Source of the DNA: Arcobacter aquimarinus
GTDB lineage: Bacteria; Campylobacterota; Campylobacteria; Campylobacterales; Arcobacteraceae
DNA: 64,000 nucleotides
Reading direction: 5' to 3'
Assembly: GCF_013177635.1 (NCBI RefSeq)
Contig: NZ_CP030944.1
Span: forward strand, 496,001-560,000
Part shown: positions 1 to 64,000 of the stretch, in pieces
Layout: each line of letters begins with the position of its first letter
Position numbering within the stretch: the stretch's first letter is position 1
Program-made: the position numbers and the translations under genes
Notes under the pieces: model-generated
The model's input: the letters and a program-made list of their open reading frames with translations, nothing else
Databases searched by the model: none
Told to the model about the DNA's origin: nothing

Positions 1-276
1 AACTTGATGGTTGGTCAAAAAGTTGATATTGTAAATATTAATAATGGTGAGAGATTCCAAACATACGTTATAAAAGGAAAAGCTGGCTCTAAAGATATGT
101 GTCTTAATGGAGCAGCTGCTAGAAAAGTTGAAATTGGTGATAAGATAATTGTAATAGCATATGCAAGTTATAGTCCAGCAGAATTAGAAAATTATAAACC
201 TACAGTTGTTTTAGTTGATGATAAAAACAATATAGAGTTAATAACTAATGAATTAGTAGGAAGCGATAATGTTTGA
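1..276 (+). CDS. panD: Aspartate 1-decarboxylase, 3' part (gene starts before window)
   Basis: PanD makes beta-alanine from aspartate for pantothenate and CoA synthesis. It is a cytosolic pyruvoyl enzyme that cleaves itself at a Gly-Ser bond. The frame is open from base 1, so the 5' end, including the cleavage site, lies outside the window. About 91 residues are visible and carry the family's core: [12 protein letters not shown], then [14 protein letters not shown] and the IIVIAYA strand, close to the length expected for the alpha chain. The TTG and ATG near base 4-9 are internal codons, not the start. The stop overlaps the next gene by 8 bases, so the two are probably co-transcribed. Confidence 0.93.
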
Positions 277-589
277 TGGTATCGATTTAAAAAATTTAAA
301 TTTAGGTGATATGTTGAATCAATTTCAAGATATGGCAAAAAATGCTAAAGATGAAAATGCTTCTAAAATATTTACTTCAAAAGCTGGTGGTGGAATGGTT
401 GAAATTTCAATCAATGGAAACTCAGAGGTAATAGATTTAAAAATTGATGATTCATTACTTGAGGATAAGGATTCTTTACAAATTTTGTTAATTTCATGTA
501 TGAATGATGTTATAAAACAAAGTGATGAAAATAAAAAAATGATTGCAATGAACTTAATGGGTGGATTTGGCTCTTTTGGTCAAAAATAA
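269..589 (+). CDS. YbaB/EbfC family nucleoid-associated protein
   Basis: This 106-residue protein fits the YbaB/EbfC family: small dimeric DNA-binding proteins that bind the nucleoid, often encoded near recombination genes. The central stretch with the [12 protein letters not shown] beta-hairpin followed by [11 protein letters not shown] is the typical core, and the N- and C-terminal parts are helical and charged. It overlaps panD by 8 bases and is followed 3 bases later by the prenyl synthase, so it sits inside a short operon. Its exact role in this organism cannot be read from the sequence. Confidence 0.88.
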
Positions 590-592
590 TTT

Positions 593-1453
593 ATGAAAAA
601 TTTATTAAACTCTTTTGAAGATTATTTATTGAGTAATCTTCCTTTATCAAATACTTTTCATCCAAACTTCCAAAATGCATTAGGTGATATGTTAAAAGCA
701 GGGGGAAAAAGATTTAGACCTATGCTTTTACTTTCAGTTGTAAAATCAAATAAATCGTTACTTATTTCTAATTCTATGCCAGTAGCTTTAGGAATAGAGT
801 TTTTACATACATACTCTTTGATTCATGATGATTTACCAGCTATGGATAATGCAGATTTAAGAAGAGGTTTTCAAACTTTACATAAAAAATATGATGAAGT
901 TACAGCTATTTTAGTTGGAGATGCTTTAAATACAGAAGCTTTTAATTTAATTTCCAATGCTTCTTTATCTAATGACATAAAAATTGATTTAATTAAATGT
1001 TTAGCTTCTAATGGTGGGATTGATGGTATGATAATTGGTCAAGCTATTGATTGTTTCTTTGAAAATCAGAAATTAGAATTAAATCAATTAGAATTTTTAC
1101 ATATTCATAAAACTGCCAAATTAATTGCAGCAAGTTTGAAAATGGGTGCAATAATTAGTGAGTATGATTTAGAAACACAGGAAAAATTATATAGTTTTGG
1201 AATTGATTTAGGATTACTTTTTCAAATTCAAGATGATATTATTGATGAAACTTTAACAAGTGAAGAAGCTGGTAAAACAACAAAAAATGATAATTTAAAG
1301 AACTCTTTTGTAAATTTGTTAGGACTTGAAGGTGCAAAAAAAAGTGCTGATAAATTAGCAAATAAATGTAAAGAGAGTTTAAACTCTTTTGATTATAAGT
1401 TAAAAAACTCTTTAGAAGAGTTACTTTTAAGCTACATAAATAGACATAATTAA
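593..1453 (+). CDS. ispA: Polyprenyl (farnesyl/geranyl-type) diphosphate synthase
   Basis: A 286-residue trans-isoprenyl diphosphate synthase that condenses isopentenyl diphosphate with an allylic diphosphate. It carries the first aspartate-rich motif (HDDLPAMDN, about residues 79-87), the basic LRRG segment after it, the GGKRFRP substrate motif near residue 37, and the second aspartate-rich motif (FQIQDDIIDE, about residue 212). Length and motifs fit a short-chain FPP/GGPP synthase, but chain length is not settled by sequence reading alone. It starts 3 bases after the YbaB gene without a strong ribosome site, which suggests translational coupling. The next gene, groES, has its own promoter. 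Confidence 0.9.
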   Translation: MKNLLNSFEDYLLSNLPLSNTFHPNFQNALGDMLKAGGKRFRPMLLLSVVKSNKSLLISNSMPVALGIEFLHTYSLIHDDLPAMDNADLRRGFQTLHKKYDEVTAILVGDALNTEAFNLISNASLSNDIKIDLIKCLASNGGIDGMIIGQAIDCFFENQKLELNQLEFLHIHKTAKLIAASLKMGAIISEYDLETQEKLYSFGIDLGLLFQIQDDIIDETLTSEEAGKTTKNDNLKNSFVNLLGLEGAKKSADKLANKCKESLNSFDYKLKNSLEELLLSYINRHN

Positions 1454-1492
1454 ATTTTCAACAAAACTCTTAGTCAAATTAACTCAAATCTC

Positions 1493-1521
1493 TTGACAAT
1501 TATTGAAAAATTTTATAAAAT
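1493..1521 (+). promoter_or_regulatory. Sigma70 promoter of groES-groEL
   Basis: A perfect -35 box TTGACA (1493-1498) and a -10 box TAAAAT (1516-1521) are separated by 17 bases. TATAAA at 1514-1519 is an alternative -10. The CIRCE operator begins at the next base, so repressor binding would cover the transcription start. Confidence 0.85.
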
Positions 1522-1548
1522 TTAGCACTTAGAATTTCAGAGTGCTAA
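1522..1548 (+). promoter_or_regulatory. CIRCE operator (HrcA binding site)
   Basis: The inverted repeat TTAGCACTT - 9 bases - GAGTGCTAA matches the CIRCE consensus (TTAGCACTC-N9-GAGTGCTAA) at 17 of 18 arm positions. It lies directly downstream of the groES promoter. CIRCE is the known target of the heat-shock repressor HrcA, so groESL is predicted to be HrcA-controlled. No hrcA gene is in this window. Confidence 0.93.
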
Positions 1549-1594
1549 ATTCTAAGTTTTAGCAGAAATATTAATTTTTATAAAAGGACGTATC

Positions 1595-1852
1595 ATGAAT
1601 TTTAAACCACTAGGAAAAAGAGTACTAGTTCAAAGAACACAAGCAGAAGAAAAAACTGCAAGCGGGATTATTTTAGTTGATTCAGCAAAGCAAAAACCAA
1701 ATACTGCTGAAGTTAAAGCAATTGGTTCAGAAGTAACTGAACTAAAAGTTGGTGATACAATTGTTTTTGAGCAATATAGAGGAACAGAGTTTACTTTAGA
1801 TGGTGAAGATTATTTAGTATTAGAAATTGAAAATATAATTGGTGTTTTATAA
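1595..1852 (+). CDS. groES: Co-chaperonin GroES
   Basis: An 85-residue Hsp10 co-chaperonin that caps the GroEL cylinder during ATP-dependent folding in the cytosol. It begins with the typical FKPLGKRVLVQR strand, has the mobile loop KTASGIILVD (about residues 21-30), and ends in the conserved DYLVLEIENIIGVL. The ATG follows an AAAGGA ribosome site. groEL starts 49 bases downstream, and the pair is controlled by the promoter and CIRCE site just upstream. Confidence 0.97.
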   Translation: MNFKPLGKRVLVQRTQAEEKTASGIILVDSAKQKPNTAEVKAIGSEVTELKVGDTIVFEQYRGTEFTLDGEDYLVLEIENIIGVL

Positions 1853-1868
1853 GATTTTAAAATCTTAA

Positions 1869-3536
<1,668 letters not shown>

Positions 3537-3557
3537 AAAATCATTTAAAACTTTTTT

Positions 3558-3590
3558 AAAACTGTACTCTTATGAGTACGGTTTTTTTTA
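3558..3590 (+). terminator. Rho-independent terminator of groESL
   Basis: An 11-bp stem (AAACTGTACTC with GAGTACGGTTT, one G-T wobble) with a TTAT loop is followed by a run of T starting at about 3582. It lies 22 bases after the groEL stop. Confidence 0.85.
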
Positions 3591-3664
3591 TTTCAAAACA
3601 ACTAATAAATGAGATAAAATCACTCCAAATTCCACAAAATAATTTTCAGAAAATCTATTTTTTT

Positions 3665-3673
3665 TGTTATAAT
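3665..3673 (+). promoter_or_regulatory. Extended -10 promoter of the HD-GYP gene
   Basis: TGT directly in front of TATAAT (3668-3673) forms an extended -10 element; there is no good -35. The first in-frame ATG (3672) lies inside this -10 box and cannot be the translated start of a transcript made here. This supports the downstream ATG at 3705. Confidence 0.65.
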
Positions 3674-3704
3674 GAGAGCAATTTTCAAAAAAAGGGATTT
3701 TTTT

Positions 3705-4925
3705 ATGACTTTAAGCCTTAATAAATTTCTGTTTTCAATATCTTTTGCCTTAGATTTGGCGGAGAGTGAAATAAAGTGTACTTCGTTAAAACATAGTAAA
3801 AGAGTTGCCTATATTTGTTTACGAATGGCAGATATTATGGGATTAAGTGATGAAGAGAAATTTGATTTATGTTCATATTCATTGTTACATGATAATGGTT
3901 TGATAGAGAGCTTTTGTAATTTTACAAGTGAATATAACTTAAGTAATGTAGAAGACTATTTTAATGTGGTTAATTTTTCTGAACATTGTTCAATTGGTGA
4001 AAATAATATTAAAGATTTTCCTTTTTTGACATTTCAAAAAAATATAATTCTTTATCATCATGAATATTATGATGGTTCAGGATTATTTGGTAAGAAAGAA
4101 AATGAAATACCCATTTTTGCTCAATTAATATCATTTGCTGATACTTTAGATACAAATTTTGATTTGTCAAACATTTGTTATGATAAAAAAGAATTAATTT
4201 TAGATTTTGTGAAAATAAATGAAAAAAAGCTTTTCTCAAAACAAATAGTTGATGCTTATTCAATATTAAGTGAATCTTTTTTATTTTGGGGAGATTTAGA
4301 GTATTTTGATGAAGTAAATCCTTTAGAAAAAATTCTACCAAATTTTGCTATTGAAGTTCCCCTTGAAAGTTTTTTATCTATTACAAAAATATTTTCAAAG
4401 ATTATAGATGGTAAATCTAAATTTACAGCTAAACACTCAGTTGATTTAGAAGAAAAGTCTTTAAAACTTGTAGAATATTTTAATCTAGATGATGAAACAA
4501 AACTAAAAATACAAATTGCTTCAAATCTTCATGATATAGGAAAACTTGGTACGCCAAATGCTATTCTAGATAAAGAAGGTAGCCTTACAAATCAAGAACT
4601 TTTTGAAATAAAAAAGCATGCTTATTTAACTCACTCTATTTTAAGTAAAATTGATAACTTTAGTGATATTACAAAATGGGCATCTTCTCATCATGAAAAG
4701 TTAGATGGTTCAGGTTATCCTTTTGGCTTAACATCAAATGAATTGGGATTAGAAGAGAGAATAGTCTCTTGTTTAGATTTTTATCAAGCATTAGTTGAAG
4801 ATAGACCATATCGAAAATCAATGACTCATAAAGAGGCTGTTTTGATATTAAGAAAGAATTTAAGTGATTATGAAATAGATATAGATATTGTAAATGCAAT
4901 AGATATTGTTTTTGATGAAAAATAA
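3705..4925 (+). CDS. Tandem HD-GYP domain protein, probable c-di-GMP phosphodiesterase
   Basis: This cytosolic protein of about 406 residues has two HD-GYP-like halves. The second is complete: HDIGKLGTP near residue 275 and HHEKLDGSGYP near residue 328, followed by DFYQALVEDRPYR, all typical of c-di-GMP phosphodiesterases. The first half keeps HD (LLHDNG, about residue 61) and HHEYYDGSG (about 117), but the GYP signature reads GLFG, so it may be regulatory or weakly active. The start was set at 3705 because an AAAGGGA site precedes it and the earlier ATG at 3672 falls within the -10 promoter box. No signal peptide or membrane segment is seen. The substrate is inferred from the family. Confidence 0.85.
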   Translation: MTLSLNKFLFSISFALDLAESEIKCTSLKHSKRVAYICLRMADIMGLSDEEKFDLCSYSLLHDNGLIESFCNFTSEYNLSNVEDYFNVVNFSEHCSIGENNIKDFPFLTFQKNIILYHHEYYDGSGLFGKKENEIPIFAQLISFADTLDTNFDLSNICYDKKELILDFVKINEKKLFSKQIVDAYSILSESFLFWGDLEYFDEVNPLEKILPNFAIEVPLESFLSITKIFSKIIDGKSKFTAKHSVDLEEKSLKLVEYFNLDDETKLKIQIASNLHDIGKLGTPNAILDKEGSLTNQELFEIKKHAYLTHSILSKIDNFSDITKWASSHHEKLDGSGYPFGLTSNELGLEERIVSCLDFYQALVEDRPYRKSMTHKEAVLILRKNLSDYEIDIDIVNAIDIVFDEK

Positions 4926-4953
4926 AAAAAGGTCCTATAAAAATAGAACCTTT
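4921..4953 (-). terminator. Terminator on the minus strand after a short transcript
   Basis: Arms 4928-4938 and 4943-4953 (AAAGGTCCTAT / ATAGAACCTTT) form a 10 of 11 bp stem. On the minus strand it is followed by a T-rich run that overlaps the stop of the HD-GYP gene; on the plus strand no T run follows. It would end transcripts coming from the histidine-kinase operon or from the small promoter at 5091-5099. Confidence 0.65.
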
Positions 4954-4965
4954 AAAAATTATTTA

Positions 4966-5011
4966 TTAAGTAAATAAAACTTTTATTTACTTAATTCACT
5001 TGTAAGTAAAT
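4966..5011 (-). repeat. Overlapping, mutually exclusive hairpins
   Basis: A perfect 13-bp stem (arms 4966-4978 and 4982-4994, loop of 3) shares its second arm with another possible hairpin, in which 4986-4993 (ATTTACTT) pairs with 5004-5011 (AAGTAAAT). Only one of the two can form at a time. They lie between a 12-codon ORF and a terminator on the minus strand. The arms are almost pure A/T, so stability is modest and function is unknown. Confidence 0.5.
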
Positions 5012-5021
5012 TTATTTTAAG

Positions 5022-5060
5022 TTAAATTTTAACAACCATAAAAAGTGAAATCTTCGTCAT
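5022..5060 (-). CDS. Possible 12-codon small ORF with perfect ribosome site
   Basis: The ORF encodes MTKISLFMVVKI. It is preceded by a perfect AGGAGGT ribosome site (complement of 5064-5070), 3-4 bases before the ATG, and by an extended -10 element. Such a strong site is rare in this window. The peptide matches no family I know. It lies downstream of the histidine-kinase gene on the same strand, in a 210-base gap, followed by alternative hairpins and a terminator; there is no gene downstream on this strand. It could be a small peptide or part of a regulatory RNA. Translation is inferred only. Confidence 0.4.
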   Translation of the reverse strand: MTKISLFMVVKI

Positions 5061-5090
5061 TTAACCTCCTATATTGTTTAAGATAATGTA

Positions 5091-5099
5091 ATTATAACA
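5091..5099 (-). promoter_or_regulatory. Extended -10 promoter of the small transcript
   Basis: On the minus strand TGT precedes TATAAT, an extended -10 element. No convincing -35 is present; the upstream bases are a T run. Transcription would start near 5085 and, with the terminator at 4921-4953, give an RNA of about 160 bases. Confidence 0.45.
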
Positions 5100-5135
5100 T
5101 CTTTTTAAATTAAAAAAAACTTAAATTATAAAAAA

Positions 5136-6512
5136 TTATTTTTTGTAAAATGATAAATAAATAGTAGTTCCTATATTTTCAATACTTTCAATATTTATTC
5201 TTCCATAATTTATATCTATAATTTTTTTCATAATAGACATACCAAGTCCAGTTCCACCTGAATTTTTGTTTCTACTTTTGTCTGTTCTATAAAATTTCTC
5301 AAAAATTTTTGATTGTTCATCTTTGGGAATACCAATTCCAAAGTCTTGAATTGAAACAATTATCTCATCATTTTTTTCAAAAATATTCAATATTACTTTA
5401 GTATTTTTATGACTAAATTGAATTGCATTTTTTATTGCATTTTTTACGGCAATTTTTAAAAGATTTGGAAATCCTTTTATTTCAGCTGAATCATTAACTA
5501 ATAGTTCTAAAGTAACTTCATTGAGTTTTGCGAAGCCTTTTAGTTCACTAATTGATTCATCAACTAACTCATCTAAATAAAATATTTCTTCTTTTTCATA
5601 AATTAAATCTTTTTTATTTTTTGCTAAAAATAATAAATCATTTATTGTTTGTTCAATAATTGTTATTTCATTTAAAGAGCTATTTAATGCTTCTTTATAC
5701 TCTTCTATTGTTCTATCTTTTCTAAGCGCAATTTCGATTTCACCTCTAATAATTGTAAGTGGAGTTTTGAGTTCATGCGAAGCATCTGAACTAAATTGGG
5801 TAATTCTCTCAAAAGATTCTTCTAATCTTTCTAATAAATTATTTACTTCTATAATTAGTTGATTTATCTCATCTTTATTTTGTGTTGATTTTAATCTTGC
5901 TGACAAATCATTTGCGTTTATCTTCTTTAATTCTTCAAGTATATTTTCAATAGGAAGAAAAGATTTATATATTAAGAAATTTCCTCCAATAACTGCAAAT
6001 ATTAAAACTATTGGAAGAATAAAACTTAATATATATAAAATATTCTCTAAAGTTGAAGATAATATATCTTTTGTTGTAAGTACTTCAATAATTACTTTTT
6101 GTTTATTGTGAAAATTAATTTTTATTCTACTAACTAAGTAATCACTTTGTTCTTCAAATACAACTATCCCTTCTTTCAATCGATTTAAATTTTCATCTTT
6201 ATGTTCAATGTTTTGAGGAAAATTTGAAGTTTGAATGATAGGTTTTAATGTATTATTATCTAATATTCTAATAAATAATGGTTCAAAGTTATACTCTTTT
6301 TCTTCATCAAGTAAGGCATCTGTTATTTGAGTTTCTTCGAGTAAATCATCTGTCACATCAAGAATTATAACTTTTAATGTAGTTTGTAATTTATCTAAAG
6401 TAGAAATTTCAAGTGCCTTATAAAGTGAAAAAGAGAATATTCCTAAAATAATAGCTTGTATTAAAAAACTATAAATTAATAATTTTTTTTTGATAGATAA
6501 TTTATTCGTCAC
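5136..6512 (-). CDS. Membrane sensor histidine kinase
   Basis: A 458-residue kinase with an N-terminal membrane helix (about residues 9-28), a periplasmic sensor region of about 140 residues, a second membrane helix (about 160-183), a HAMP linker, a dimerisation domain with the phosphorylated His in SHELKTP (about residue 246), and an ATPase domain with N, G1 (DFGIGIP) and G2 (GTGLGMS) boxes. The order resembles CusS-type kinases, but the periplasmic part names no ligand. It overlaps the regulator gene by 11 bases and is the last gene of the operon that starts at 13.1 kb, so it probably controls that operon. Confidence 0.93.
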   Translation of the reverse strand: MTNKLSIKKKLLIYSFLIQAIILGIFSFSLYKALEISTLDKLQTTLKVIILDVTDDLLEETQITDALLDEEKEYNFEPLFIRILDNNTLKPIIQTSNFPQNIEHKDENLNRLKEGIVVFEEQSDYLVSRIKINFHNKQKVIIEVLTTKDILSSTLENILYILSFILPIVLIFAVIGGNFLIYKSFLPIENILEELKKINANDLSARLKSTQNKDEINQLIIEVNNLLERLEESFERITQFSSDASHELKTPLTIIRGEIEIALRKDRTIEEYKEALNSSLNEITIIEQTINDLLFLAKNKKDLIYEKEEIFYLDELVDESISELKGFAKLNEVTLELLVNDSAEIKGFPNLLKIAVKNAIKNAIQFSHKNTKVILNIFEKNDEIIVSIQDFGIGIPKDEQSKIFEKFYRTDKSRNKNSGGTGLGMSIMKKIIDINYGRINIESIENIGTTIYLSFYKK

Positions 6513-7173
6513 TTATTTTAAATCCTATTCCTCTAACTGTTTTTATAAGTTTCTTTTCAAAATTTTTATCTATTTTATTTCTTAATCTATAAATATAAAC
6601 ATTTACAATATTACTAATATTTGAATCTTCAAATGAAGATAATGCTTCATTTATTGTTGTTTCACTTAAAACTCTATTTTTATTTTTGATTAAATACTCA
6701 AGTAATGAAAACTCTTTTGCAGTTAGCGTTATATTCTCATCTGCTCTTTTTGCTGTTTTTTTTAGTAAATCAAGCTCCAAATCACCAATCGTTAGTTTTG
6801 TTTGTTCTGTAAAATTAGTTGTTCTTAGTTGCACTCTAATTCTTGCTAATAGTTCTGCAAATGAAAAAGGTTTTGCAAGATAATCATTTGCACCAATATC
6901 TAAGCCTTTGATTTTATCTTCTATAGAGTCTTTTGCTGTAAGCATTATTATTGGTGTTTGAATGTTGTTTTTTCTTAGAGTTTTACATACTTCTATCCCA
7001 TCTTTAATTGGAAGCATAATATCAAGTAGGATTAAATCATAGCTATGAACGCTAGCAAGATATAATCCTTCATCACCATTTGTTGAATAATCAACTATAT
7101 AACACTCTTCTTCAAGACCTTTTTTCAAAAAGTTTATGATTTTTAAATCATCTTCAATTATTAATATTTTCAT
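6502..7173 (-). CDS. OmpR-family response regulator
   Basis: A 223-residue two-domain regulator. The receiver has the acidic pair EDD (7-9), the phosphoacceptor Asp51 in LLDIMLP, the switch Thr in MLTAKD and the Lys of AKPFSF. The C-terminal winged helix (about 125-221) includes LTAKEFSLLEYL and the VYIYRLRNKID recognition region. It overlaps the kinase gene by 11 bases and the phosphoesterase gene by 4. OmpR-type regulators bind direct repeats about one helical turn apart; three such repeats lie upstream of this operon at 13136-13164, so it may control its own operon (inference). Confidence 0.93.
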   Translation of the reverse strand: MKILIIEDDLKIINFLKKGLEEECYIVDYSTNGDEGLYLASVHSYDLILLDIMLPIKDGIEVCKTLRKNNIQTPIIMLTAKDSIEDKIKGLDIGANDYLAKPFSFAELLARIRVQLRTTNFTEQTKLTIGDLELDLLKKTAKRADENITLTAKEFSLLEYLIKNKNRVLSETTINEALSSFEDSNISNIVNVYIYRLRNKIDKNFEKKLIKTVRGIGFKISDE

Positions 7174-7907
7174 AGTAATAATTCTACTCTTTTAGTAATT
7201 AATTTAATTAAAGTTATTTCTGCATCAGCTTTATATCTAAAATCAATTCCCCAATATCCTAATCCTTTATTTATATAAATGGCAGTATTTTTTTTATAAA
7301 AAAGTCCTGCTAAAAAAGGTTGTACAAGTTTTACAAGATAGTGAAAAGGATAGATTTGACCTCCGTGAGTATGTCCACATAAAAAAAGATTTGAGTTTGA
7401 ATTTAAGGCAATTTTATAATCTTTTGGTTGGTGTGAAATAAATATTGAAGGAGAATTATTTAAATGTTTTTCAATCTTTTTAATATCTCTTTTTATTCCA
7501 AAAAATTTTGAAAATCTATCAGGAAGACCTGCTATATGAATAATCTCATTTTTATAGATAAACTCTTTACATTCATTATCCATAAAAATAAAATTTGTAA
7601 GTTTTTTTTTTAAATCGTCAATTCCATAAAATAAGTCATGATTTCCACTTATGTAGTAAACAACTCCATTTATTTTATTTAAAATTTCAAGTTTTTCTTT
7701 GATGAATTTTACTTTGCAATCTATTATATCTCCAGTAATAACACAAATATCAAATGAAGTAGAATTACAAAAATTTATTAAATCATTTAGATGCTTTATT
7801 GAAGTTTTTTTATTTATGTGTAAGTCACTCAAATGAAGTATTTTAAATGAATCTAGTTTTTTGTTATCTACTAATATTTCAAGTTCATTGAATGGAAGAG
7901 AATTCAT
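7170..7907 (-). CDS. Metallophosphoesterase, YkuE-like
   Basis: A 245-residue calcineurin-like phosphoesterase. The five metal-binding blocks are visible in order: LSDLH (about residues 26-30), ITGDIID, SGNHD, SHQP and GHTHGGQ. The GHTHGGQIYPF ending and the later NKGLGYWGI fit the YkuE-like group, whose members act on phosphoesters at the cell envelope; the true substrate is unknown. No clear signal peptide is seen. It overlaps both neighbours by 4 bases (ATGA type), so translation is coupled to the thioredoxin-like gene upstream and the response regulator downstream. Confidence 0.88.
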   Translation of the reverse strand: MNSLPFNELEILVDNKKLDSFKILHLSDLHINKKTSIKHLNDLINFCNSTSFDICVITGDIIDCKVKFIKEKLEILNKINGVVYYISGNHDLFYGIDDLKKKLTNFIFMDNECKEFIYKNEIIHIAGLPDRFSKFFGIKRDIKKIEKHLNNSPSIFISHQPKDYKIALNSNSNLFLCGHTHGGQIYPFHYLVKLVQPFLAGLFYKKNTAIYINKGLGYWGIDFRYKADAEITLIKLITKRVELLL

Positions 7908-8359
7908 TTTAAAATCTCTTCCAATTCAAATATTGAATTTAAATATCTTATATTTTTTACAATACCATTTTCTATTGAATATACAGTTATTTTATTTTCT
8001 ACTTCTAAAAATTTCGCGCTTTTCTCATCGTAGATTAATAAAATTGAATATTTATAGTCTCTTAACTTTGGTAATGTAAACATTCTTGTAAATATATTTG
8101 GCCAACAAGAGATATTTGCAATAAATATTGCATTATTTCTTTCAAGAAAATCTTTCTCTTTTTTTGATAAAAAATCGTTTATACTATTTAAAGTCTCTTT
8201 TTCAAAAGTAATTACTATAGTACTTACATCACTTGTAATTGTATAAATTTTATCAAATTGGTCTGTTAAAGAAAAATTACTTATTTTATCATTCAACTTT
8301 AGTGGAGAACTATATACTAAAGTTGAAAGTATTGTTGATAATATAAGTTTTCTAAACAT
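7904..8359 (-). CDS. Exported thioredoxin-fold-like protein of unknown function
   Basis: A 151-residue protein with a signal peptide (about residues 1-18, ending near VYSSP). The mature part begins KLNDKISNFSLTDQFDKIYTI, which resembles the start of redoxin/TlpA-type proteins, and the alternation of strands and helices ending in a short helix fits a thioredoxin fold. It has no CxxC pair: the only Cys is in SCWPN near the middle, so a normal dithiol activity is unlikely. It sits between the YceI-like gene and the phosphoesterase in the same operon. The family assignment is tentative. Confidence 0.6.
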   Translation of the reverse strand: MFRKLILSTILSTLVYSSPLKLNDKISNFSLTDQFDKIYTITSDVSTIVITFEKETLNSINDFLSKKEKDFLERNNAIFIANISCWPNIFTRMFTLPKLRDYKYSILLIYDEKSAKFLEVENKITVYSIENGIVKNIRYLNSIFELEEILK

Positions 8360-8362
8360 AAT

Positions 8363-8884
8363 TTATCTTTTTAATTCAATATTGTAATTAATATCAACTT
8401 GGTTTCTAACTGTTAAAAAAAGTAATGTTGGTGGTTCTAAATTAAAATCAGTAAGATTAAAAGAAAAACCTCCAACCATAACAATTTGATTGTTTTGTTC
8501 ATTTATATCACTTTTTACAGTAATCTCTTTTTTTACACCATTTAATGAAATTACTCCATTAATATCATAATTTGTATCATTTTTTACAATATTTTTTATC
8601 GTAAAAGATATAACTTTATGTACTTCTGAATCTAAAAGTTTATACATATGTTCATCTCTATCTTTTTTTGAACTAACTAGTGATAGTGTTTCAAAAAATA
8701 CTTCTCCTTTTATTGACTCTATTTTGTCAGCTATTGTTAATAAACTTTTAATATGAGTTGTTTGAGGGTTGATTTCACTATCTCCAAAAACTTCTGTATG
8801 AGCTTTAATTTCACCCTTTACAATGCTTAAATCACTTGCAAATGCACCTAAGCTTAAAATTAAAAATAAAGCAACTTTATACAT
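8363..8884 (-). CDS. Periplasmic YceI-like lipid-binding protein
   Basis: A 173-residue secreted protein. The start was placed at 8884 because AAAGGAAG precedes that ATG and the signal peptide MYKVALFLILSLGAFA begins there; an upstream in-frame ATG (8944) would bury it. The mature part is beta-rich, with the ISFTIKNI and IKGEVFFETLSL strands and the closing GGFSFNLTDF, resembling YceI, a lipocalin-like fold known to hold isoprenoid-type lipids. Its start overlaps the membrane-protein gene by 8 bases. Its position next to an oxidase-like protein suggests a role with quinones or heme proteins, which is inference. Confidence 0.75.
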   Translation of the reverse strand: MYKVALFLILSLGAFASDLSIVKGEIKAHTEVFGDSEINPQTTHIKSLLTIADKIESIKGEVFFETLSLVSSKKDRDEHMYKLLDSEVHKVISFTIKNIVKNDTNYDINGVISLNGVKKEITVKSDINEQNNQIVMVGGFSFNLTDFNLEPPTLLFLTVRNQVDINYNIELKR

Positions 8885-9851
8885 ATTTAACTTCCTTTGT
8901 TTGATTTGATAAATAATCTTTAGTAATAACTCTAATAATTGCAACTAAAAGAGTTACTGGAACAAATAATATTAAATTTGATAGAGCAACAAATAGCCCA
9001 CCACCTGAAGCTAACCATCCAATAAATATCATATAAAGAGTAATAGTTTTAAAATCTTTTTTTCTAATTGATTGTAAAATTACTACGTTGTAATATGAAA
9101 TTACAAATGGGTAAATAAATGCTAAAATAAATCCCTCCCTTAAAAAATAAAATAGATATGAAAGTGCAAAAAGTGTTAGTATTAATAACTCTTTTTGATT
9201 TTTTTCAATATTAAAATATAAAGCACAAAATACTCCAATAATATGAAATAGTGCAATTTCCATTGTAAAGCCATCTCTCCAAATAGAAATTGTAGTATCT
9301 CTTGATAATGATTCAAAAAGTGCAGAATCTAAAAATACCCATAAAACCATAATTAAAAGAGAGTGAGAAGTTGTATTTGATTCTTTTTTATTTGGTAAAT
9401 TTGGCAAAAACAGTGTTGTAACTAAAGTAATTATTGTTAAGAAAATAGCAATAAATCCTCTATTTGAAACTTCATAATTGAATAAAAAAGTACCAACTAC
9501 ATAAGAGATACTAAGCGCTAATCCCAACTCTACTAAAGATGTTTTTTTAACTTCATTTATTATTAAAGGAGCCAAACTTCCAACTGCAATTCCTAAAATA
9601 AATAGTGTGATTAAATTAAAGTTTGGATATACAAAACTCATCATTAATTGAATTATTAAAAATATAAATATCTTATTTTTATTTTCAATATTAATATATG
9701 AAACTAATAATGAACCAATAACTCCTCCAATTGGAAGTGGAGCAATTAAAAATAAATCAGATGAAAAATATTCCACGATACCTGTTTGAGCTATTAGTAA
9801 ATAGTAACAAAGCTCACTTGCTATAAAAAGTATTAACATAAATCTTTGCAT
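8877..9851 (-). CDS. Polytopic membrane protein of unknown function
   Basis: A 324-residue, very hydrophobic protein with about ten predicted membrane helices and short loops. Two similar halves divided by a charged loop (LPNKKESN, about residue 155) give it the look of a small transporter of the MFS kind, but no signature motif could be confirmed. The ATG at 9851 follows an AAGGAG ribosome site. It overlaps the oxidase-like gene by 19 bases and the YceI-like gene by 8, so it belongs to the same coupled operon. Confidence 0.7.
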   Translation of the reverse strand: MQRFMLILFIASELCYYLLIAQTGIVEYFSSDLFLIAPLPIGGVIGSLLVSYINIENKNKIFIFLIIQLMMSFVYPNFNLITLFILGIAVGSLAPLIINEVKKTSLVELGLALSISYVVGTFLFNYEVSNRGFIAIFLTIITLVTTLFLPNLPNKKESNTTSHSLLIMVLWVFLDSALFESLSRDTTISIWRDGFTMEIALFHIIGVFCALYFNIEKNQKELLILTLFALSYLFYFLREGFILAFIYPFVISYYNVVILQSIRKKDFKTITLYMIFIGWLASGGGLFVALSNLILFVPVTLLVAIIRVITKDYLSNQTKEVKYV

Positions 9852-11398
9852 AATTTCTCCTTATTATAAAAAAAGATTAAATAAATAAACACAAATGATA
9901 AGTCAAATAGACAAATTATAAGTGCTTCAATTCCCAGTCTATTACTTGAATAAAGTGCAAAAAACATAGCACTTGCAAATACTCTAATTATTACTGTTAA
10001 AATTGTAAAATTAGGGTTTTTAAGAGCTAAAAAATGGATGATTCCAGTAAGGCTTACAAAAGTAAATACAACATATTCATATACTCCATTAAATGAGAAA
10101 CCAAATAACGGATAAGTAAAACTTGCAAGTAGGATTAAGAAAATTCCTCCTAAACCATCTGCACCAATTCCAGCTAAATTGTAAAGTTCAAGTTTTGAAT
10201 AATTTGTTCTAATTTTTATAAATGCAAATATAAAACCAAATGCAACAAATCCAAAAAGAGTTCTAAGAATCCATAATTTATCTGTTGGAATTGTGCTAAA
10301 TCCAGCTTGTGTAAATCCAGAAATAGATAACACTGTAAATATTCCTAAAATTCCTACTAGATAAAACTTTAAGAAGATTCCTTTATGTAACTCTTTTATG
10401 TGATTTATGAACATTGAAATTACCATGAAGAAAACTGCAATTCCCATAGCAACGTGAGCATGAGCAACTATTAAATCATTTCTATGAAATAACCATCTAA
10501 TTTCTGGAATAAAAAGAATATTTCCTTCAATATCAACAAAAAGAAAAGCTAAAATAGAAATTAATAAAGCTTTTTTTGCATGAATTTTGATATTTGAATC
10601 TTTATACCATCTGTATAGAAGAGGAACATAAAGTAGTGTTAAATATTGAGCAAACCACTCTTGATTGTAAGTTAATGGTTCAAAAAATATTCTATATAAA
10701 ACTGTTCCAAAATAAAATAGTGTAGGAATTATCCATAAGATATTCCATCTAGCTTTAAATTCATTTTCATTTAATAGTTTAATAATTAGATAATAAATAG
10801 GAATTAAAGCTAAACTCATTCCAAGTGTATTATCCCCATGAGGACCTGTAACTGTACTTTCTACTTGTCCAATTATTGGATTCATAAGAATTAAAAGTGT
10901 GATTGGAGCAATAATAACAACTCTAAGACAAACTTTTATCCAAAAAGGAAGTACTTTATATAGTTTGATAAATTTATATAAAGCAATAATATAAAATACC
11001 CCTGCAATTGCAAGTAAGAAATTTAATTCATAAGCAAAATCATAAAAAGCTAAACCTCTATTCTTACCAAGAAGAAGTGAAATAACCATAAATACTAAAA
11101 AAATGTACCAAATAATAGTATATAAATTTAAGTATCTAATTCCTTCATCGCAAACACCAACTTCTTTATTTATTAGTAAAAATGGTAAATATGAAAGCAT
11201 TAATGGAACAAATCCATAAAGCATTAAACTTATGTGAATAGAACGCATATTTACTGGATTTAAAGTTTCAGAATCAATTGAAAATCCTAATAAATTAATA
11301 GAATAGATTATTCCAAAAATTAATCCTAAAGCAAAAAATGCGATAGAGATTTTAAAATGATTAGAAATAAAATTTTCAAAATTAAATGATTTTTTCAT
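9833..11398 (-). CDS. Heme-copper-oxidase subunit I-like membrane protein without the usual CuB His pair
   Basis: A protein of about 521 residues with some 12-14 membrane helices. Features of oxidase/NO-reductase subunit I are visible: a His in RSIHISLMLYGF (helix 2, about residue 55), PHGDNTLGMSL (about 187) resembling the helix-6 region, and AHAHVAMG (His 313 and 315), matching the helix-10 heme ligands. The adjacent His-His pair that binds CuB in helix 7 is absent from the expected region. It may thus bind heme without being an oxidase. ATG 11398 was preferred over 11410, which has almost no room for a ribosome site; the choice is uncertain. It overlaps the ABC ATPase gene. Confidence 0.65.
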   Translation of the reverse strand: MKKSFNFENFISNHFKISIAFFALGLIFGIIYSINLLGFSIDSETLNPVNMRSIHISLMLYGFVPLMLSYLPFLLINKEVGVCDEGIRYLNLYTIIWYIFLVFMVISLLLGKNRGLAFYDFAYELNFLLAIAGVFYIIALYKFIKLYKVLPFWIKVCLRVVIIAPITLLILMNPIIGQVESTVTGPHGDNTLGMSLALIPIYYLIIKLLNENEFKARWNILWIIPTLFYFGTVLYRIFFEPLTYNQEWFAQYLTLLYVPLLYRWYKDSNIKIHAKKALLISILAFLFVDIEGNILFIPEIRWLFHRNDLIVAHAHVAMGIAVFFMVISMFINHIKELHKGIFLKFYLVGILGIFTVLSISGFTQAGFSTIPTDKLWILRTLFGFVAFGFIFAFIKIRTNYSKLELYNLAGIGADGLGGIFLILLASFTYPLFGFSFNGVYEYVVFTFVSLTGIIHFLALKNPNFTILTVIIRVFASAMFFALYSSNRLGIEALIICLFDLSFVFIYLIFFYNKEKLCKDLC

Positions 11399-12017
11399 CG
11401 ATTTTTCCATCCTTTAGCTCGTAAATTTTATTAGCCATTTTGGCTAAGTTTTTATCATGAGTTGCAACAATAATTGTTGTTCCTTTTTTTGAAAGTTTTT
11501 TAAAAAGCTTAAATACTTTTAGTGAGTTATTTGAATCTAAATTTCCTGTTGGTTCATCAGCAAAAATCACTTTTGGATTGTTGATTAATGCTCTAGCAAT
11601 TGCTACTCTTTGTCTTTGTCCTCCTGAGATTTCATTTGGATATTTGTCTATTAAATTTTCAATTCCAAGAGTTGATAAAAGATTTTTTATCTCTTCATCT
11701 TTCACTCTTTTATTTGCTAATTTGATATTTTCTTTTACTGTTAAATAATTTATTAAATAGTGGAATTGAAAAATAAAACCAATATTTTCTTTTCTAAATT
11801 TATCAATATTTAAAATATCTGTATAATTTAAATTATTGAAATATACATCTCCGCTAGTTGGTTTAAGAAGTGTTGATAAGATTGATAAAAGTGTTGATTT
11901 TCCACTTCCACTCTCTCCAATAAAAGAGATAAATTCACCACTGTTAATATTTAGTGAGATGTCATCAATAGCTTTATCATTGTTGTAATAGTGAGTTAAA
12001 TTTTTTATTTTAATCAT
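11382..12017 (-). CDS. ABC transporter ATP-binding protein, LolD/MacB type
   Basis: A 211-residue ATPase with Walker A (GESGSGKSTL, about residues 34-43), Q-loop, signature SGGQRQRVAIARAL (about 131-144), Walker B (VIFADEPTGNLD) and the switch His in VATHDKN. The TGNLDS segment is characteristic of the LolD/MacB/FtsE group, which pairs with permeases of the type encoded just upstream. It overlaps that permease gene by 4 bases. The pair could move or release an envelope substrate by mechanotransmission rather than import a solute; the substrate is not known. Confidence 0.93.
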   Translation of the reverse strand: MIKIKNLTHYYNNDKAIDDISLNINSGEFISFIGESGSGKSTLLSILSTLLKPTSGDVYFNNLNYTDILNIDKFRKENIGFIFQFHYLINYLTVKENIKLANKRVKDEEIKNLLSTLGIENLIDKYPNEISGGQRQRVAIARALINNPKVIFADEPTGNLDSNNSLKVFKLFKKLSKKGTTIIVATHDKNLAKMANKIYELKDGKIDEKII

Positions 12018-13096
12018 ATTTTATTTCCTTGAATTAACTCAATTGGGTCAATTTTTGAAGCATTAATCGCAGGAATTATAGAGCCGATAATTGCCATAGA
12101 AATTGAAGTTATAAATATATACAACGCTAAAGTTGTAGATATTTCTCCATTTACATATCCTTGTAAACTTTGTACATTTTTTATTAGGTACAAAACAATA
12201 TTTGAGATAAAAAATGCACAAATAAAACTTAAAAATCCTAAGATAATACTTTCAAATATAATTGAATATACGATTTCTAAAGTAGAAATTCCAAGAGCTC
12301 TTTTTATCCCAAACTCAGCTCTTCTTTGATTGATTGTTATTGTCATCAAACTTACAATTCCTAAAAGACCCATACCAAAAGCAATTGCTGAAATTACATT
12401 TGATGAGGTTTTTATAATTTTAAATTGATTGTAGTTATCCACAAAATTTTGTGTTGATTTCACATCTATTTCATTTGATAACTCTTTTATATTTTCGATA
12501 ATTTCATTGCTATTTGAATCAATAGTTGTATTTACTAAAATCATTGAAGCAGATTTATTAAAAATAGTTCCAGCATCTTTAATAGTAAGAACAACACCTC
12601 CATTTTCAAATCCAATTTCGCTTTTGAATACACCAGATACTAGAAAAGTTTTATTTGCTATTTGAATCTGTTTTTTGTTGTTTAATTGTTCATAAATAGA
12701 ATTTCCAATAATTACTTCATTTTCTTTTGGATAATTACCTAAAATTAATTCATATTTTTTAAATCTATTTTTTGTTGAACCATAAATTGCAACTATTGGA
12801 AGGTTTTCAACAGGACTTGCACCTACTATTAATGCTGAAGTCTCTTGTATTCCGGCAAACTTATTTATTTTTTCAATTAAGTCAATATTTACGTTTGAGA
12901 AAAAAGTATCAGAAATTTTTGCTTGAGTAATTATAATATCTCCGTCACTTTTTAAAAGTGTAGAGTACATAGAGATTACTCCATTTGAAATAGAACTAAT
13001 TAAAAAGATTGACACAATTGAAAAAATAAGGCTTAAAAAAATTAGTAGAGTTTTTAGTTTATTTGCAATTAGTGCTTTTAATGCGTATGAAATCAA
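12014..13096 (-). CDS. ABC transporter permease, MacB/FtsX type
   Basis: A 360-residue permease with the MacB/LolC plan: one N-terminal membrane helix (about residues 13-36), a large periplasmic domain (about 40-225), then three helices at the C-terminus, with an NQRRAEFGIKRALG coupling segment between them. The start is TTG at 13096, with AAGGAT a few bases upstream; no in-frame ATG fits better. It is the first gene of the operon running to the histidine kinase at 5.1 kb. Direct repeats for a response regulator lie 40-68 bases upstream of the start. Confidence 0.9.
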   Translation of the reverse strand: MISYALKALIANKLKTLLIFLSLIFSIVSIFLISSISNGVISMYSTLLKSDGDIIITQAKISDTFFSNVNIDLIEKINKFAGIQETSALIVGASPVENLPIVAIYGSTKNRFKKYELILGNYPKENEVIIGNSIYEQLNNKKQIQIANKTFLVSGVFKSEIGFENGGVVLTIKDAGTIFNKSASMILVNTTIDSNSNEIIENIKELSNEIDVKSTQNFVDNYNQFKIIKTSSNVISAIAFGMGLLGIVSLMTITINQRRAEFGIKRALGISTLEIVYSIIFESIILGFLSFICAFFISNIVLYLIKNVQSLQGYVNGEISTTLALYIFITSISMAIIGSIIPAINASKIDPIELIQGNKI

Positions 13097-13135
13097 AAGT
13101 TATCCTTCCATTTTTTTGAAAGTTTAACTTTTGAA

Positions 13136-13164
13136 TATGAATCAGTTATGAATTAATTATGAAT
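13136..13164 (-). promoter_or_regulatory. Three TATGAAT direct repeats, 11-bp period (predicted OmpR-type regulator site)
   Basis: Exact copies of TATGAAT (plus-strand reading) start at 13136, 13147 and 13158, each 11 bases from the next. This helical-turn spacing is typical of OmpR/PhoB-family sites. The site lies 40-68 bases upstream of the TTG start of the ABC permease, whose operon ends with an OmpR-family regulator and its kinase. A plausible -10 (TAAACT, complement of about 13119-13124) lies on the gene side of the repeats. Binding by that regulator is inferred. Confidence 0.7.
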
Positions 13165-13289
13165 TTTTGTTCATATTTGTTTTAAATATTTTGAATTTTT
13201 TAAAAAATAATTATTTTTGTATAAATAAAGTGTTTATTTTTTGTAAGTTAGATAAAATACAAATAAAATTAGAGATAAAAGAGAAAAAG

Positions 13290-14063
13290 ATGAAAAAAGA
13301 ATTAATAAAAGTTATAAAAAAAGCAGGAAAAATACTTAAAAAAGGATATTACTTAGATAAAGAAGTAAGTTTAAAAGCAAAAAAAGATTTAGTAACAAAA
13401 TATGATGTAGCGGTTGAAGAGTATTTAAAAAAGAAATTTTCAAAAAAATTTAAAGAGTTTAATATAATTGCAGAAGAGTCTGATAATAGTTCAATTGAAT
13501 TTAATAATTCAATAATAATTGATCCAATTGATGGAACAACAAATTTTGTAAATAAAGTTCCTCATACAGCTATTTCTGTTGGAGTTTATAAAGATAAAAA
13601 ACCTTATTTAGCAGTTGTTTATAATCCAATTTTAGATGAATTATATGAAGCAAAAATTGGATGTGGTGCTTATTTAAATGGTAAAAAGTTAGAAGTTTCA
13701 CAAGAAGATAATTTTCAAAAAGCATTAATAGCAACAGGTTTTCCATATTCAAGTGGAACAGATAGTGATGATTTAAATGATGTGATAAAAAAAATAAAAG
13801 ATATTTTACCTTTATGTCAAGATATTAGAAGATTAGGAAGTGCATCAATTGATTTATGTATGGTTGCAAAGGGTGTTTTTGAAGGATATTATGAGATGAA
13901 TTTAAAAGCTTGGGATGTTAGTGCAGGAATTTTAATACTTACAGAAGCAGGTGGAAAAGTTACAAATATAGAAGGTGATGAATATAAACTTTTTGAAGAC
14001 AAATATATAGTTGCAACAAATAGTAAAATACATGAAGAGTTTATAAAAAATTTAAACTTATAA
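13290..14063 (+). CDS. Inositol monophosphatase family protein
   Basis: A 257-residue phosphatase of the IMPase/SuhB/CysQ superfamily. Metal-binding residues sit in AEESD (about residue 60), DPIDGTTNF (about 77-85) and WDVSAGILILTEAGG (about 208-222). The start was set at the ATG at 13290, preceded by GAGAAAAAG; an in-frame upstream ATG would add 41 hydrophobic residues unlike the family. Possible substrates include inositol phosphates and 3'-phosphoadenosine phosphates, and sequence alone does not decide. It is divergent from the ABC permease operon and shares its intergenic region. Confidence 0.9.
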   Translation: MKKELIKVIKKAGKILKKGYYLDKEVSLKAKKDLVTKYDVAVEEYLKKKFSKKFKEFNIIAEESDNSSIEFNNSIIIDPIDGTTNFVNKVPHTAISVGVYKDKKPYLAVVYNPILDELYEAKIGCGAYLNGKKLEVSQEDNFQKALIATGFPYSSGTDSDDLNDVIKKIKDILPLCQDIRRLGSASIDLCMVAKGVFEGYYEMNLKAWDVSAGILILTEAGGKVTNIEGDEYKLFEDKYIVATNSKIHEEFIKNLNL

Positions 14064-14146
14064 AATAATCAAAAAAGATAGAAAAGGGCAGATTTAGTTA
14101 TTATTAAATATAATAAATACTTTAAAATAAGAATAAGAGGTTTTTT

Positions 14147-15949
14147 ATGTGTGGAATAGTTGGTTATATTGGTAAAAATGACACTACGAAAATATTGTTA
14201 GATGGATTAAAAGAGTTAGAGTACAGAGGATACGATAGTGCAGGGATTGCAGTATTAAAAGATGATAGAATCGATGTATTTAAAGCTTTAGGAAAACTTG
14301 TAAATCTTGAAGAAAAGGTTAATACATCAGCAAGTAGCAATTATAATTTAGGAATTGGACATACAAGATGGGCAACACACGGAAAACCAACTGAACTAAA
14401 TGCACATCCTCATTTAGGTGAATATTCTTATGTTGTTCATAATGGAATTATTGAAAATTATAAAGAGTTAAAAGAAGAATTGATTTCAAAAGGTCATAAA
14501 TTTGTATCTCAAACAGATACAGAAGTTATAGTTCATCTTTTTGAAAATTTTTATAATCAATTAAATGATACAACAAAAGCTTTTCAAAGTACAATAGAAA
14601 AACTTGAAGGAGCTTTTTCAATTTTACTAATTACAAAGGTAGATTCATCAAAAGTGTTTTTCTTTAAACATGGAAGTCCATTAATTGTAGCGAAGGGAAA
14701 TGAAAAAGAAGAAGTTTTATTCGCTTCTTCTGATGCTCCACTTATTGGACTTGCTTCAAATGTTGTCTATTTAGAAGATGGAGTTGGTGGAGTTGCAAGT
14801 GCTGATTCTATTGAGTTTTTTTGTGATAATTATTCATGGTCAACACTTCCTACTTCAAAGCAATTTGCACAAAAAGATGGATATAGATTCTTTATGGAAA
14901 AAGAGATTTATGAGCAAAGTAGTGTTGTTAGTGATTGTATGCTTGGAAGAATTAAAGATAGTGAAATTTTATTTGATGAAATTGAAACATCAATAATAGA
15001 TGGAATTAACGAAATAAAAATTTGTGCTTGTGGAACTTCTTATCACGCAGGATTGACTGCTTCATATTTATTTGAGAGACTTTCAAAGGTTAAATGTAAT
15101 GTAGAAATAGCAAGCGAATTTAGATATAAAGAGCCATTATTAACAAAAGATACTTTGTTTATTGTAATCTCTCAAAGTGGTGAAACAGCTGATACTTTAG
15201 AAGCTTTAAAGATGGCAAAAAATGCAGGTCTTAAAACACTTGTAGTTTGTAATGTTGATAATTCTTCGATGACAAGAACAGCAGATGCTACAATTTTAAC
15301 AAGAGCTGGAATTGAAAAAGGAGTTGCTTCAACAAAGGCATTTTCTACTCAAACAGTAGTTCTTTGGATGTTAGCTCTATTTTTTGCAAAAGCAAAAAAC
15401 GTGATTTCAGTTGAAGTTATGCAACAAGAGTTACATACTTTAAGAGAAGTTCCAAAATCACTTTGTATTAGCGATAAAATTCATGAAAAAATGAAAAGAT
15501 TATCAAAAAGATATTTACATGGACATGGATTTTTCTTTATTGGTCGTGATGTTTTTTATCCTCTTGCTTTAGAAGGAGCTTTAAAATTAAAAGAGATTTC
15601 ATATTTACATGCAGAAGGTTATCCAGCTGGTGAAATGAAACATGGTCCTATTGCTCTAGCAGACCCAGAATTATTTACAATTGCACTTATGCCACAAAAT
15701 TTACTTTATGATAAAATTAAATCAAATGTAGAAGAGTTAAGTGCTAGAGATTCTACTATCTGTGCTATTTCACCATTGGATTTTGATTTGGCAGATGATT
15801 TTGTGAAAATAAATTCTTGCGATCATTATATGTTGGAATTTTTTGAAATGCTAATAGTTTTACAACTTTTATCAATGGAAATTTCAATAAGACTAGGAAA
15901 TGATGTTGATATGCCAAGAAACTTAGCAAAATCAGTAACGGTTGAATAA
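14147..15949 (+). CDS. glmS: Glutamine-fructose-6-phosphate aminotransferase
   Basis: A 600-residue enzyme that forms glucosamine-6-phosphate, the entry to peptidoglycan and LPS amino sugars. It begins MCGIVGYIG with the catalytic Cys2 exposed after Met removal. The glutaminase domain follows (RYDSAGIA-like stretch EYRGYDSAGI, HTRWATHG), then two SIS sugar-isomerase domains (CGTSYHAG about 295, SQSGETADT about 345, AEGYPAGEMKHGPIAL about 490) and the conserved end DMPRNLAKSVTVE. An AGAGG site precedes the ATG. Its stop shares one base with the next start (TAATG), so the two are translationally coupled. Confidence 0.97.
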   Translation: MCGIVGYIGKNDTTKILLDGLKELEYRGYDSAGIAVLKDDRIDVFKALGKLVNLEEKVNTSASSNYNLGIGHTRWATHGKPTELNAHPHLGEYSYVVHNGIIENYKELKEELISKGHKFVSQTDTEVIVHLFENFYNQLNDTTKAFQSTIEKLEGAFSILLITKVDSSKVFFFKHGSPLIVAKGNEKEEVLFASSDAPLIGLASNVVYLEDGVGGVASADSIEFFCDNYSWSTLPTSKQFAQKDGYRFFMEKEIYEQSSVVSDCMLGRIKDSEILFDEIETSIIDGINEIKICACGTSYHAGLTASYLFERLSKVKCNVEIASEFRYKEPLLTKDTLFIVISQSGETADTLEALKMAKNAGLKTLVVCNVDNSSMTRTADATILTRAGIEKGVASTKAFSTQTVVLWMLALFFAKAKNVISVEVMQQELHTLREVPKSLCISDKIHEKMKRLSKRYLHGHGFFFIGRDVFYPLALEGALKLKEISYLHAEGYPAGEMKHGPIALADPELFTIALMPQNLLYDKIKSNVEELSARDSTICAISPLDFDLADDFVKINSCDHYMLEFFEMLIVLQLLSMEISIRLGNDVDMPRNLAKSVTVE

Positions 15950-17721
15950 TGAAAAAATATTTATCTTACATATTATTAGCTTTACTAGTTTATTTACTTT
16001 ATGTAAATGAAGACTCAAAATATATAGTTGCTGGAGTTGGAATTTTTATAATTGGTATGCATTTTATGGAAGATGGGTTTAAACTTTTTAGTGGTGGAAT
16101 TTTAGAAAAATTAATTGCTAAAAGTACAAATACAACTTCAAAATCAGTATTTTTAGGAATAACGGCAACTGCAATTTTACAAAGTTCTTCATTAATAGCA
16201 ATTATTGTAATCTCCTTTTTGTCAGCAAAAATTATTTCACTTGCAGGTGCCTTGGGAGTTGTATTTGGATCAGCTGTTGGAACAACTGCTACAACATGGG
16301 TAGTTTCAACATTAGGAGTAAAAGTTGATGTTGCAGCTTTTGCTTTACCTATGATTATTTTTGGAGTAATCTTTAGATTTTATAAGAAAAAAAATATTCA
16401 AGGAATAGGAAATATTCTTTTAGGTTTAGGTTTCGTTTTTCTAGGTATTGGATATATGAAAGATGGATTTGAAGATTTAAAACAAGGAATAGATTTAGCT
16501 CAATTTTCAATGGAGGGCTATGCCGGAATTGTTATTTATACATTAGTTGGAGCAATTGCTACTGTTATTATTCAATCAAGTAGTGCAACTATGGCATTAA
16601 CAATCACAGCTCTTGCAACAGGTCAAATAATGTATGTAAATGCTATGGCTATCGCTGTTGGAGCAAATATAGGAACAGCAACTACAGCAGCAATGGGAGC
16701 AATGGTTTCAAATGCAAATAGTAAAAGAATGGCTGTTGGACTATTTATATTTAAAGGTGTTACCGCTGTTATTACTTTGGCTTTATTATATTTTATAGTT
16801 GATTTAGTTGATTATTTGTCGAGTATTTTAGGAATAGGTGCAGATGATTGGGCTATGAAACTAGCAGTTTTTCATACATTATTTAATTTAATAGGGCTTA
16901 TAATATTTTCATTTTTCATTCCTAAATTAGTAAGTTTTTTAAAGAAACTTTTTGTGGAAGATGTAGAAAGCTATATATTAAAACCAAAATATCTTGATAT
17001 GGAAGTAGTTGCTGTTCCATTTGCTGCGTTAAAAGCTACAAGAAAAGAGACTATTCATTTATATGATAATGCCACTGAAGTTTTAAGTCATGCTATTATG
17101 TTACATAGACATAGATATTTGGGAAAATCTGATATAGCAGTTGTAGTAAAAGAATCATCAGATATTATTGATTTAAATATTGATGATTTTTATCAAACAA
17201 GAATAAAATCTTTATATAGTGATATTATTGATTATTCAACTTATTTTATAAATGAACTAGATAATGAAAAAAAACTTTATTTATATGATTTAAGAAGTGC
17301 TTGTAGAGATATAGCAGAAGCTGTTAAAAATACAAAAGAGTTGCAAAAGAATATAAGTAAATATCTTTCAAGTGATAATAATTATATAAAAGATGAATAT
17401 AATTATTTAAGAGAAGCTGTTGCAAAAACAATGAATACTATCAATGAGATTAAAAATAGTAAAGATGAAATAGATGTGTTATCAAAAGCTGAATTATTAA
17501 AAGAGTATTTAAAAAGTTTAGATGTAATTGCAACTGGAAGAATTGATGTTTTAATTAGAGAAAAAAGAATTGATAAAAAAATGGCTACTACATTGTTAAA
17601 TGACAATGCACATGCAAATATTGTAATCAATAAGTTGATAAATGTTGCTAAAGTATTATGGATTGAAGACCTAAGTATCAAACAACTAGGAGAAGATTAT
17701 GAAGCTCTTAAAACTTTATGA
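15949..17721 (+). CDS. Na+/phosphate cotransporter with PhoU-like tail
   Basis: A 590-residue protein of the PNaS/NptA family, which takes up phosphate with sodium across the inner membrane. Two inverted QSSS repeats that form the transport core are visible: ILQSSSLIAI (about 78-87) and IIQSSSATMAL (about 206-216), each with a following GxxxGTxxT-type stretch (GSAVGTTATTW, GANIGTATTAA). About eight membrane helices occupy the first 330 residues; the remainder is helical and PhoU-like, as in many bacterial members. It starts inside the glmS stop codon (TAATG). Confidence 0.93.
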   Translation: MKKYLSYILLALLVYLLYVNEDSKYIVAGVGIFIIGMHFMEDGFKLFSGGILEKLIAKSTNTTSKSVFLGITATAILQSSSLIAIIVISFLSAKIISLAGALGVVFGSAVGTTATTWVVSTLGVKVDVAAFALPMIIFGVIFRFYKKKNIQGIGNILLGLGFVFLGIGYMKDGFEDLKQGIDLAQFSMEGYAGIVIYTLVGAIATVIIQSSSATMALTITALATGQIMYVNAMAIAVGANIGTATTAAMGAMVSNANSKRMAVGLFIFKGVTAVITLALLYFIVDLVDYLSSILGIGADDWAMKLAVFHTLFNLIGLIIFSFFIPKLVSFLKKLFVEDVESYILKPKYLDMEVVAVPFAALKATRKETIHLYDNATEVLSHAIMLHRHRYLGKSDIAVVVKESSDIIDLNIDDFYQTRIKSLYSDIIDYSTYFINELDNEKKLYLYDLRSACRDIAEAVKNTKELQKNISKYLSSDNNYIKDEYNYLREAVAKTMNTINEIKNSKDEIDVLSKAELLKEYLKSLDVIATGRIDVLIREKRIDKKMATTLLNDNAHANIVINKLINVAKVLWIEDLSIKQLGEDYEALKTL

Positions 17722-17929
17722 AAAAGCAAAGAAATATCTATCACTGATTAGTGAAAAAGAAGATGTTGAAAAGAAAAAGATAGAAAAATTACGAGATAAA
17801 ATAGAAGAAAAAATTTCAAAATTAGAGAAAAAAATTAGAAATACAAATAATCAAGAAGAGAAAATAAAACTAAAAGAAGAGAGAGAAATACTTAAAGATT
17901 TTAGAAAACAATTAAAACAAAAAAAGTAA
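17699..17929 (+). CDS. Small Lys/Glu-rich coiled-coil protein
   Basis: A 76-residue protein made almost wholly of Lys, Glu, Leu and Ile in heptad-like order (for example KLRDKIEEKISKLEKKI), so it probably forms one long charged coiled coil. It overlaps the end of the phosphate transporter gene by 23 bases, and an AGGAG site lies a few bases before its ATG inside that gene. The coupling suggests a partner of the PhoU-like tail of the transporter or a nucleic-acid binder; neither is shown. I do not recognise a family. Confidence 0.65.
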   Translation: MKLLKLYEKAKKYLSLISEKEDVEKKKIEKLRDKIEEKISKLEKKIRNTNNQEEKIKLKEEREILKDFRKQLKQKK

Positions 17930-18020
17930 ATAACAGCAATTTTTAGTTAAAATTATAAACTTTTTGTCTTTATGGCAAATTGAATTCTTTAAATTTTTAT
18001 TTTAAATTTCTTACAAATTA

Positions 18021-18113
18021 TAGAAAACAAAAAAATGGAAAACAAAAGATGGAAAACAACTCAAGATTTTTCTTGTGGAAAACAAAGGATGGAAAACAAA
18101 AATGGAAAAAAAA
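18021..18113 (+). repeat. Imperfect TGGAAAACAAA repeats over the metK start
   Basis: Near-identical units TGGAAAACAA(A/C) start at 18036, 18050, 18076 and 18090, with partial copies at 18021 (TAGAAAACAAA) and 18103 (inside the start codon region). The block 18036-18059 is repeated at 18076-18099 with one difference. The array overlaps the 5' untranslated region and the first codons of metK. It may reflect slippage duplication; a regulatory role is not shown. Confidence 0.7.
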
Positions 18114-19316
18114 AGACAATACTTATTTACAAGTGAAGTAGTAAGTCCAGGACACCCTGATAAATGTGCAGATATTATAGCAGACTCGATAGTAGACAGA
18201 TTAATTATTGAAGATAAAGATAGTAGAGTTGCTTCTGAGGTATTTGTTGCAGGGAAACATGTAGTTATTGGTGGAGAAGTAAAATCAAGTGCAAATTTAT
18301 CAATAGAAGATTATGAAAAAATAGTAAAAGACGCTCTTGCAAAAATTGGATATGATGGAAAATCAGCTTTTACAAAAGAACAATGTCTGCATCCTGATGA
18401 TGTAAAAGTTCAAGTTTTATTAAATCAACAAAGCCCTGATATTAATCAAGGAGTTGATCAAGTTGATGGGGAAATTGGAGCTGGTGATCAAGGAATTATG
18501 TTTGGATTTGCATCAAGTGAAACTGCTGATTTTATGCCAGCTGCTATTACTTATGCTAGAATGTTGTGTGATAAAGTTTACAATTATGCTTTACATCATA
18601 ATCAAAAACTTGGAGTTGATATTAAAACACAAGTTACAGTTGATTATGGAACAAAAGAAAATTTTGAAAATTGTAAGCCTCAAAAAATTCATACAATAGT
18701 TGTAAGTGCACCTTCAGTTGAAGGAATGCCAATAGAAGAAGTAAGAGAATTAATCCAAGGCTTAATAGATGATTCTGGACTTCCAACAAATATGTATGAT
18801 AAAAAGAGTACAATTATTCATATAAATCCAACAGGAAGATATGTAAATCACTCTTCTTTACATGATAGTGGGTTAACGGGAAGAAAATTAATCGTTGATT
18901 CATTTGGTGGATATGCACCAATTGGTGGTGGAGCTCAAAGTTCAAAAGATTATACAAAAGTTGATAGAAGTGGACTTTACGCTGCTAGATGGATAGCAAA
19001 ACATATTGTTGCTTCTGGTTTAGCTAAAAAAGCAGTAGTTCAAATCTCTTATGCAATTGGAGTTGCACGACCAACTTCTGTTTCAGTTGATACAATGGGT
19101 TCTTATACAAAATTTGATGATGATAAATTATCAGCTTTTGTAATGGAAAATTTCCCATTAACTCCAAGATGGATTACACAAAAATTTGCTTTAGATAGAC
19201 CAAGTGAAAAAACATTTCTTTATGCAGATGTAGCAGCTCGTGGTCAAGTTGGACAAAGCGATTATCCGTGGGAAAAACTAGACGAACTAGATAAATTTGA
19301 GAATATTCAAAACTAA
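18102..19316 (+). CDS. metK: S-adenosylmethionine synthetase
   Basis: A 404-residue enzyme that makes S-adenosylmethionine from methionine and ATP. Landmarks are FTSEVVSPGHPDKCAD (about residues 7-22), GEIGAGDQGIMFG (about 119-131), GLTGRKLIVDSFGG (about 258) with the P-loop-like GGGAQSSKDYTKVDRS (about 277-292), and the C-terminal domain. The ATG at 18102 begins MEKKRQYLFTSE, the usual family start; a GTG at 18075 would add nine residues encoded by the upstream repeats. The ribosome site is poor: only AAAGGA, 12 or more bases away, is seen. accD follows after 14 bases. Confidence 0.96.
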   Translation: MEKKRQYLFTSEVVSPGHPDKCADIIADSIVDRLIIEDKDSRVASEVFVAGKHVVIGGEVKSSANLSIEDYEKIVKDALAKIGYDGKSAFTKEQCLHPDDVKVQVLLNQQSPDINQGVDQVDGEIGAGDQGIMFGFASSETADFMPAAITYARMLCDKVYNYALHHNQKLGVDIKTQVTVDYGTKENFENCKPQKIHTIVVSAPSVEGMPIEEVRELIQGLIDDSGLPTNMYDKKSTIIHINPTGRYVNHSSLHDSGLTGRKLIVDSFGGYAPIGGGAQSSKDYTKVDRSGLYAARWIAKHIVASGLAKKAVVQISYAIGVARPTSVSVDTMGSYTKFDDDKLSAFVMENFPLTPRWITQKFALDRPSEKTFLYADVAARGQVGQSDYPWEKLDELDKFENIQN

Positions 19317-19330
19317 GAAAAAGGATTATT

Positions 19331-20197
19331 ATGGATTTAAGAAACCTATTTAGCAAAATATCTTTTGATAGTAAATCAAAAGAGCAACCAACAAAAAAAG
19401 ATGCACCAAGTCATTGGATTAAATGTCCAGAATGTAATTCTTTGATGTTTTTTAAAGAAGTAGAGGCTCAAGATAATATTTGTCCAAAATGTAATTTTCA
19501 TATGAGAATTGGTGCAAAAAGAAGAATTGAAATTATAACTGATAAAGATAGTTTTGTTGAATATGATGTTGAATTAAAACCAAATGATCCTTTAAAATTT
19601 GTTGATAAAACTTCTTATAAAAAAAGAGTAGAAGAAGCGTTAAAAAACACAGGAAGAACATCTTCTGTTGTTAGTGGAGAAGCAAAAATAAATGAAATTC
19701 CAGTACAACTAGTAGTTTTTGATTTTGCTTATATGGGTGGAAGTTTAGGTTCAGTTGAAGGTGAAAAAATTGTAAGAGCAGTTAATAGAGCTATTGAAAA
19801 ACAACAAGGATTAATTATTGTTTCAGCTTCTGGTGGTGCTAGAATGCAAGAATCAACATTTGCTTTAATGCAAATGGCAAAAACTTCAGCAGCTCTTAAA
19901 AAACTTGATCATGCAAAACTTCCATATATTTCCATATTAACAGACCCAACAATGGGTGGAGTTTCTGCTTCATTTGCATTCTTAGGTGATATTATTATGG
20001 CAGAGCCAGGTGCATTAATTGGATTTGCAGGACAAAGAGTTATTAAGCAAACTATTGGAGCTGATTTACCAGCTGGATTTCAAAGAGCAGAATTTTTACT
20101 AGAAAAAGGTTCTATTGATATGGTTGTAAATAGATCAGAAATGAAAAAGACTCTAACTGATTTATTAACAATGTTTCAAAAAGAAAAAATTAGTTAA
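19331..20197 (+). CDS. accD: Acetyl-CoA carboxylase carboxyltransferase subunit beta
   Basis: A 288-residue subunit of the carboxyltransferase that makes malonyl-CoA for fatty-acid synthesis. The N-terminal zinc ribbon is visible as CPEC and CPKC pairs 15 residues apart (about residues 33-55). The crotonase-fold core carries GGSLGSVEGEKI, ASGGARMQEST (oxyanion region), DPTMGGVSASFAFLGD and GFAGQRVIKQT. Length matches the family (E. coli AccD about 304). An AAGGATT site precedes the ATG. The thiE-like gene starts 3 bases after the stop. Confidence 0.97.
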   Translation: MDLRNLFSKISFDSKSKEQPTKKDAPSHWIKCPECNSLMFFKEVEAQDNICPKCNFHMRIGAKRRIEIITDKDSFVEYDVELKPNDPLKFVDKTSYKKRVEEALKNTGRTSSVVSGEAKINEIPVQLVVFDFAYMGGSLGSVEGEKIVRAVNRAIEKQQGLIIVSASGGARMQESTFALMQMAKTSAALKKLDHAKLPYISILTDPTMGGVSASFAFLGDIIMAEPGALIGFAGQRVIKQTIGADLPAGFQRAEFLLEKGSIDMVVNRSEMKKTLTDLLTMFQKEKIS

Positions 20198-20200
20198 TAA

Positions 20201-20812
20201 ATGATTTCAAATTTAGAAAAGGCTTTAGGTTTCGAACTTAAAGCCTTTAATTATTTATATGTCTTATGTGATTATGAAACACTACATAAAAAAAATATCA
20301 CTTTAGAAAAATTTGTAGATTTATGTAAAAAGAGTGATGTAAAATTAGTTCAGTATAGAGATAAAACTTCATCTTTACAAGAACAAAAAACAAATCTTTT
20401 ATACTTAAAATCACAGCTCAATATACCAATAATCATAAACGATAAAATAGAATTAATAGAATTTGCTGATGGCTTGCATTTAGGACAAGAGGATTTTTTA
20501 GCAATTCATAAAGACAAAAAAATAGCTACAAAATTAATAAGAGCAAAAATAAAAAATAAACTACTTGGACTTTCAACTCATAATGAAATAGAAATTTTAG
20601 AGGCTAATGATTTAGCTTTAGATATGATAGGTTTAGGTGCTTACAGAAATACAAGTACAAAAGATGTAAGTTCAATAATAGGTTCTAAAATTTCATATTT
20701 GGCAAAAATCTCAAAACATCCAGTTTGTGCTATTGGTGGAGTTAAAATGAATGACATTATAGAAAATATTAAATTTAATGTAATAGGAAGTGGTTTTTTT
20801 AATGAAAATTAA
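20201..20812 (+). CDS. thiE: Thiamine phosphate synthase, ThiE-like
   Basis: A 203-residue TIM-barrel protein with ThiE landmarks: VQYRDKTSS (about 47-55), INDKIELIEFADGLHLGQED (ending near 90), GLSTHNEIEI, IGLGAYRNTSTK and CAIGGV. ThiE joins HMP-PP and thiazole phosphate to give thiamine phosphate. The phosphate- and Mg-binding residues of these motifs are present, though the protein is somewhat shorter and more divergent than E. coli ThiE; a related TenI-type function is the alternative. It sits between accD and rlmH with almost no gaps, probably for transcriptional convenience rather than shared function. Confidence 0.85.
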   Translation: MISNLEKALGFELKAFNYLYVLCDYETLHKKNITLEKFVDLCKKSDVKLVQYRDKTSSLQEQKTNLLYLKSQLNIPIIINDKIELIEFADGLHLGQEDFLAIHKDKKIATKLIRAKIKNKLLGLSTHNEIEILEANDLALDMIGLGAYRNTSTKDVSSIIGSKISYLAKISKHPVCAIGGVKMNDIIENIKFNVIGSGFFNEN

Positions 20813-21257
20813 TATTTATTCTATTTTAAAACCAAGTAAGGATAATTTTGATTCGATAATTCAAGATTTTTTAAAAATGTCATCAAAATATGCAAAAGTT
20901 GAAGTTCATTATATTTTTAATAAAAATATAGCAAAAGCCCAAACAATAGGCGAAAAAGAAGCCCAACAGTCATATAGTGAAACCTATGATCCTTTATTAA
21001 GAGGATTTAATATCGCACTTGATGTTTTAGGGAAAAAAGTTGATACTTATGCTTTTTCTTCATTACTCGAAGATAAAAATGAAGTTAATTTTTTTATTGG
21101 TGGTGCATATGGATTTCAAAGGGAATTTTTACAAAAATGTGATAATGTAATTTCTCTTAGTGATTTAACAATGGCTCATAAAGTTGCAAATGTTGTTTTA
21201 ACAGAACAGATTTTTAGAAGTTTATGTATTCAAAACAATCATCCCTATCATAAGTAA
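20802..21257 (+). CDS. rlmH: 23S rRNA pseudouridine1915 N3-methyltransferase RlmH
   Basis: A 151-residue SPOUT methyltransferase that modifies pseudouridine 1915 of 23S rRNA in the 70S ribosome. The C-terminal knot region is typical: FFIGGAYGFQREF, then ISLSDLTMAHKVANVVLTEQIFRSLCIQNNHPYHK, ending in the conserved PYHK. The start was set at the ATG at 20802, since the family begins MKINIYSI; the earlier in-frame ATG adds four residues. It overlaps the thiE-like gene by 11 bases. Confidence 0.95.
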   Translation: MKINIYSILKPSKDNFDSIIQDFLKMSSKYAKVEVHYIFNKNIAKAQTIGEKEAQQSYSETYDPLLRGFNIALDVLGKKVDTYAFSSLLEDKNEVNFFIGGAYGFQREFLQKCDNVISLSDLTMAHKVANVVLTEQIFRSLCIQNNHPYHK

Positions 21258-21317
21258 TTTATAAACATTTTTGTATAATAAAAATATAATAAAAGAAATT
21301 TAAAAAAAGGAAAGAAG

Positions 21318-22331
21318 ATGGGTTTAAAAAAATATATCGCAGCCACAATAATTTTTCTTGTAGTGGTTTTTGGATATACATATAGCTTAGAATTAGGTAG
21401 TTATGAAGCTTCACTACTTGGATATTCACTTAGTTTACCTATATCTGTATGGATAGTATTTCCAGCTGCTGTTTTAGTATTAGTTACATACTTACATATT
21501 GTATTTTATGGACTAATAAATTATTTTAAACAAAGAGCAGTTTTAAAAGACCATGAATCAATGATAGAGTTTGTAAAAGCTGAATTACTTGAAAAAAATA
21601 ATACGGTAAAATTTAGAACAAAAGAGTTTAAAAATTTATCTTCTATACTTAATCAATTTAAAATTTCAACAAAAGATGAGAGATTTACTTCTTCAAATGA
21701 AGATTTAAACAAAATTGTAGGAAATATACAAGATATAAATGATGGTAAATTTGTAAATGATAAATCATTTAAAGTAAATGAAACTACAAAGTTAGCTAAT
21801 TTAAATATGTTAAATAAAGTAAATGAACAAATTGATTTTGCAGTTGATGTTCTTAAAAAACCTGAAAATTATTCATCAAATGTTGTAAAACAAGCTTTTG
21901 AAAATGTTTTAAGAGAAAAAAGCATGACAACTGTTAAAAAACTTTATAAAAATATAAAATTGGATAAAGAACAAGCATTTAAACTTTTCGAAAAAGATGC
22001 TTCAAATAATGAATTTGGATTTACGCCAGATGAAATTTTACAAATTGTAAAAAGTTTAGACTTTACAAAAGATGATTATTTAGTTTTAGCAAAAAATTAT
22101 GAAAAGATTTTAAAGCCAGATCAAATTATTGCCCTATTTGAAAAATTATCATCTGAAATTGATGAAGCAACAACTGCATATTTACATGTATTATGTGAGT
22201 ATGAAATGATAGAAAAGGTTAAAGAGATAGTTACTTTAACTCCTGACAATGAATTTGCAGCTTTTAAAGCTTTATTGGATTTAAAAGATGCAGGGAAACA
22301 TTATAATTTAGAAGCGATATCTTATAAATAA
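21318..22331 (+). CDS. Membrane-anchored protein of unknown function, LapA-like N-terminus
   Basis: A 337-residue protein with two N-terminal membrane helices (about residues 7-24 and 43-68), an arrangement like LapA (DUF1049), followed by a long cytosolic, mostly helical part rich in Lys, Glu and Leu. No catalytic motif was found. A strong AAAGGAAAGAAG site precedes the ATG. The stop shares one base with the dus start (TAATG), so the two genes are coupled. I do not recognise the C-terminal part; the LapA likeness is weak. Confidence 0.6.
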   Translation: MGLKKYIAATIIFLVVVFGYTYSLELGSYEASLLGYSLSLPISVWIVFPAAVLVLVTYLHIVFYGLINYFKQRAVLKDHESMIEFVKAELLEKNNTVKFRTKEFKNLSSILNQFKISTKDERFTSSNEDLNKIVGNIQDINDGKFVNDKSFKVNETTKLANLNMLNKVNEQIDFAVDVLKKPENYSSNVVKQAFENVLREKSMTTVKKLYKNIKLDKEQAFKLFEKDASNNEFGFTPDEILQIVKSLDFTKDDYLVLAKNYEKILKPDQIIALFEKLSSEIDEATTAYLHVLCEYEMIEKVKEIVTLTPDNEFAAFKALLDLKDAGKHYNLEAISYK

Positions 22332-23263
22332 TGAAAAATAAACTTGATTTTAGCCGACCCCTAGTGGTGTTGGCGCCACTTGCTGGTTATACTGATTTAC
22401 CTTTTAGGTCTGTTGTGAAGAAATTTGGTGCAGATTTAACAATCTCAGAGATGATATCTTCAAATGCTTTAGTTTATAAATCTGCACGAACGCTTAAAAT
22501 GATAGAAAAATCACCAACTGAAGATCCTTATTTTGTACAAATAGCAGGAAATAGTGTTGAGTTAGTTCGTGATGCTGTTTTGCTTTTAAATGAAGTTGAA
22601 GGAATTGATGGAATTGATTTAAATTGTGGATGTCCTGCACCAAAAGTTTTTAATCATGGTAGTGGTTCAAATCTTTTAGGAGATTTAAAAAAGCTTGAAG
22701 AGATACTTTCAACAGTTAAAAAATATTCTAAGAAACAATATACATCTGCAAAAGTAAGACTTGGTGTTAATGAAAAAATACCAGTTGAAATTGGAAAAGC
22801 AGTTGAAGCTTGTGGAGTTGATTTTGTATCTGTTCATGGAAGAACAAGAGCTGGAAAATATAAAGCACCTGTTGATTATGACGCAATTAAAGCTATGAAA
22901 GAAGCTGTTTCTATACCTGTAATAGCAAATGGTGATATAAAAGATTATGATAAAGCAAAAGAGGTTTTAGAATATACAAAAGCAAATGGAGTTATGATAG
23001 GACGAGGTGCTATTGGAAAACCTTGGGTATTCTATCAGTTAAAACATGGAATTGAAGATATTTCAAATGAGATGAAAAAAGAGATTATTTTAGAACATTA
23101 TGATGCCATGCTTAAATTTCATGGTCCTCATGGGGCTATTATGTTTAGAAAATTACTTCACTCTTATTCAAAAGGGTATACAGGAGCCAATGAATTTAGA
23201 GATATTGTAAATAAAATTTCTGATATTGATGTTATGAGAGATTTAATAGAAAACTTTTTTTAA
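22331..23263 (+). CDS. tRNA-dihydrouridine synthase
   Basis: A 310-residue flavoenzyme of the Dus family that reduces uridine to dihydrouridine in tRNA. FMN-binding and catalytic segments are visible: APLAGYTDLPFR (about 15-26), the active Cys in NCGCPAPKV (about 100-108), VSVHGRTRAGKY (about 168-179), VIANGDIKDY and MIGRGAIGKPW. The NCGCP pattern fits the DusB-type group best, but position specificity cannot be read directly. It begins inside the stop codon of the upstream gene. Confidence 0.93.
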   Translation: MKNKLDFSRPLVVLAPLAGYTDLPFRSVVKKFGADLTISEMISSNALVYKSARTLKMIEKSPTEDPYFVQIAGNSVELVRDAVLLLNEVEGIDGIDLNCGCPAPKVFNHGSGSNLLGDLKKLEEILSTVKKYSKKQYTSAKVRLGVNEKIPVEIGKAVEACGVDFVSVHGRTRAGKYKAPVDYDAIKAMKEAVSIPVIANGDIKDYDKAKEVLEYTKANGVMIGRGAIGKPWVFYQLKHGIEDISNEMKKEIILEHYDAMLKFHGPHGAIMFRKLLHSYSKGYTGANEFRDIVNKISDIDVMRDLIENFF

Positions 23264-23353
23264 ACTTTTTTAACTTGATTCAAAAGTTATTTAGATAGAA
23301 TATTGCACTTTTTAAAAGTAAAAAATAAAAATATTTTTTAATAAAGGAATTAT

Positions 23354-24172
23354 TTGTCTAAATATTATTTTGAATTAGCTTTTAAACCAAATAATCATTA
23401 TGAACTTTTTTTAGATTTGTTAGAATCAATAACTACAGATGCTATTGAAGAGAATGATGGAGTTTTAATAGTAAGAAGTGAAGAAGAACTAGAAGATTTA
23501 AAATTTGGAATTGAAGAGTTCTCAAAAGCTTTAAACACAGATTGTGAAATTTTATATGAAAAAAAAGAGAATATTGATTGGATAAAAGAGTATCAAAAAT
23601 CTGTTAAATCAGTTGAAATTGGTAACTTTTTTATTAGACCATCTTGGGAAGATAAAAAAGAAGAAAAGATAGATATTATAATAGATCCAGCATTATCTTT
23701 TGGTTCAGGACATCATGAAACCACATCTTCGTGTATTGAAGCTATAGATGAGTTTATAAAATCTAAGCAGACGGTTTTAGATGTTGGAACAGGAAGTGGA
23801 ATACTTGCAATTGCAGCTTCAAAAAAAGGTTGTTTAGTTGATATTTGCGATACTGATGAAGTATGTATTATTGATACTAAATCAAATTTTGAGTTAAATA
23901 ATGTTTCATTTAATGATTCATGGGTTGGTTCTACTAATAAAACTACAAAAAAATATGATGTTGTAATTGCCAATATTGTTGCAGATGTTTTAGTAATGAT
24001 AGCAAATGATTTAAAAAAATGTTTAAATGATAATGGAATATTAATAATTTCAGGAATATTAGACAAGCATACTAATAAAGTTTTAAATAAATTTAAAGAT
24101 TTAACTCAATTAAAGCTTATTCATAAAAATGAATGGGTAACTATTGTATATGAAAACAAAAAGGAGTCTTAA
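23354..24172 (+). CDS. prmA: Ribosomal protein L11 methyltransferase
   Basis: A 272-residue class I SAM-dependent methyltransferase that methylates ribosomal protein L11. The C-terminal domain has DPALSFGSGHHETT (about residues 111-124), the SAM motif DVGTGSGILAIAA (about 142-154), and ANIVADVL (NxV/PANI-type motif). The N-terminal lobe binds L11. It begins with TTG at 23354, preceded by AAAGGA at proper distance; no ATG fits. ftsH starts 3 bases later. Confidence 0.94.
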   Translation: MSKYYFELAFKPNNHYELFLDLLESITTDAIEENDGVLIVRSEEELEDLKFGIEEFSKALNTDCEILYEKKENIDWIKEYQKSVKSVEIGNFFIRPSWEDKKEEKIDIIIDPALSFGSGHHETTSSCIEAIDEFIKSKQTVLDVGTGSGILAIAASKKGCLVDICDTDEVCIIDTKSNFELNNVSFNDSWVGSTNKTTKKYDVVIANIVADVLVMIANDLKKCLNDNGILIISGILDKHTNKVLNKFKDLTQLKLIHKNEWVTIVYENKKES

Positions 24173-24175
24173 AAT

Positions 24176-26194
24176 ATGGTAAAAAAGCCTAAAAATAACA
24201 ATCAGAATAATAACCAGAATTTTAACAACAATAATAACAATAACAACAATAATAATTTTTTTAATAATAATCCATTGTTGATATTTGTAATTTTTTCAAT
24301 TGTTACAATTTTTGCATTCAAAGCAATTTTTCCAGAAGAACAAATGGGAAATGCAACAAACTCAAATATGCAAGCATTTGGTCAAACATCAAATAAAACA
24401 ATTGCATATTCAGATTTAAAAAGAATGATTAGTTCAGGTAAAATTGAATATGTTGGAATTGGGAATACTCAAATTAGAGCTATTTCAAAAGGTGATAGTG
24501 GACAAGTTATAACATACACTGCAAGAAGAGTTGTTCCTGATGAAACACTTATTCCTGAGTTAGAAAAAAATGGTATAGGATATGGTGGAATCAATGAAGA
24601 AAATATCTTAGCTGATATTTTATTTGGTTGGGTTTTACCTATTTTTATATTTTTCGCTATTTGGATGTTTATTGCTAAAAGAATGCAAAAATCAATGGGT
24701 GGTGGTTCAGGAGGAATTCTTGGAATTGGTTCATCTAAGAAGATGATTAATTCTGAAAAACCAAATGTAAAATTTGATGATATGGCTGGAAATAAAGAAG
24801 CGAAAGAAGAAGTTCAAGAAGTTGTTGATTTTTTAAAATCTCCTGATAGGTATGTAAGACTTGGTGCTCAAATTCCAAAAGGTGTATTATTAGTAGGACC
24901 TCCTGGAACTGGTAAAACTTTATTAGCAAAAGCAGTTGCTGGAGAAGCTGATGTTGAGTTTTTATCAGTTTCAGGTTCTGCATTTATTGAAATGTTTGTT
25001 GGAGTAGGTGCAAGTAGAGTTAGAGATTTATTTGAACAAGCTAAAAAAGTAGCACCTGCAATTATTTTTATTGATGAAATTGATGCAATTGGTAAAAGTA
25101 GAGCAAGTGGTGGTCCAATGGGTGGAAATGATGAAAGAGAACAAACATTAAATCAACTTTTAGCCGAAATGGATGGATTCTCAACTGAACATGCTCCGGT
25201 TATAGTATTAGCTGCAACAAATAGACCAGAAGTTCTTGACCCAGCACTTTTAAGACCAGGAAGATTTGATAGACAAGTTTTAGTTGATAAACCTGATTAT
25301 GAAGGTAGAATTGAAATTTTAAATGTTCATATCAAAGATGTAAAATTAGCAAAAAATGTGGATTTAAAAGAAATTGCAAAAATGACAGCAGGACTTGCTG
25401 GTGCAGATTTAGCAAATATTATAAATGAAGCTGCACTTTTAGCAGGAAGAGCTAATAAAGAAGAAGTTGAACCAAGTGATTTTAAAGAAGCAGTTGAAAG
25501 ACAAATTGCTGGATTAGAAAAAAAATCAAGAAGAATTTCTCCAAAAGAGAGAAAAATTGTTGCTTATCACGAATCAGGACATGCATTAATTGCTGAGATT
25601 ACAAAAGGTGCAAATAAAGTAAATAAAGTATCTATTGTTCCAAGAGGTTTAGCTGCTCTTGGATATACATTAAATACTCCAGAAGAAAATAAATATTTAA
25701 TGCAAAAACATGAGTTATTAGCTGAAGTTGATGTTTTACTTGGTGGACGTGCAGCTGAGCAAGTATTTATTGGTGAAATTTCTACAGGTGCTGGAAATGA
25801 CCTTGAAAGAGCAACTGGAATTATCAAATCAATGGCTACTATTTATGGTATGAGTGATATTGCTGGATTAATGGTACTTGAAAGAAGAACTAATCAATTC
25901 TTAGGTGGACAAACACAAAAAGATTTCTCTGATGCAATGGCAAAAGATTTAGATGACCATGTAAAAAAAGTATTAAATGAAAGATATGAAATTGTTTTAC
26001 AAGCATTAAGAGATAATAGTGCTGCTATTGAGCAAATGACTGCTGAATTATTAGAAATAGAAGTAATTACAGGCGAGAGAGTAAGAGAAATCATAAAAGA
26101 AAATGGTGGAAAAGTTTTTGAAGATGAAGATTTACATACAGAAGCTTTAAAAGACACAGAAACTGAAGAAAAAAAAGAAACTACTGAGGAATAA
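24176..26194 (+). CDS. ftsH: ATP-dependent zinc metalloprotease FtsH
   Basis: A 672-residue membrane AAA+ protease that degrades misfolded membrane proteins and regulators. Two membrane helices (about 33-48 and 142-162) flank a periplasmic part. The AAA module shows Walker A (GPPGTGKT, about 241-248), Walker B (IIFIDEIDAIG), the SRH region and the pore loop; the protease has HESGH with catalytic His and Glu (about 464-468). The N-terminus before helix 1 is a run of Asn with Gln and Phe, encoded by AAT/AAC triplets, unlike typical FtsH. An AAGGAG site lies before the ATG. A terminator follows. Confidence 0.97.
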   Translation: MVKKPKNNNQNNNQNFNNNNNNNNNNNFFNNNPLLIFVIFSIVTIFAFKAIFPEEQMGNATNSNMQAFGQTSNKTIAYSDLKRMISSGKIEYVGIGNTQIRAISKGDSGQVITYTARRVVPDETLIPELEKNGIGYGGINEENILADILFGWVLPIFIFFAIWMFIAKRMQKSMGGGSGGILGIGSSKKMINSEKPNVKFDDMAGNKEAKEEVQEVVDFLKSPDRYVRLGAQIPKGVLLVGPPGTGKTLLAKAVAGEADVEFLSVSGSAFIEMFVGVGASRVRDLFEQAKKVAPAIIFIDEIDAIGKSRASGGPMGGNDEREQTLNQLLAEMDGFSTEHAPVIVLAATNRPEVLDPALLRPGRFDRQVLVDKPDYEGRIEILNVHIKDVKLAKNVDLKEIAKMTAGLAGADLANIINEAALLAGRANKEEVEPSDFKEAVERQIAGLEKKSRRISPKERKIVAYHESGHALIAEITKGANKVNKVSIVPRGLAALGYTLNTPEENKYLMQKHELLAEVDVLLGGRAAEQVFIGEISTGAGNDLERATGIIKSMATIYGMSDIAGLMVLERRTNQFLGGQTQKDFSDAMAKDLDDHVKKVLNERYEIVLQALRDNSAAIEQMTAELLEIEVITGERVREIIKENGGKVFEDEDLHTEALKDTETEEKKETTEE

Positions 26195-26200
26195 CTATAA

Positions 26201-26234
26201 AAAAGAGTGAATAAATTACAGTATTCACTCTTTT
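26201..26234 (+). terminator. Rho-independent terminator of ftsH
   Basis: A 13-bp perfect stem (26201-26213 with 26222-26234) and an 8-base loop lie 7 bases after the ftsH stop. The T run is short (four T), so efficiency may be moderate. It separates ftsH from the leu promoter. Confidence 0.75.
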
Positions 26235-26273
26235 ATCTTACAAAATAAATTTAAAAAATAATATCATTTTATA

Positions 26274-26302
26274 TTGACAAAATAGAATTTATTAATTATA
26301 CT
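26274..26302 (+). promoter_or_regulatory. Sigma70 promoter of the leu leader and leuA
   Basis: TTGACA (26274-26279) and TATACT (26297-26302) are 17 bases apart, close to consensus. Transcription would begin near 26309 and read through a leader ORF (26346-26423) before leuA. A second TATAAT at 26498-26503, without a -35, could start a leaderless transcript just before leuA. Confidence 0.8.
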
Positions 26303-26345
26303 TAACTACTTGAAATACAAATATACTTAAAATAAGGAGAGATAT

Positions 26346-26423
26346 ATGAAAATATTTAATTTTTCAAATAACCATTTTATCAAAAGCGTTAACTCTCTTC
26401 TGCTTCTTTCTTTTTCTCTCTAA
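26346..26423 (+). CDS. leuL: Probable leu leader peptide (attenuation), 25 residues
   Basis: A 25-codon ORF between a near-consensus promoter and leuA. It has a strong AAGGAG ribosome site 6 bases before the ATG. Residues 18-21 are four consecutive Leu, written CTT CTG CTT CTT, and a fifth Leu (CTC) is the last codon; none is TTA, the common Leu codon here. The E. coli leu leader also has four adjacent rare Leu codons, so leucine-sensitive attenuation is likely. After the stop, 106 bases lead to leuA with an AT-only hairpin (26422-26441) and a T-rich stretch (26473-26484). No GC-rich terminator is evident, so the exact mechanism is uncertain. Confidence 0.75.
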   Translation: MKIFNFSNNHFIKSVNSLLLLSFSL

Positions 26424-26484
26424 TTATAAATTTTTATAATTATTAATTTACAAAAAAACAATTAAATTTAGGTTTTCTTTTTTT
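26422..26484 (+). promoter_or_regulatory. Possible attenuator region between leader ORF and leuA
   Basis: An AT-only hairpin (26422-26430 with 26433-26441) begins at the leader stop codon. A second weak stem (AAAAC near 26455-26460 with GTTTT near 26472-26476) precedes the T-rich stretch to 26484. The pyrimidine-rich CTCTCT at the end of the leader ORF could also pair with the AGGAGAG of its ribosome site. These suggest alternative structures, but their energies were not calculated. Confidence 0.4.
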
Positions 26485-26529
26485 AAATAAAAAAAGATAT
26501 AATATATGACATTTTAAAAGGTTAATACA

Positions 26530-28083
26530 ATGGATAAAAATAAAATTATAGTATTTGATACAACATTAAGAGATGGGGAACAAAGTCCTGGTTGTTCTAT
26601 GAATACAGAAGAAAAAATAAAAGTAGCTTTACAGTTAGAAAAATTAGGAGTTGATGTTATAGAAGCTGGTTTTGCAGCTGCAAGTCCTGGAGATTTTGAT
26701 GCTGTTAGTAGAATTGCAGAGATTGTAAAAAATTCAAGTATTTGTTCTTTAAGTAGAGCTATTGAAAATGATATTAAACAATCAGGTTTAGCAGTTAGTA
26801 AAGCTCCTAAACATAGAATTCATACATTTATAGCAACTTCTCCTATTCATATGAAATACAAATTGAAAATGACTCCAGATGAAGTAATCAAAAGAGCAAT
26901 TCATGCAGTAGAATATGCAAAAACATTTGTAGATGATGTTGAATTTTCTTTAGAAGATGCAGGAAGAAGTGAAATCTCTTTTATGAAAGAGGTTATGGAT
27001 GCTGTAATTGGTGCAGGTGCAAGAACTATCAATTTACCAGATACGGTTGGATATAGATTACCAACAGAATTAGGTGCAATGGTTAAAGAATTAAGTGATT
27101 ATGCAGCTGATAGAGCGATTATTTCAGTTCATAATCACAATGACTTAGGATTAGCAACTGCAAATACTTTAGCTGCTGTTTTAAATGGTGCTAGACAGAT
27201 TGAAGTTACAATTAATGGTTTAGGAGAAAGAGCTGGAAATTCAGCTTTAGAAGAAGCTGTTATGGCTATTAAAACTAGAAAAGATGCATTTGGAGATTTA
27301 TATACAACTATTAATACTCCTGAAATATATGCAACTTCAAGATTAGTTGCAACAATTACAGGTGTTGAGCCTCAACAAAATAAAGCAATTGTTGGTAAAA
27401 ATGCATTTGCACATGAAAGTGGAATTCATCAAGATGGTGTTTTAAAACACCAAGAAACTTATGAAATTATGAAACCTGAAGATGTTGGAGTATTTAAAGA
27501 CTCTACTTTAATTTTAGGTAAACATTCTGGTCGAGCAGCATTTAGAGATAAAATAGTTCATTTAGGATTTGATAAAGTAACAGATGAAGAGTTAAATGCA
27601 GCATTTGAAAGATTTAAAGTTTTAGCTGATAAGAAAAAAGAAGTAACAGATGATGATGTTAGAATGTTAATAACTGATGAATCTTTAAATCATGACAAAA
27701 CTTATGAATTAATAGGATTACAAATCAGTGATTGTACAGCAGGTGTTCCTACAGCAGCTGTGGCTATTAAATACAAAGATGAAGTTTTAAGAGATGCAGC
27801 TATTGGTGATGGAACTATGGATGCTATATTTAAAACAATTGATAGATTAACAGGTTATAACGGTGAATTAAAAGATTATAAAGTAATCTCTGTAACTGAA
27901 GGAAAAGATGCTTTAGCAAAAGTTACAACAAGAGTATCTTTTGATGAAACAAGTCCTGCTTTTGTAGGACACGGGTTGAGTATTGATACGATGTTAGCAA
28001 CGGCAAAAGCATATTTAGGAGCTTTAAATTCTTATCTTTCTCAAAAAGAGAGACTTTCTAAAAGTTGTGAGCATCAAGTATAA
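26530..28083 (+). CDS. leuA: 2-isopropylmalate synthase
   Basis: A 517-residue enzyme for the first committed step of leucine synthesis, joining acetyl-CoA and 2-oxoisovalerate. The TIM barrel has [12 protein letters not shown] (about residues 10-21), the metal-binding [10 protein letters not shown] (about 202-211) and GERAGN. The linker and C-terminal LeuA dimer domain (about 390-505), the leucine feedback site in the family, are present. An AAAAGG site precedes the ATG. The upstream leader peptide suggests control by leucine supply. The thioredoxin gene starts immediately after the stop. Confidence 0.97.
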
Positions 28084-28084
28084 A

Positions 28085-28417
28085 ATGATGGAACAAATAG
28101 AAACATTAGATGAGTTTCAAAATAGAATTAATACAGGAAATCCTGTATTAATCTATTTTTCTGGTGAAAATTGTTCTGTTTGTAAAGTTTTAAAACCTAA
28201 AATTGAAGAAGAGATAACTAAATATTATCCAAAATTTAAACTTTTTGAAGTTAAAACAGATATATCTGTTGAGCTTACTGCTCAATGTATGATATTTTCT
28301 ATTCCTACAATAATAATCTATTTTGATAAAAATGAGTTCAAAAGATATGGAAGAAACATGAGTATTCCACTTTTTATAGATGAATTAAAAAGACCATATA
28401 ATTTAATGTGTGAGTAA
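28085..28417 (+). CDS. Thioredoxin-family protein
   Basis: A 110-residue cytosolic thioredoxin-fold protein with an active-site CSVC (Cys30 and Cys33) in GENCSVCKVLKP and the cis-Pro in FSIPTIIIYF. No signal peptide is seen. The start was set at the ATG 1 base after the leuA stop (ATGATG, so 28085 or 28088); an earlier GTG would overlap leuA. No clear ribosome site precedes it, so translation is probably coupled to leuA. The CSVC pair differs from the standard CGPC, which suggests a specialised redox partner. Confidence 0.87.
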   Translation: MMEQIETLDEFQNRINTGNPVLIYFSGENCSVCKVLKPKIEEEITKYYPKFKLFEVKTDISVELTAQCMIFSIPTIIIYFDKNEFKRYGRNMSIPLFIDELKRPYNLMCE

Positions 28418-28420
28418 AAA

Positions 28421-28843
28421 ATGAAATTAACCCTTTTAATATTTTTGATTATTTTTATAGTTATGCAATTTATTCAACCAAATAAAGAAAATATTGTTGT
28501 TGATAAAAATCTTGAAATAAAAGCACCAACTGAAGTGATGAATTTATTCAAAACATCTTGTTTTGATTGTCATTCAAATGAAACAACTTGGCCTTGGTAT
28601 TCAAAGATTGCACCATTTTCTTGGGTAGTTGCAAATCATGTAAATACAGGAAGAAAAGCACTAAACTTTTCAACTTGGGAAAATTATTCACCTCAATTAA
28701 AAGAGGAGAAGTTAAAAGCTATTTATAGAACAGCTTATGCTTCAATGCCACTTCCTAGTTATATTTATGCCCATGAAGAAGCTAATTTAACAAAAGAACA
28801 AAGAAGTATGATAAGAGATTGGACAGGAGTTCGGTCTAAGTGA
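28421..28843 (+). CDS. Heme-binding domain protein (single CxxCH)
   Basis: A 140-residue protein with an N-terminal membrane or signal segment (about residues 2-18) and one heme c site, CFDCH (Cys47, Cys50, His51). The stretch that follows, with NETTWPWYSKIAPFSWVVANHV, and the later MPLPSYIYAH match the heme-binding domain family PF14376. It probably acts in the periplasm as a small c-type cytochrome. It starts 3 bases after the thioredoxin stop, and its TGA overlaps the GTG of mutS (GTGA). Confidence 0.9.
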   Translation: MKLTLLIFLIIFIVMQFIQPNKENIVVDKNLEIKAPTEVMNLFKTSCFDCHSNETTWPWYSKIAPFSWVVANHVNTGRKALNFSTWENYSPQLKEEKLKAIYRTAYASMPLPSYIYAHEEANLTKEQRSMIRDWTGVRSK

Positions 28844-31800
28844 GAGAAGAAGTAGCTGAACTTTTAGAGAGTAAAAAAGAGTTATTAACAATTACATATT
28901 TTAAACTTCAGAAATTATTTGAAAAAAAGTATGGAGTAAATACTGTTGTTCTTATGGAAATAGGAACATTTTTTGAAGTTTATGAAGTTAATAATGATGA
29001 AGAAAAAATAGGAAAAGCAAAAGAGATTGCAGAACTTCTAAATATTCAGCTTACAAGAAAAAATAAATCTATTTTAGAAAACTCAAAAGAAAACCCTATA
29101 ATGGCAGGAGTTCCTGCTATTTCATTTGAAAAACACTTAGCAAGAATAATAGCTGAACAAAAATATACAGTTGCAATTATCAGGCAAAAAGGAGTTCCTC
29201 CAAATGTAACTAGATATTTAGATACAGTTGTAAGTCCTGGAACAAACTTTGATTTTGTAATAGACCAAGATGAAAATAATATCACTTCACTTTTAATTGA
29301 CCAAATAAGAGGAATTTATTTAGTTGGCTATAGTGCTATTGATGTAACAACAGGAAAATGTTATTACAACGAAGTTCATGGAACAAGTGAAGATAAGTTT
29401 TTTGCTTTAGATGAAGTATTTAATTACATGAATATGCATAAAACAAATGAAGTTGTAATTACATTTGCTGATAATAATATAAATCAAAAAGAGGTTATAG
29501 ATTATTTAGAATTAAAATTAAAGACTTTTCATATAGGAACTTTTAGACCAAAAATAAATTATCAAAATGAGTTGTTTAAAAATGTTTTTAATATTCAATC
29601 ATTATTAACTTCTATTGAACATCTTGATATGGAAAGAGTTCCGCTTAGTACAGAATCACTTGCAGTGTTAATTGATTTTGTTATAGGACATGATTCAAAT
29701 ATTATTCAAAAACTTTCACACCCTTTTAAACTTGATGTAAGTAGATATGTCTATTTAGGAAATAATGCATTAGAGCAACTAAATGTTATTGAAACAACAC
29801 ATAATCCGAGTTTACTGAAGCTTTTAAATAATACTTCAACAGCTATGGGGAAAAGACTTTTAAAAGAGAGACTTACTCATCCTATAAAAGATAGTAAAGA
29901 GATTTTAAGAAGACTTGCTTTGTCAAAGGAGTTGTATGATTATCATGCTCCAATAGAGAATGAATTAGCAAATATTTATGATATAGAAAGACTTACAAGA
30001 AGAATAAAGTTAAATAGACTTCATCCTTTTGAGTTAAACTATTTATATGATTCTTTACTTAGTATAAAAGAGGTAGTTAAATTTATGGAAAATTATAAGT
30101 TTTTAACACCTCCTTGTAGTAGTGCTGATATTGAATTATTTATTCAATCTATTAATTCAACTTTTGATTTGTCAGTTAGTGGTAAATATATGCTAAAAGA
30201 TGTTGATGATAATATGATAAATGTTGGAATTAATACAAAAATAGATGAGTTAAATCATCAAAATGAAATTTTATATTCAAAACTTGAGTTATTAAAAGCT
30301 CATATTTTAACTTATATAAAATCAGAAGATTTAAATTTTGTAGGAATAAATAGACTTGATAAAGAAGGTTTCTTCTTAACATTAACAAAAAATAGATATA
30401 ACTTAATAAAAGATGAGTTATTGAAATCTCACATAATTATCGACAATGAATTGTATTTGTTTAAAGATTTCATTATTAAAATTCAAACAAATTCAGTAAA
30501 AATATTTTGTAAATTAACAGAAGATATTTCTGATAAATATGTTCATAATTTACGAAAAATAGTAGAGTTAAATAAACTTGTTTTTAAAGAGAAAATTTTT
30601 GAATTTGAAAAAAAATTTACTATTTTATTAGAAGAATTAGTACAATTTATAGCTGAAGTCGATTTAACTGTTTCAAATATAAAAATAGCAAAAAAATATA
30701 ATTATTCTTGTCCTAAAATTGTAAAAACAAAAGATGATGAAAATTTCTTGGAGTTAATAGATTTGAGGCATCCAATAATTGAAGCAAATGAAGAGCAGGG
30801 AATTTATGTACCAAATGATATTATTTTAGGTGAACTAACTTTAGCTTCAAAAGAGTATAAAGATAATGTAATTATAAAAAATTCAAATCCAGTAAATATA
30901 TATAACAACAAAATGCATGGGATTTTACTTTATGGAATTAACTCTTCAGGTAAATCTTCACTTATGAAATCTATAGGAATTGCAGTAATCTTAGCTCAAG
31001 CTGGATTTTATGTACCTTGTAAATCTATGAGATTTTCTATTTTTGATTCTGTATTTACAAGAATTAGTGGAGCTGATAATATTGCAAAGGGATTGTCTTC
31101 ATTTGCTGTTGAGATGTTAGAATTAAAAAATATTTTTAATAGAGCAAGTAAGAAATCACTTATTTTAGGTGATGAAATTTCACATAGTACTGAAACTATG
31201 AGTGGATTAAGTATAGTTGCTAGTTCTATTTTAAAGTTATCAAAACTTGAAGCTATTTTTGTTTTTGCAACACATTTACATCAACTTCCAGAAATTGAAG
31301 AGATACAAAAATTAAAAAATATAATAGCTCTTCATTTATCAGTTATCTATAAAGATGAAGAAGATAAGCTTATTTTTGATAGAAAATTAGGCTTTGGTAG
31401 TGGTTCTTCTATGTATGGTTTAGAGTATGCAAGATCTCTTCATATGGATAAAGAGTTTTTAAATAAAGCAAATGAGATAAGAAAAAGACTTACTGATGAT
31501 TATGATAAGGTTGAAAGATTAAGTCAGAAAAAAACATCAAAATATAATAACAATCTTTTTACGACTACTTGTGTTATTTGTGGGAAACCTTGTGATGAAG
31601 TTCATCATATAAAAGAACAAGCTAGAGCAAACAAAGATGGCTTTATTGGACATATAAACGCAAATCATAAATATAACCTAATACCACTTTGTAAAGAACA
31701 TCATAAAATGGTACATGATGGAAAAATAAATGTAAATGGTTTTGTTTCCACTTCAAATGGATTGGAATTGCACTATACTATGATGCAGATAATAGATTAA
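28840..31800 (+). CDS. MutS-family protein with C-terminal HNH nuclease (MutS7 type)
   Basis: A 986-residue DNA mismatch-binding-type ATPase. The N-terminal domain has MEIGTFFEVYEV (about residues 38-49), like the Phe-x-Glu mismatch reader of MutS. Core and clamp helices follow, then the ATPase with Walker A (GINSSGKSS, about 702-710), LILGDEISHSTE (Walker B) and THLHQLPEIE. A C-terminal HNH nuclease begins with CVICGKPCDEVHHI (about 911) and has the second zinc pair CKEHH. This fusion fits MutS7, described from epsilonproteobacteria, giant viruses and octocoral mitochondria. Start is GTG overlapping the upstream stop by 4 bases. No mutL is in the window. Confidence 0.9.
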   Translation: MREEVAELLESKKELLTITYFKLQKLFEKKYGVNTVVLMEIGTFFEVYEVNNDEEKIGKAKEIAELLNIQLTRKNKSILENSKENPIMAGVPAISFEKHLARIIAEQKYTVAIIRQKGVPPNVTRYLDTVVSPGTNFDFVIDQDENNITSLLIDQIRGIYLVGYSAIDVTTGKCYYNEVHGTSEDKFFALDEVFNYMNMHKTNEVVITFADNNINQKEVIDYLELKLKTFHIGTFRPKINYQNELFKNVFNIQSLLTSIEHLDMERVPLSTESLAVLIDFVIGHDSNIIQKLSHPFKLDVSRYVYLGNNALEQLNVIETTHNPSLLKLLNNTSTAMGKRLLKERLTHPIKDSKEILRRLALSKELYDYHAPIENELANIYDIERLTRRIKLNRLHPFELNYLYDSLLSIKEVVKFMENYKFLTPPCSSADIELFIQSINSTFDLSVSGKYMLKDVDDNMINVGINTKIDELNHQNEILYSKLELLKAHILTYIKSEDLNFVGINRLDKEGFFLTLTKNRYNLIKDELLKSHIIIDNELYLFKDFIIKIQTNSVKIFCKLTEDISDKYVHNLRKIVELNKLVFKEKIFEFEKKFTILLEELVQFIAEVDLTVSNIKIAKKYNYSCPKIVKTKDDENFLELIDLRHPIIEANEEQGIYVPNDIILGELTLASKEYKDNVIIKNSNPVNIYNNKMHGILLYGINSSGKSSLMKSIGIAVILAQAGFYVPCKSMRFSIFDSVFTRISGADNIAKGLSSFAVEMLELKNIFNRASKKSLILGDEISHSTETMSGLSIVASSILKLSKLEAIFVFATHLHQLPEIEEIQKLKNIIALHLSVIYKDEEDKLIFDRKLGFGSGSSMYGLEYARSLHMDKEFLNKANEIRKRLTDDYDKVERLSQKKTSKYNNNLFTTTCVICGKPCDEVHHIKEQARANKDGFIGHINANHKYNLIPLCKEHHKMVHDGKINVNGFVSTSNGLELHYTMMQIID

Positions 31801-31819
31801 ATGTAAGAAAAAAGAGAGA

Positions 31820-33676
31820 TTAATATCTCTCTTTATCTCCATTTTTAAGAAGCTCTTTTGTAAATTTTACTACTTTATTTCTTCCTGTTTCTTTTGCCTC
31901 ATAAAGAGATAAATCAGCAAATTTAATACACTTCCAAATTTGGTCTGTATCACTTGGGAAGAAAGCATAACCAATACTTACAGTTTTACTAAATGATTCA
32001 TTATTAAATGTGAAAATTAATTTTGAAAAATCTTGATTTATTTTATTGGCTAAAGCTAAAGCACTCTCTTGAGTTGGGTTTTTCATAATAATTAAAAACT
32101 CTTCTCCCCCAAATCTAATAATAAATTCATTTTCACTAATTGCATCTTTCATTGTTTTTGAAAGTTTTTGTAAAATAGCATCTCCTGCATCATGTCCGTA
32201 AGTATCATTTATCATTTTAAAATAATCAATATCTAAGAACATAACAGCATAAGTTGTACCTTCTTTCAATTCGTAAGGCATTTTTTTATCTATAAATTCA
32301 TCTAGATATTTTCTATTATAAAGACCTGTCAATCCATCTACTAAGTTTCTTTCTCTTAGTACATCCATTAATAATTTACTTTCTAGTATAGGTTTTGTTT
32401 CTTCTAAATATTTTTTTATTATTCCAATTTGATATTTTGTGTGTTTTAAGCACTCTTCATTGTTACAAATAATATGAATAACAACATTTTTTTGTTCATT
32501 TATTAAAAATGGAATACAAATATGATTTGAGTTATTAGGACAAATAGCAAGTCTACAAATTTCTGGAAAATTTTCAGATGCAACAATTGTATTTGTTCTT
32601 TCTGCTCTACATTTTTCTTTTATATTTTTTGAAATATTACAACAAGGAACAACTTCTTTTGTTGAGTAGATAACTTTTCTTTCATCTTTTATCAAATCTG
32701 TTTCAAAAATAAAGAAATTTTCTATTTTTAATTTATCTTTTAATACTTGAATTAATCTATAGTAAATATCATCTTTTGTTAAATCTGTTTCAATAGTTTT
32801 CTTATAATTATAGATTTCTGATATATCTTCTATAATCTCTTGGGCACTTAATAATTTATCATTATTTATGTTTGATGAACGATTATGAACAAAAGTTGTA
32901 AGATTTTTTTCAATTCCAGTTAAAACTGTTTCTAATTTTTCTATAAGTTCATTTAACCAAGTTGAAGCTTCTTTATCTTCTTTTAAAACACCATCTTTTG
33001 CTCTTACTGAATAATTTCCTTCATGAACTTGTTTTAAAACTTCAGTAATTGAATCAAATGAAGAAGTATAAGGTTTGATTTTTCTACTGATGTAAATTAA
33101 TATAAATATTAAAAATACTGAGATAATTCCTACTATGTTTAAAAGTACAGCAATACTAGAAATTCTATCTTCTTGAATATCAAAAGTTACAGAAATTGCA
33201 CCTAAAACTTCACCTTCTTGTGCATTATGACAAGAAATACAGTTAGGTTTATCAAGTGATGAAGCTGTATATGGAATAGTTATTCGTAGAGTTGCATTTG
33301 TTAAAGATTCATCAATTATGATTTTTTCTTTACCATTTCTTAAAACTTCTTTGTCAATATCATCTCTTGGAACTTCATTTGCGAGATGTGATTTACCAAA
33401 CTGTTCACTCACACTTTTAGCTCTGATAATCCATAAATCATTTACTTCATTTAACTGACCAATACTATTAAGAAAAACATCTCTTTGATCCATATTCCCG
33501 TTAATCATATGAGATGTGAGAGATTTTTTTACTATATCAGCAGTTAAATAGGCTCTTTTTTTTGCACTATCATAACCACTTTGCCTAGAACCCAAAGCAA
33601 CTAAGGCAACTATTACTACTGTTAGTAAGGAAACCATAGTAAAGATAATAATTGTTACTTTTTTATTTGAGTTCAT
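31820..33676 (-). CDS. Diguanylate cyclase with periplasmic heme-type sensor and Cys-rich GAF-like domain
   Basis: A 618-residue membrane protein. Helix 1 (about 8-28), a periplasmic domain with one heme c motif (NCISCH; Cys146, Cys149, His150), helix 2 (about 176-196), a HAMP-like linker, a GAF-like region with about ten Cys (CC, KC, ICRLAIC, CNNEEC; about 300-410), and a GGDEF domain with GGEEF (523-527) and NDTYGHDAGD. The active site looks intact, so c-di-GMP synthesis is likely. The inhibitory RxxD is absent: SENE occupies the position. It may sense redox, NO or a heme ligand. An AAGG site precedes the ATG. Confidence 0.92.
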   Translation of the reverse strand: MNSNKKVTIIIFTMVSLLTVVIVALVALGSRQSGYDSAKKRAYLTADIVKKSLTSHMINGNMDQRDVFLNSIGQLNEVNDLWIIRAKSVSEQFGKSHLANEVPRDDIDKEVLRNGKEKIIIDESLTNATLRITIPYTASSLDKPNCISCHNAQEGEVLGAISVTFDIQEDRISSIAVLLNIVGIISVFLIFILIYISRKIKPYTSSFDSITEVLKQVHEGNYSVRAKDGVLKEDKEASTWLNELIEKLETVLTGIEKNLTTFVHNRSSNINNDKLLSAQEIIEDISEIYNYKKTIETDLTKDDIYYRLIQVLKDKLKIENFFIFETDLIKDERKVIYSTKEVVPCCNISKNIKEKCRAERTNTIVASENFPEICRLAICPNNSNHICIPFLINEQKNVVIHIICNNEECLKHTKYQIGIIKKYLEETKPILESKLLMDVLRERNLVDGLTGLYNRKYLDEFIDKKMPYELKEGTTYAVMFLDIDYFKMINDTYGHDAGDAILQKLSKTMKDAISENEFIIRFGGEEFLIIMKNPTQESALALANKINQDFSKLIFTFNNESFSKTVSIGYAFFPSDTDQIWKCIKFADLSLYEAKETGRNKVVKFTKELLKNGDKERY

Positions 33677-33760
33677 TAAAAGGCCTTTATAAATCTTTTA
33701 GTTTATAATATCATAAAATTATTTTTATTTGAAGATATTTTTATAATAATTTAATAAATT

Positions 33761-34468
33761 TTATAAAATTTTGAAAGCTTCCTCTAAATCAAGGGTTCCT
33801 TCGTAGAAAGCTTTTCCTACAATAACTCCAGAAATATTTCCATTATTTTTACAATTAATGATATCTTGAATATCTTTTACTCCACCACTAGCAATAGTAT
33901 CAACTTGGCTAGAAAGTGCTATTGATTCTGTAAATTCTACATTTACACCACAAAGCATTCCATCTTTACTAATATCTGTACAAATAATAGCTTGAACTCC
34001 TGCATTTGCAAACTCTTTTGCTAAATTAGTTGCTTTCATAGTTGAAACTTCAGCCCAACCTTCAACCGCAACCATTCCATCCATGGCATCTATCCCAACT
34101 GCAATTGGATATTTTGAAGCCATTTTTTTTACAAATTGAGGATCTTTTACAGCAATTGAACCAAGAATAAGTCTATCAACTCCAAGCTCTAGATACATTT
34201 TGATAGTTTCTTCATCTCTTATTCCTCCACCAAGTTCTATTTTTAGGTTACAATTTTCTCTAATTTTTTTTATTTGTTCTAAATTTGCAGGTTTCCCTTC
34301 AAATGCTCCATTTAAATCAACAATATGAACCCATTTTGAACCTAATTCTTCAAATCTTTTAGCTACTTGCCATGGTTCATCAGAATAGATTTTTGCACTA
34401 TCCATTAATCCTTTGCTTAGTCTTACAGCTTTTCCATCTTTTAAATCAATCGCAGGTAATATATCCAT
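33761..34468 (-). CDS. hisA: ProFAR isomerase (histidine synthesis)
   Basis: A 235-residue TIM barrel that isomerises the ProFAR aminoaldose in histidine synthesis. The catalytic Asp8 is in [12 protein letters not shown], the second in CTDISKDG (about residue 170). GGGIRDEE and IASGGVKD are the phosphate loops. An AAAGGAG site precedes the ATG. hisH lies on the same strand, separated by the epimerase gene, so the three are probably co-transcribed. Confidence 0.97.
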
Positions 34469-34485
34469 TAGTTTTCTCCTTTGTG

Positions 34486-35337
34486 TTATTTACATAAATC
34501 TTCAATTGTTTCTTCAATAGTATTAAATTTGAATTTAAAACCTAACTCTAATAATTTTTTTGGAATTGCACTTTGTCCATCTGTTAGAACTCGTGCTCCT
34601 TCACTAAAAATGATATTTAAAACAAATTGTGGTACTGGAAGTATAGTAGGTCTTTTTAGTGTTTTTCCTAAAGCAAGAGTTAAGCCTTTGTTTGTTGTTG
34701 GAATAGGTGCTGTAAGGTTAAATGTATCCTCAAATTCATTTTCAATAACAAATTTATAAGCATTTAATAGGTCATTTATATGAATATAAGAAAAAGCTTG
34801 TTTTCCATCACCGATAGTTCCACCTAATCCCAATTTAAAAGGAGTTATCATTTTTTGTAATGCTCCTCCATCTTTTCCCATAACTATTCCAAATCTAAAA
34901 ATAGAGACCTTAGTTGATTCATTTTTTGCTTTTTTTGCTTCTTTTTCCCAATCTTGACAAAGATTTGATAAAAAATCATTTGAATAAGAACCATTTTCAT
35001 CATAAGTTGTTTTATTATTATATATTCCAACAGCAGATGTAGAAATAAGAAGTTTTGGTCTATTTTGAATACTATTTATAGCATTTACTATTTTTGATGT
35101 TGTTTCTATTCGGCTTGAATATAGAAGTTTTTTATAAGATTCACTCCATCTGTTTATGATATTCGCACCAGCAAGATTAATAACAATATCTGTTTGATTT
35201 AAAGTTTCTTCTAGTTTTTTATTGTCGTTTAAAACATCTCTTGAAATAGATATTATTTTATATCCTAAAGCAGAAAAATATTTTTTCAAACTTGTTCCTA
35301 CAAATCCACTTGCACCTGTAATTGCTATAGTTTTCAT
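34486..35337 (-). CDS. NAD(P)-dependent epimerase, TIGR01777 family
   Basis: A 283-residue short-chain-type sugar-epimerase-like protein with an N-terminal NAD(P)-binding [10 protein letters not shown] (about residues 7-16), NLAGANI (about 56-62), ISTSAVGIY, and the family-typical SYIHINDL and C-terminal [10 protein letters not shown]. The family is related to YfcH/SulA-like proteins of uncertain function. It sits between hisH and hisA, with an AAAGGA site before its ATG, but has no evident role in histidine synthesis. Confidence 0.88.
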
Positions 35338-35346
35338 AAATATCCT

Positions 35347-35955
35347 TTATTTTATATTTACAAAGTTCTTCAAAATTCTAAGTCCATTATCATGAGATTT
35401 TTCTGGATGAGGCTGAAATCCATAAATATTATCTTTATTTACAGCACTTGTAAATTCATATCCATAAGTTGTTGTTCCTATGATGTTTTTTTCACTTGTT
35501 ACTGCATGAAAAGAGTGAACAAAATACAAATAAGGATTATGTAAGCCTTCAAATAAAGGATGCTCTTTATTTACAATCGTATTCCACCCCATGTGAGGAA
35601 TTTTAAAATCTTCATTCATTTTAGATTTATCAAATTTTACAACTTTCCCATCAATTAAACCTAACCCATCTGTATGACCAAACTCTGTTGAACTTTCAAA
35701 AAGTAGTTGCATTCCAAGACAAATACCAATCATTGGTTTACCACTTTTAGCATACTCATAAATAGCTTCATTCATTCCAGATTGAACTAAATGTTCCATA
35801 GCATCTTTGTACGCTCCAACACCTGGTAATATTACTCTATCAAAGTTTTTTAAATCAGCTGGGTCTTTTACTATGGTTGCTTTTACATCTATTAGATGAC
35901 AAGCATTATAAACGCTTGCAAGATTTCCCATATTATAATCAATAATTCCTATCAC
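35347..35955 (-). CDS. hisH: Imidazole glycerol phosphate synthase, glutaminase subunit
   Basis: A 202-residue class I amidotransferase that supplies ammonia to HisF. The nucleophile is in GICLGMQLLFE (about Cys79), with the His and Glu of the triad in HPEKSHDNG (about residue 182). It begins with GTG at 35955 (translated MIGIIDYNMGN), with AAAGGA just upstream. No hisF is in the window; hisA and the epimerase follow on the same strand. Confidence 0.96.
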   Translation of the reverse strand: MIGIIDYNMGNLASVYNACHLIDVKATIVKDPADLKNFDRVILPGVGAYKDAMEHLVQSGMNEAIYEYAKSGKPMIGICLGMQLLFESSTEFGHTDGLGLIDGKVVKFDKSKMNEDFKIPHMGWNTIVNKEHPLFEGLHNPYLYFVHSFHAVTSEKNIIGTTTYGYEFTSAVNKDNIYGFQPHPEKSHDNGLRILKNFVNIK

Positions 35956-35995
35956 AATATTCCTTTAAATTGGCTCTTGAATTTAGCTTATTATA

Positions 35996-36568
35996 CTAAA
36001 GTTTAGCATCAGCAAGGGTTAAAGAAAATAGAACTTGATTATTTTTCTTTTCAAGAGCTTTTTTTGCTTGTTTAATTGTAGCACCTGTTGTGATTAAATC
36101 ATCACATAAAATTGTCATTTGATTAGATATATTTGTAATTTCAAATTTTCGAGGATTTTTTTGTCTAAATTCTAAATCTTTTCCTGCGTATTTAACTATA
36201 TTTGTAGCTTTTAAGCAGTTGTATTTTGGAGTTATAAATTGAGATTTTAAATGTTTTGCCAAAATTGCTGTGTGAGAAAAATCATGTCGTGTGTGGTCAT
36301 CAATAGGAATTGCTAGAATTTGGGAAGTAAAAATAAAGTTTTTAGCAAATTTAGCAAAAGATAGTTTGGCAAGAATATTAAAAACTCTATCGCCATGAAA
36401 ATAGTATTTTGAAGAGATTAAATCTTCAAGTTCTGAAAGAGTATAAAAAGAGTAGTTAAAAAATCCATCTTCTATTTCTCTTTTGTGGAAAGAGGGGATT
36501 AAAAGATTATTTTGACAATCTTTGCAAATAATTTCAAATGATAGGTTTTTACAAGTTAGGCATAACAT
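35996..36568 (-). CDS. ComF-family phosphoribosyltransferase-like protein
   Basis: A 190-residue protein with an N-terminal zinc-ribbon remnant (CLTC and CKDC, about residues 3-18) and a phosphoribosyltransferase-type loop ILCDDLITTGATIKQ (about 150-164). This matches ComF, linked to DNA uptake in naturally competent bacteria. Whether this organism is competent is not shown here. An inverted-repeat element follows the start on the upstream side. Confidence 0.87.
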   Translation of the reverse strand: MLCLTCKNLSFEIICKDCQNNLLIPSFHKREIEDGFFNYSFYTLSELEDLISSKYYFHGDRVFNILAKLSFAKFAKNFIFTSQILAIPIDDHTRHDFSHTAILAKHLKSQFITPKYNCLKATNIVKYAGKDLEFRQKNPRKFEITNISNQMTILCDDLITTGATIKQAKKALEKKNNQVLFSLTLADAKL

Positions 36569-36599
36569 AGAATAATAATATCATAAATTATATATTCTT

Positions 36600-36795
36600 T
36601 TCTTTTTAGTAAAGAAAAGAACCAAAAGATGTAATCCTGCTTGCAGGCAAAAGCGTTCTCAGAGTTTCAAAATAGCTAAAAAATCTATCTAAATTCTAAA
36701 ATTTGAAAACTCGGTTTCGTTCCTCCACCTCAAACAGTTCAAATTTCTTTACGAATTTAGATAGATTTTTTTTAACGCTATTTTGAAAATGCTCA
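36600..36795. repeat. Large imperfect inverted-repeat intergenic element
   Basis: Arms at about 36666-36696 and 36753-36788 (CTATCTAAATTC paired with GAATTTAGATAG, continuing through TTTCAAAATAGC) enclose a loop. The loop holds an inner repeat (AAATTTGAA, about 36700, with TTCAAATTT, about 36738). A small GC-rich hairpin, CCTGC-TT-GCAGG (36636-36647), lies on the left. The whole is richer in GC than its surroundings and has no ORF. It looks like a dispersed non-coding repeat, but no other copy was seen in this window. Confidence 0.6.
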
Positions 36796-36819
36796 CATTT
36801 AAGAGTGTAGTTTGAATTT

Positions 36820-36828
36820 TGCTATAAT
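36820..36828 (+). promoter_or_regulatory. Extended -10 promoter of the decayed gene
   Basis: TGC directly precedes TATAAT (36823-36828). It lies about 28 bases before the AGAGA and ATG of the broken small gene, so the control region appears intact although the gene does not. Confidence 0.5.
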
Positions 36829-36855
36829 GATTGAAATTATAATAAAGAGAAATTT

Positions 36856-37132
36856 ATGTAAAAAATCATGTTAGTAATTATTAGTATTTTTATTGGTTTT
36901 CTTGCTTCTATTACAAAAGATTATCAAGAATATTTAGCTGAATATTCTAAAATTAATCAAAAAACAATGAATGATTATAAAAGTGTCTCAATTGATGAAT
37001 TAAGTGATTTTACAAAAGAATATCAGAAGTTTTTAAATATTTTAGAATTAGAATCAAAAAAATATTGTTGAGATTTAAGATTTAGTGCAGATTCAAGATG
37101 GAGCTTTAGTTTTAAAGCAGAGTTTACTATAT
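36856..37132 (+). pseudogene. Decayed small exported-protein gene
   Basis: The ATG at 36856 has an AGAGA site and an extended -10 promoter, but its second codon is TAA. The frame then continues KIMLVIISIFIGFLAS, a clear signal peptide, as if AAA had become TAA. After about 70 residues a TGA (37072-37074) interrupts it, and the frame goes on DLRFSADSRWSFSFKAEF before a final TGA. The 67-codon ORF from the internal ATG at 36868 has no ribosome site of its own. No family is recognised. Two in-frame stops in one open frame suggest a recent pseudogene; sequencing error is the alternative. Confidence 0.6.
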
Positions 37133-37182
37133 GTAAATGAGCATTTAAAATTGAAGTGACAACGTAGAATATGTGCTGAAGA

Positions 37183-38970
37183 TTAAATCTTCAACACAGC
37201 CATAAATGCTTCTTGTGGTACATTCACCTTTCCAATCGCTTTCATTCTTTTCTTACCTGCTTTTTGTTTTTCTAGTAGTTTTCTTTTTCTTGTAATATCT
37301 CCACCATAACATTTTGCAGTTACGTTTTTACCTGTTGATTTTACTGTTTCTCTAGCTATAATCATACTTCCAATACTAGCTTGAATTGCCACTTCAAAAA
37401 GTTGTCTAGGAATTAATTCTTTTAGGGCTTTTACAAATTCTCTTCCTTTTGCAACAGCTCTATCATCAGGAACAATAATCGACAAGGCATCAACAACATC
37501 TCCAGCAACTCTAACATCAAGTTTTTTAAGATTTCCAGGTCTAAATCCAACTGGTTCATAATCAAAAGATGCATAACCCTTTGTTGTTGATTTTAATTTA
37601 TCATAAAAATCCATTACAATTTCATTCATAGGTAAATCATACTCTAATAAAACTCTTTTTCCTAAGTAATCCATTTTTACTTGAATACCTCTTTTATCAT
37701 TGAGGAGTTTTATTACATTTCCTAAAAATTCATCAGGTACTAAAATAGTTGCTTTTACATAAGGTTCAAAAATTGTTTTTATGTAATTTGGTTCAGGAAG
37801 TTCACTAGGATTTTGAATTTCAATAATTTCTCCATCTGTTTTTTCAACTTGGTAAACAACTGTTGGAGCAGTTGCAATTAAATCTAAATCAAATTCTCTT
37901 TCAAGTCTCTCTTTAATAACTTCCATATGAAGCATACCTAAGAAACCAGTTCTAAATCCACTTCCTAGCGCTGCTGAACTTTCTGGTTCAAAAGAAATTG
38001 AAGAATCATTTAATTTTAATTTATTTAAAGCATCTCTTAAATCTTCAAATTTATCAGTTTCGATTGGATAAATTCCAGCAAATACAAACGGTTTTGCGGG
38101 TTCAAATCCATCTATTGCTTCAGCTGTTGGATTTTTTGCATCAGTCATTGTATCACCAACTGCAATACCATCTAATGTTTTAAGACCAAGTACAACAATA
38201 CCAATTTCACCAGTTTTTATTTCCAATGTATCTTGACGTTTAAGTGGGTGTGGATACATTAAACTTAAAACTTGGTGTTCAACTTTTGTATTCATAAGTT
38301 TAACTTTTTGACCTTTTTTAATACTTCCATCATAAACTCTAACAAGAGCTAAAGCTCCAAGATAATTATCAAACCAAGAATCATAGATTAAAGCTTTTGT
38401 AGCTGCATTTTCATCTCCAGTTGGGCAAGGAACTCTATCTACAATAGAATCAATTAAATCTTTTACTCCAAGTCCTGTTTTTGCTGAAATTAAATTGTGT
38501 TGTGTACAATCAAGTCCAATGGCTTCTTCAACTTCTTCTAAAACTCTAATTGGGTCAGCACTTGGTAAATCTATTTTATTCACAACAGGTAATAATTCTA
38601 AATCATTATCCATAGCTATATAAACATTTGCAATTGTTTGTGCTTCAACACCTTGCGTTGAATCAACAATAAGTAAAGCACCTTCTGATGAAGCTAAAGA
38701 TCGGCTTACCTCATATGAAAAGTCAACGTGACCAGGAGTATCAATCAGATTTAAAACATATTTTTGACCATCTTTTACATAATCAAGTCTAACACTTTGA
38801 GCTTTAATAGTAATTCCACGTTCTTTTTCAATATCCATTGTGTCCATAACTTGAGAAGTCATTTCTCTATCAGTAATTGCTCCACATTCTTGAATAATTC
38901 TGTCTGCAAGTGTTGATTTTCCATGATCAATATGTGCAATAATACTAAAATTTCTAATATTTTTTTGCAA
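37183..38970 (-). CDS. lepA: Elongation factor 4
   Basis: A 595-residue translational GTPase that back-translocates stalled ribosomes. The G domain shows [10 protein letters not shown] (G1, about residues 12-21), the DTPGH of G3 and VNKIDLP (NKxD, G4). Domain order and the C-terminal [18 protein letters not shown] segment (about 565-582) are typical of LepA. An inverted repeat (37173-37197) overlaps the stop codon but lacks a T run. It is transcribed convergently to the decayed gene. Confidence 0.98.
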
Positions 38971-39064
38971 AGGCTATCCTATTATTTGTTTATTATTTCA
39001 TTAATTAATGGCGATTATATCTAAAGTTTTGTAAGTTTATAGTTAAATGATTTTAGAATTATTT

Positions 39065-39091
39065 AAGAGATTTAGAAAATCTAAATCTCTT
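39065..39091 (-). terminator. Probable terminator of the first OmpA gene
   Basis: A perfect 12-bp stem (39065-39076 with 39080-39091) and 3-base loop lie just after the stop on the minus strand. The sequence that follows is AT-rich, with no long T run, so efficiency is uncertain. Confidence 0.55.
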
Positions 39092-39095
39092 AAAA

Positions 39096-40157
39096 TTATT
39101 GATTTATTAGAGCAGTAACTCTTCTATTTTGAGCTTTACCTTCTTCTGTTTCATTAGTAGCAATTGGTTGAGTTTCTCCATATCCAATAGCTCTCAATCT
39201 TGAAGATTCAATCCCATAAGATTTAAGTGCATTTACTACAGATATAGCTCTTCTATCAGAAAGAGTTTGATTATAAGCATCACTACCTTTTGAATCAGTA
39301 TGTGCTTCTATAACTGCTGTCATAGTTTTGTTATCTTTCAGCATATTTGCAAATTGAGATAATTTATTTTGATACATACTTTTTATTTCTGCAGAATTGT
39401 TGTCAAAATTAATATTTAAATTCATAGTATCAACACAACCATCTTTATTTACTTTTACCCCAGGTGATGTATTAGGACATTTATCAAGGTTATTAATAAC
39501 TCCATCATTATCGTCATCATTGCTTCTTATAGGTAAAGATTCTTCTTTTTCTTCGAAAATTTTTCTTGGAGGTTCTTCTACTGTTTCAGGAACTTTCGCC
39601 GTGATTTGATCATCTTTATACTTTTTACCAAGAGGCATTCCTAAACCTAAAGTATACATAATATCATTTTGATTCTCTTTTACAGCTATAAGATGTCTAA
39701 CATCACCTTTTAATGCAATTCCATAATAAGGAATATCATATCTTAATCCAATACCATAATTAAAAACAGCAGAATCTTGATGTTTATCTAATTCTTGTGT
39801 TACATCTTGATAACCAATACCTGCTAAACCATACGCTGCTAATCTGTCAGTTAACTCAAATCTTTTAATAGCATTTAAAAAAGTTCTGTTAATGTTTGTA
39901 TTTCCAGTAGTTTTTTCATATCCTACACTTTGACTTCTCATATAAGCTATTTCAAGTTGATCAATAAAAGAATCATCTAAATTTTTTGCTAAAGATATAC
40001 CTGCATTAAAATAATTATCTTTTTCTAATCCAGCTTTGCTATCTGTTAAGATTCCAGATGCAAAAGGTGTAACTTCATAATTATAAGTTTTACTAGGATC
40101 ACTAGCTGCAAAAATTGTGGATGCACATAAGATAGATGTTAATAAGATTTTTTTCAT
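39096..40157 (-). CDS. OmpA-family outer membrane protein (copy 1)
   Basis: A 353-residue outer-membrane protein with a signal peptide (cleavage near FAASD), an N-terminal beta-barrel (about 25-190), a calcium-binding thrombospondin-3-type linker (DDDNDGVINNLDKCPN, about 214-229), and a C-terminal OmpA peptidoglycan-binding domain with INFDNNSAEIK, TDSKGSDAYN and RAISVVNAL. It anchors the outer membrane to the cell wall. It is a paralogue of the next gene, in the same order and orientation. Confidence 0.94.
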   Translation of the reverse strand: MKKILLTSILCASTIFAASDPSKTYNYEVTPFASGILTDSKAGLEKDNYFNAGISLAKNLDDSFIDQLEIAYMRSQSVGYEKTTGNTNINRTFLNAIKRFELTDRLAAYGLAGIGYQDVTQELDKHQDSAVFNYGIGLRYDIPYYGIALKGDVRHLIAVKENQNDIMYTLGLGMPLGKKYKDDQITAKVPETVEEPPRKIFEEKEESLPIRSNDDDNDGVINNLDKCPNTSPGVKVNKDGCVDTMNLNINFDNNSAEIKSMYQNKLSQFANMLKDNKTMTAVIEAHTDSKGSDAYNQTLSDRRAISVVNALKSYGIESSRLRAIGYGETQPIATNETEEGKAQNRRVTALINQ

Positions 40158-40243
40158 TAATATTTTCCTTTTATGAAATAATTTTATATATTATAACTTA
40201 AAAATAATATTATTATTATTAAAATAATTAGAAATTTTAAAAA

Positions 40244-40279
40244 ATAAAAAAAGGGGTCGAGTAGAAACTCAACCCCTTA
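40244..40279 (-). terminator. Terminator of the second OmpA gene
   Basis: A strong stem (arms 40252-40263 and 40268-40279, AAGGGGT / ACCCCTT core) with a 4-base loop is followed on the minus strand by a long T-rich run. It separates the two OmpA genes, so copy 1 probably has its own promoter. Confidence 0.85.
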
Positions 40280-40300
40280 AAATAGAATAATTAATTAAAA

Positions 40301-41317
40301 TTATTTAACCATTACAGCTTCAACTCTTCTGTTTTCAGCTCTTCCTTCAGCAGTTTCATTTGAAGCAACAGGTCTTGTTTCACCAAATCCAACAGCTTTA
40401 ATTTTAGTGCTATCTACACCTAAATCAGTTAATGCTTTAACAGTAGAAGCAGCTCTTCTTTCTGATAATTTTTGATTGTATGCATTTGAACCAACTGAGT
40501 CTGTATGTGCTTCAATTGATGCTTTTAATTTTGGATTAGCTTTCATCATTTTTGCAAATTCAGCAATTCTTGAATTGTAAGAATCTTTAATTACAGATTT
40601 ATCTGTATCAAAATTAATGTTTAAGTTAATTAAAGTCATACATCCAACAGTGTCAACTTTAGCACCTTTCATTGTATCTGGACATTGATCTAATTCATCA
40701 ATTACACCATCAGCATCAGAATCTTTAGGAGTTTCAACAGGAGCAGGAGTTTCAACAGGAGCAGGAGTTTCAACAACAGGAGCTGGTTTTGAAACTTCTC
40801 CAAATGGTACTGCAAGACCTAAAGTATATAATAAATTATTGTCTCCATGATCGATTTCAATTAAATGTCTAACATCAAATTTTAAAGCTAATTGATCAGC
40901 TAATTGATATTTAACTCCAACCCCATAGTTTCCAAATAAACCATCTTCATTGTATCCATCTTCTTTATCAAATATTTCAACACCTGCTCCAACTAATGTA
41001 TATAATGAAGTATTTGCTCCTACTGGATATTCTTTAATTAAGTTAGTAAATACTCTTGTAATACCAGTATCATTATTTGTTCCTCTGTATCCAACGTCTT
41101 CAATTGATCTTAAAAATCCTAATTCAACTTGATCGATAAAAGAATCAAATTGATTGAATCCTAAACTCAAACCAGCATTTGCATAACTTCTATCTAATCC
41201 TAAGTTACCTTCAGTATAAACTCCACCAATTAATGGAGTGATTTCATATTTATAATCACTATTTGCAGCTAATGCTAAAGAAGCACAAGCAATTGTAGAT
41301 AATAGAACTTTTTTCAT
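40301..41317 (-). CDS. OmpA-family outer membrane protein (copy 2)
   Basis: A 338-residue protein with the same design as its neighbour: signal peptide (cleavage near LALAA), barrel, a repeated Pro-Ala linker (PAPVETPAPVETP), a TSP3-like calcium loop (DSDADGVIDELDQCPD), and an OmpA domain with INFDTDKSVIK and TDSVGSNAYN. The Pro-rich linker is absent from copy 1. It has its own strong terminator. It likely provides a major envelope-to-cell-wall link. Confidence 0.94.
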   Translation of the reverse strand: MKKVLLSTIACASLALAANSDYKYEITPLIGGVYTEGNLGLDRSYANAGLSLGFNQFDSFIDQVELGFLRSIEDVGYRGTNNDTGITRVFTNLIKEYPVGANTSLYTLVGAGVEIFDKEDGYNEDGLFGNYGVGVKYQLADQLALKFDVRHLIEIDHGDNNLLYTLGLAVPFGEVSKPAPVVETPAPVETPAPVETPKDSDADGVIDELDQCPDTMKGAKVDTVGCMTLINLNINFDTDKSVIKDSYNSRIAEFAKMMKANPKLKASIEAHTDSVGSNAYNQKLSERRAASTVKALTDLGVDSTKIKAVGFGETRPVASNETAEGRAENRRVEAVMVK

Positions 41318-41376
41318 CTTTTTTCCTTTTTACTAAATAATTTGGCGAATTATATCATATTTTTTCAATTTTAACT

Positions 41377-42309
41377 TTAAGAGTTAAAAATTGAATTAAC
41401 TGATTCATTATTATGAATTCTTCTTATAGCTTCACCAATGATTGTAGATGCCGTTAACACCGTTATTTTTTTAGCGTTTTTTTGTGTAGGAATTGTGTCT
41501 GATATAACTAATTCATCTAATTCACCTTTTTCAATTCTTTCATAAGCAGGACCACTTAAAACACCATGTGTACAACATGCCATAACTGATGTTGCACCTT
41601 TTTTCTTTAAAACTTCTGCAGCTTTTACTAAAGTTCCAGCAGTGTCAACCATATCATCAACTAAAATAACATCTTTACCTTTTACATCACCTATGATATT
41701 CATAACTTCAGCAACATTTGCTTTTTCTCTTTTTTTATCAACAATTACTAAATCGTAACCTAATTTATCAGCATAAGATCTTGCTCTTGCAACACCACCA
41801 ATATCAGGACTTGCAATAATTGGATTTTTTAAATTTTTACTTCTAATGTAATTAACAAATAAAATAGAACCAAATAAATTGTCTGCTGGAATATTAAAGA
41901 AACCTTGAATCTGAGCAGCATGTAAATCAATAGTTACAACTCTTGTGATTCCAGCAGCTTCTAATAAATCAGCAACTAATTTAGCTGTAATTGGAACTCT
42001 AGGCGCTGCTTTTCTATCTTGTCTTGCATAACCATAATATGGAATAACTGCTGAGATTGATTTTGCACTTGAACGCTTAAGTGCATCTACCATTATTAAT
42101 AATTCCATTAAATTATCGTTTGTAGGAGCACATGTTGGTTGAATTATAAAGACATCTTGTCCTCTTACACTTTCTGTTATTTGAACAGATATCTCTCCAT
42201 CACTAAATTTATTAAGTGTTGCATCTGATACTGGCATACTTAGGTATTCACCCACTTTTCTTGCAAATTCAGGATTAGCTGAACCACTAAAAAGTTTAAA
42301 TGTTGACAT
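41377..42309 (-). CDS. prs: Ribose-phosphate pyrophosphokinase
   Basis: A 310-residue class I PRPP synthase. It has the DLHAAQIQGFF metal-binding segment (about residues 128-138), KKREKANV, and the PRPP-binding VILVDDMVDTAGTL (about 213-226). PRPP feeds purine, pyrimidine, histidine and NAD synthesis. The 263-base gap upstream holds a Fur-like box, shared with the divergent porin gene. Confidence 0.97.
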   Translation of the reverse strand: MSTFKLFSGSANPEFARKVGEYLSMPVSDATLNKFSDGEISVQITESVRGQDVFIIQPTCAPTNDNLMELLIMVDALKRSSAKSISAVIPYYGYARQDRKAAPRVPITAKLVADLLEAAGITRVVTIDLHAAQIQGFFNIPADNLFGSILFVNYIRSKNLKNPIIASPDIGGVARARSYADKLGYDLVIVDKKREKANVAEVMNIIGDVKGKDVILVDDMVDTAGTLVKAAEVLKKKGATSVMACCTHGVLSGPAYERIEKGELDELVISDTIPTQKNAKKITVLTASTIIGEAIRRIHNNESVNSIFNS

Positions 42310-42399
42310 AAAAAATTCCTTACTTTTGATTAAAGTATGATTTTATCTAAACTGCACTTAATGAATATTAAGTTAAAGAATTATTAAGTAATTTATGTA

Positions 42400-42418
42400 T
42401 AAAATAATAATCATTATC
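42400..42418. promoter_or_regulatory. Fur-box-like site between prs and a porin gene
   Basis: TAAAATAATAATCATTATC matches the classic 19-base Fur box at 16 of 19 positions and contains a perfect ATAAT-C-ATTAT palindrome. It lies 91 bases before prs and 155 bases before the porin gene. Which gene it controls is not clear; the porin is the more likely iron-responsive one. AT-rich sequence gives such matches by chance fairly often. Confidence 0.5.
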
Positions 42419-42438
42419 GTTTATAAAGATTTTGGGGA

Positions 42439-42466
42439 TTGATTGTATATTTTATATGCATAAAAT
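42439..42466 (+). promoter_or_regulatory. Probable sigma70 promoter of the porin gene
   Basis: TTGATT (42439-42444) and TAAAAT (42461-42466) are 16 bases apart. Transcription would begin near 42473. An inverted repeat AACACTT - GCCGCG - AAGTGTT (42525-42544) in the untranslated leader could affect translation or RNA stability. Confidence 0.5.
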
Positions 42467-42524
42467 TTGTTTTTGAAAGAATAAAAAATGTTATGATTTT
42501 GATGTTCTTCTAAAATAAAAATTA

Positions 42525-42544
42525 AACACTTGCCGCGAAGTGTT
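42525..42544 (+). repeat. GC-loop hairpin in the porin 5' leader
   Basis: A 7-bp perfect stem, AACACTT / AAGTGTT, with the loop GCCGCG lies 28 bases before the porin start. The GC loop stands out in very AT-rich surroundings. A 5' stabilising hairpin or a protein-binding site is possible. Confidence 0.5.
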
Positions 42545-42572
42545 AAATTAAAATAAATAACAAGGAAAAGAA

Positions 42573-43694
42573 ATGAAAAAAATTTTAAAAAATAAGTCTA
42601 TTAGTTTAATAGCTTGTGGGGTAATCTTATCTTCAAGTACTGTATTTGGGGCTGATACAATTGATGCAGCGTTTAAAGAAGGAAAAGTTTCTGGAAGCTT
42701 AGGAGTTTATGGTCAAAAAATTGATTATGAAAAAAATGGAAGAGAGGGGTATGCAAACGGAAATGCAACTATTGGATTTGAAACAGCTTCTTTTTATGGT
42801 TTAAGTGCAAAAGCTGAGTTTAAAGGAAATCTTGATTTAGGTGAAGTTCATAATAATGATAGAGATAATGCACCATTTGAAAATGATGCTTTAATGACAG
42901 AAGCTTATTTAAAATATGCCGTTGATGGTTTTTCTTTAAGTGCTGGTAGACAAGCTATTGATTTAGAATGGTTAGCAGATTATAATGAATCTGTAGTTGC
43001 TGCAATTACAGCTATTCCAGATACAACAGTAGTTTTAGGTTATACATATAGAAAAGCTGAATCAGGTATTGATTTAAGTGAAGATTTTTATAAATTAAAT
43101 GAAAATAAAGGTGCTTATGTATTGGATGTTAAATATACAGGTTTAAAAGGTGTTGAGTTTAATCCTTATGCATATTCAGCTCCTGAAGTAGCTGATTGGT
43201 ATGGTTTAAAAACAACTTTTACAGCTGATATGTTTGGTGCAATTGCACATTATGCAGCTTCAAATGAAGATAGCAATAAAAGAGGTGCTACAAATAATGG
43301 TTCAATTGGACATCTTGAATTAAATACAACAATTTCTGATTTTACAGCAGCTTTAGGATATATAAAAACTGATAAAGATGTTGGAGTTGGTTCAATGGAA
43401 GTAGCAGGTGATAATATTTCTCCTTTTGAAGAAGGAAATAATACTTATGCAGCAGATGCAAAAACTATTTATGGTTCTTTAGGATACACAATTGCAGGTG
43501 TTGAATTAGACGCTTTATATGGTGAAACAAAATATGCTACTGATTATAAAGAGAAAGAGTTGAATCTATCAGTTGGATACTCATTTACAGAATCATTAGC
43601 AGCTTCTATTCTTTATGCTAATATAAATGCTGATGAAAATAATGCAGAAGTTGATTATGAGAAAGTTTTAGCAAGTGTAGAATATACATTCTAA
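42573..43694 (+). CDS. Outer membrane porin (Campylobacterota type)
   Basis: A 373-residue porin with a long signal peptide (about residues 1-26, ending VFGAD) and a beta-barrel of alternating hydrophobic/polar strands, closed by a C-terminal Phe (ASVEYTF) as required for outer-membrane insertion. Blocks such as GNATIGFETASFYGL and LSAGRQAIDLEWL resemble the OprD-like major porins of Campylobacterota. It should admit small hydrophilic solutes. An AAGGAAAAG site precedes the ATG. A Fur-like box upstream suggests iron control (inferred). Confidence 0.88.
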   Translation: MKKILKNKSISLIACGVILSSSTVFGADTIDAAFKEGKVSGSLGVYGQKIDYEKNGREGYANGNATIGFETASFYGLSAKAEFKGNLDLGEVHNNDRDNAPFENDALMTEAYLKYAVDGFSLSAGRQAIDLEWLADYNESVVAAITAIPDTTVVLGYTYRKAESGIDLSEDFYKLNENKGAYVLDVKYTGLKGVEFNPYAYSAPEVADWYGLKTTFTADMFGAIAHYAASNEDSNKRGATNNGSIGHLELNTTISDFTAALGYIKTDKDVGVGSMEVAGDNISPFEEGNNTYAADAKTIYGSLGYTIAGVELDALYGETKYATDYKEKELNLSVGYSFTESLAASILYANINADENNAEVDYEKVLASVEYTF

Positions 43695-43702
43695 TATAAG
43701 AG

Positions 43703-43729
43703 TAATTTAGGAGATTAACTCCTAAATTA
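43703..43729. terminator. Bidirectional terminator between porin and mnmA
   Basis: A perfect 11-bp stem (TAATTTAGGAG with CTCCTAAATTA, loop of 5) serves the convergent porin and mnmA genes. It overlaps the last codon of mnmA by three bases. T residues follow on the plus side (TTTAGT), though the run is short. Confidence 0.7.
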
Positions 43730-44764
43730 TTTAGTACTTTCTATCCAAGCACTTCCAATTACTTTTTGTCCATCATAAAATACTGCTAGTTGTCCAATTG
43801 CTACACCAAATACTGGCTCTTTTAAAAAAATATAAATTTTGTTATCTTTTATTTCAACATCACAAATTGTTGAAATTGCTCTATATCTTAATTTTACACT
43901 ACAAGAAAATTTTCTATCCTCAACAAACATATTTAAATTTGTTCCAATTACTTCATTTACTTCTAATGCTTCTTTTTTACCAACAACAATGGTGTTATCT
44001 TTTGGATTTAATTTTGTAACAAAATGGGGTTCTTGAGCACCTTTAACTGTAAATCCTCTTCTTTTCCCAATTGTATAGTGTGCAAAACCTTTATGAATTC
44101 CGACAACATTACCCTTTTCATCTAAAACATCACCTTCTTGGTCAATATTTGCATGTCTTTTGATAACATCAGTATAAACAGTTTCAACAAAACAAATTTC
44201 TTGAGATTCACTTTTTTCTGTAATTTTTTTATAGGCTACATCAAGCTTTGCACCAAATTTTACGATATCTTCTTTTTTATAAGTACTTAAAGGAAACATC
44301 ATAAAGGCAAGGGCATCTGGACTTACTTGAGATAAAAAATAACTTTGGTCTTTTGTTTTATCATCAGCTTCATAAAAAAACTTGCCATCAGTTTTTGCAT
44401 AATGTCCAGTTGCTAAAAAACTTGCACCTTGACTTTTTGCAAAATCAAGCATAGCACCAAATTTAATTTGTCTATTACATTTTACACATGGATTTGGAGT
44501 TGTTCCAGTTAGATAAGAATCAACAAAATAGTCATAAACTTCTTTTGAAAACTTATCAGTTAAGTCTAATATATGGTATTTAATATTTAAAAATTTAGCT
44601 ACATCTTCAATATAACCTAAATTTTTTTCATGATAACCGTCAGTTCGATTATGAAGTTTTAGATAAACACCTTCAACTTCATAACCATCATTTTGTAGCA
44701 TATAAGCTGTAACAGATGAGTCGATTCCTCCACTCATTCCAACCATTACTTTTTGTTTATTCAT
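43727..44764 (-). CDS. mnmA: tRNA 2-thiouridylase MnmA, divergent copy
   Basis: A 345-residue ATP-pyrophosphatase that thiolates uridine 34 of tRNAs for Lys, Glu and Gln. The PP-loop is GMSGGIDSSV (about residues 8-17); the first catalytic Cys is in NPCVKCNRQIKF (about residue 100) and the second in EICFVE (about 190). TGHYAKTDGKF and DQSYFLSQ are conserved. Compared with its neighbour it reads NPCVKC instead of NPDILC and lacks the GLGGxKG insert, so it is the more divergent copy, close to the NPC-type seen in other phyla. It is 11 bases downstream of the second mnmA. Confidence 0.9.
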   Translation of the reverse strand: MNKQKVMVGMSGGIDSSVTAYMLQNDGYEVEGVYLKLHNRTDGYHEKNLGYIEDVAKFLNIKYHILDLTDKFSKEVYDYFVDSYLTGTTPNPCVKCNRQIKFGAMLDFAKSQGASFLATGHYAKTDGKFFYEADDKTKDQSYFLSQVSPDALAFMMFPLSTYKKEDIVKFGAKLDVAYKKITEKSESQEICFVETVYTDVIKRHANIDQEGDVLDEKGNVVGIHKGFAHYTIGKRRGFTVKGAQEPHFVTKLNPKDNTIVVGKKEALEVNEVIGTNLNMFVEDRKFSCSVKLRYRAISTICDVEIKDNKIYIFLKEPVFGVAIGQLAVFYDGQKVIGSAWIESTK

Positions 44765-44775
44765 TATTTGCCTAC

Positions 44776-45879
44776 TTATTTATAGAAACTAATGAATCCA
44801 CCACCAAGACAATAATCACCAGAATATAAAACAAGGCTTTGTCCTAGAGTTACTGCTCTTTGAGGATTATCAAATTCAACTACTACTTTTTCATCACTTG
44901 TCTCAACAACTGTACAAGCTTGTTTTTGTTGTCTATATCTAACTTGTGCCATTAGTTTATCTCCAACTTTAGGTGCCTCTTCAAGCACCCAATGCATATG
45001 GCTTGCTTCAACTGTTTTACTCATTAGTAGTGGATGATTTGTATCTTGAACAATTGTTAAAGTATTATTTACTACATCTTTAGAAGCTACAAACCAAGGT
45101 TTGTGTGTATTGTTTTTATTTTCATTACCTTTAATACCACCAAGACCAATACCTTTTCTTTGTCCCAATGTATAACAAACTAAACCTTTATGTTTTCCTA
45201 TAACTTTTCCATTTTCATCTATAATATCTCCAGGAATTGCTTTAAGATGTTGAGTGATAAATTCATCAAATTTTTGATTACCAATAAAACAAATTCCTGT
45301 ACTATCTTTTTTATCACTTACAGGAAGATTATGCTCTCTAGCTATTTCTCTAACTTCTTTTTTTGTTAGGTCACCAAGAGGAAACATAGCATGACTTAAT
45401 TGTTCACTTGATAATGCATGTAAGAAATAACTTTGATCTTTTGAACTATCTTTTGGAGTATCTAATACAAAATGGTCTTTGTATTTTGCAATTTTTGCAT
45501 AATGCCCAGTTGCTATCATATCAGCACCCATACTTTTTGCTTCATTTAAAAATACATTGAATTTTATTTCTTTATTACATAAAATATCAGGATTTGGTGT
45601 AAGACCTTGTTTTAAACCTTCTAAGAATACATCAAAAACTCTATCTCTGTACTCTTTTACGAAGTCTTTTCCAATTACCTCTATTCCTATTAAAGCACCA
45701 ACTTTTTTTGCATCTTCAAATTCTATACGGTTAGGACATTGGCTTCCTTTGATTCCATACTCCCAGTTACGCATGAATAGTCCAACAACATCGAAACCTT
45801 GTTGTTTTAATAATAACGCTGTAACAGATGAATCAACTCCACCTGACATTCCTACAACTACTTTTTTATTTTTGTTCAT
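44776..45879 (-). CDS. mnmA: tRNA 2-thiouridylase MnmA, E. coli-like copy
   Basis: A 367-residue enzyme of the same reaction type. It has GMSGGVDSSV (about 9-18), FMRNW (about 36), TPNPDILCNKEIKF with the first catalytic Cys (about 102), TGICFIG with the second (about 196), and GQRKGIGLGG, as in E. coli MnmA (368 residues). It precedes the other copy and follows folK on the minus strand, so both paralogues are probably co-transcribed. Two functional-looking MnmA genes in tandem are unusual. Confidence 0.93.
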   Translation of the reverse strand: MNKNKKVVVGMSGGVDSSVTALLLKQQGFDVVGLFMRNWEYGIKGSQCPNRIEFEDAKKVGALIGIEVIGKDFVKEYRDRVFDVFLEGLKQGLTPNPDILCNKEIKFNVFLNEAKSMGADMIATGHYAKIAKYKDHFVLDTPKDSSKDQSYFLHALSSEQLSHAMFPLGDLTKKEVREIAREHNLPVSDKKDSTGICFIGNQKFDEFITQHLKAIPGDIIDENGKVIGKHKGLVCYTLGQRKGIGLGGIKGNENKNNTHKPWFVASKDVVNNTLTIVQDTNHPLLMSKTVEASHMHWVLEEAPKVGDKLMAQVRYRQQKQACTVVETSDEKVVVEFDNPQRAVTLGQSLVLYSGDYCLGGGFISFYK

Positions 45880-45889
45880 TTGTTTACCT

Positions 45890-46378
45890 TTAAAAGTTGT
45901 TTTTCATATATTTTAAAGGAATAATCACTGACTCTCTATTTGCCCAATTTTTGTGAGGGATAATAAGATTTTTTGTATCTATTTTCTTATTATCAAAAAA
46001 TATAATATCTATATCTAAGGTTCTAGGCGCATCTTGAAAGGATCGCTTTCTTCCAAATTTAGTCTCATATCTTTGCATAGCTTGTAAAAGCTCATTAGGA
46101 CAAAGATCTGATTTAATCGTGATTATACCATTTAAAAAATCATTTTGTTCTAAAAATCCAAATGGAGGATTTTGTAGAAGTGGAGAAGTCATAAGTAAAG
46201 TAAATCTTGAATCTTTTTTTAAACATAAAATTAATTTATCAAATATTTTTTTCGTATTTCCAATATTCCCCCCAATTCCAAGAGTTACATCGTATTTTTT
46301 TGATGAATTGTTGTTAAATTTTTTAGGAAAATTATTACTATAAAATAGTGTTAAATTTTGTGATAATTTTTTTTTCAA
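45890..46378 (-). CDS. folK: 2-amino-4-hydroxy-6-hydroxymethyldihydropteridine pyrophosphokinase
   Basis: A 162-residue HPPK that transfers pyrophosphate to the pterin in folate synthesis. The family's blocks are IGGNIGNTKK, SPLLQNPPFG and the C-terminal DAPRTLDIDIIFFD (metal- and ATP-binding Asp pair). The N-terminus (about 25 residues) is longer than usual. It starts with TTG at 46378; a weak GAGAG site lies upstream. Residues before about 28 may not be translated if a later start is used. Confidence 0.9.
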   Translation of the reverse strand: MKKKLSQNLTLFYSNNFPKKFNNNSSKKYDVTLGIGGNIGNTKKIFDKLILCLKKDSRFTLLMTSPLLQNPPFGFLEQNDFLNGIITIKSDLCPNELLQAMQRYETKFGRKRSFQDAPRTLDIDIIFFDNKKIDTKNLIIPHKNWANRESVIIPLKYMKNNF

Positions 46379-46397
46379 ATTTCTCTCTTTTTTTGAT

Positions 46398-47423
46398 TTA
46401 AAGTATTATTGCTTTTCCATTTTTCATTACAATAGTATCTTCAATTCTAACACCAAATTCATTTGGAAGATAAATACCTGGTTCTATTGTAAATACCATA
46501 TTGTCTTCAATAATTAAGTCAGATTTTGAATTTATATTTGGGTATTCATGAATATCAAGTCCAACTCCATGACCAGTACTATGAACAAAATATTTCCCAT
46601 AACCTGCTTTTTCTATTATATCTCTAGCTAATTTGTCAATTTCAGAAGCTTTCATTCCACTTCTTGCTTTTTCTATAGCAGTTAATTGAGCTTTTAAAAC
46701 AATATCATAAACTTTTTGATGTTTATTGTTTTTAAATTTTTGCTCTCTTTTAAATGAAAATTTTTCAAAATTAACAACACTTGTACATGTTCTATCTGAA
46801 CAATATCGTTTATATTTAATTCCAGCATCAACTAATAATAAATCATTTAATTTTAACTTTTTTGAAGTAGGAAGGGCATGAGGTTTTGCTGCATTTTCAT
46901 TTATTGCAACGATTGGTTCAAAACTAATATCGAGTTTTCCACTTTGGCTCATTTTTTCAAAAGCTTTAAAGTATAAAAACTGTTCGGTTTTATCAAAACC
47001 ATTTTTTCTTATGTATTTTGCAAGTTCATTAAATCCAACTCTTCCTGCATCTGCTGCTTTTTTAAGTAAATTAATTTCTTTTTCACTCTTGATTAATCTT
47101 TTTTCTTTTGAGAAATTGGGTTTTTGAATAAATTCAATTTTTAAATTTTCACATAATTTTGAATAAGTAGCAAAACTAAAATCATTTGGGTCAAATATTA
47201 TTTTTTTAATTTTATTTTTCTTTAAAATTTCTTTGGTTGTTTCTATTAAATTTGATGATTCTATCACTTCACAATTTTTTGCATACTCTTTAGCTTCTAT
47301 AGTGTATCTTGCATCGGTTATAAAAAATCTCTCTTTTCCTAAACTTAAAAAAATTACATTATCACAAGAAAATTTACATTCAAAATATATAGCATTCTCA
47401 TTTTGAAGAATGAAGTTTTTCAT
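46398..47423 (-). CDS. M24 family aminopeptidase (Xaa-Pro peptidase type)
   Basis: A 341-residue dinuclear-metal aminopeptidase with an N-terminal creatinase-like lobe and a C-terminal pita-bread domain. Metal ligands are in LLVDAGIKYKRYCSDRT (two Asp, about 195-211), HSTGHGVGLDIHE (His, about 281-293), and FTIEPGIY (Glu, about 309-316) and the last Glu in VRIEDT (about 323). It releases N-terminal residues, probably before proline. It is transcribed away from aroQ, with a 76-base gap. Confidence 0.93.
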   Translation of the reverse strand: MKNFILQNENAIYFECKFSCDNVIFLSLGKERFFITDARYTIEAKEYAKNCEVIESSNLIETTKEILKKNKIKKIIFDPNDFSFATYSKLCENLKIEFIQKPNFSKEKRLIKSEKEINLLKKAADAGRVGFNELAKYIRKNGFDKTEQFLYFKAFEKMSQSGKLDISFEPIVAINENAAKPHALPTSKKLKLNDLLLVDAGIKYKRYCSDRTCTSVVNFEKFSFKREQKFKNNKHQKVYDIVLKAQLTAIEKARSGMKASEIDKLARDIIEKAGYGKYFVHSTGHGVGLDIHEYPNINSKSDLIIEDNMVFTIEPGIYLPNEFGVRIEDTIVMKNGKAIIL

Positions 47424-47499
47424 AAAAAGCCTTTAATTTGGGATGTTTTAACTAAAATTTAATTATAATCTTACCTAAAATTTATAAAAGGAATATAAT

Positions 47500-47970
47500 A
47501 TGAAAATTGCCGTAATTCAAGGACCAAACTTAAATATGTTAGGAATTAGAGAACAACACATTTATGGTTCTATGAGTCTTGAACAAATTCATGAACAATT
47601 AAAAGCAGCAGCTTCTCAAAATGGAGTTGAAATTGAGTTTTTTCAATCAAATTTTGAAGGAGAGATTGTAGATAGGATTCAAGAGTGTTTAGGAACAGTT
47701 GATGGAATTATGATTAATCCAGCTGCATATTCTCATACATCAATTGCTATAAAAGATGCTTTAAGTGCTGTAAATATGCCAGTAGTTGAAGTTCATATTT
47801 CAAATATTTACAAAAGAGAAGAGTTTAGACAAAAGTCAATTACTGCTGGTGCATCAACAGGAGTAATTTCAGGATTTGGACCATTTGGTTATCATATGGG
47901 TTTAATAGCTTTAATGCAAATTATTGCAGAATTAAAAGCTGTAACACAAGCTCAACAAGCAAACGCATAA
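47500..47970 (+). CDS. aroQ: 3-dehydroquinate dehydratase, type II
   Basis: A 156-residue dodecameric shikimate-pathway enzyme. It has [12 protein letters not shown] (about residues 7-18, with the catalytic loop), [24 protein letters not shown] (about 74-86) and [15 protein letters not shown]. An AAAGGAATATA site precedes the ATG. It is followed by mqnF and sppA, the same order seen in Campylobacter jejuni (from established knowledge). Confidence 0.97.
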
Positions 47971-47980
47971 TTTAAAATTT

Positions 47981-49204
47981 ATGAAAATTATAAGTGCTAA
48001 TTGGGTTATAACTTGTGACGAAAACAACAGAATTATAAAAAATGGTGCTGTTGTTTTTGATGACAAAATAATTGAAGTAGATTCTCTTTTAGAAATAGAA
48101 AAAAAATATCCTAATATTGAAATAAACAAATTAGATAAAAACTCTGTGTTAATGCCAGGACTTATAAATTCTCATGTTCATTTAGAGTTTAGTTCAAATA
48201 CAACAACTTTAAAATATGGAAATTTTTATTCTTGGTTAAATTCTGTTATTAAACATAGAGAAGAGTTGATTAATAAAGCTACTAAAGAGTTGATTTCTAC
48301 AAAATTAAGTAGAATGAAAAAAACTGGAACTACAACAATAGGTGCTATTTCTTCTTATTCTTTTGATATTGAACCATGTGTGAAATCGCCTATAAATACA
48401 GTTTTCTTTTGTGAGGTTATTGGTTCAAAAGCAGATATGATAGATACTTTATTTGCTGATTTTAAAAATAGATTGAATAATGCAAAAAAGTATGCTTCAA
48501 AAAGTTTTATTCCAGCTATTGCTATTCATTCTCCATATTCTGTTCACCCTTTTTTATTAAGAGAGAGTTTAAATTTAGCAAGAAATGAAAATTTAGCAGT
48601 TAGTGCACATTTTTTAGAATCAAAGGAAGAATTTGATTGGTTGCATAAAGATGAAGGTTCTTTTTTAGAGTTTTTTAAAAATTTTTTAAATCAAGAGAAA
48701 GCAGTTTCAAAACCTATGGAATTTTTAAATCAATTTACGAATATAAAAAATTTATCTTTTACACATTGTGTTGAAGCAAGTGAAAGAGATTTAGAAAAAA
48801 TCAAAAATTTAGGTGCAAATATTAATCATTGTGTTACCTCAAATAGACTTTTGAATAATAGTAAATTAGATTTATCAAAACTAAAAGATATCCCTTTTAC
48901 TATAGGAACAGATGGACTTAGTTCAAACAATTCTTTATCAATGTTTGATGAATTAAGAAATGCTTTAATGGCTCATTATGATAAAAATATCAATGATTTT
49001 TCAAGAATGCTTCTAAAAGCAGCAACTATAAATGGAAGTAGGGCTTTAGGACTAAATAAAGGTGTTATAGAAAATGAGTTTGATGCTGATATGATATCTT
49101 TTACATTACCTGATGAGGTTGAAGATATTGAAGATTTGCCAATGTATGTTATTTTACACACAAAATTTGTAGATAATACGATTATAGGAGGTGAGTATGT
49201 TTAA
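47981..49204 (+). CDS. mqnF: Aminofutalosine deaminase
   Basis: A 407-residue amidohydrolase that deaminates aminodeoxyfutalosine in the futalosine route to menaquinone. The metal site is visible: HVHLEF (about residues 66-71), HSPYSVHP (about 184-191), SAHFLES (about 206) and TDGLSSNN (about 309). The protein resembles the chlorohydrolase/SsnA-type family. Its place between aroQ and sppA matches Campylobacter, where this gene is the assigned deaminase. It follows aroQ by 10 bases. Confidence 0.87.
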   Translation: MKIISANWVITCDENNRIIKNGAVVFDDKIIEVDSLLEIEKKYPNIEINKLDKNSVLMPGLINSHVHLEFSSNTTTLKYGNFYSWLNSVIKHREELINKATKELISTKLSRMKKTGTTTIGAISSYSFDIEPCVKSPINTVFFCEVIGSKADMIDTLFADFKNRLNNAKKYASKSFIPAIAIHSPYSVHPFLLRESLNLARNENLAVSAHFLESKEEFDWLHKDEGSFLEFFKNFLNQEKAVSKPMEFLNQFTNIKNLSFTHCVEASERDLEKIKNLGANINHCVTSNRLLNNSKLDLSKLKDIPFTIGTDGLSSNNSLSMFDELRNALMAHYDKNINDFSRMLLKAATINGSRALGLNKGVIENEFDADMISFTLPDEVEDIEDLPMYVILHTKFVDNTIIGGEYV

Positions 49205-50081
49205 TTTTTTTAGATTTTTGTTTTCTCCAATTATTGCAATATTAGATTTTATAACTAAATATTTCAAAACTATAGTATTTTTAACAATTATTTATTTTTT
49301 TGTTTTTAGTTCAAATGATGAGTTAACAAATACAAATAATTTAGCTAATTTACAAAAAATAGAGTTGAGTGGTCCAATATTAGATGTTAATAAGGTATTA
49401 GAAAATATTGATAAAGCAAAAAAAGATAACAATATAAAAGGTGTAATGCTTGTAGTTGATTCTCCTGGTGGGGCAGTTGCTCCTTCTATTGAAGTTGCTT
49501 ATGCAATTAAAGAGTTAAAACAAATAAAACCAGTTGTTGTCTATGCAAGTGGAGTAATAGCAAGTGGTAGTTATTATGCCTCAATTTGGGCGGATAAAAT
49601 TATTGCAAATCCTGGGAGCATTGTAGGCTCTATTGGAGTTATAATGCAAGGTGTTAATGCAGAAGAGTTAATGGAAAAAATAGGAATTTCAACTCAAACT
49701 GTAAAGGCGGGTAAATTTAAAGAATCAGGAACACCTAGTAGAAAATGGACTGATTTTGAAGAAAAACAACTTCAAAGTGTAATAGATGATACTTATAATA
49801 TGTTCATAACTGATGTTGCAAATGCTAGAAATCTTGATGTTAGAAATCATACATTATTTGCTGATGCAAAAATTTTCACTTCAAAACAAGCAAAAGAGGT
49901 TGGATTAGTAGATGAAGTTGCTACAATTTCATTTGCTCAAGATGAGCTTGTAAAATTATCAAATGTGCAAAATCCGATTTGGAAGAAAGAGGATAAATTT
50001 GAAAAATTTATGGATAATTTGGTTACGGAAACAATTTCAAAAGTTAGTATGAATTTAATTAGTGGATTAAAAGCTTATTGA
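49197..50081 (+). CDS. sppA: Signal peptide peptidase SppA (protease IV type)
   Basis: A 294-residue membrane protease that clears signal peptides. One N-terminal membrane helix (about residues 13-37), then a crotonase-fold core with LVVDSPGGAV (about 85-94), the nucleophile Ser in ASGSYYAS (about 122-129) and the Lys general base in VKAGKFKESGTP (about 172). The ATG at 49197 follows a perfect AGGAGGTGA ribosome site, which also favours it over the GTG at 49191. It overlaps mqnF by 8 bases. A strong terminator follows. Confidence 0.93.
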   Translation: MFNFFRFLFSPIIAILDFITKYFKTIVFLTIIYFFVFSSNDELTNTNNLANLQKIELSGPILDVNKVLENIDKAKKDNNIKGVMLVVDSPGGAVAPSIEVAYAIKELKQIKPVVVYASGVIASGSYYASIWADKIIANPGSIVGSIGVIMQGVNAEELMEKIGISTQTVKAGKFKESGTPSRKWTDFEEKQLQSVIDDTYNMFITDVANARNLDVRNHTLFADAKIFTSKQAKEVGLVDEVATISFAQDELVKLSNVQNPIWKKEDKFEKFMDNLVTETISKVSMNLISGLKAY

Positions 50082-50095
50082 TTTTATCTCAAATA

Positions 50096-50130
50096 AAAAA
50101 GGGGATGAATTTTACTTCATCCCCTTTTTT
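50096..50130. terminator. Strong bidirectional terminator of sppA and ackA
   Basis: A 14-bp stem (50096-50109 with 50116-50129, AAAAAGGGGATGAA / TTCATCCCCTTTTT) with a 6-base loop gives T runs on both strands. It lies between the convergent sppA and ackA genes. Confidence 0.92.
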
Positions 50131-50138
50131 ATGTTAAT

Positions 50139-51341
50139 TTATTTTTGTAATTCAGAAACAATTTTAAATGTATCATTTGCAATAACAAATTCTTCATTTG
50201 TAGGAATAACAAATATTCTTGACGCAGAACCATTTGTTGCAATATCTCTTGCATCTCTTGATTTTCTATTATTTTTAACAGGATCTATTACTAATCCCAT
50301 TGAATCTAATCCAGCACAAACTTTTTCTCTAATTAATGCAGCATTTTCACCAATTCCACCTGTGAAACATAATGCATCAACACCATCAAGTGCAGCTACA
50401 TAAGCTCCTACATATTTTTTGATGTTATAAGCAACCATATCAACTGCTAATCTACATTTATCATCACCATTTTGCATACCTTCTAAAACTTCTCTTAAAT
50501 CAGAAGATTTCCCAGAAATTCCTAAGATACCAGATTTTTTATTCATTACATCAAGAGCTTGATCAATTGTTAAATTTTCTCTAGTCATCATATAAGAAAT
50601 TGCACCAGCACCAACGTCACCGGCTCTTGTACCCATCATTAAACCTTGAACAGGAGTTAATCCCATTGAAGTATCAATACATTTACCATTTAAAACAGCA
50701 CTAACAGAAGAACCATTTCCTAAATGACAAACAATAATTCTTGTATTTTGCTTTTTATCTAACATTGCTCTTGCTTCATTAGAAACAAAGTAGTGTGAAG
50801 TTCCGTGGAATCCATATTTTCTTATTCCATGTTTTGTATACATATCATGTGGTAAAGCATACATATAAGCATAATCAGGCATAGTTTGGTGGAATGCAGT
50901 GTCAAATACAGCTACATTTGGTTTACCAGGCATTAATTGTTGACAAATTTCCATTCCCATAATATTTGCAGGATTGTGTAATGGAGCTAAAGGAATTAAT
51001 TCTTTCATTTTTGCAATTACTTTATCAGTAACCATAACAGAAGATGCAAACTCTTCTCCACCATGAACGGCTCTGTGTCCAATTGCATCAATATCATCAA
51101 CAGAATTGATAACTTTCCCTTCACTTTCAACTAATGTTTTTAAAACTAATTCAATAGCTTCTTTGTGAGTTGGCATTGGAATTTCTAAAGTTAATTTTTG
51201 ACCTTCACCAAATTCATGTTTTAAAATTCCATCAATTCCAATTCTTTCACAAAGACCAACAGCTAAAACTTCTTTTGTAGTTGGATTCATTAATTGATAT
51301 TTTAAAGATGAGCTTCCTGCATTTAAGATGAATACTAACAT
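50139..51341 (-). CDS. ackA: Acetate kinase (copy 1, next to pta)
   Basis: A 400-residue enzyme that interconverts acetyl phosphate and acetate with ATP. Landmarks are VFILNAGSSSLKYQL (about residues 3-17), HRAVHGGE (about 110), DTAFHQTMP (about 146), HLGNGSSV (about 206), MGTRAGDVG and FTGGIGENA. An AAAAGGAAAG site precedes the ATG. It is 28 bases downstream of pta, so the pair forms the phosphate acetyltransferase-acetate kinase pathway. A paralogue lies 1.3 kb upstream. Confidence 0.97.
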   Translation of the reverse strand: MLVFILNAGSSSLKYQLMNPTTKEVLAVGLCERIGIDGILKHEFGEGQKLTLEIPMPTHKEAIELVLKTLVESEGKVINSVDDIDAIGHRAVHGGEEFASSVMVTDKVIAKMKELIPLAPLHNPANIMGMEICQQLMPGKPNVAVFDTAFHQTMPDYAYMYALPHDMYTKHGIRKYGFHGTSHYFVSNEARAMLDKKQNTRIIVCHLGNGSSVSAVLNGKCIDTSMGLTPVQGLMMGTRAGDVGAGAISYMMTRENLTIDQALDVMNKKSGILGISGKSSDLREVLEGMQNGDDKCRLAVDMVAYNIKKYVGAYVAALDGVDALCFTGGIGENAALIREKVCAGLDSMGLVIDPVKNNRKSRDARDIATNGSASRIFVIPTNEEFVIANDTFKIVSELQK

Positions 51342-51369
51342 ATTTACTTTCCTTTTGTTTTAAGTTTAA

Positions 51370-52365
51370 TTATTTGATTTGAGTTGCAGTAATTGCAACT
51401 AAGTTTGCGATATCTTCTACTGAACAACCTCTTGATAAGTCATTAACTGGTTGATTTAATCCTTGAACGATTGGTCCATGAGCTTCTGCTCCTGCAAATC
51501 TTTGAACAAGTTTGTAACCAATATTTCCAGATTGTAAATCAGGGAATACTAAGATATTTGCTTTTCCAGCTACTTTTGAACCTGGTGCTTTTTTTGCTCC
51601 AATTGCTTCAACAATAGCAGCATCTGCTTGTAATTCTCCATCAAATGAGAAGTCAACATTTCTTTCAGTTAAAATGTCACAAGCATATTGAACTTTATCA
51701 ACTAATGGATGTGCAGCACTTCCTTTTGTTGAAAATGATAACATAGCAACTCTTGGCTCTAATCCAACAACAGAACTTGCAGTTGCAGCTGTAGCACAAG
51801 CTATATCAGCTAATTGTTCAGCATTTGGCTCTGGAATAACAGCACAGTCAGCAAATAAAATTAAACCATTGTCTCCAAATTTTCCATCAGCTGTTTCCAT
51901 AATAAATGCAGAAGATACTGTATTTATTCCAGGAGCTGTTTTAATAACTTGAATTGCAGCTTTTAAAACATCAGCAGTTGGAGAGTTTGAACCTGCAACT
52001 AAACCATCAGCATCACCAAGTCTTACCATCATACAACCAAAAAATCTAGGTTCTGTAGTCATAATAGTAGTTGCTTCTTCTTTTGAAAGGTTTTTACTCT
52101 TTCTTAATTCAACTAACTCATTAATATATTTATCAATATTATCAAATTTTTTAGGGTCAACAATTGTTGCACCTTCAATATTTGCTCCACATTTAGCTGC
52201 ATCAGCTTTAATAGTTTCAGCATTTCCAATCAAAACTATTTTTGCAGTTTTTTCTTCTAAAACTTGTTGTGCAGCTTTTAGAACTCTTTCATCTTCTGGC
52301 TCTGGAAGAACAATAGTTCTTAATTGCAGTTTCGCTTTTTCTTTGATACTTTCAATTAAACCCAT
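51370..52365 (-). CDS. pta: Phosphate acetyltransferase
   Basis: A 331-residue short-form Pta, without the N-terminal regulatory domains of the E. coli enzyme. It makes acetyl phosphate from acetyl-CoA. Conserved segments are AGSNSPTADVL, MLSFSTKGSAAHPLV, and GKANILVFPDLQSGNIGYK. An AAAGGATAACTT site precedes the ATG. It is followed by ackA. A long palindrome lies about 220 bases upstream, near the second ackA gene. Confidence 0.96.
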   Translation of the reverse strand: MGLIESIKEKAKLQLRTIVLPEPEDERVLKAAQQVLEEKTAKIVLIGNAETIKADAAKCGANIEGATIVDPKKFDNIDKYINELVELRKSKNLSKEEATTIMTTEPRFFGCMMVRLGDADGLVAGSNSPTADVLKAAIQVIKTAPGINTVSSAFIMETADGKFGDNGLILFADCAVIPEPNAEQLADIACATAATASSVVGLEPRVAMLSFSTKGSAAHPLVDKVQYACDILTERNVDFSFDGELQADAAIVEAIGAKKAPGSKVAGKANILVFPDLQSGNIGYKLVQRFAGAEAHGPIVQGLNQPVNDLSRGCSVEDIANLVAITATQIK

Positions 52366-52580
52366 GGGTAAGTTATCCTTTCTACTTTAATCTATGTGGA
52401 AAAATTATAATTAAGAAGCGTAGCATTAAAATAGCAATCTCTTATAATCTCTCATAGGATAATTTTATAAAATAAATAAAAAAAAGTACATAAAACATAC
52501 ATAATTGTAAAAAAAAATTTAATTATTTAGAAATAGTGTTAAGATATGGCAATATTTTGCTTTGATTGAATATAATTAGT

Positions 52581-52613
52581 GAGCATTATGTACAATTATT
52601 GTACATAATACTC
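52581..52613. repeat. Near-perfect 33-bp palindrome between pta and ackA copy 2
   Basis: The core is TTATGTACAAT (52586-52596), one T, then its exact reverse complement (52598-52608). Flanking bases extend the arms to 16 with one mismatch (52584 against 52610). There is no T run, so it is not a standard terminator. It lies 216 bases before pta and 31 bases after the stop of ackA copy 2. A dimeric regulator site or RNA hairpin are both possible. A degenerate related stretch, TACATAATTGTA, lies near 52497. Confidence 0.7.
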
Positions 52614-52644
52614 AATTTTTCTAATTTTTCTAAAATGTAACAGT

Positions 52645-53838
52645 TTAAGATTTTTTGATTAGATTGAAAGTATCTTTTGCGATTACTAACTCTTCATTTG
52701 TAGGAATAACAAATATTTTAGTTTTTGAAGATTCTTTATTTATCTCTTTTATTTGTGTAAATCTACCTTTATTTTTTTCAGTATCAATTTCTATTCCCAT
52801 AAAATCTAAGCCTTGACAAACTTTTTCTCTAATTAAATCAGAATTTTCTCCAATTCCAGCAGTAAAACATATAGCATCAACTCCATGCATTAGTCCAGCA
52901 TACGAGCAAAGATATTTTTTTATTCTTCCACATAACATTTCAATTGCTATTTTAGATCTTTTGTCTCCATCATTAGAAGCTTTTATAACTTCTCTTAAAT
53001 CAGAACTAACTCCTGAAACTCCTAAAATTCCAGATTTCTTATTTAAGTAATTTATTATTTGATGAGTATCTAAGCCTTTTTTTTCCATTAAATAAGGAAT
53101 AACACCCGCATCAATATCTCCACTTCTTGTACCCATGATTAATCCTTCAAGAGGAGTTAATCCCATTGAAGTGTTTATTGATTTTCCATCTTTTACAGCA
53201 CAAACAGAAGAACCATTTCCTAAATGGCAAACTATAATTTTTGAATCTTTTTTATTTAAAATCTTTATTGCTTCATTTGAAACATAATAATGACTTGTTC
53301 CATGAAATCCATATTTTCTTAAGTGATATTCTGTATAGTCACTATAAGGAACGGCATATAAAAAGTTTTCTTCTGGCATAGTTTGATGAAATGCTGTATC
53401 AAAAGTTGCAACATTTGGAACATTTGGCATCAATTGTTTACATATTTTGATACCTAAAATATTTGCTGGATTATGTAAAGGTGCAAGAGGGATTAATTCT
53501 TCAATTTTTTTTATAACCTCTTCATTAACTATAATTGACTGTTTAAAATACTCCCCTCCATGCACAACTCTATGTCCAATAGCTTCTATTTCTGTTATAG
53601 AATTTATTACTTTTGTTTCATCATTTGTTAAAATTCTTAATACTAATTCAATAGCTTCTTTATGAGTAGGAATAGGTAATTCAAAAGTTAATTTTTTATT
53701 TTCACCTATTTCATGTTTTAATATTCCATCGATACCAATTCTTTCTACTAGTCCACTAGCTTTTAATTCACCTGTTTTAGCATTTATTAGTTGATATTTT
53801 AAAGATGATGAACCAGCATTTAATACAAACACTAACAT
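52645..53838 (-). CDS. ackA: Acetate kinase (copy 2)
   Basis: A 397-residue paralogue of the acetate kinase next to pta. It has the same signatures: VFVLNAGSSSLKYQL, HRVVHGGE, DTAFHQTMP, HLGNGSSV, MGTRSGDID, FTAGIGENS. Differences include AGxxxGDVG replaced by SGDID and many surface substitutions, so it is not a recent copy. It is separated from pta by 279 bases with the palindrome, and probably has its own control. It may serve a different direction, or propionate (inferred). Confidence 0.95.
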   Translation of the reverse strand: MLVFVLNAGSSSLKYQLINAKTGELKASGLVERIGIDGILKHEIGENKKLTFELPIPTHKEAIELVLRILTNDETKVINSITEIEAIGHRVVHGGEYFKQSIIVNEEVIKKIEELIPLAPLHNPANILGIKICKQLMPNVPNVATFDTAFHQTMPEENFLYAVPYSDYTEYHLRKYGFHGTSHYYVSNEAIKILNKKDSKIIVCHLGNGSSVCAVKDGKSINTSMGLTPLEGLIMGTRSGDIDAGVIPYLMEKKGLDTHQIINYLNKKSGILGVSGVSSDLREVIKASNDGDKRSKIAIEMLCGRIKKYLCSYAGLMHGVDAICFTAGIGENSDLIREKVCQGLDFMGIEIDTEKNKGRFTQIKEINKESSKTKIFVIPTNEELVIAKDTFNLIKKS

Positions 53839-53921
53839 ATAATTTCCTTTTTTTAAACTTAAATAAAATTTAATAAATATTTTTAATTTTTTAAAATAAT
53901 AACTTATTAAAACTTAAAATT

Positions 53922-54854
53922 TTACTCAGCCCATTCAAAATCAGTAGTAAATACAATTGTAAGCCAAAGGTCAGGATCTTCTTTCCCTAGTTCTTTTTCT
54001 ATTTCATCTCTTAATAAATCCCATTCTTCTAATTTTTTAGGAGGCCAACTTTTGGGAACAATAAAATATAGTTCTATTTGTCTACCTCTTCCTACTCTTG
54101 CTACATATGCTCTAAATGAATTAAATCCGTATTTATTTACTATATTTTGTGCAACTTTATCAACGTGAGATTTTAATTCAGAAGGAGTAACTAATAAAAT
54201 ATCAGCCAATGCTTTTTTTACTGTTTTTAAAGGCATAGGAATTACTAATATTGTAACTATAATTAAAATAGTTGGATCTATATAAGGTGTAATCCATTGA
54301 AGATTAGTATTCATAGCAAAATATCCAAATCCAAAAGCAATAAGATAACCAAATGACATGGAAGCTGAAATTAACCAACTAATTGAATCGAGGGTAAGAA
54401 ATTCTGAATTTATAGTTTTATTTGCTTTTTTGATATAAAAACCTAGACTAAGTTCAATAACAATTGATATTAAGGTTATGATTATTGCGTAACCAAATAA
54501 TATCTCTCTTCCACCTAATAAAAAACTATCAATAGCATTTATAAAAGCATAAGTAGCAGCACTAATTAATAAAATACCATTAACCCCTAAAACGATTGGT
54601 TCAAGATGCCAAAAGCCCATAGTAAAATGTTTTTCAAGCCTACTATTAACAAAATCTTTTGAAGTAGAGTTTATAATTAGTTTTGCAACAATTAAAGCTA
54701 GAGTTGTCATAACTGCATCAATTAATCCATAAATACTATCAAAAATAATAGTCGATGAACTAGCAAGTAATCCAAAAATTATTCCAATAATTGCTAGTAC
54801 AATGGTGCTAAATATAGAAATTTTAAGTAAATTAGCTTCTGTTTTTAAATTCAT
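53922..54854 (-). CDS. Cation diffusion facilitator transporter
   Basis: A 310-residue inner-membrane metal exporter of the CDF type with six membrane helices in the first 210 residues. The Asp of helix 2 in DSIYGLIDAV fits the metal site. The later DSISWLISASMS region holds the second. The cytosolic C-terminus is VTPSELKSHVDKVAQ and RAYVARVGRGRQIELYF. The metal (Zn, Fe, Co or Mn) cannot be read. The start was set at the ATG at 54854, which has AAGAGA before it; 54878 has none. Confidence 0.9.
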   Translation of the reverse strand: MNLKTEANLLKISIFSTIVLAIIGIIFGLLASSSTIIFDSIYGLIDAVMTTLALIVAKLIINSTSKDFVNSRLEKHFTMGFWHLEPIVLGVNGILLISAATYAFINAIDSFLLGGREILFGYAIIITLISIVIELSLGFYIKKANKTINSEFLTLDSISWLISASMSFGYLIAFGFGYFAMNTNLQWITPYIDPTILIIVTILVIPMPLKTVKKALADILLVTPSELKSHVDKVAQNIVNKYGFNSFRAYVARVGRGRQIELYFIVPKSWPPKKLEEWDLLRDEIEKELGKEDPDLWLTIVFTTDFEWAE

Positions 54855-54956
54855 ATAAATTCTCTTAAATATAGTCATACAAACAAAAGATATTTTGTAT
54901 TGTGAATTAATATTATATTTAAAAATGGTTACAATAAAGTAATCGTTTTTTATAAA

Positions 54957-55577
54957 TTATTTTATTTTTACATTTGGTAAATTTTTTAATTTTATGAAAA
55001 TCATTGAAGTCATTAATGCATCATTATAAGCATCATGTTTACCTAGACTTGGTATTTCTAAATCTTCCATTATTGTATTAAATCTTAAATCAATATAACT
55101 TTGAGGAATAACATCTATCTTATAATCATGATAAATTTCAGAGACTTCAAGAGTTTTATTTGGAAGTTTAATTCCTAATTTAGGTTTTAAATATTTATTT
55201 ATCATCGCAATATCAAATTCTAAAAAATATCCTACTAAAGTTCTATTTCCAATATATTCTAAAAATTCTTCAATTACATCATCAATATCTTCAGCATCTG
55301 CTAAATCACACTCTCTTATATGATGAATTTTTATAGCATCAGCTTGTAATTTTGTTTTTGGTTTTACAAATTTTACAAATTTTTTACTAGAAACAATAGT
55401 ATTGTTTTTTATTATAACAGCACCAATAGATACAATATCATCAATTTTAGAGTTTAGCCCAGTTGTTTCACAATCGAAACAAACATATTCATCTTCCATT
55501 GGTTTATCAAATAAAAATAAGTATTTTTCATCTTTTAAATTTTTTTTATTAAAATAGTTTTTTATAGTTCTAAACAT
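54957..55577 (-). CDS. DEDDh 3'-5' exonuclease, PolC/epsilon type (module 1)
   Basis: A 206-residue exonuclease with all three motifs: FDCETTGL (Asp/Glu, about residues 34-41), VGYFLEFDIAMIN (Asp, about 117), and GKHDAYNDA (His-x4-Asp, about 185-193). This DEDDh pattern matches the epsilon proofreading fold but it is a stand-alone protein. It overlaps the CBS-nucleotidyltransferase gene by 8 bases. A paralogue with the same neighbour lies at 59672-60304. Whether it acts on DNA, RNA or a signalling nucleotide is not known. Confidence 0.93.
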   Translation of the reverse strand: MFRTIKNYFNKKNLKDEKYLFLFDKPMEDEYVCFDCETTGLNSKIDDIVSIGAVIIKNNTIVSSKKFVKFVKPKTKLQADAIKIHHIRECDLADAEDIDDVIEEFLEYIGNRTLVGYFLEFDIAMINKYLKPKLGIKLPNKTLEVSEIYHDYKIDVIPQSYIDLRFNTIMEDLEIPSLGKHDAYNDALMTSMIFIKLKNLPNVKIK

Positions 55578-57411
55578 AGTTTAACTTAAAATGGAATTCT
55601 AGTTTTTTCTTTAGTTTATTTATAATTTTAAAAGAGTCTTTTAATAAATCTTTTTCCATTGTATTTAAATTATTTGGATTTATATAATTATCAATTTCCT
55701 CTTTTTTATCTAATTTATCCAAATTCGATTTTAATCTTAGATTTGTTAAAAAATTAAATGCCATAGTTAATTCTTTTGCTAGCTCTTCTTCTAAAACACC
55801 TTTTTCTAATAATTTTCTTATTCTTTTTGCTGTGTTAGCATTAAATATCTTGTTTTCTAAACTTAGACTTCTAATCCCTTGTACAATTATAAAAATTCCA
55901 CCTTTTTTTATGTCAATTTCATTTTTATGTTTATTATCTTTACTATTAAATACAAAACCATCAAAGAATCCTAATGGAACATCAAAACTTGTTATTACTT
56001 TTGCAAAATGTGCGTAAAAAGTTTGGCTATTTGAAGATACTTTAAATAAATATTCTTTTAAAGATGTGATTAAATTTTTATCTCCTGAAACACAAACTGC
56101 ATCGTAAAAAATTGCAATATTCATAAAATTGTCACCTGATGGTTCATTTACCCATTTGAAAATCAAGTCTTTAAAATCAGATTTTTTTCTACACCAATAA
56201 GGATTAGAAACCATTATATTTCCTTGACATCTTGGAAAACCAAAATCAACTAATGTTTCAGTAAATATATGAGTAAATTCATTGAGTTTTTCATCACTAA
56301 TAGTACAATCATCAGCTAAAATCAATGCATTATCTTGGTCCGTTTTAAGGATTTGTTCTCCTCTTCCTTCACTTCCCATAACAACTAAACATGATTTTTC
56401 ATATAATTCTACTGGTGCTAAAATTTTATAAAGTTTATCTAAAAGCTTTTTATTTAATTGATTTATTAATTTTGAAATAAACTCTATTTTTACACCTTTT
56501 GCATTTAATGATTTAATGATTTTAATGAAAGACAAAGAAGCTTCTTTTAATTCTTCAACTGTTTCTGCTTTTACTATTTGATTTGATACTGCAAAAGTAT
56601 TTGTAGCAAAAAAAGATGATAATGATATTTGATCTAAAATACCAATTATTTCTTCTTTTTCATTTTTTACAACAACTCTTTTTATACCATGTTTTGCCAT
56701 TAGAAGTTGTGCATTAAATAAAAAATCGTCTTCATATACAAAAATTAATCCTTTTGATGCAATTTTGATAACTTTATCATCAAAATTCATACGATTTAAA
56801 ATAACTTTTTGTCTAAAATCTGAATCGGTAACTATATACATTTCTTCATAAGTATCTTTTAATAAAACAGTTGGTACTTTCTCTTTTTTTATTATGTTTG
56901 CTGCTTCATAAATAGTTTTTTCTGTATCTATAATAACTGCTTTATGAATTTTTGCATCTTTAACTTTTGCAACCATGATATTTGCCATATCTTTATTTTT
57001 TTCATGAGAAATATTGTTGTTTAATTTTTCTGAAATAGATTGAAAAAAGTAATTTTCTAATTCTTGATTTTCATGTAAAACTTCAATAAATATTTTTCTA
57101 GGTAAAATATAACATATTGTCTCTTCTGTTGTTACAAATGAATTTTTTGAGTAATTTTCTATTAAAGATATTGAATCAAATATCTCATTTTTTGAGTAAA
57201 TAGATAAAACTTCATCTTCTTGTTTTTCTTGAATTAATCCTTTTAAAATAAAAAACAGAAATTCAGGAGAAGAACCTTCCTCTTGAACAATTTCATTTGC
57301 TTTATAATAAGCAATATCTAAATTATCTACGAAATCATCAATTTGATCTGAAGTCAAATTTTGAAAAGGATGAATTGATGAAATAAATGCTTTTTGTTCT
57401 AATATACTCAT
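55570..57411 (-). CDS. cNMP-binding, CBS and DUF294 nucleotidyltransferase protein (module 1)
   Basis: A 613-residue cytosolic protein. Domain order: cyclic-nucleotide-binding-like domain (about 10-125), a CBS pair (about 150-275), a DUF294 nucleotidyltransferase with VMGSEGRGEQILKTDQDNA (about 340-358, GSxGR and TDQDN active-site residues), and the DUF294 C-terminal domain (about 480-610). The active residues are kept, so the transfer reaction is likely functional, on an unknown target. It is encoded with an exonuclease and an ActP-type symporter next to it. It shares this arrangement with a second copy at 60304-62124. Confidence 0.93.
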   Translation of the reverse strand: MSILEQKAFISSIHPFQNLTSDQIDDFVDNLDIAYYKANEIVQEEGSSPEFLFFILKGLIQEKQEDEVLSIYSKNEIFDSISLIENYSKNSFVTTEETICYILPRKIFIEVLHENQELENYFFQSISEKLNNNISHEKNKDMANIMVAKVKDAKIHKAVIIDTEKTIYEAANIIKKEKVPTVLLKDTYEEMYIVTDSDFRQKVILNRMNFDDKVIKIASKGLIFVYEDDFLFNAQLLMAKHGIKRVVVKNEKEEIIGILDQISLSSFFATNTFAVSNQIVKAETVEELKEASLSFIKIIKSLNAKGVKIEFISKLINQLNKKLLDKLYKILAPVELYEKSCLVVMGSEGRGEQILKTDQDNALILADDCTISDEKLNEFTHIFTETLVDFGFPRCQGNIMVSNPYWCRKKSDFKDLIFKWVNEPSGDNFMNIAIFYDAVCVSGDKNLITSLKEYLFKVSSNSQTFYAHFAKVITSFDVPLGFFDGFVFNSKDNKHKNEIDIKKGGIFIIVQGIRSLSLENKIFNANTAKRIRKLLEKGVLEEELAKELTMAFNFLTNLRLKSNLDKLDKKEEIDNYINPNNLNTMEKDLLKDSFKIINKLKKKLEFHFKLNYV

Positions 57412-57502
57412 AAGACCTCTTTAAGAATTGGTATAAAATGATAGCTAAAAATTAATAAGATTAGTATTTTAAAAAGTTATAAATTAAGTGATTGTAAAAG
57501 AA

Positions 57503-57529
57503 TTTACCAAAGGAAAATCCTTTGATAAA
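57503..57529 (-). terminator. Terminator of the ActP-type symporter gene
   Basis: A 12-bp stem (arms 57503-57514 and 57518-57529, one mismatch/wobble, AAAGGA / TCCTTT core) with a 3-base loop lies just after the stop. A T-rich stretch follows on the minus strand. Confidence 0.7.
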
Positions 57530-57535
57530 TTAAAG

Positions 57536-59167
57536 TTAGTGAGAAACTGCTCCAGCAGCACCAATACCAGTGTTCGCTCTAACATTTTGTCCTCTAAATA
57601 ATTCTCTTTCATGTTTTGCTCTATCTGATGTGTCAATTTTAGAGAAAAACCAAATTGAAACAAAAGCAACAGTTACAGAGAATAGTGCAGGGTGTGCATA
57701 AGGGAAAATAGCTTTTTCATTTCCTAAAATCTGTACCCAAACATTAGGACCTAAAATAACTAATGCAACAGCAGTAATTAATCCCATAAATCCACCAATA
57801 AATGCACCTCTTGTTGTTAATCTTGACCAATAAATTGATAAGAATAAAATTGGGAAGTTAGCTGAAGCTGCAATACCAAATGCCAATCCAACCATATATG
57901 CAATGTTTTGAGATTCAAAAGCGATACCTAAAGTAACTCCAATAATACCAACTAAAACTACAGTGATTTTTGAAATTTTTACAACTTTTTCATCAGTTGC
58001 ATTTGGATTAATTACATTTGCATAAATATCATGTGAAATAGCTGATGCCCCAGCAAGTGTTAATCCTGAAACAACCGCTAAAATAGTAGCAAATGCAACT
58101 GCAGAAATAAATCCTAAGAAAGCGTTTCCACCTAACATATGTGATAAGTGAACAGATGCCATATTTGAACCACCAAATAATTTACCATCTACAAAATATT
58201 GAGCACCTTCAGCACTATTTAAAAATGCAATAGCTCCAAACCCAACAATAGTGATAATTATCCAGAAATATGCTACAAATCCAGTTGCATAAACAACAGA
58301 CTTTCTAGCTTCTTTTGCATTACCAACTGTAAAGAATCTCATTAATACGTGAGGTAAACCAGCTGTTCCAAGCATTAATGCCATACCTAATGAAATAGCA
58401 GAAATAGGGTCACTTATAAATCCACCTGGACTTAAAATAGCTTCACCTAATGAGTGATTTTCTACTGCTTTAACAGCTAAAGATTCAAATGAAAAATTAA
58501 AATGATATAAAACCATAACAGCCATAAATGAAACACCAGAAAGTAATAAAACAGCCTTGATGATTTGTACCCAAGTAGTTGCAAGCATCCCTCCAAATGT
58601 TACATAAATAATCATTAATGCTCCAACCATAAATACAGCGTATTCATATTCCATACCAAATAAAACTTGAATTAACTTTCCAGCTCCAACCATTTGTGCA
58701 ATTAAATATAAAATTACAACAGATATAGAACCAAATGCAGCAAGAGTTCTAATCTCTTTTTGACCTAATCTATAAGCTGCAATATCAGCAAAAGTAAATT
58801 TACCTAAATTTCTTAATTTTTCAGCCATTAAGAATAATATAATTGGCCAACCAACTAAAAATCCAATAGCATAAATCATACCATCAAATCCATGTAAAAA
58901 AATCATTCCTGAAATACCAAGGAATGATGCAGCTGACATATAGTCTCCTGCAATTGCTAGACCATTTTGGAATCCTGAAATTCCTCCACCTGCTGTATAA
59001 AAATCTGAAGCTGATTTTGTTTTACTAGCAGCCCATTTTGTAATACCCATAGTTCCTACGATAAATATAAAGAACATGATAACAGCATTAATATTTAAAG
59101 CTTTTTCCCCATCAGCAGCAAATAATGCTAAAGATGATAAAGCTAATAAAGTAAATATTTTTAACAT
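57536..59167 (-). CDS. actP: Sodium/acetate symporter, ActP type (module 1)
   Basis: A 543-residue solute:sodium symporter with about 13 membrane helices and a cleavable-looking N-terminus (LFAADGEKA, as in E. coli ActP). Family landmarks are [60 protein letters not shown], and [14 protein letters not shown]. It starts inside the stop of the DUF485 gene (TAATG), a standard partner in this family. Acetate is the best guess for the substrate. The cNMP-CBS-NTase and exonuclease genes follow on the same strand. Confidence 0.92.
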
Positions 59168-59484
59168 TATAATAAATCCTTTGCGTCATTTTTAATAGCT
59201 ATTTCTAAGTCTTCAAACTCACCATTTGCTTTTACAACATAAATTATTGTTGTAATAAATGCAATTAAAATTATCGTAACAGCTATTGGCCATGCAACAG
59301 TCATAACACTTTCAGCTGATAATTTTGTAGCAAAAAACTCTCTATTGAAAGCAATAGTTAGAACGAAACCGTAATATATTACTAACATAAAAACTGCTAA
59401 TTTAATAGCGAAAGAACTTCTTTTTGAAACAAGTTCAGCATATTTAGGATTAGCTTTAATCCTTTTTACTAATTCTTTGTCCAT
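59167..59484 (-). CDS. DUF485 small membrane protein (YjcH type)
   Basis: A 105-residue protein with two membrane helices (about 23-43 and 61-86) typical of DUF485, encoded immediately before ActP symporters. The start was set at the ATG at 59484 because AAGGAG lies 7 bases upstream; an earlier ATG at 59529 would add 15 residues upstream of it. The stop overlaps the actP start by one base. Confidence 0.9.
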
Positions 59485-59634
59485 TTCATATCTCCTTGTA
59501 AAGATTTTTTTTTCGAAAGTGGAAATCATAAACTATTATGATAGCAATAACATAGCATCGAAAAAAAAGTTAAATTATTGTAATTAAAATATACTTAATT
59601 AGTAATATTAGTTTATTAACTCAAGGAATAAGTA

Positions 59635-59673
59635 AAAAATAAGTAGTAAAATGTAACGTTCTTACTTATTTTT
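59635..59673 (-). terminator. Terminator of exonuclease gene (module 2)
   Basis: An 11-bp stem (AAAAATAAGTA with TACTTATTTTT, arms 59635-59645 and 59663-59673) is followed on the minus strand by a T-rich run. It slightly overlaps the stop codon of the exonuclease gene. The rest of the 187-base gap to DUF485 is plain AT-rich sequence. Confidence 0.65.
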
Positions 59674-60304
59674 AACTTGTGTAAAATGTTGTTTTTGCTG
59701 GGGTTAAATCTTTTAGTTTTAAAAACATCATAGAGGTCATTATAGCGTCATTTAAAGCATCATGTTTACCAAGAGCTGGAATATTTAAATTCTTTAAAAT
59801 AGTGTCAAATTTTAAATCAATGAATTCAAAATCACTAGACTTTTTTCTTGTTTTATAATACATTGATGATACTTCAATTGTTTCATTTGGAAGTTTTACA
59901 CCAATATATTTTTTTGTGTATTTTGAGATGATAGTTACATCAAATTTTATATAATAACCAACAATAGGTCTAGAACCAATAAAATCAAGTAATTTATAAA
60001 TAGCATCCTCTGGATCATGACCATTCTCTAAATCAATTGGTCTTATATGGTGAATTTTTATAGATTCAGGATCTATCTTATTTGATGGTTTTAAAAAAAT
60101 ATTAAAAGTTTCACGCATTAATATTTTATTATCTTTAATTTTTACTACACCAATTGATAAAATTTCATCTTTTTTGGGATTAAGACCAGTTGTTTCACAA
60201 TCTAAAGATACATATTCATTTGGTAATGGTTCTTCAAATAAGAAATCATATTTCTTATTTTTTAATCTTTTTCTATTCCAATTTTTTATAAATGATTCGA
60301 ACAT
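59672..60304 (-). CDS. DEDDh 3'-5' exonuclease (module 2)
   Basis: A 210-residue paralogue of the exonuclease at 54957-55577. It has LDCETTGL (about 33-40), VGYYIKFDVTII (about 115), and GKHDALNDA (about 187-195), so the DEDDh site is complete. It overlaps the CBS-nucleotidyltransferase gene by one base. Sequence differs through much of its length, so the duplication is not recent. Confidence 0.93.
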   Translation of the reverse strand: MFESFIKNWNRKRLKNKKYDFLFEEPLPNEYVSLDCETTGLNPKKDEILSIGVVKIKDNKILMRETFNIFLKPSNKIDPESIKIHHIRPIDLENGHDPEDAIYKLLDFIGSRPIVGYYIKFDVTIISKYTKKYIGVKLPNETIEVSSMYYKTRKKSSDFEFIDLKFDTILKNLNIPALGKHDALNDAIMTSMMFLKLKDLTPAKTTFYTS

Positions 60305-62124
60305 TATGAAATCTTATCTATTTTAAATGTATAATTTATGAACTTTTTAAATTCGATAACTATTTTAAAAGAATCTTTTAATAAGTCCCTTTCAATTTTT
60401 CCTAAACTATGAGTATCTATTTCATTGTTAATTTTTTTACCAGTTTGAATATCTTCTAATTGAGATTTTAATCTAAGTGTATTTACTACATCAAATGCTT
60501 CTAATAATTCTGCAGCTTTATTTTTTTCTATAATTTTCTTTTCTTCTAGGATTTTTATTCTTTTAACAGTTGTTGTTTCTCTAATTCTTTCTCTCAATGC
60601 TAAACTTCTAATCCCTTGAACTATTGGAAAAACAGCTGCTTTTTTTATATCGATAAAATGAGTTTTAGTCATAAAATTCCCAATAGTTGTAGGTGTGTCA
60701 AAAGCTAATGTTGCCCTTGCAAAATAGGCCATAAACACATCTTTATCATGAAGTTTGTTAAATAAATCATCTTTTAAATTTATTAATAATTCTTTATCTC
60801 CCGCAACTGCAAAAGAATCAAAAAATATCGCTAAATCCATATAATTTTGCATATCAGGAGCTTCAATCCATCTTGCAGTCTCTTTTTTATATTCATTAAC
60901 AGTTTTACACCAAAATGGATTAGAAACCATTATATTTCCTTCACATCTTGGATAACCAAAATCTATTAAATAATCAGTTATCTTATTCATGTAAGGTCTA
61001 TATTGTTCAACATCTATTCCATCTTTTACAACAAGTGCATTATCTTGGTCTGTTTTTATAATTTGTTCATTTCTTCCTTCACTTCCCATTACGATTAAAC
61101 AAGCATCTTTTTGCAATTCTTTTGGTAGAACCAAATTATAAAGTTTTTGGTAAACTTTTGTGTTTAACTGTCCAATCAAATTTGAAATATGATTTACTTT
61201 TACACCTTTTGCATGAAGACTTTTTATAATATTTAGTAAATCATTACTTGCTCTTTTTAAATCTTCAATATTTTTTGCTTTTTTAATTTTAGAATCAACA
61301 ACATAAGTATGATTTGCAAAATGAGAAAGAATATCTATTTGTTCTAAAATACCAATCATTTCACCATTACTATTTGTAACACCAACTCTTTTTATATTTT
61401 TTTTGATTAAAATAGTAAGAGCTTCAAATAAATAATCATCATTATTAACAGTAAGAAGTGGAAAAATAGCTATATCCTTAACCGGAATTGTCAAATCTCT
61501 TTGTTCAAGTAATACTTTAACTTTTAACAAAGAATCAGTAATAATCCCATATCCTCCTTTAGAGTTTTTTACAATTATTGTCGATGTTTTATATTCTGTT
61601 GATTTTTGAATAGCATCAAGTAATTTTGTATCTTCTTCTACAATACAAGCTTCGTGAATTAATGTGTCTTCAACTTTTGCAATCATAAATGAAGATAGTT
61701 GAGACGTATATTCTTTATCTTTTAGAGTTTGAATTTTGTTTACTAAGTCTTTTAAAAAATAATCTTTAAATTGTTGATTTTTTTCAATCAAATTTAAAAA
61801 TGCAGATTTATCTATTTCATAACAGATTAAATCCTCATATACTTTAAATGTATTTGTACATTTTCCATAAATCAAAGAGTTAGAATCAAATGAATCTTCA
61901 TGTTGATAATCCATTACTATTATATTTTCAGGAGAATACTCATGTACTGTCCCTTTAATGATTATGAAAAAATGATTAGGAATTTTTTCAGGTGTAATAA
62001 GTATTGAATCTTTAGGATAATAAGCTATATCCATATGTTGAATACACATAGACATTTGACCTGGACTTAATACTTGAAATGGATGTATATTTGAAAGAAA
62101 AGCTTCTTGGTCTTGTATACTCAT
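60304..62124 (-). CDS. cNMP-binding, CBS and DUF294 nucleotidyltransferase protein (module 2)
   Basis: A 606-residue paralogue of the protein at 55570-57411 with the same order: cNMP-like domain, CBS pair, nucleotidyltransferase with VMGSEGRNEQIIKTDQDNA (about 343-361), and DUF294 C-terminal domain. An AAAAGGAATAATC site precedes the ATG. It lies next to a second, larger symporter. The conserved N-termini of the pair (IHPFQ start, Q-AFLSNIHPFQ) suggest a common ancestor and a shared kind of ligand. Confidence 0.93.
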   Translation of the reverse strand: MSIQDQEAFLSNIHPFQVLSPGQMSMCIQHMDIAYYPKDSILITPEKIPNHFFIIIKGTVHEYSPENIIVMDYQHEDSFDSNSLIYGKCTNTFKVYEDLICYEIDKSAFLNLIEKNQQFKDYFLKDLVNKIQTLKDKEYTSQLSSFMIAKVEDTLIHEACIVEEDTKLLDAIQKSTEYKTSTIIVKNSKGGYGIITDSLLKVKVLLEQRDLTIPVKDIAIFPLLTVNNDDYLFEALTILIKKNIKRVGVTNSNGEMIGILEQIDILSHFANHTYVVDSKIKKAKNIEDLKRASNDLLNIIKSLHAKGVKVNHISNLIGQLNTKVYQKLYNLVLPKELQKDACLIVMGSEGRNEQIIKTDQDNALVVKDGIDVEQYRPYMNKITDYLIDFGYPRCEGNIMVSNPFWCKTVNEYKKETARWIEAPDMQNYMDLAIFFDSFAVAGDKELLINLKDDLFNKLHDKDVFMAYFARATLAFDTPTTIGNFMTKTHFIDIKKAAVFPIVQGIRSLALRERIRETTTVKRIKILEEKKIIEKNKAAELLEAFDVVNTLRLKSQLEDIQTGKKINNEIDTHSLGKIERDLLKDSFKIVIEFKKFINYTFKIDKIS

Positions 62125-62171
62125 TCGATTATTCCTTTTATATTAGTACTTTTTTATATTAAAACTTTTAA

Positions 62172-62214
62172 CATAAAAAAATACTAAAAGTATACCATAA
62201 GGTATACTTTTAGT
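62172..62214 (-). terminator. Terminator of the right-edge symporter gene
   Basis: A perfect 14-bp stem (arms 62183-62196 and 62201-62214, ACTAAAAGTATACC and complement) with an ATAA loop is followed on the minus strand by ATTTTTTTAT. It separates the symporter from the next module-2 gene. Confidence 0.9.
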
Positions 62215-62221
62215 TTTGATG

Positions 62222-64000
62222 TTAGTGATCTAATGCCTCACCAGCACCAGAAGGAATTCTGATTTTTTCAACCAACTCTTGAATATGAGCAGGAGGTGGA
62301 GGAGTCATTCTTGATACAACTATCGCAACGATTAGATGTAATAATGTTCCTAAAGTTCCAATACCAGTTGGAGCTATTCCAAATAAGTAATCTTCTTTTG
62401 CTCCACCCATGAATACAAAGTACACAATATATCCAAAAGTGAATATTAAACCAGTTAAAATACCAGCAATAGCACCTTCTTTATTCATTCTCTTATCAAA
62501 TACCCCAAGGATAATTGTAGGGAAGAATGCAGCAGCTGCTAAACCAAATGCGAACGCAACAACTTGTGCAACGAAACCAGGAGGGTTAATTCCTAAGTAT
62601 CCAGCAATTAAGATTGCTACGATTGCTGAAATTCTTGCCCACATTAACTCTGTTTTTTCATTTAATGTAGATTTACCAGTTGTTTTATCTTTAAAGATAA
62701 TTTGACCCATTAAATCGTGTGAAATAGCTGAAGCAATTACAAGTAATAATCCAGCTGCTGTTGATAATGCTGCTGCTAAACCTCCAGCTGCAATAAACGC
62801 AATAACCCAGTTTGGTAAGTTTGCAATTTCAGGATTTGCAAGAACCATAATATCAATGTCAACATACAACTCATTTGCAATACCATGATTTTTAGCTAAT
62901 TCAGCTTCATCAGCAGGTCCTTTTGCGTTTGTTGTTAATTTATGTCCATCTTCTGCTCTTTTATCTCCATCAAATGCAGGTTTCCCACCTTTACCATCAA
63001 ATGCAGGTCCAGAAGCGTATTGAATTTTACCATCGCCATTTCTATCATTCCATGCTAATAATCCACCATGTTCCCATGTAGCAAACCATTTACCATTGTT
63101 AGCAGTACCATCTTCAAATTTAGCTTCTCCATTAACAAATGCTTTATATTCAACATTTTGAACATTTTTAATTAAATTTACTCTTGAAAAAGAAGCAACA
63201 GAAGAAATAGTTGTATACATAATAGCAATAAATACTAATGCCCAACCAGCACTTACTCTAGCATCTTTAACTGTTGGAACAGTAAAGAATCTAACTATAA
63301 CGTGTGGTAAACCAGCAGTTCCTAACATTAATGCTGTTGTTAACATGAACATATTCCATAAGTTACCAGGCTCTGTATATGCTTTAAACCCTAAATCTAA
63401 TAAAGATTGGTCAAGTGCATGTAAAAGGTAAGTTCCTTCAGGAATAACTTGAACACCCGTATTAAATGCAAAAGTTGTAGTTGCAAAAATACCTAATTGT
63501 GGTAAGAATGTATCTGTTACTTGTAATGATAAGAAAATTGCAGGAATCATATATGCAAAAATCATAACAACATATTGAGCAACTTGAGTATAAGTAATAC
63601 CTTTCATCCCTCCAAGAACTGAATAGAAGAATACAATTGCCATACCAATAATAACACCTGTATTTACATCAACTTGTAAGAATCTTGAGAATACAATCCC
63701 AACCCCTCTCATTTGTCCAGCAACATATGTAAATGATACGAAAATAACAGAGATAACAGCAACTAATCTAGCTGTATCAGAGTAATATCTATCACCCACG
63801 AAATCTGGAACTGTAAATTTACCAAATTTTCTTAAATATGGAGCTAGTAACATAGCAAGTAGAACATATCCACCTCTCCATCCCATTAAGTAAGCACCAC
63901 CATCACTTCCTTGGAAAGCAATAATACCAGCTAATGAAATAAATGAAGCTGCTGACATCCAGTCTGCTGCTGTTGCCATACCATTTGCAACTGGATGAAC
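62222..64000 (-). CDS. Sodium/solute symporter, VC_2705-like, 5' end beyond the window (module 2)
   Basis: At least 592 residues of a solute:sodium symporter; the frame stays open to the window edge, so the start is outside. The first visible residues VHPVANGMATAADWMSAAS are a family landmark, then FYSVLGGMKGITYTQV, TAGLPHVIVRFFTV, and LLLVIASAISHDL. A large non-membrane insert (about residues 260-385) contains DRNGDGKI, an EF-hand-like calcium loop (63023-63046). The plan fits the VC_2705 subfamily of TIGR03648 (from memory). The cNMP-CBS-NTase and exonuclease genes follow. Substrate is unknown; organic acids such as acetate are typical. Confidence 0.9.
   Translation of the reverse strand, partial: VHPVANGMATAADWMSAASFISLAGIIAFQGSDGGAYLMGWRGGYVLLAMLLAPYLRKFGKFTVPDFVGDRYYSDTARLVAVISVIFVSFTYVAGQMRGVGIVFSRFLQVDVNTGVIIGMAIVFFYSVLGGMKGITYTQVAQYVVMIFAYMIPAIFLSLQVTDTFLPQLGIFATTTFAFNTGVQVIPEGTYLLHALDQSLLDLGFKAYTEPGNLWNMFMLTTALMLGTAGLPHVIVRFFTVPTVKDARVSAGWALVFIAIMYTTISSVASFSRVNLIKNVQNVEYKAFVNGEAKFEDGTANNGKWFATWEHGGLLAWNDRNGDGKIQYASGPAFDGKGGKPAFDGDKRAEDGHKLTTNAKGPADEAELAKNHGIANELYVDIDIMVLANPEIANLPNWVIAFIAAGGLAAALSTAAGLLLVIASAISHDLMGQIIFKDKTTGKSTLNEKTELMWARISAIVAILIAGYLGINPPGFVAQVVAFAFGLAAAAFFPTIILGVFDKRMNKEGAIAGILTGLIFTFGYIVYFVFMGGAKEDYLFGIAPTGIGTLGTLLHLIVAIVVSRMTPPPPAHIQELVEKIRIPSGAGEALDH

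Follow-up and report, generated by a model that had tools for sequence, protein, structure and literature searches.

A conserved array of TTCATA half-sites upstream of an ABC transporter/COX1-like/two-component operon is a predicted operator for the operon's own OmpR-family regulator

Within the OmpR/PhoB family of regulators, PhoB and PmrA take over the contact normally made by the -35 element when bound to tandem half-sites. In the pho box recognised by PhoB, direct repeats with an 11-bp period replace the -35 element ~10 bp upstream of the -10 (i.e. class II), and the operon encoding the regulator and kinase is autoregulated. An inverted half-site is unusual in PmrA or PhoB sites and typical of CusR/CopR-like sites. 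Several systems of this family have been described in detail. At the PmrA box (i.e. TTTAAG-N5-TTTAAG), an OmpR-family regulator activates eptA/pmrC (PMC10927774). The Pseudomonas regulators CusR, CopR and CzcR share an inverted site, ATTCATnnATGTAAT (PMC11195947). For PCE respiration in Sulfurospirillum, EMSA showed an OmpR-family regulator to bind a promoter in which CTATA units with six-nucleotide gaps (the RR2 element) overlap the -35 (PMC7755780). Among the titles, abstracts and open papers searched, no description was found of the two-component system considered here.

The array under study lies in the window (i.e. the whole 64 kb stretch of DNA that was analysed) between the start of an FtsX-type permease gene (TTG, 13096, minus strand) and the divergent inositol monophosphatase gene suhB (13290, plus strand). 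The window belongs to a 2.52 Mb chromosome of the Campylobacterota (G000:C1:496001-560000), judged to be Arcobacter-like by gene content and relatives. Three exact copies of TATGAAT occur on the plus strand with a period of 11 bp (13136-13142, 13147-13153 and 13158-13164), as described in a first-pass annotation of this DNA. The span given there, 13119-13164, was correct for the repeats (13136-13164) and loose at its start, positions 13119-13135 being promoter and spacer. Its picture of a site made of direct repeats was sound and incomplete, having missed an inverted half-site (13170-13175), the -10 (13121-13126) and the reading of the repeats as TTCATA toward the operon. On the operon strand the sequence runs TATGAA CAAAAA TTCATA ATTAA TTCATA ACTGA TTCATA TTCAAAAGT TAAACT, followed by the ribosome-binding site and the TTG. 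There are thus four half-sites, the first inverted and the other three direct in 11-bp steps. Half-sites 1 and 2 form a 6-6-6 palindrome (genome positions 509158-509175), and in the window sequence the permease TTG start is ~40 bp downstream of the element that ends in the -10. The features are as follows.

13136-13175, minus strand: predicted operator array, TATGAA-N6-TTCATA-N5-TTCATA-N5-TTCATA on the operon strand; matches the consensus at 24/24 positions and is kept in 35/35 operons
13170-13175, minus strand: half-site 1, inverted (TATGAA; TTCATA on the plus strand); columns 1-6 hardly vary among the 35 operons
13158-13163, minus strand: half-site 2 (TTCATA), the third TATGAAT of the plus strand; from the sequence and the 35-operon alignment
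13147-13152, minus strand: half-site 3 (TTCATA), the second TATGAAT of the plus strand; from the sequence and the 35-operon alignment
13136-13141, minus strand: half-site 4 (TTCATA), the first TATGAAT of the plus strand, 9 bp before the -10; from the sequence and the 35-operon alignment
13121-13126, minus strand: predicted -10, TAAACT (TANANT in nearly all relatives); columns 50, 51 and 55 invariant, column 53 in 32/35
13103-13109, minus strand: ribosome-binding site, GGAAGGA, read in the sequence; AAGG/AGGA block kept in relatives

When the region was scanned with simple models for sigma-70 promoters and terminators, all matches were at chance level. As the region is ~73% A+T, the array might be ascribed to chance or to an AT-rich simple repeat. 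The likelihood of this is negligible: a non-trivial 7-mer occurring three times at any period of 8-15 was absent from every one of 60 dinucleotide-preserving shuffles of the window (0/60), bearing out the initial judgement that chance was unlikely, and across many genera the half-sites are invariant and the spacers variable. Under the same 7-mer-triplet criterion the real window yielded the TATGAAT array and an AACAATA run (period 9, 24227); this second exact triplet (24227-24252) is possibly coding or a simple repeat. A genome search for further TATGAAT tandems, as proposed in the first-pass annotation, revealed no second place: at least two exact units at 11-bp spacing occur once in the 2.52 Mb genome, at this array, which is also the only exact three-unit TTCAT array. 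When the same genome was searched with a loose three-unit pattern, 52 matches were obtained, as compared to 19 for a reversed-pattern control; almost all of the 52 had two mismatches, and no second target was evident. Only this array is a strong site in its own genome, where the operon is the only clear target.

Orthologous operons were collected from relatives, 35 being of the window's type. The earlier reading had been staked on the repeats being kept wherever the operon is kept, and the array was present in 35/35 of these operons at -62 to -71 bp from the permease start; shuffles rarely matched. Scores across the 35 operons were 16-18/18 for the direct half-sites and 21-24/24 for the full pattern. 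Half-site columns averaged 1.50 bits of information and those of the -10 averaged 1.05, as compared to 0.44 for the spacers and 0.14 for the upstream 40 bp. All 35 operons had 9 bp between the array and a TA...T hexamer, and most had the TATGAA-N6-TTCATA inverted pair. The regulator and kinase were present in 33/33 operons whose contig spans the operon end, the other two contigs stopping earlier. One of the 35 belongs to a genome of another family (G145, family f20; L100, G145:C7:41500-51573), has a permease 69% identical to that of the window and keeps the array; it was probably acquired by horizontal transfer. The array is intergenic, with suhB starting ~115 bp downstream of it on the plus strand, and could in principle serve this divergent gene and not the operon. 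The upstream neighbour gene, however, varies among relatives, with suhB adjoining the operon in a minority only, and many relatives without suhB at this place keep the array, its distances to the permease start and to the -10 being fixed. A role for suhB is accordingly highly improbable and, because the upstream genes vary between relatives, the array is assigned to the operon.

The content of this operon was as first annotated, namely a permease, an ATPase, a COX1-like protein, four further genes, a response regulator and a histidine kinase.

12014-13096, minus strand: FtsX/MacB-type ABC permease, first gene, TTG start (Pfam PF02687, PF12704)
11382-12017, minus strand: ABC ATPase of LolD/MacB type (PF00005; LolD and MacB models below cut-offs)
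9833-11410, minus strand: COX1-like membrane protein (PF00115 below cut-off; conserved His residues)
8877-9851, minus strand: membrane protein with no family match (no Pfam or NCBIfam match; syntenic)
8363-8944, minus strand: YceI-like periplasmic protein (PF04264)
7904-8359, minus strand: small protein with a signal-like N-terminus (no Pfam match; syntenic in most relatives)
7170-7907, minus strand: metallophosphoesterase, YaeI/LpxG-like (PF00149; YaeI and LpxG models below cut-offs)
6502-7173, minus strand: OmpR-family response regulator, the proposed ligand of the array (Response_reg and Trans_reg_C; best NCBIfam model TIGR01387, below cut-off)
5136-6512, minus strand: sensor histidine kinase (HisKA, HATPase_c, weak HAMP)

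Searches with Pfam and NCBIfam found no metal efflux or copper oxidase families in the operon. The COX1-like protein had no PDB sequence match; His59, His191, His309, His317 and His319 are present in 68/68 orthologues and His459 in 67/68. It is possibly an unrecognised relative of the heme-copper oxidases that works with the ABC transporter.

The best NCBIfam models for the regulator were TIGR01387 (CztR/SilR/CopR), HprR and CusR, and by sequence it was placed closest to the CusR/CopR/HprR group, with E. coli-type BasR/PmrA among the nearest solved full-length regulators. Two specific identities were rejected, i.e. a metal-type CusR orthologue, as the TIGR01387 cut-off was missed (256.3 bits against 279.2), and a PmrA orthologue, as that of NF007928 was missed (185.9 bits against 330). 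In a maximum-likelihood tree the regulators of box-bearing genomes formed one clade (support 95/87), and the recognition helix, of type SNIVNVYIYRLRNKID, was near-identical across them.

The distribution of the array was compared with that of the regulator. Among the genus members checked, those without the operon had a best regulator match of 34-39%, and their strongest box had an E value of 0.0017-0.5 as compared to 1e-9 to 1e-13 in members with the operon. Permease operons of other families often lack the regulator and kinase, other genes then preceding the permease, and ~18/19 of these regulator-free operons had no array above the shuffled expectation. One regulator-free operon, L136, scores above its shuffles, inside coding sequence. 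Two half-sites and no clear regulator orthologue were found in G065 (L067). In genomes of genus g39 of family f20, which we take to be Sulfurospirillum-like, a regulator orthologue (56-58% identity) and a kinase adjoin eptA, and both eptA and the permease operon carry TTCATN-N5-TTCATN-N9-TAAAAT, the 9-bp gap to the -10 being identical to that of window-type promoters. At L110, L066 and other f20 loci, the permease operons retain a histidine kinase gene of ~230 aa, apparently shortened, and no regulator; the regulator orthologue is found at another locus with eptA and a kinase of its own. A genome of family f16 (G166) has a regulator orthologue of 57% identity and, with a model built only from window-type permease-operon promoters, boxes were found before its own gene (23.2 bits) and before a sulfatase-family gene (37.4 bits); its regulator-free permease operon had no box. 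The 37-bit box is at L217:2732-2787, and the 642-aa sulfatase-family protein behind it resembles LTA synthase/phosphoglycerol transferase. Because nearly all regulator-free operons lack the array and relocated orthologues have a box nearby, the array is judged to follow the operon's OmpR-family regulator. Self-control by this regulator, as initially suggested, is strongly indicated by the co-inheritance and the single clade.

Another transcription factor (e.g. a paralogous OmpR-family regulator) might nevertheless use the array, the operon regulator being a passenger. The recognition helix of a paralogue in G032, SNLVKVYIYRLRNKID, is in large part the same, and there is a weaker box upstream of this paralogue's operon, yet the box and the orthologous regulator co-occur and relocate together, the box-bearing regulators are one clade, and genomes with other paralogues but without this regulator have no strong box. 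Use of the array by such a factor was thus considered distinctly unlikely, and the operon's own regulator is preferred as the ligand.

Further sites in relatives were sought with a sequence-only promoter model and by direct inspection. In G014, G018, G021, G041, G055, G223, G244, G393 and G399, a copy of the box is found upstream of eptA, of cptA or of a sulfatase-eptA pair. The box stands before eptA in G014 and G018, and also in G041 and G055, where this gene is downstream of the kinase; other copies lie upstream of the cptA-type gene of G041, of a gene resembling it in G393 and of the sulfatase-eptA pair of G399. By NCBIfam, the cptA-type protein of G041 is CptA (622.6 bits, cut-off 404), and the eptA protein is named as phosphoethanolamine-lipid A transferase, with 627.8 bits against a cut-off of 500. 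Some of the eptA copies have a TTMAT-like half-site. The exact TATGAA-N6-TTCATA palindrome occurred within 250 bp of eptA in 7/31 upstream regions with the regulator, from seven genomes representing about three lineages, and in 0/12 without it. With 35 sites counted across 14 genomes, the background of this palindrome is ~1 per Mb, which gives an expectation of ~0.01 in the 31 intervals. Scores of eptA upstream regions did not differ significantly between regulator-bearing and regulator-free genomes (Mann-Whitney p = 0.39). In the window's own genome no recognisable box was found upstream of eptA or of the preceding sulfatase gene, and eptA was rejected as a second target there. Because these two genes lack the box, the wider regulon appears to be lineage-dependent. 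A sulfatase-like protein precedes eptA in both the window's genome (L249:1325) and G399 (L250:544). At L218, in a genome without the permease operon (G035), a more distant regulator (51%) and a kinase adjoin eptA with TTTCATTTTCATTTCAT-type repeats; this is read as a separate PmrCAB-like arrangement.

Three features of an OmpR/PhoB-type operator were observed, i.e. direct repeats of ~6 bp at 11 bp, a fixed site by the -10 where a -35 would otherwise lie, and a co-inherited winged-helix regulator. The array is very likely a class II activator site of PhoB/PmrA type, through which the regulator would control its own operon and, in some relatives, probably also phosphoethanolamine transferases. 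We infer the binding, and take activation as its sign from promoter geometry only. Phosphorylated regulator molecules would line up on the half-sites along a single face of the DNA, replace the -35 element and recruit RNA polymerase (i.e. class II activation), so that transcription of the ABC/COX1-like/YceI/phosphoesterase/regulator/kinase operon would rise. As the activated operon includes the regulator and kinase, the system would amplify itself. Phosphoethanolamine transferases are probably also switched on by this regulator in several relatives, which makes a response to envelope stress or a modification of lipid A the probable output. The same binding could have the opposite effect, with the regulator acting as a repressor or dual switch that blocks polymerase and is relieved by activation or inactivation of the kinase. 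The array is only 9 bp from the -10, and CopR produces opposite outcomes from one palindrome, pcoA2 being repressed and cusRS activated (PMC11195947). However, no conserved -35 element was seen in the spacers of the 35-operon alignment, as an activator-dependent promoter predicts, and the PhoB/PmrA layout fits activation; repression or dual switching was considered rather unlikely.

For a two-component system of Arcobacter-like bacteria, the array provides a precise model of the predicted binding site and a regulon that can be tested. It also connects a membrane operon that is uncharacterised with genes that modify the envelope with phosphoethanolamine, suggesting a purpose for this operon. 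Operons that have lost the regulator provide a natural comparison, as the box stays with the regulator.

The array resembles the PmrA box (Acinetobacter pmrC/naxD, Salmonella and Klebsiella) in having hexamer direct repeats with a 5-bp gap and an 11-bp period, whereas the half-site is TTCATA and not of the YTTAAK type, with three direct copies and one inverted. In contrast to PmrAB, the main conserved target is the ABC/COX1-like/regulator operon, eptA being boxed in some lineages only. Like the pho box, the array has 11-bp direct repeats close to the -10; it differs in sequence and signal, and the pho box is without the inverted element. An inverted pair, formed here by half-sites 1 and 2, and a narrow regulon are shared with the CusR/CopR/CzcR and HprR boxes, but relative to the CusR/CopR/CzcR sites the array has extra direct repeats and a different spacing of the inverted pair, and its operon has no copper/silver efflux genes. 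The RR2 element is from the same phylum and has the 11-bp period; its half-site, regulator and target genes differ, and the accessible part of the RR2 account gives no inverted half-site (PMC7755780). A more speculative proposal, put forward tentatively, is that the operator is composite: binding would be nucleated at a CusR-like inverted pair, and PmrA-like direct repeats would extend the regulator toward the promoter. Across the Campylobacterota, this regulator clade would join the uncharacterised ABC/COX1-like membrane system to the modification of lipid A with phosphoethanolamine. The array itself is a new and well-supported example of a familiar type of regulatory element, with a slightly unusual composite layout.
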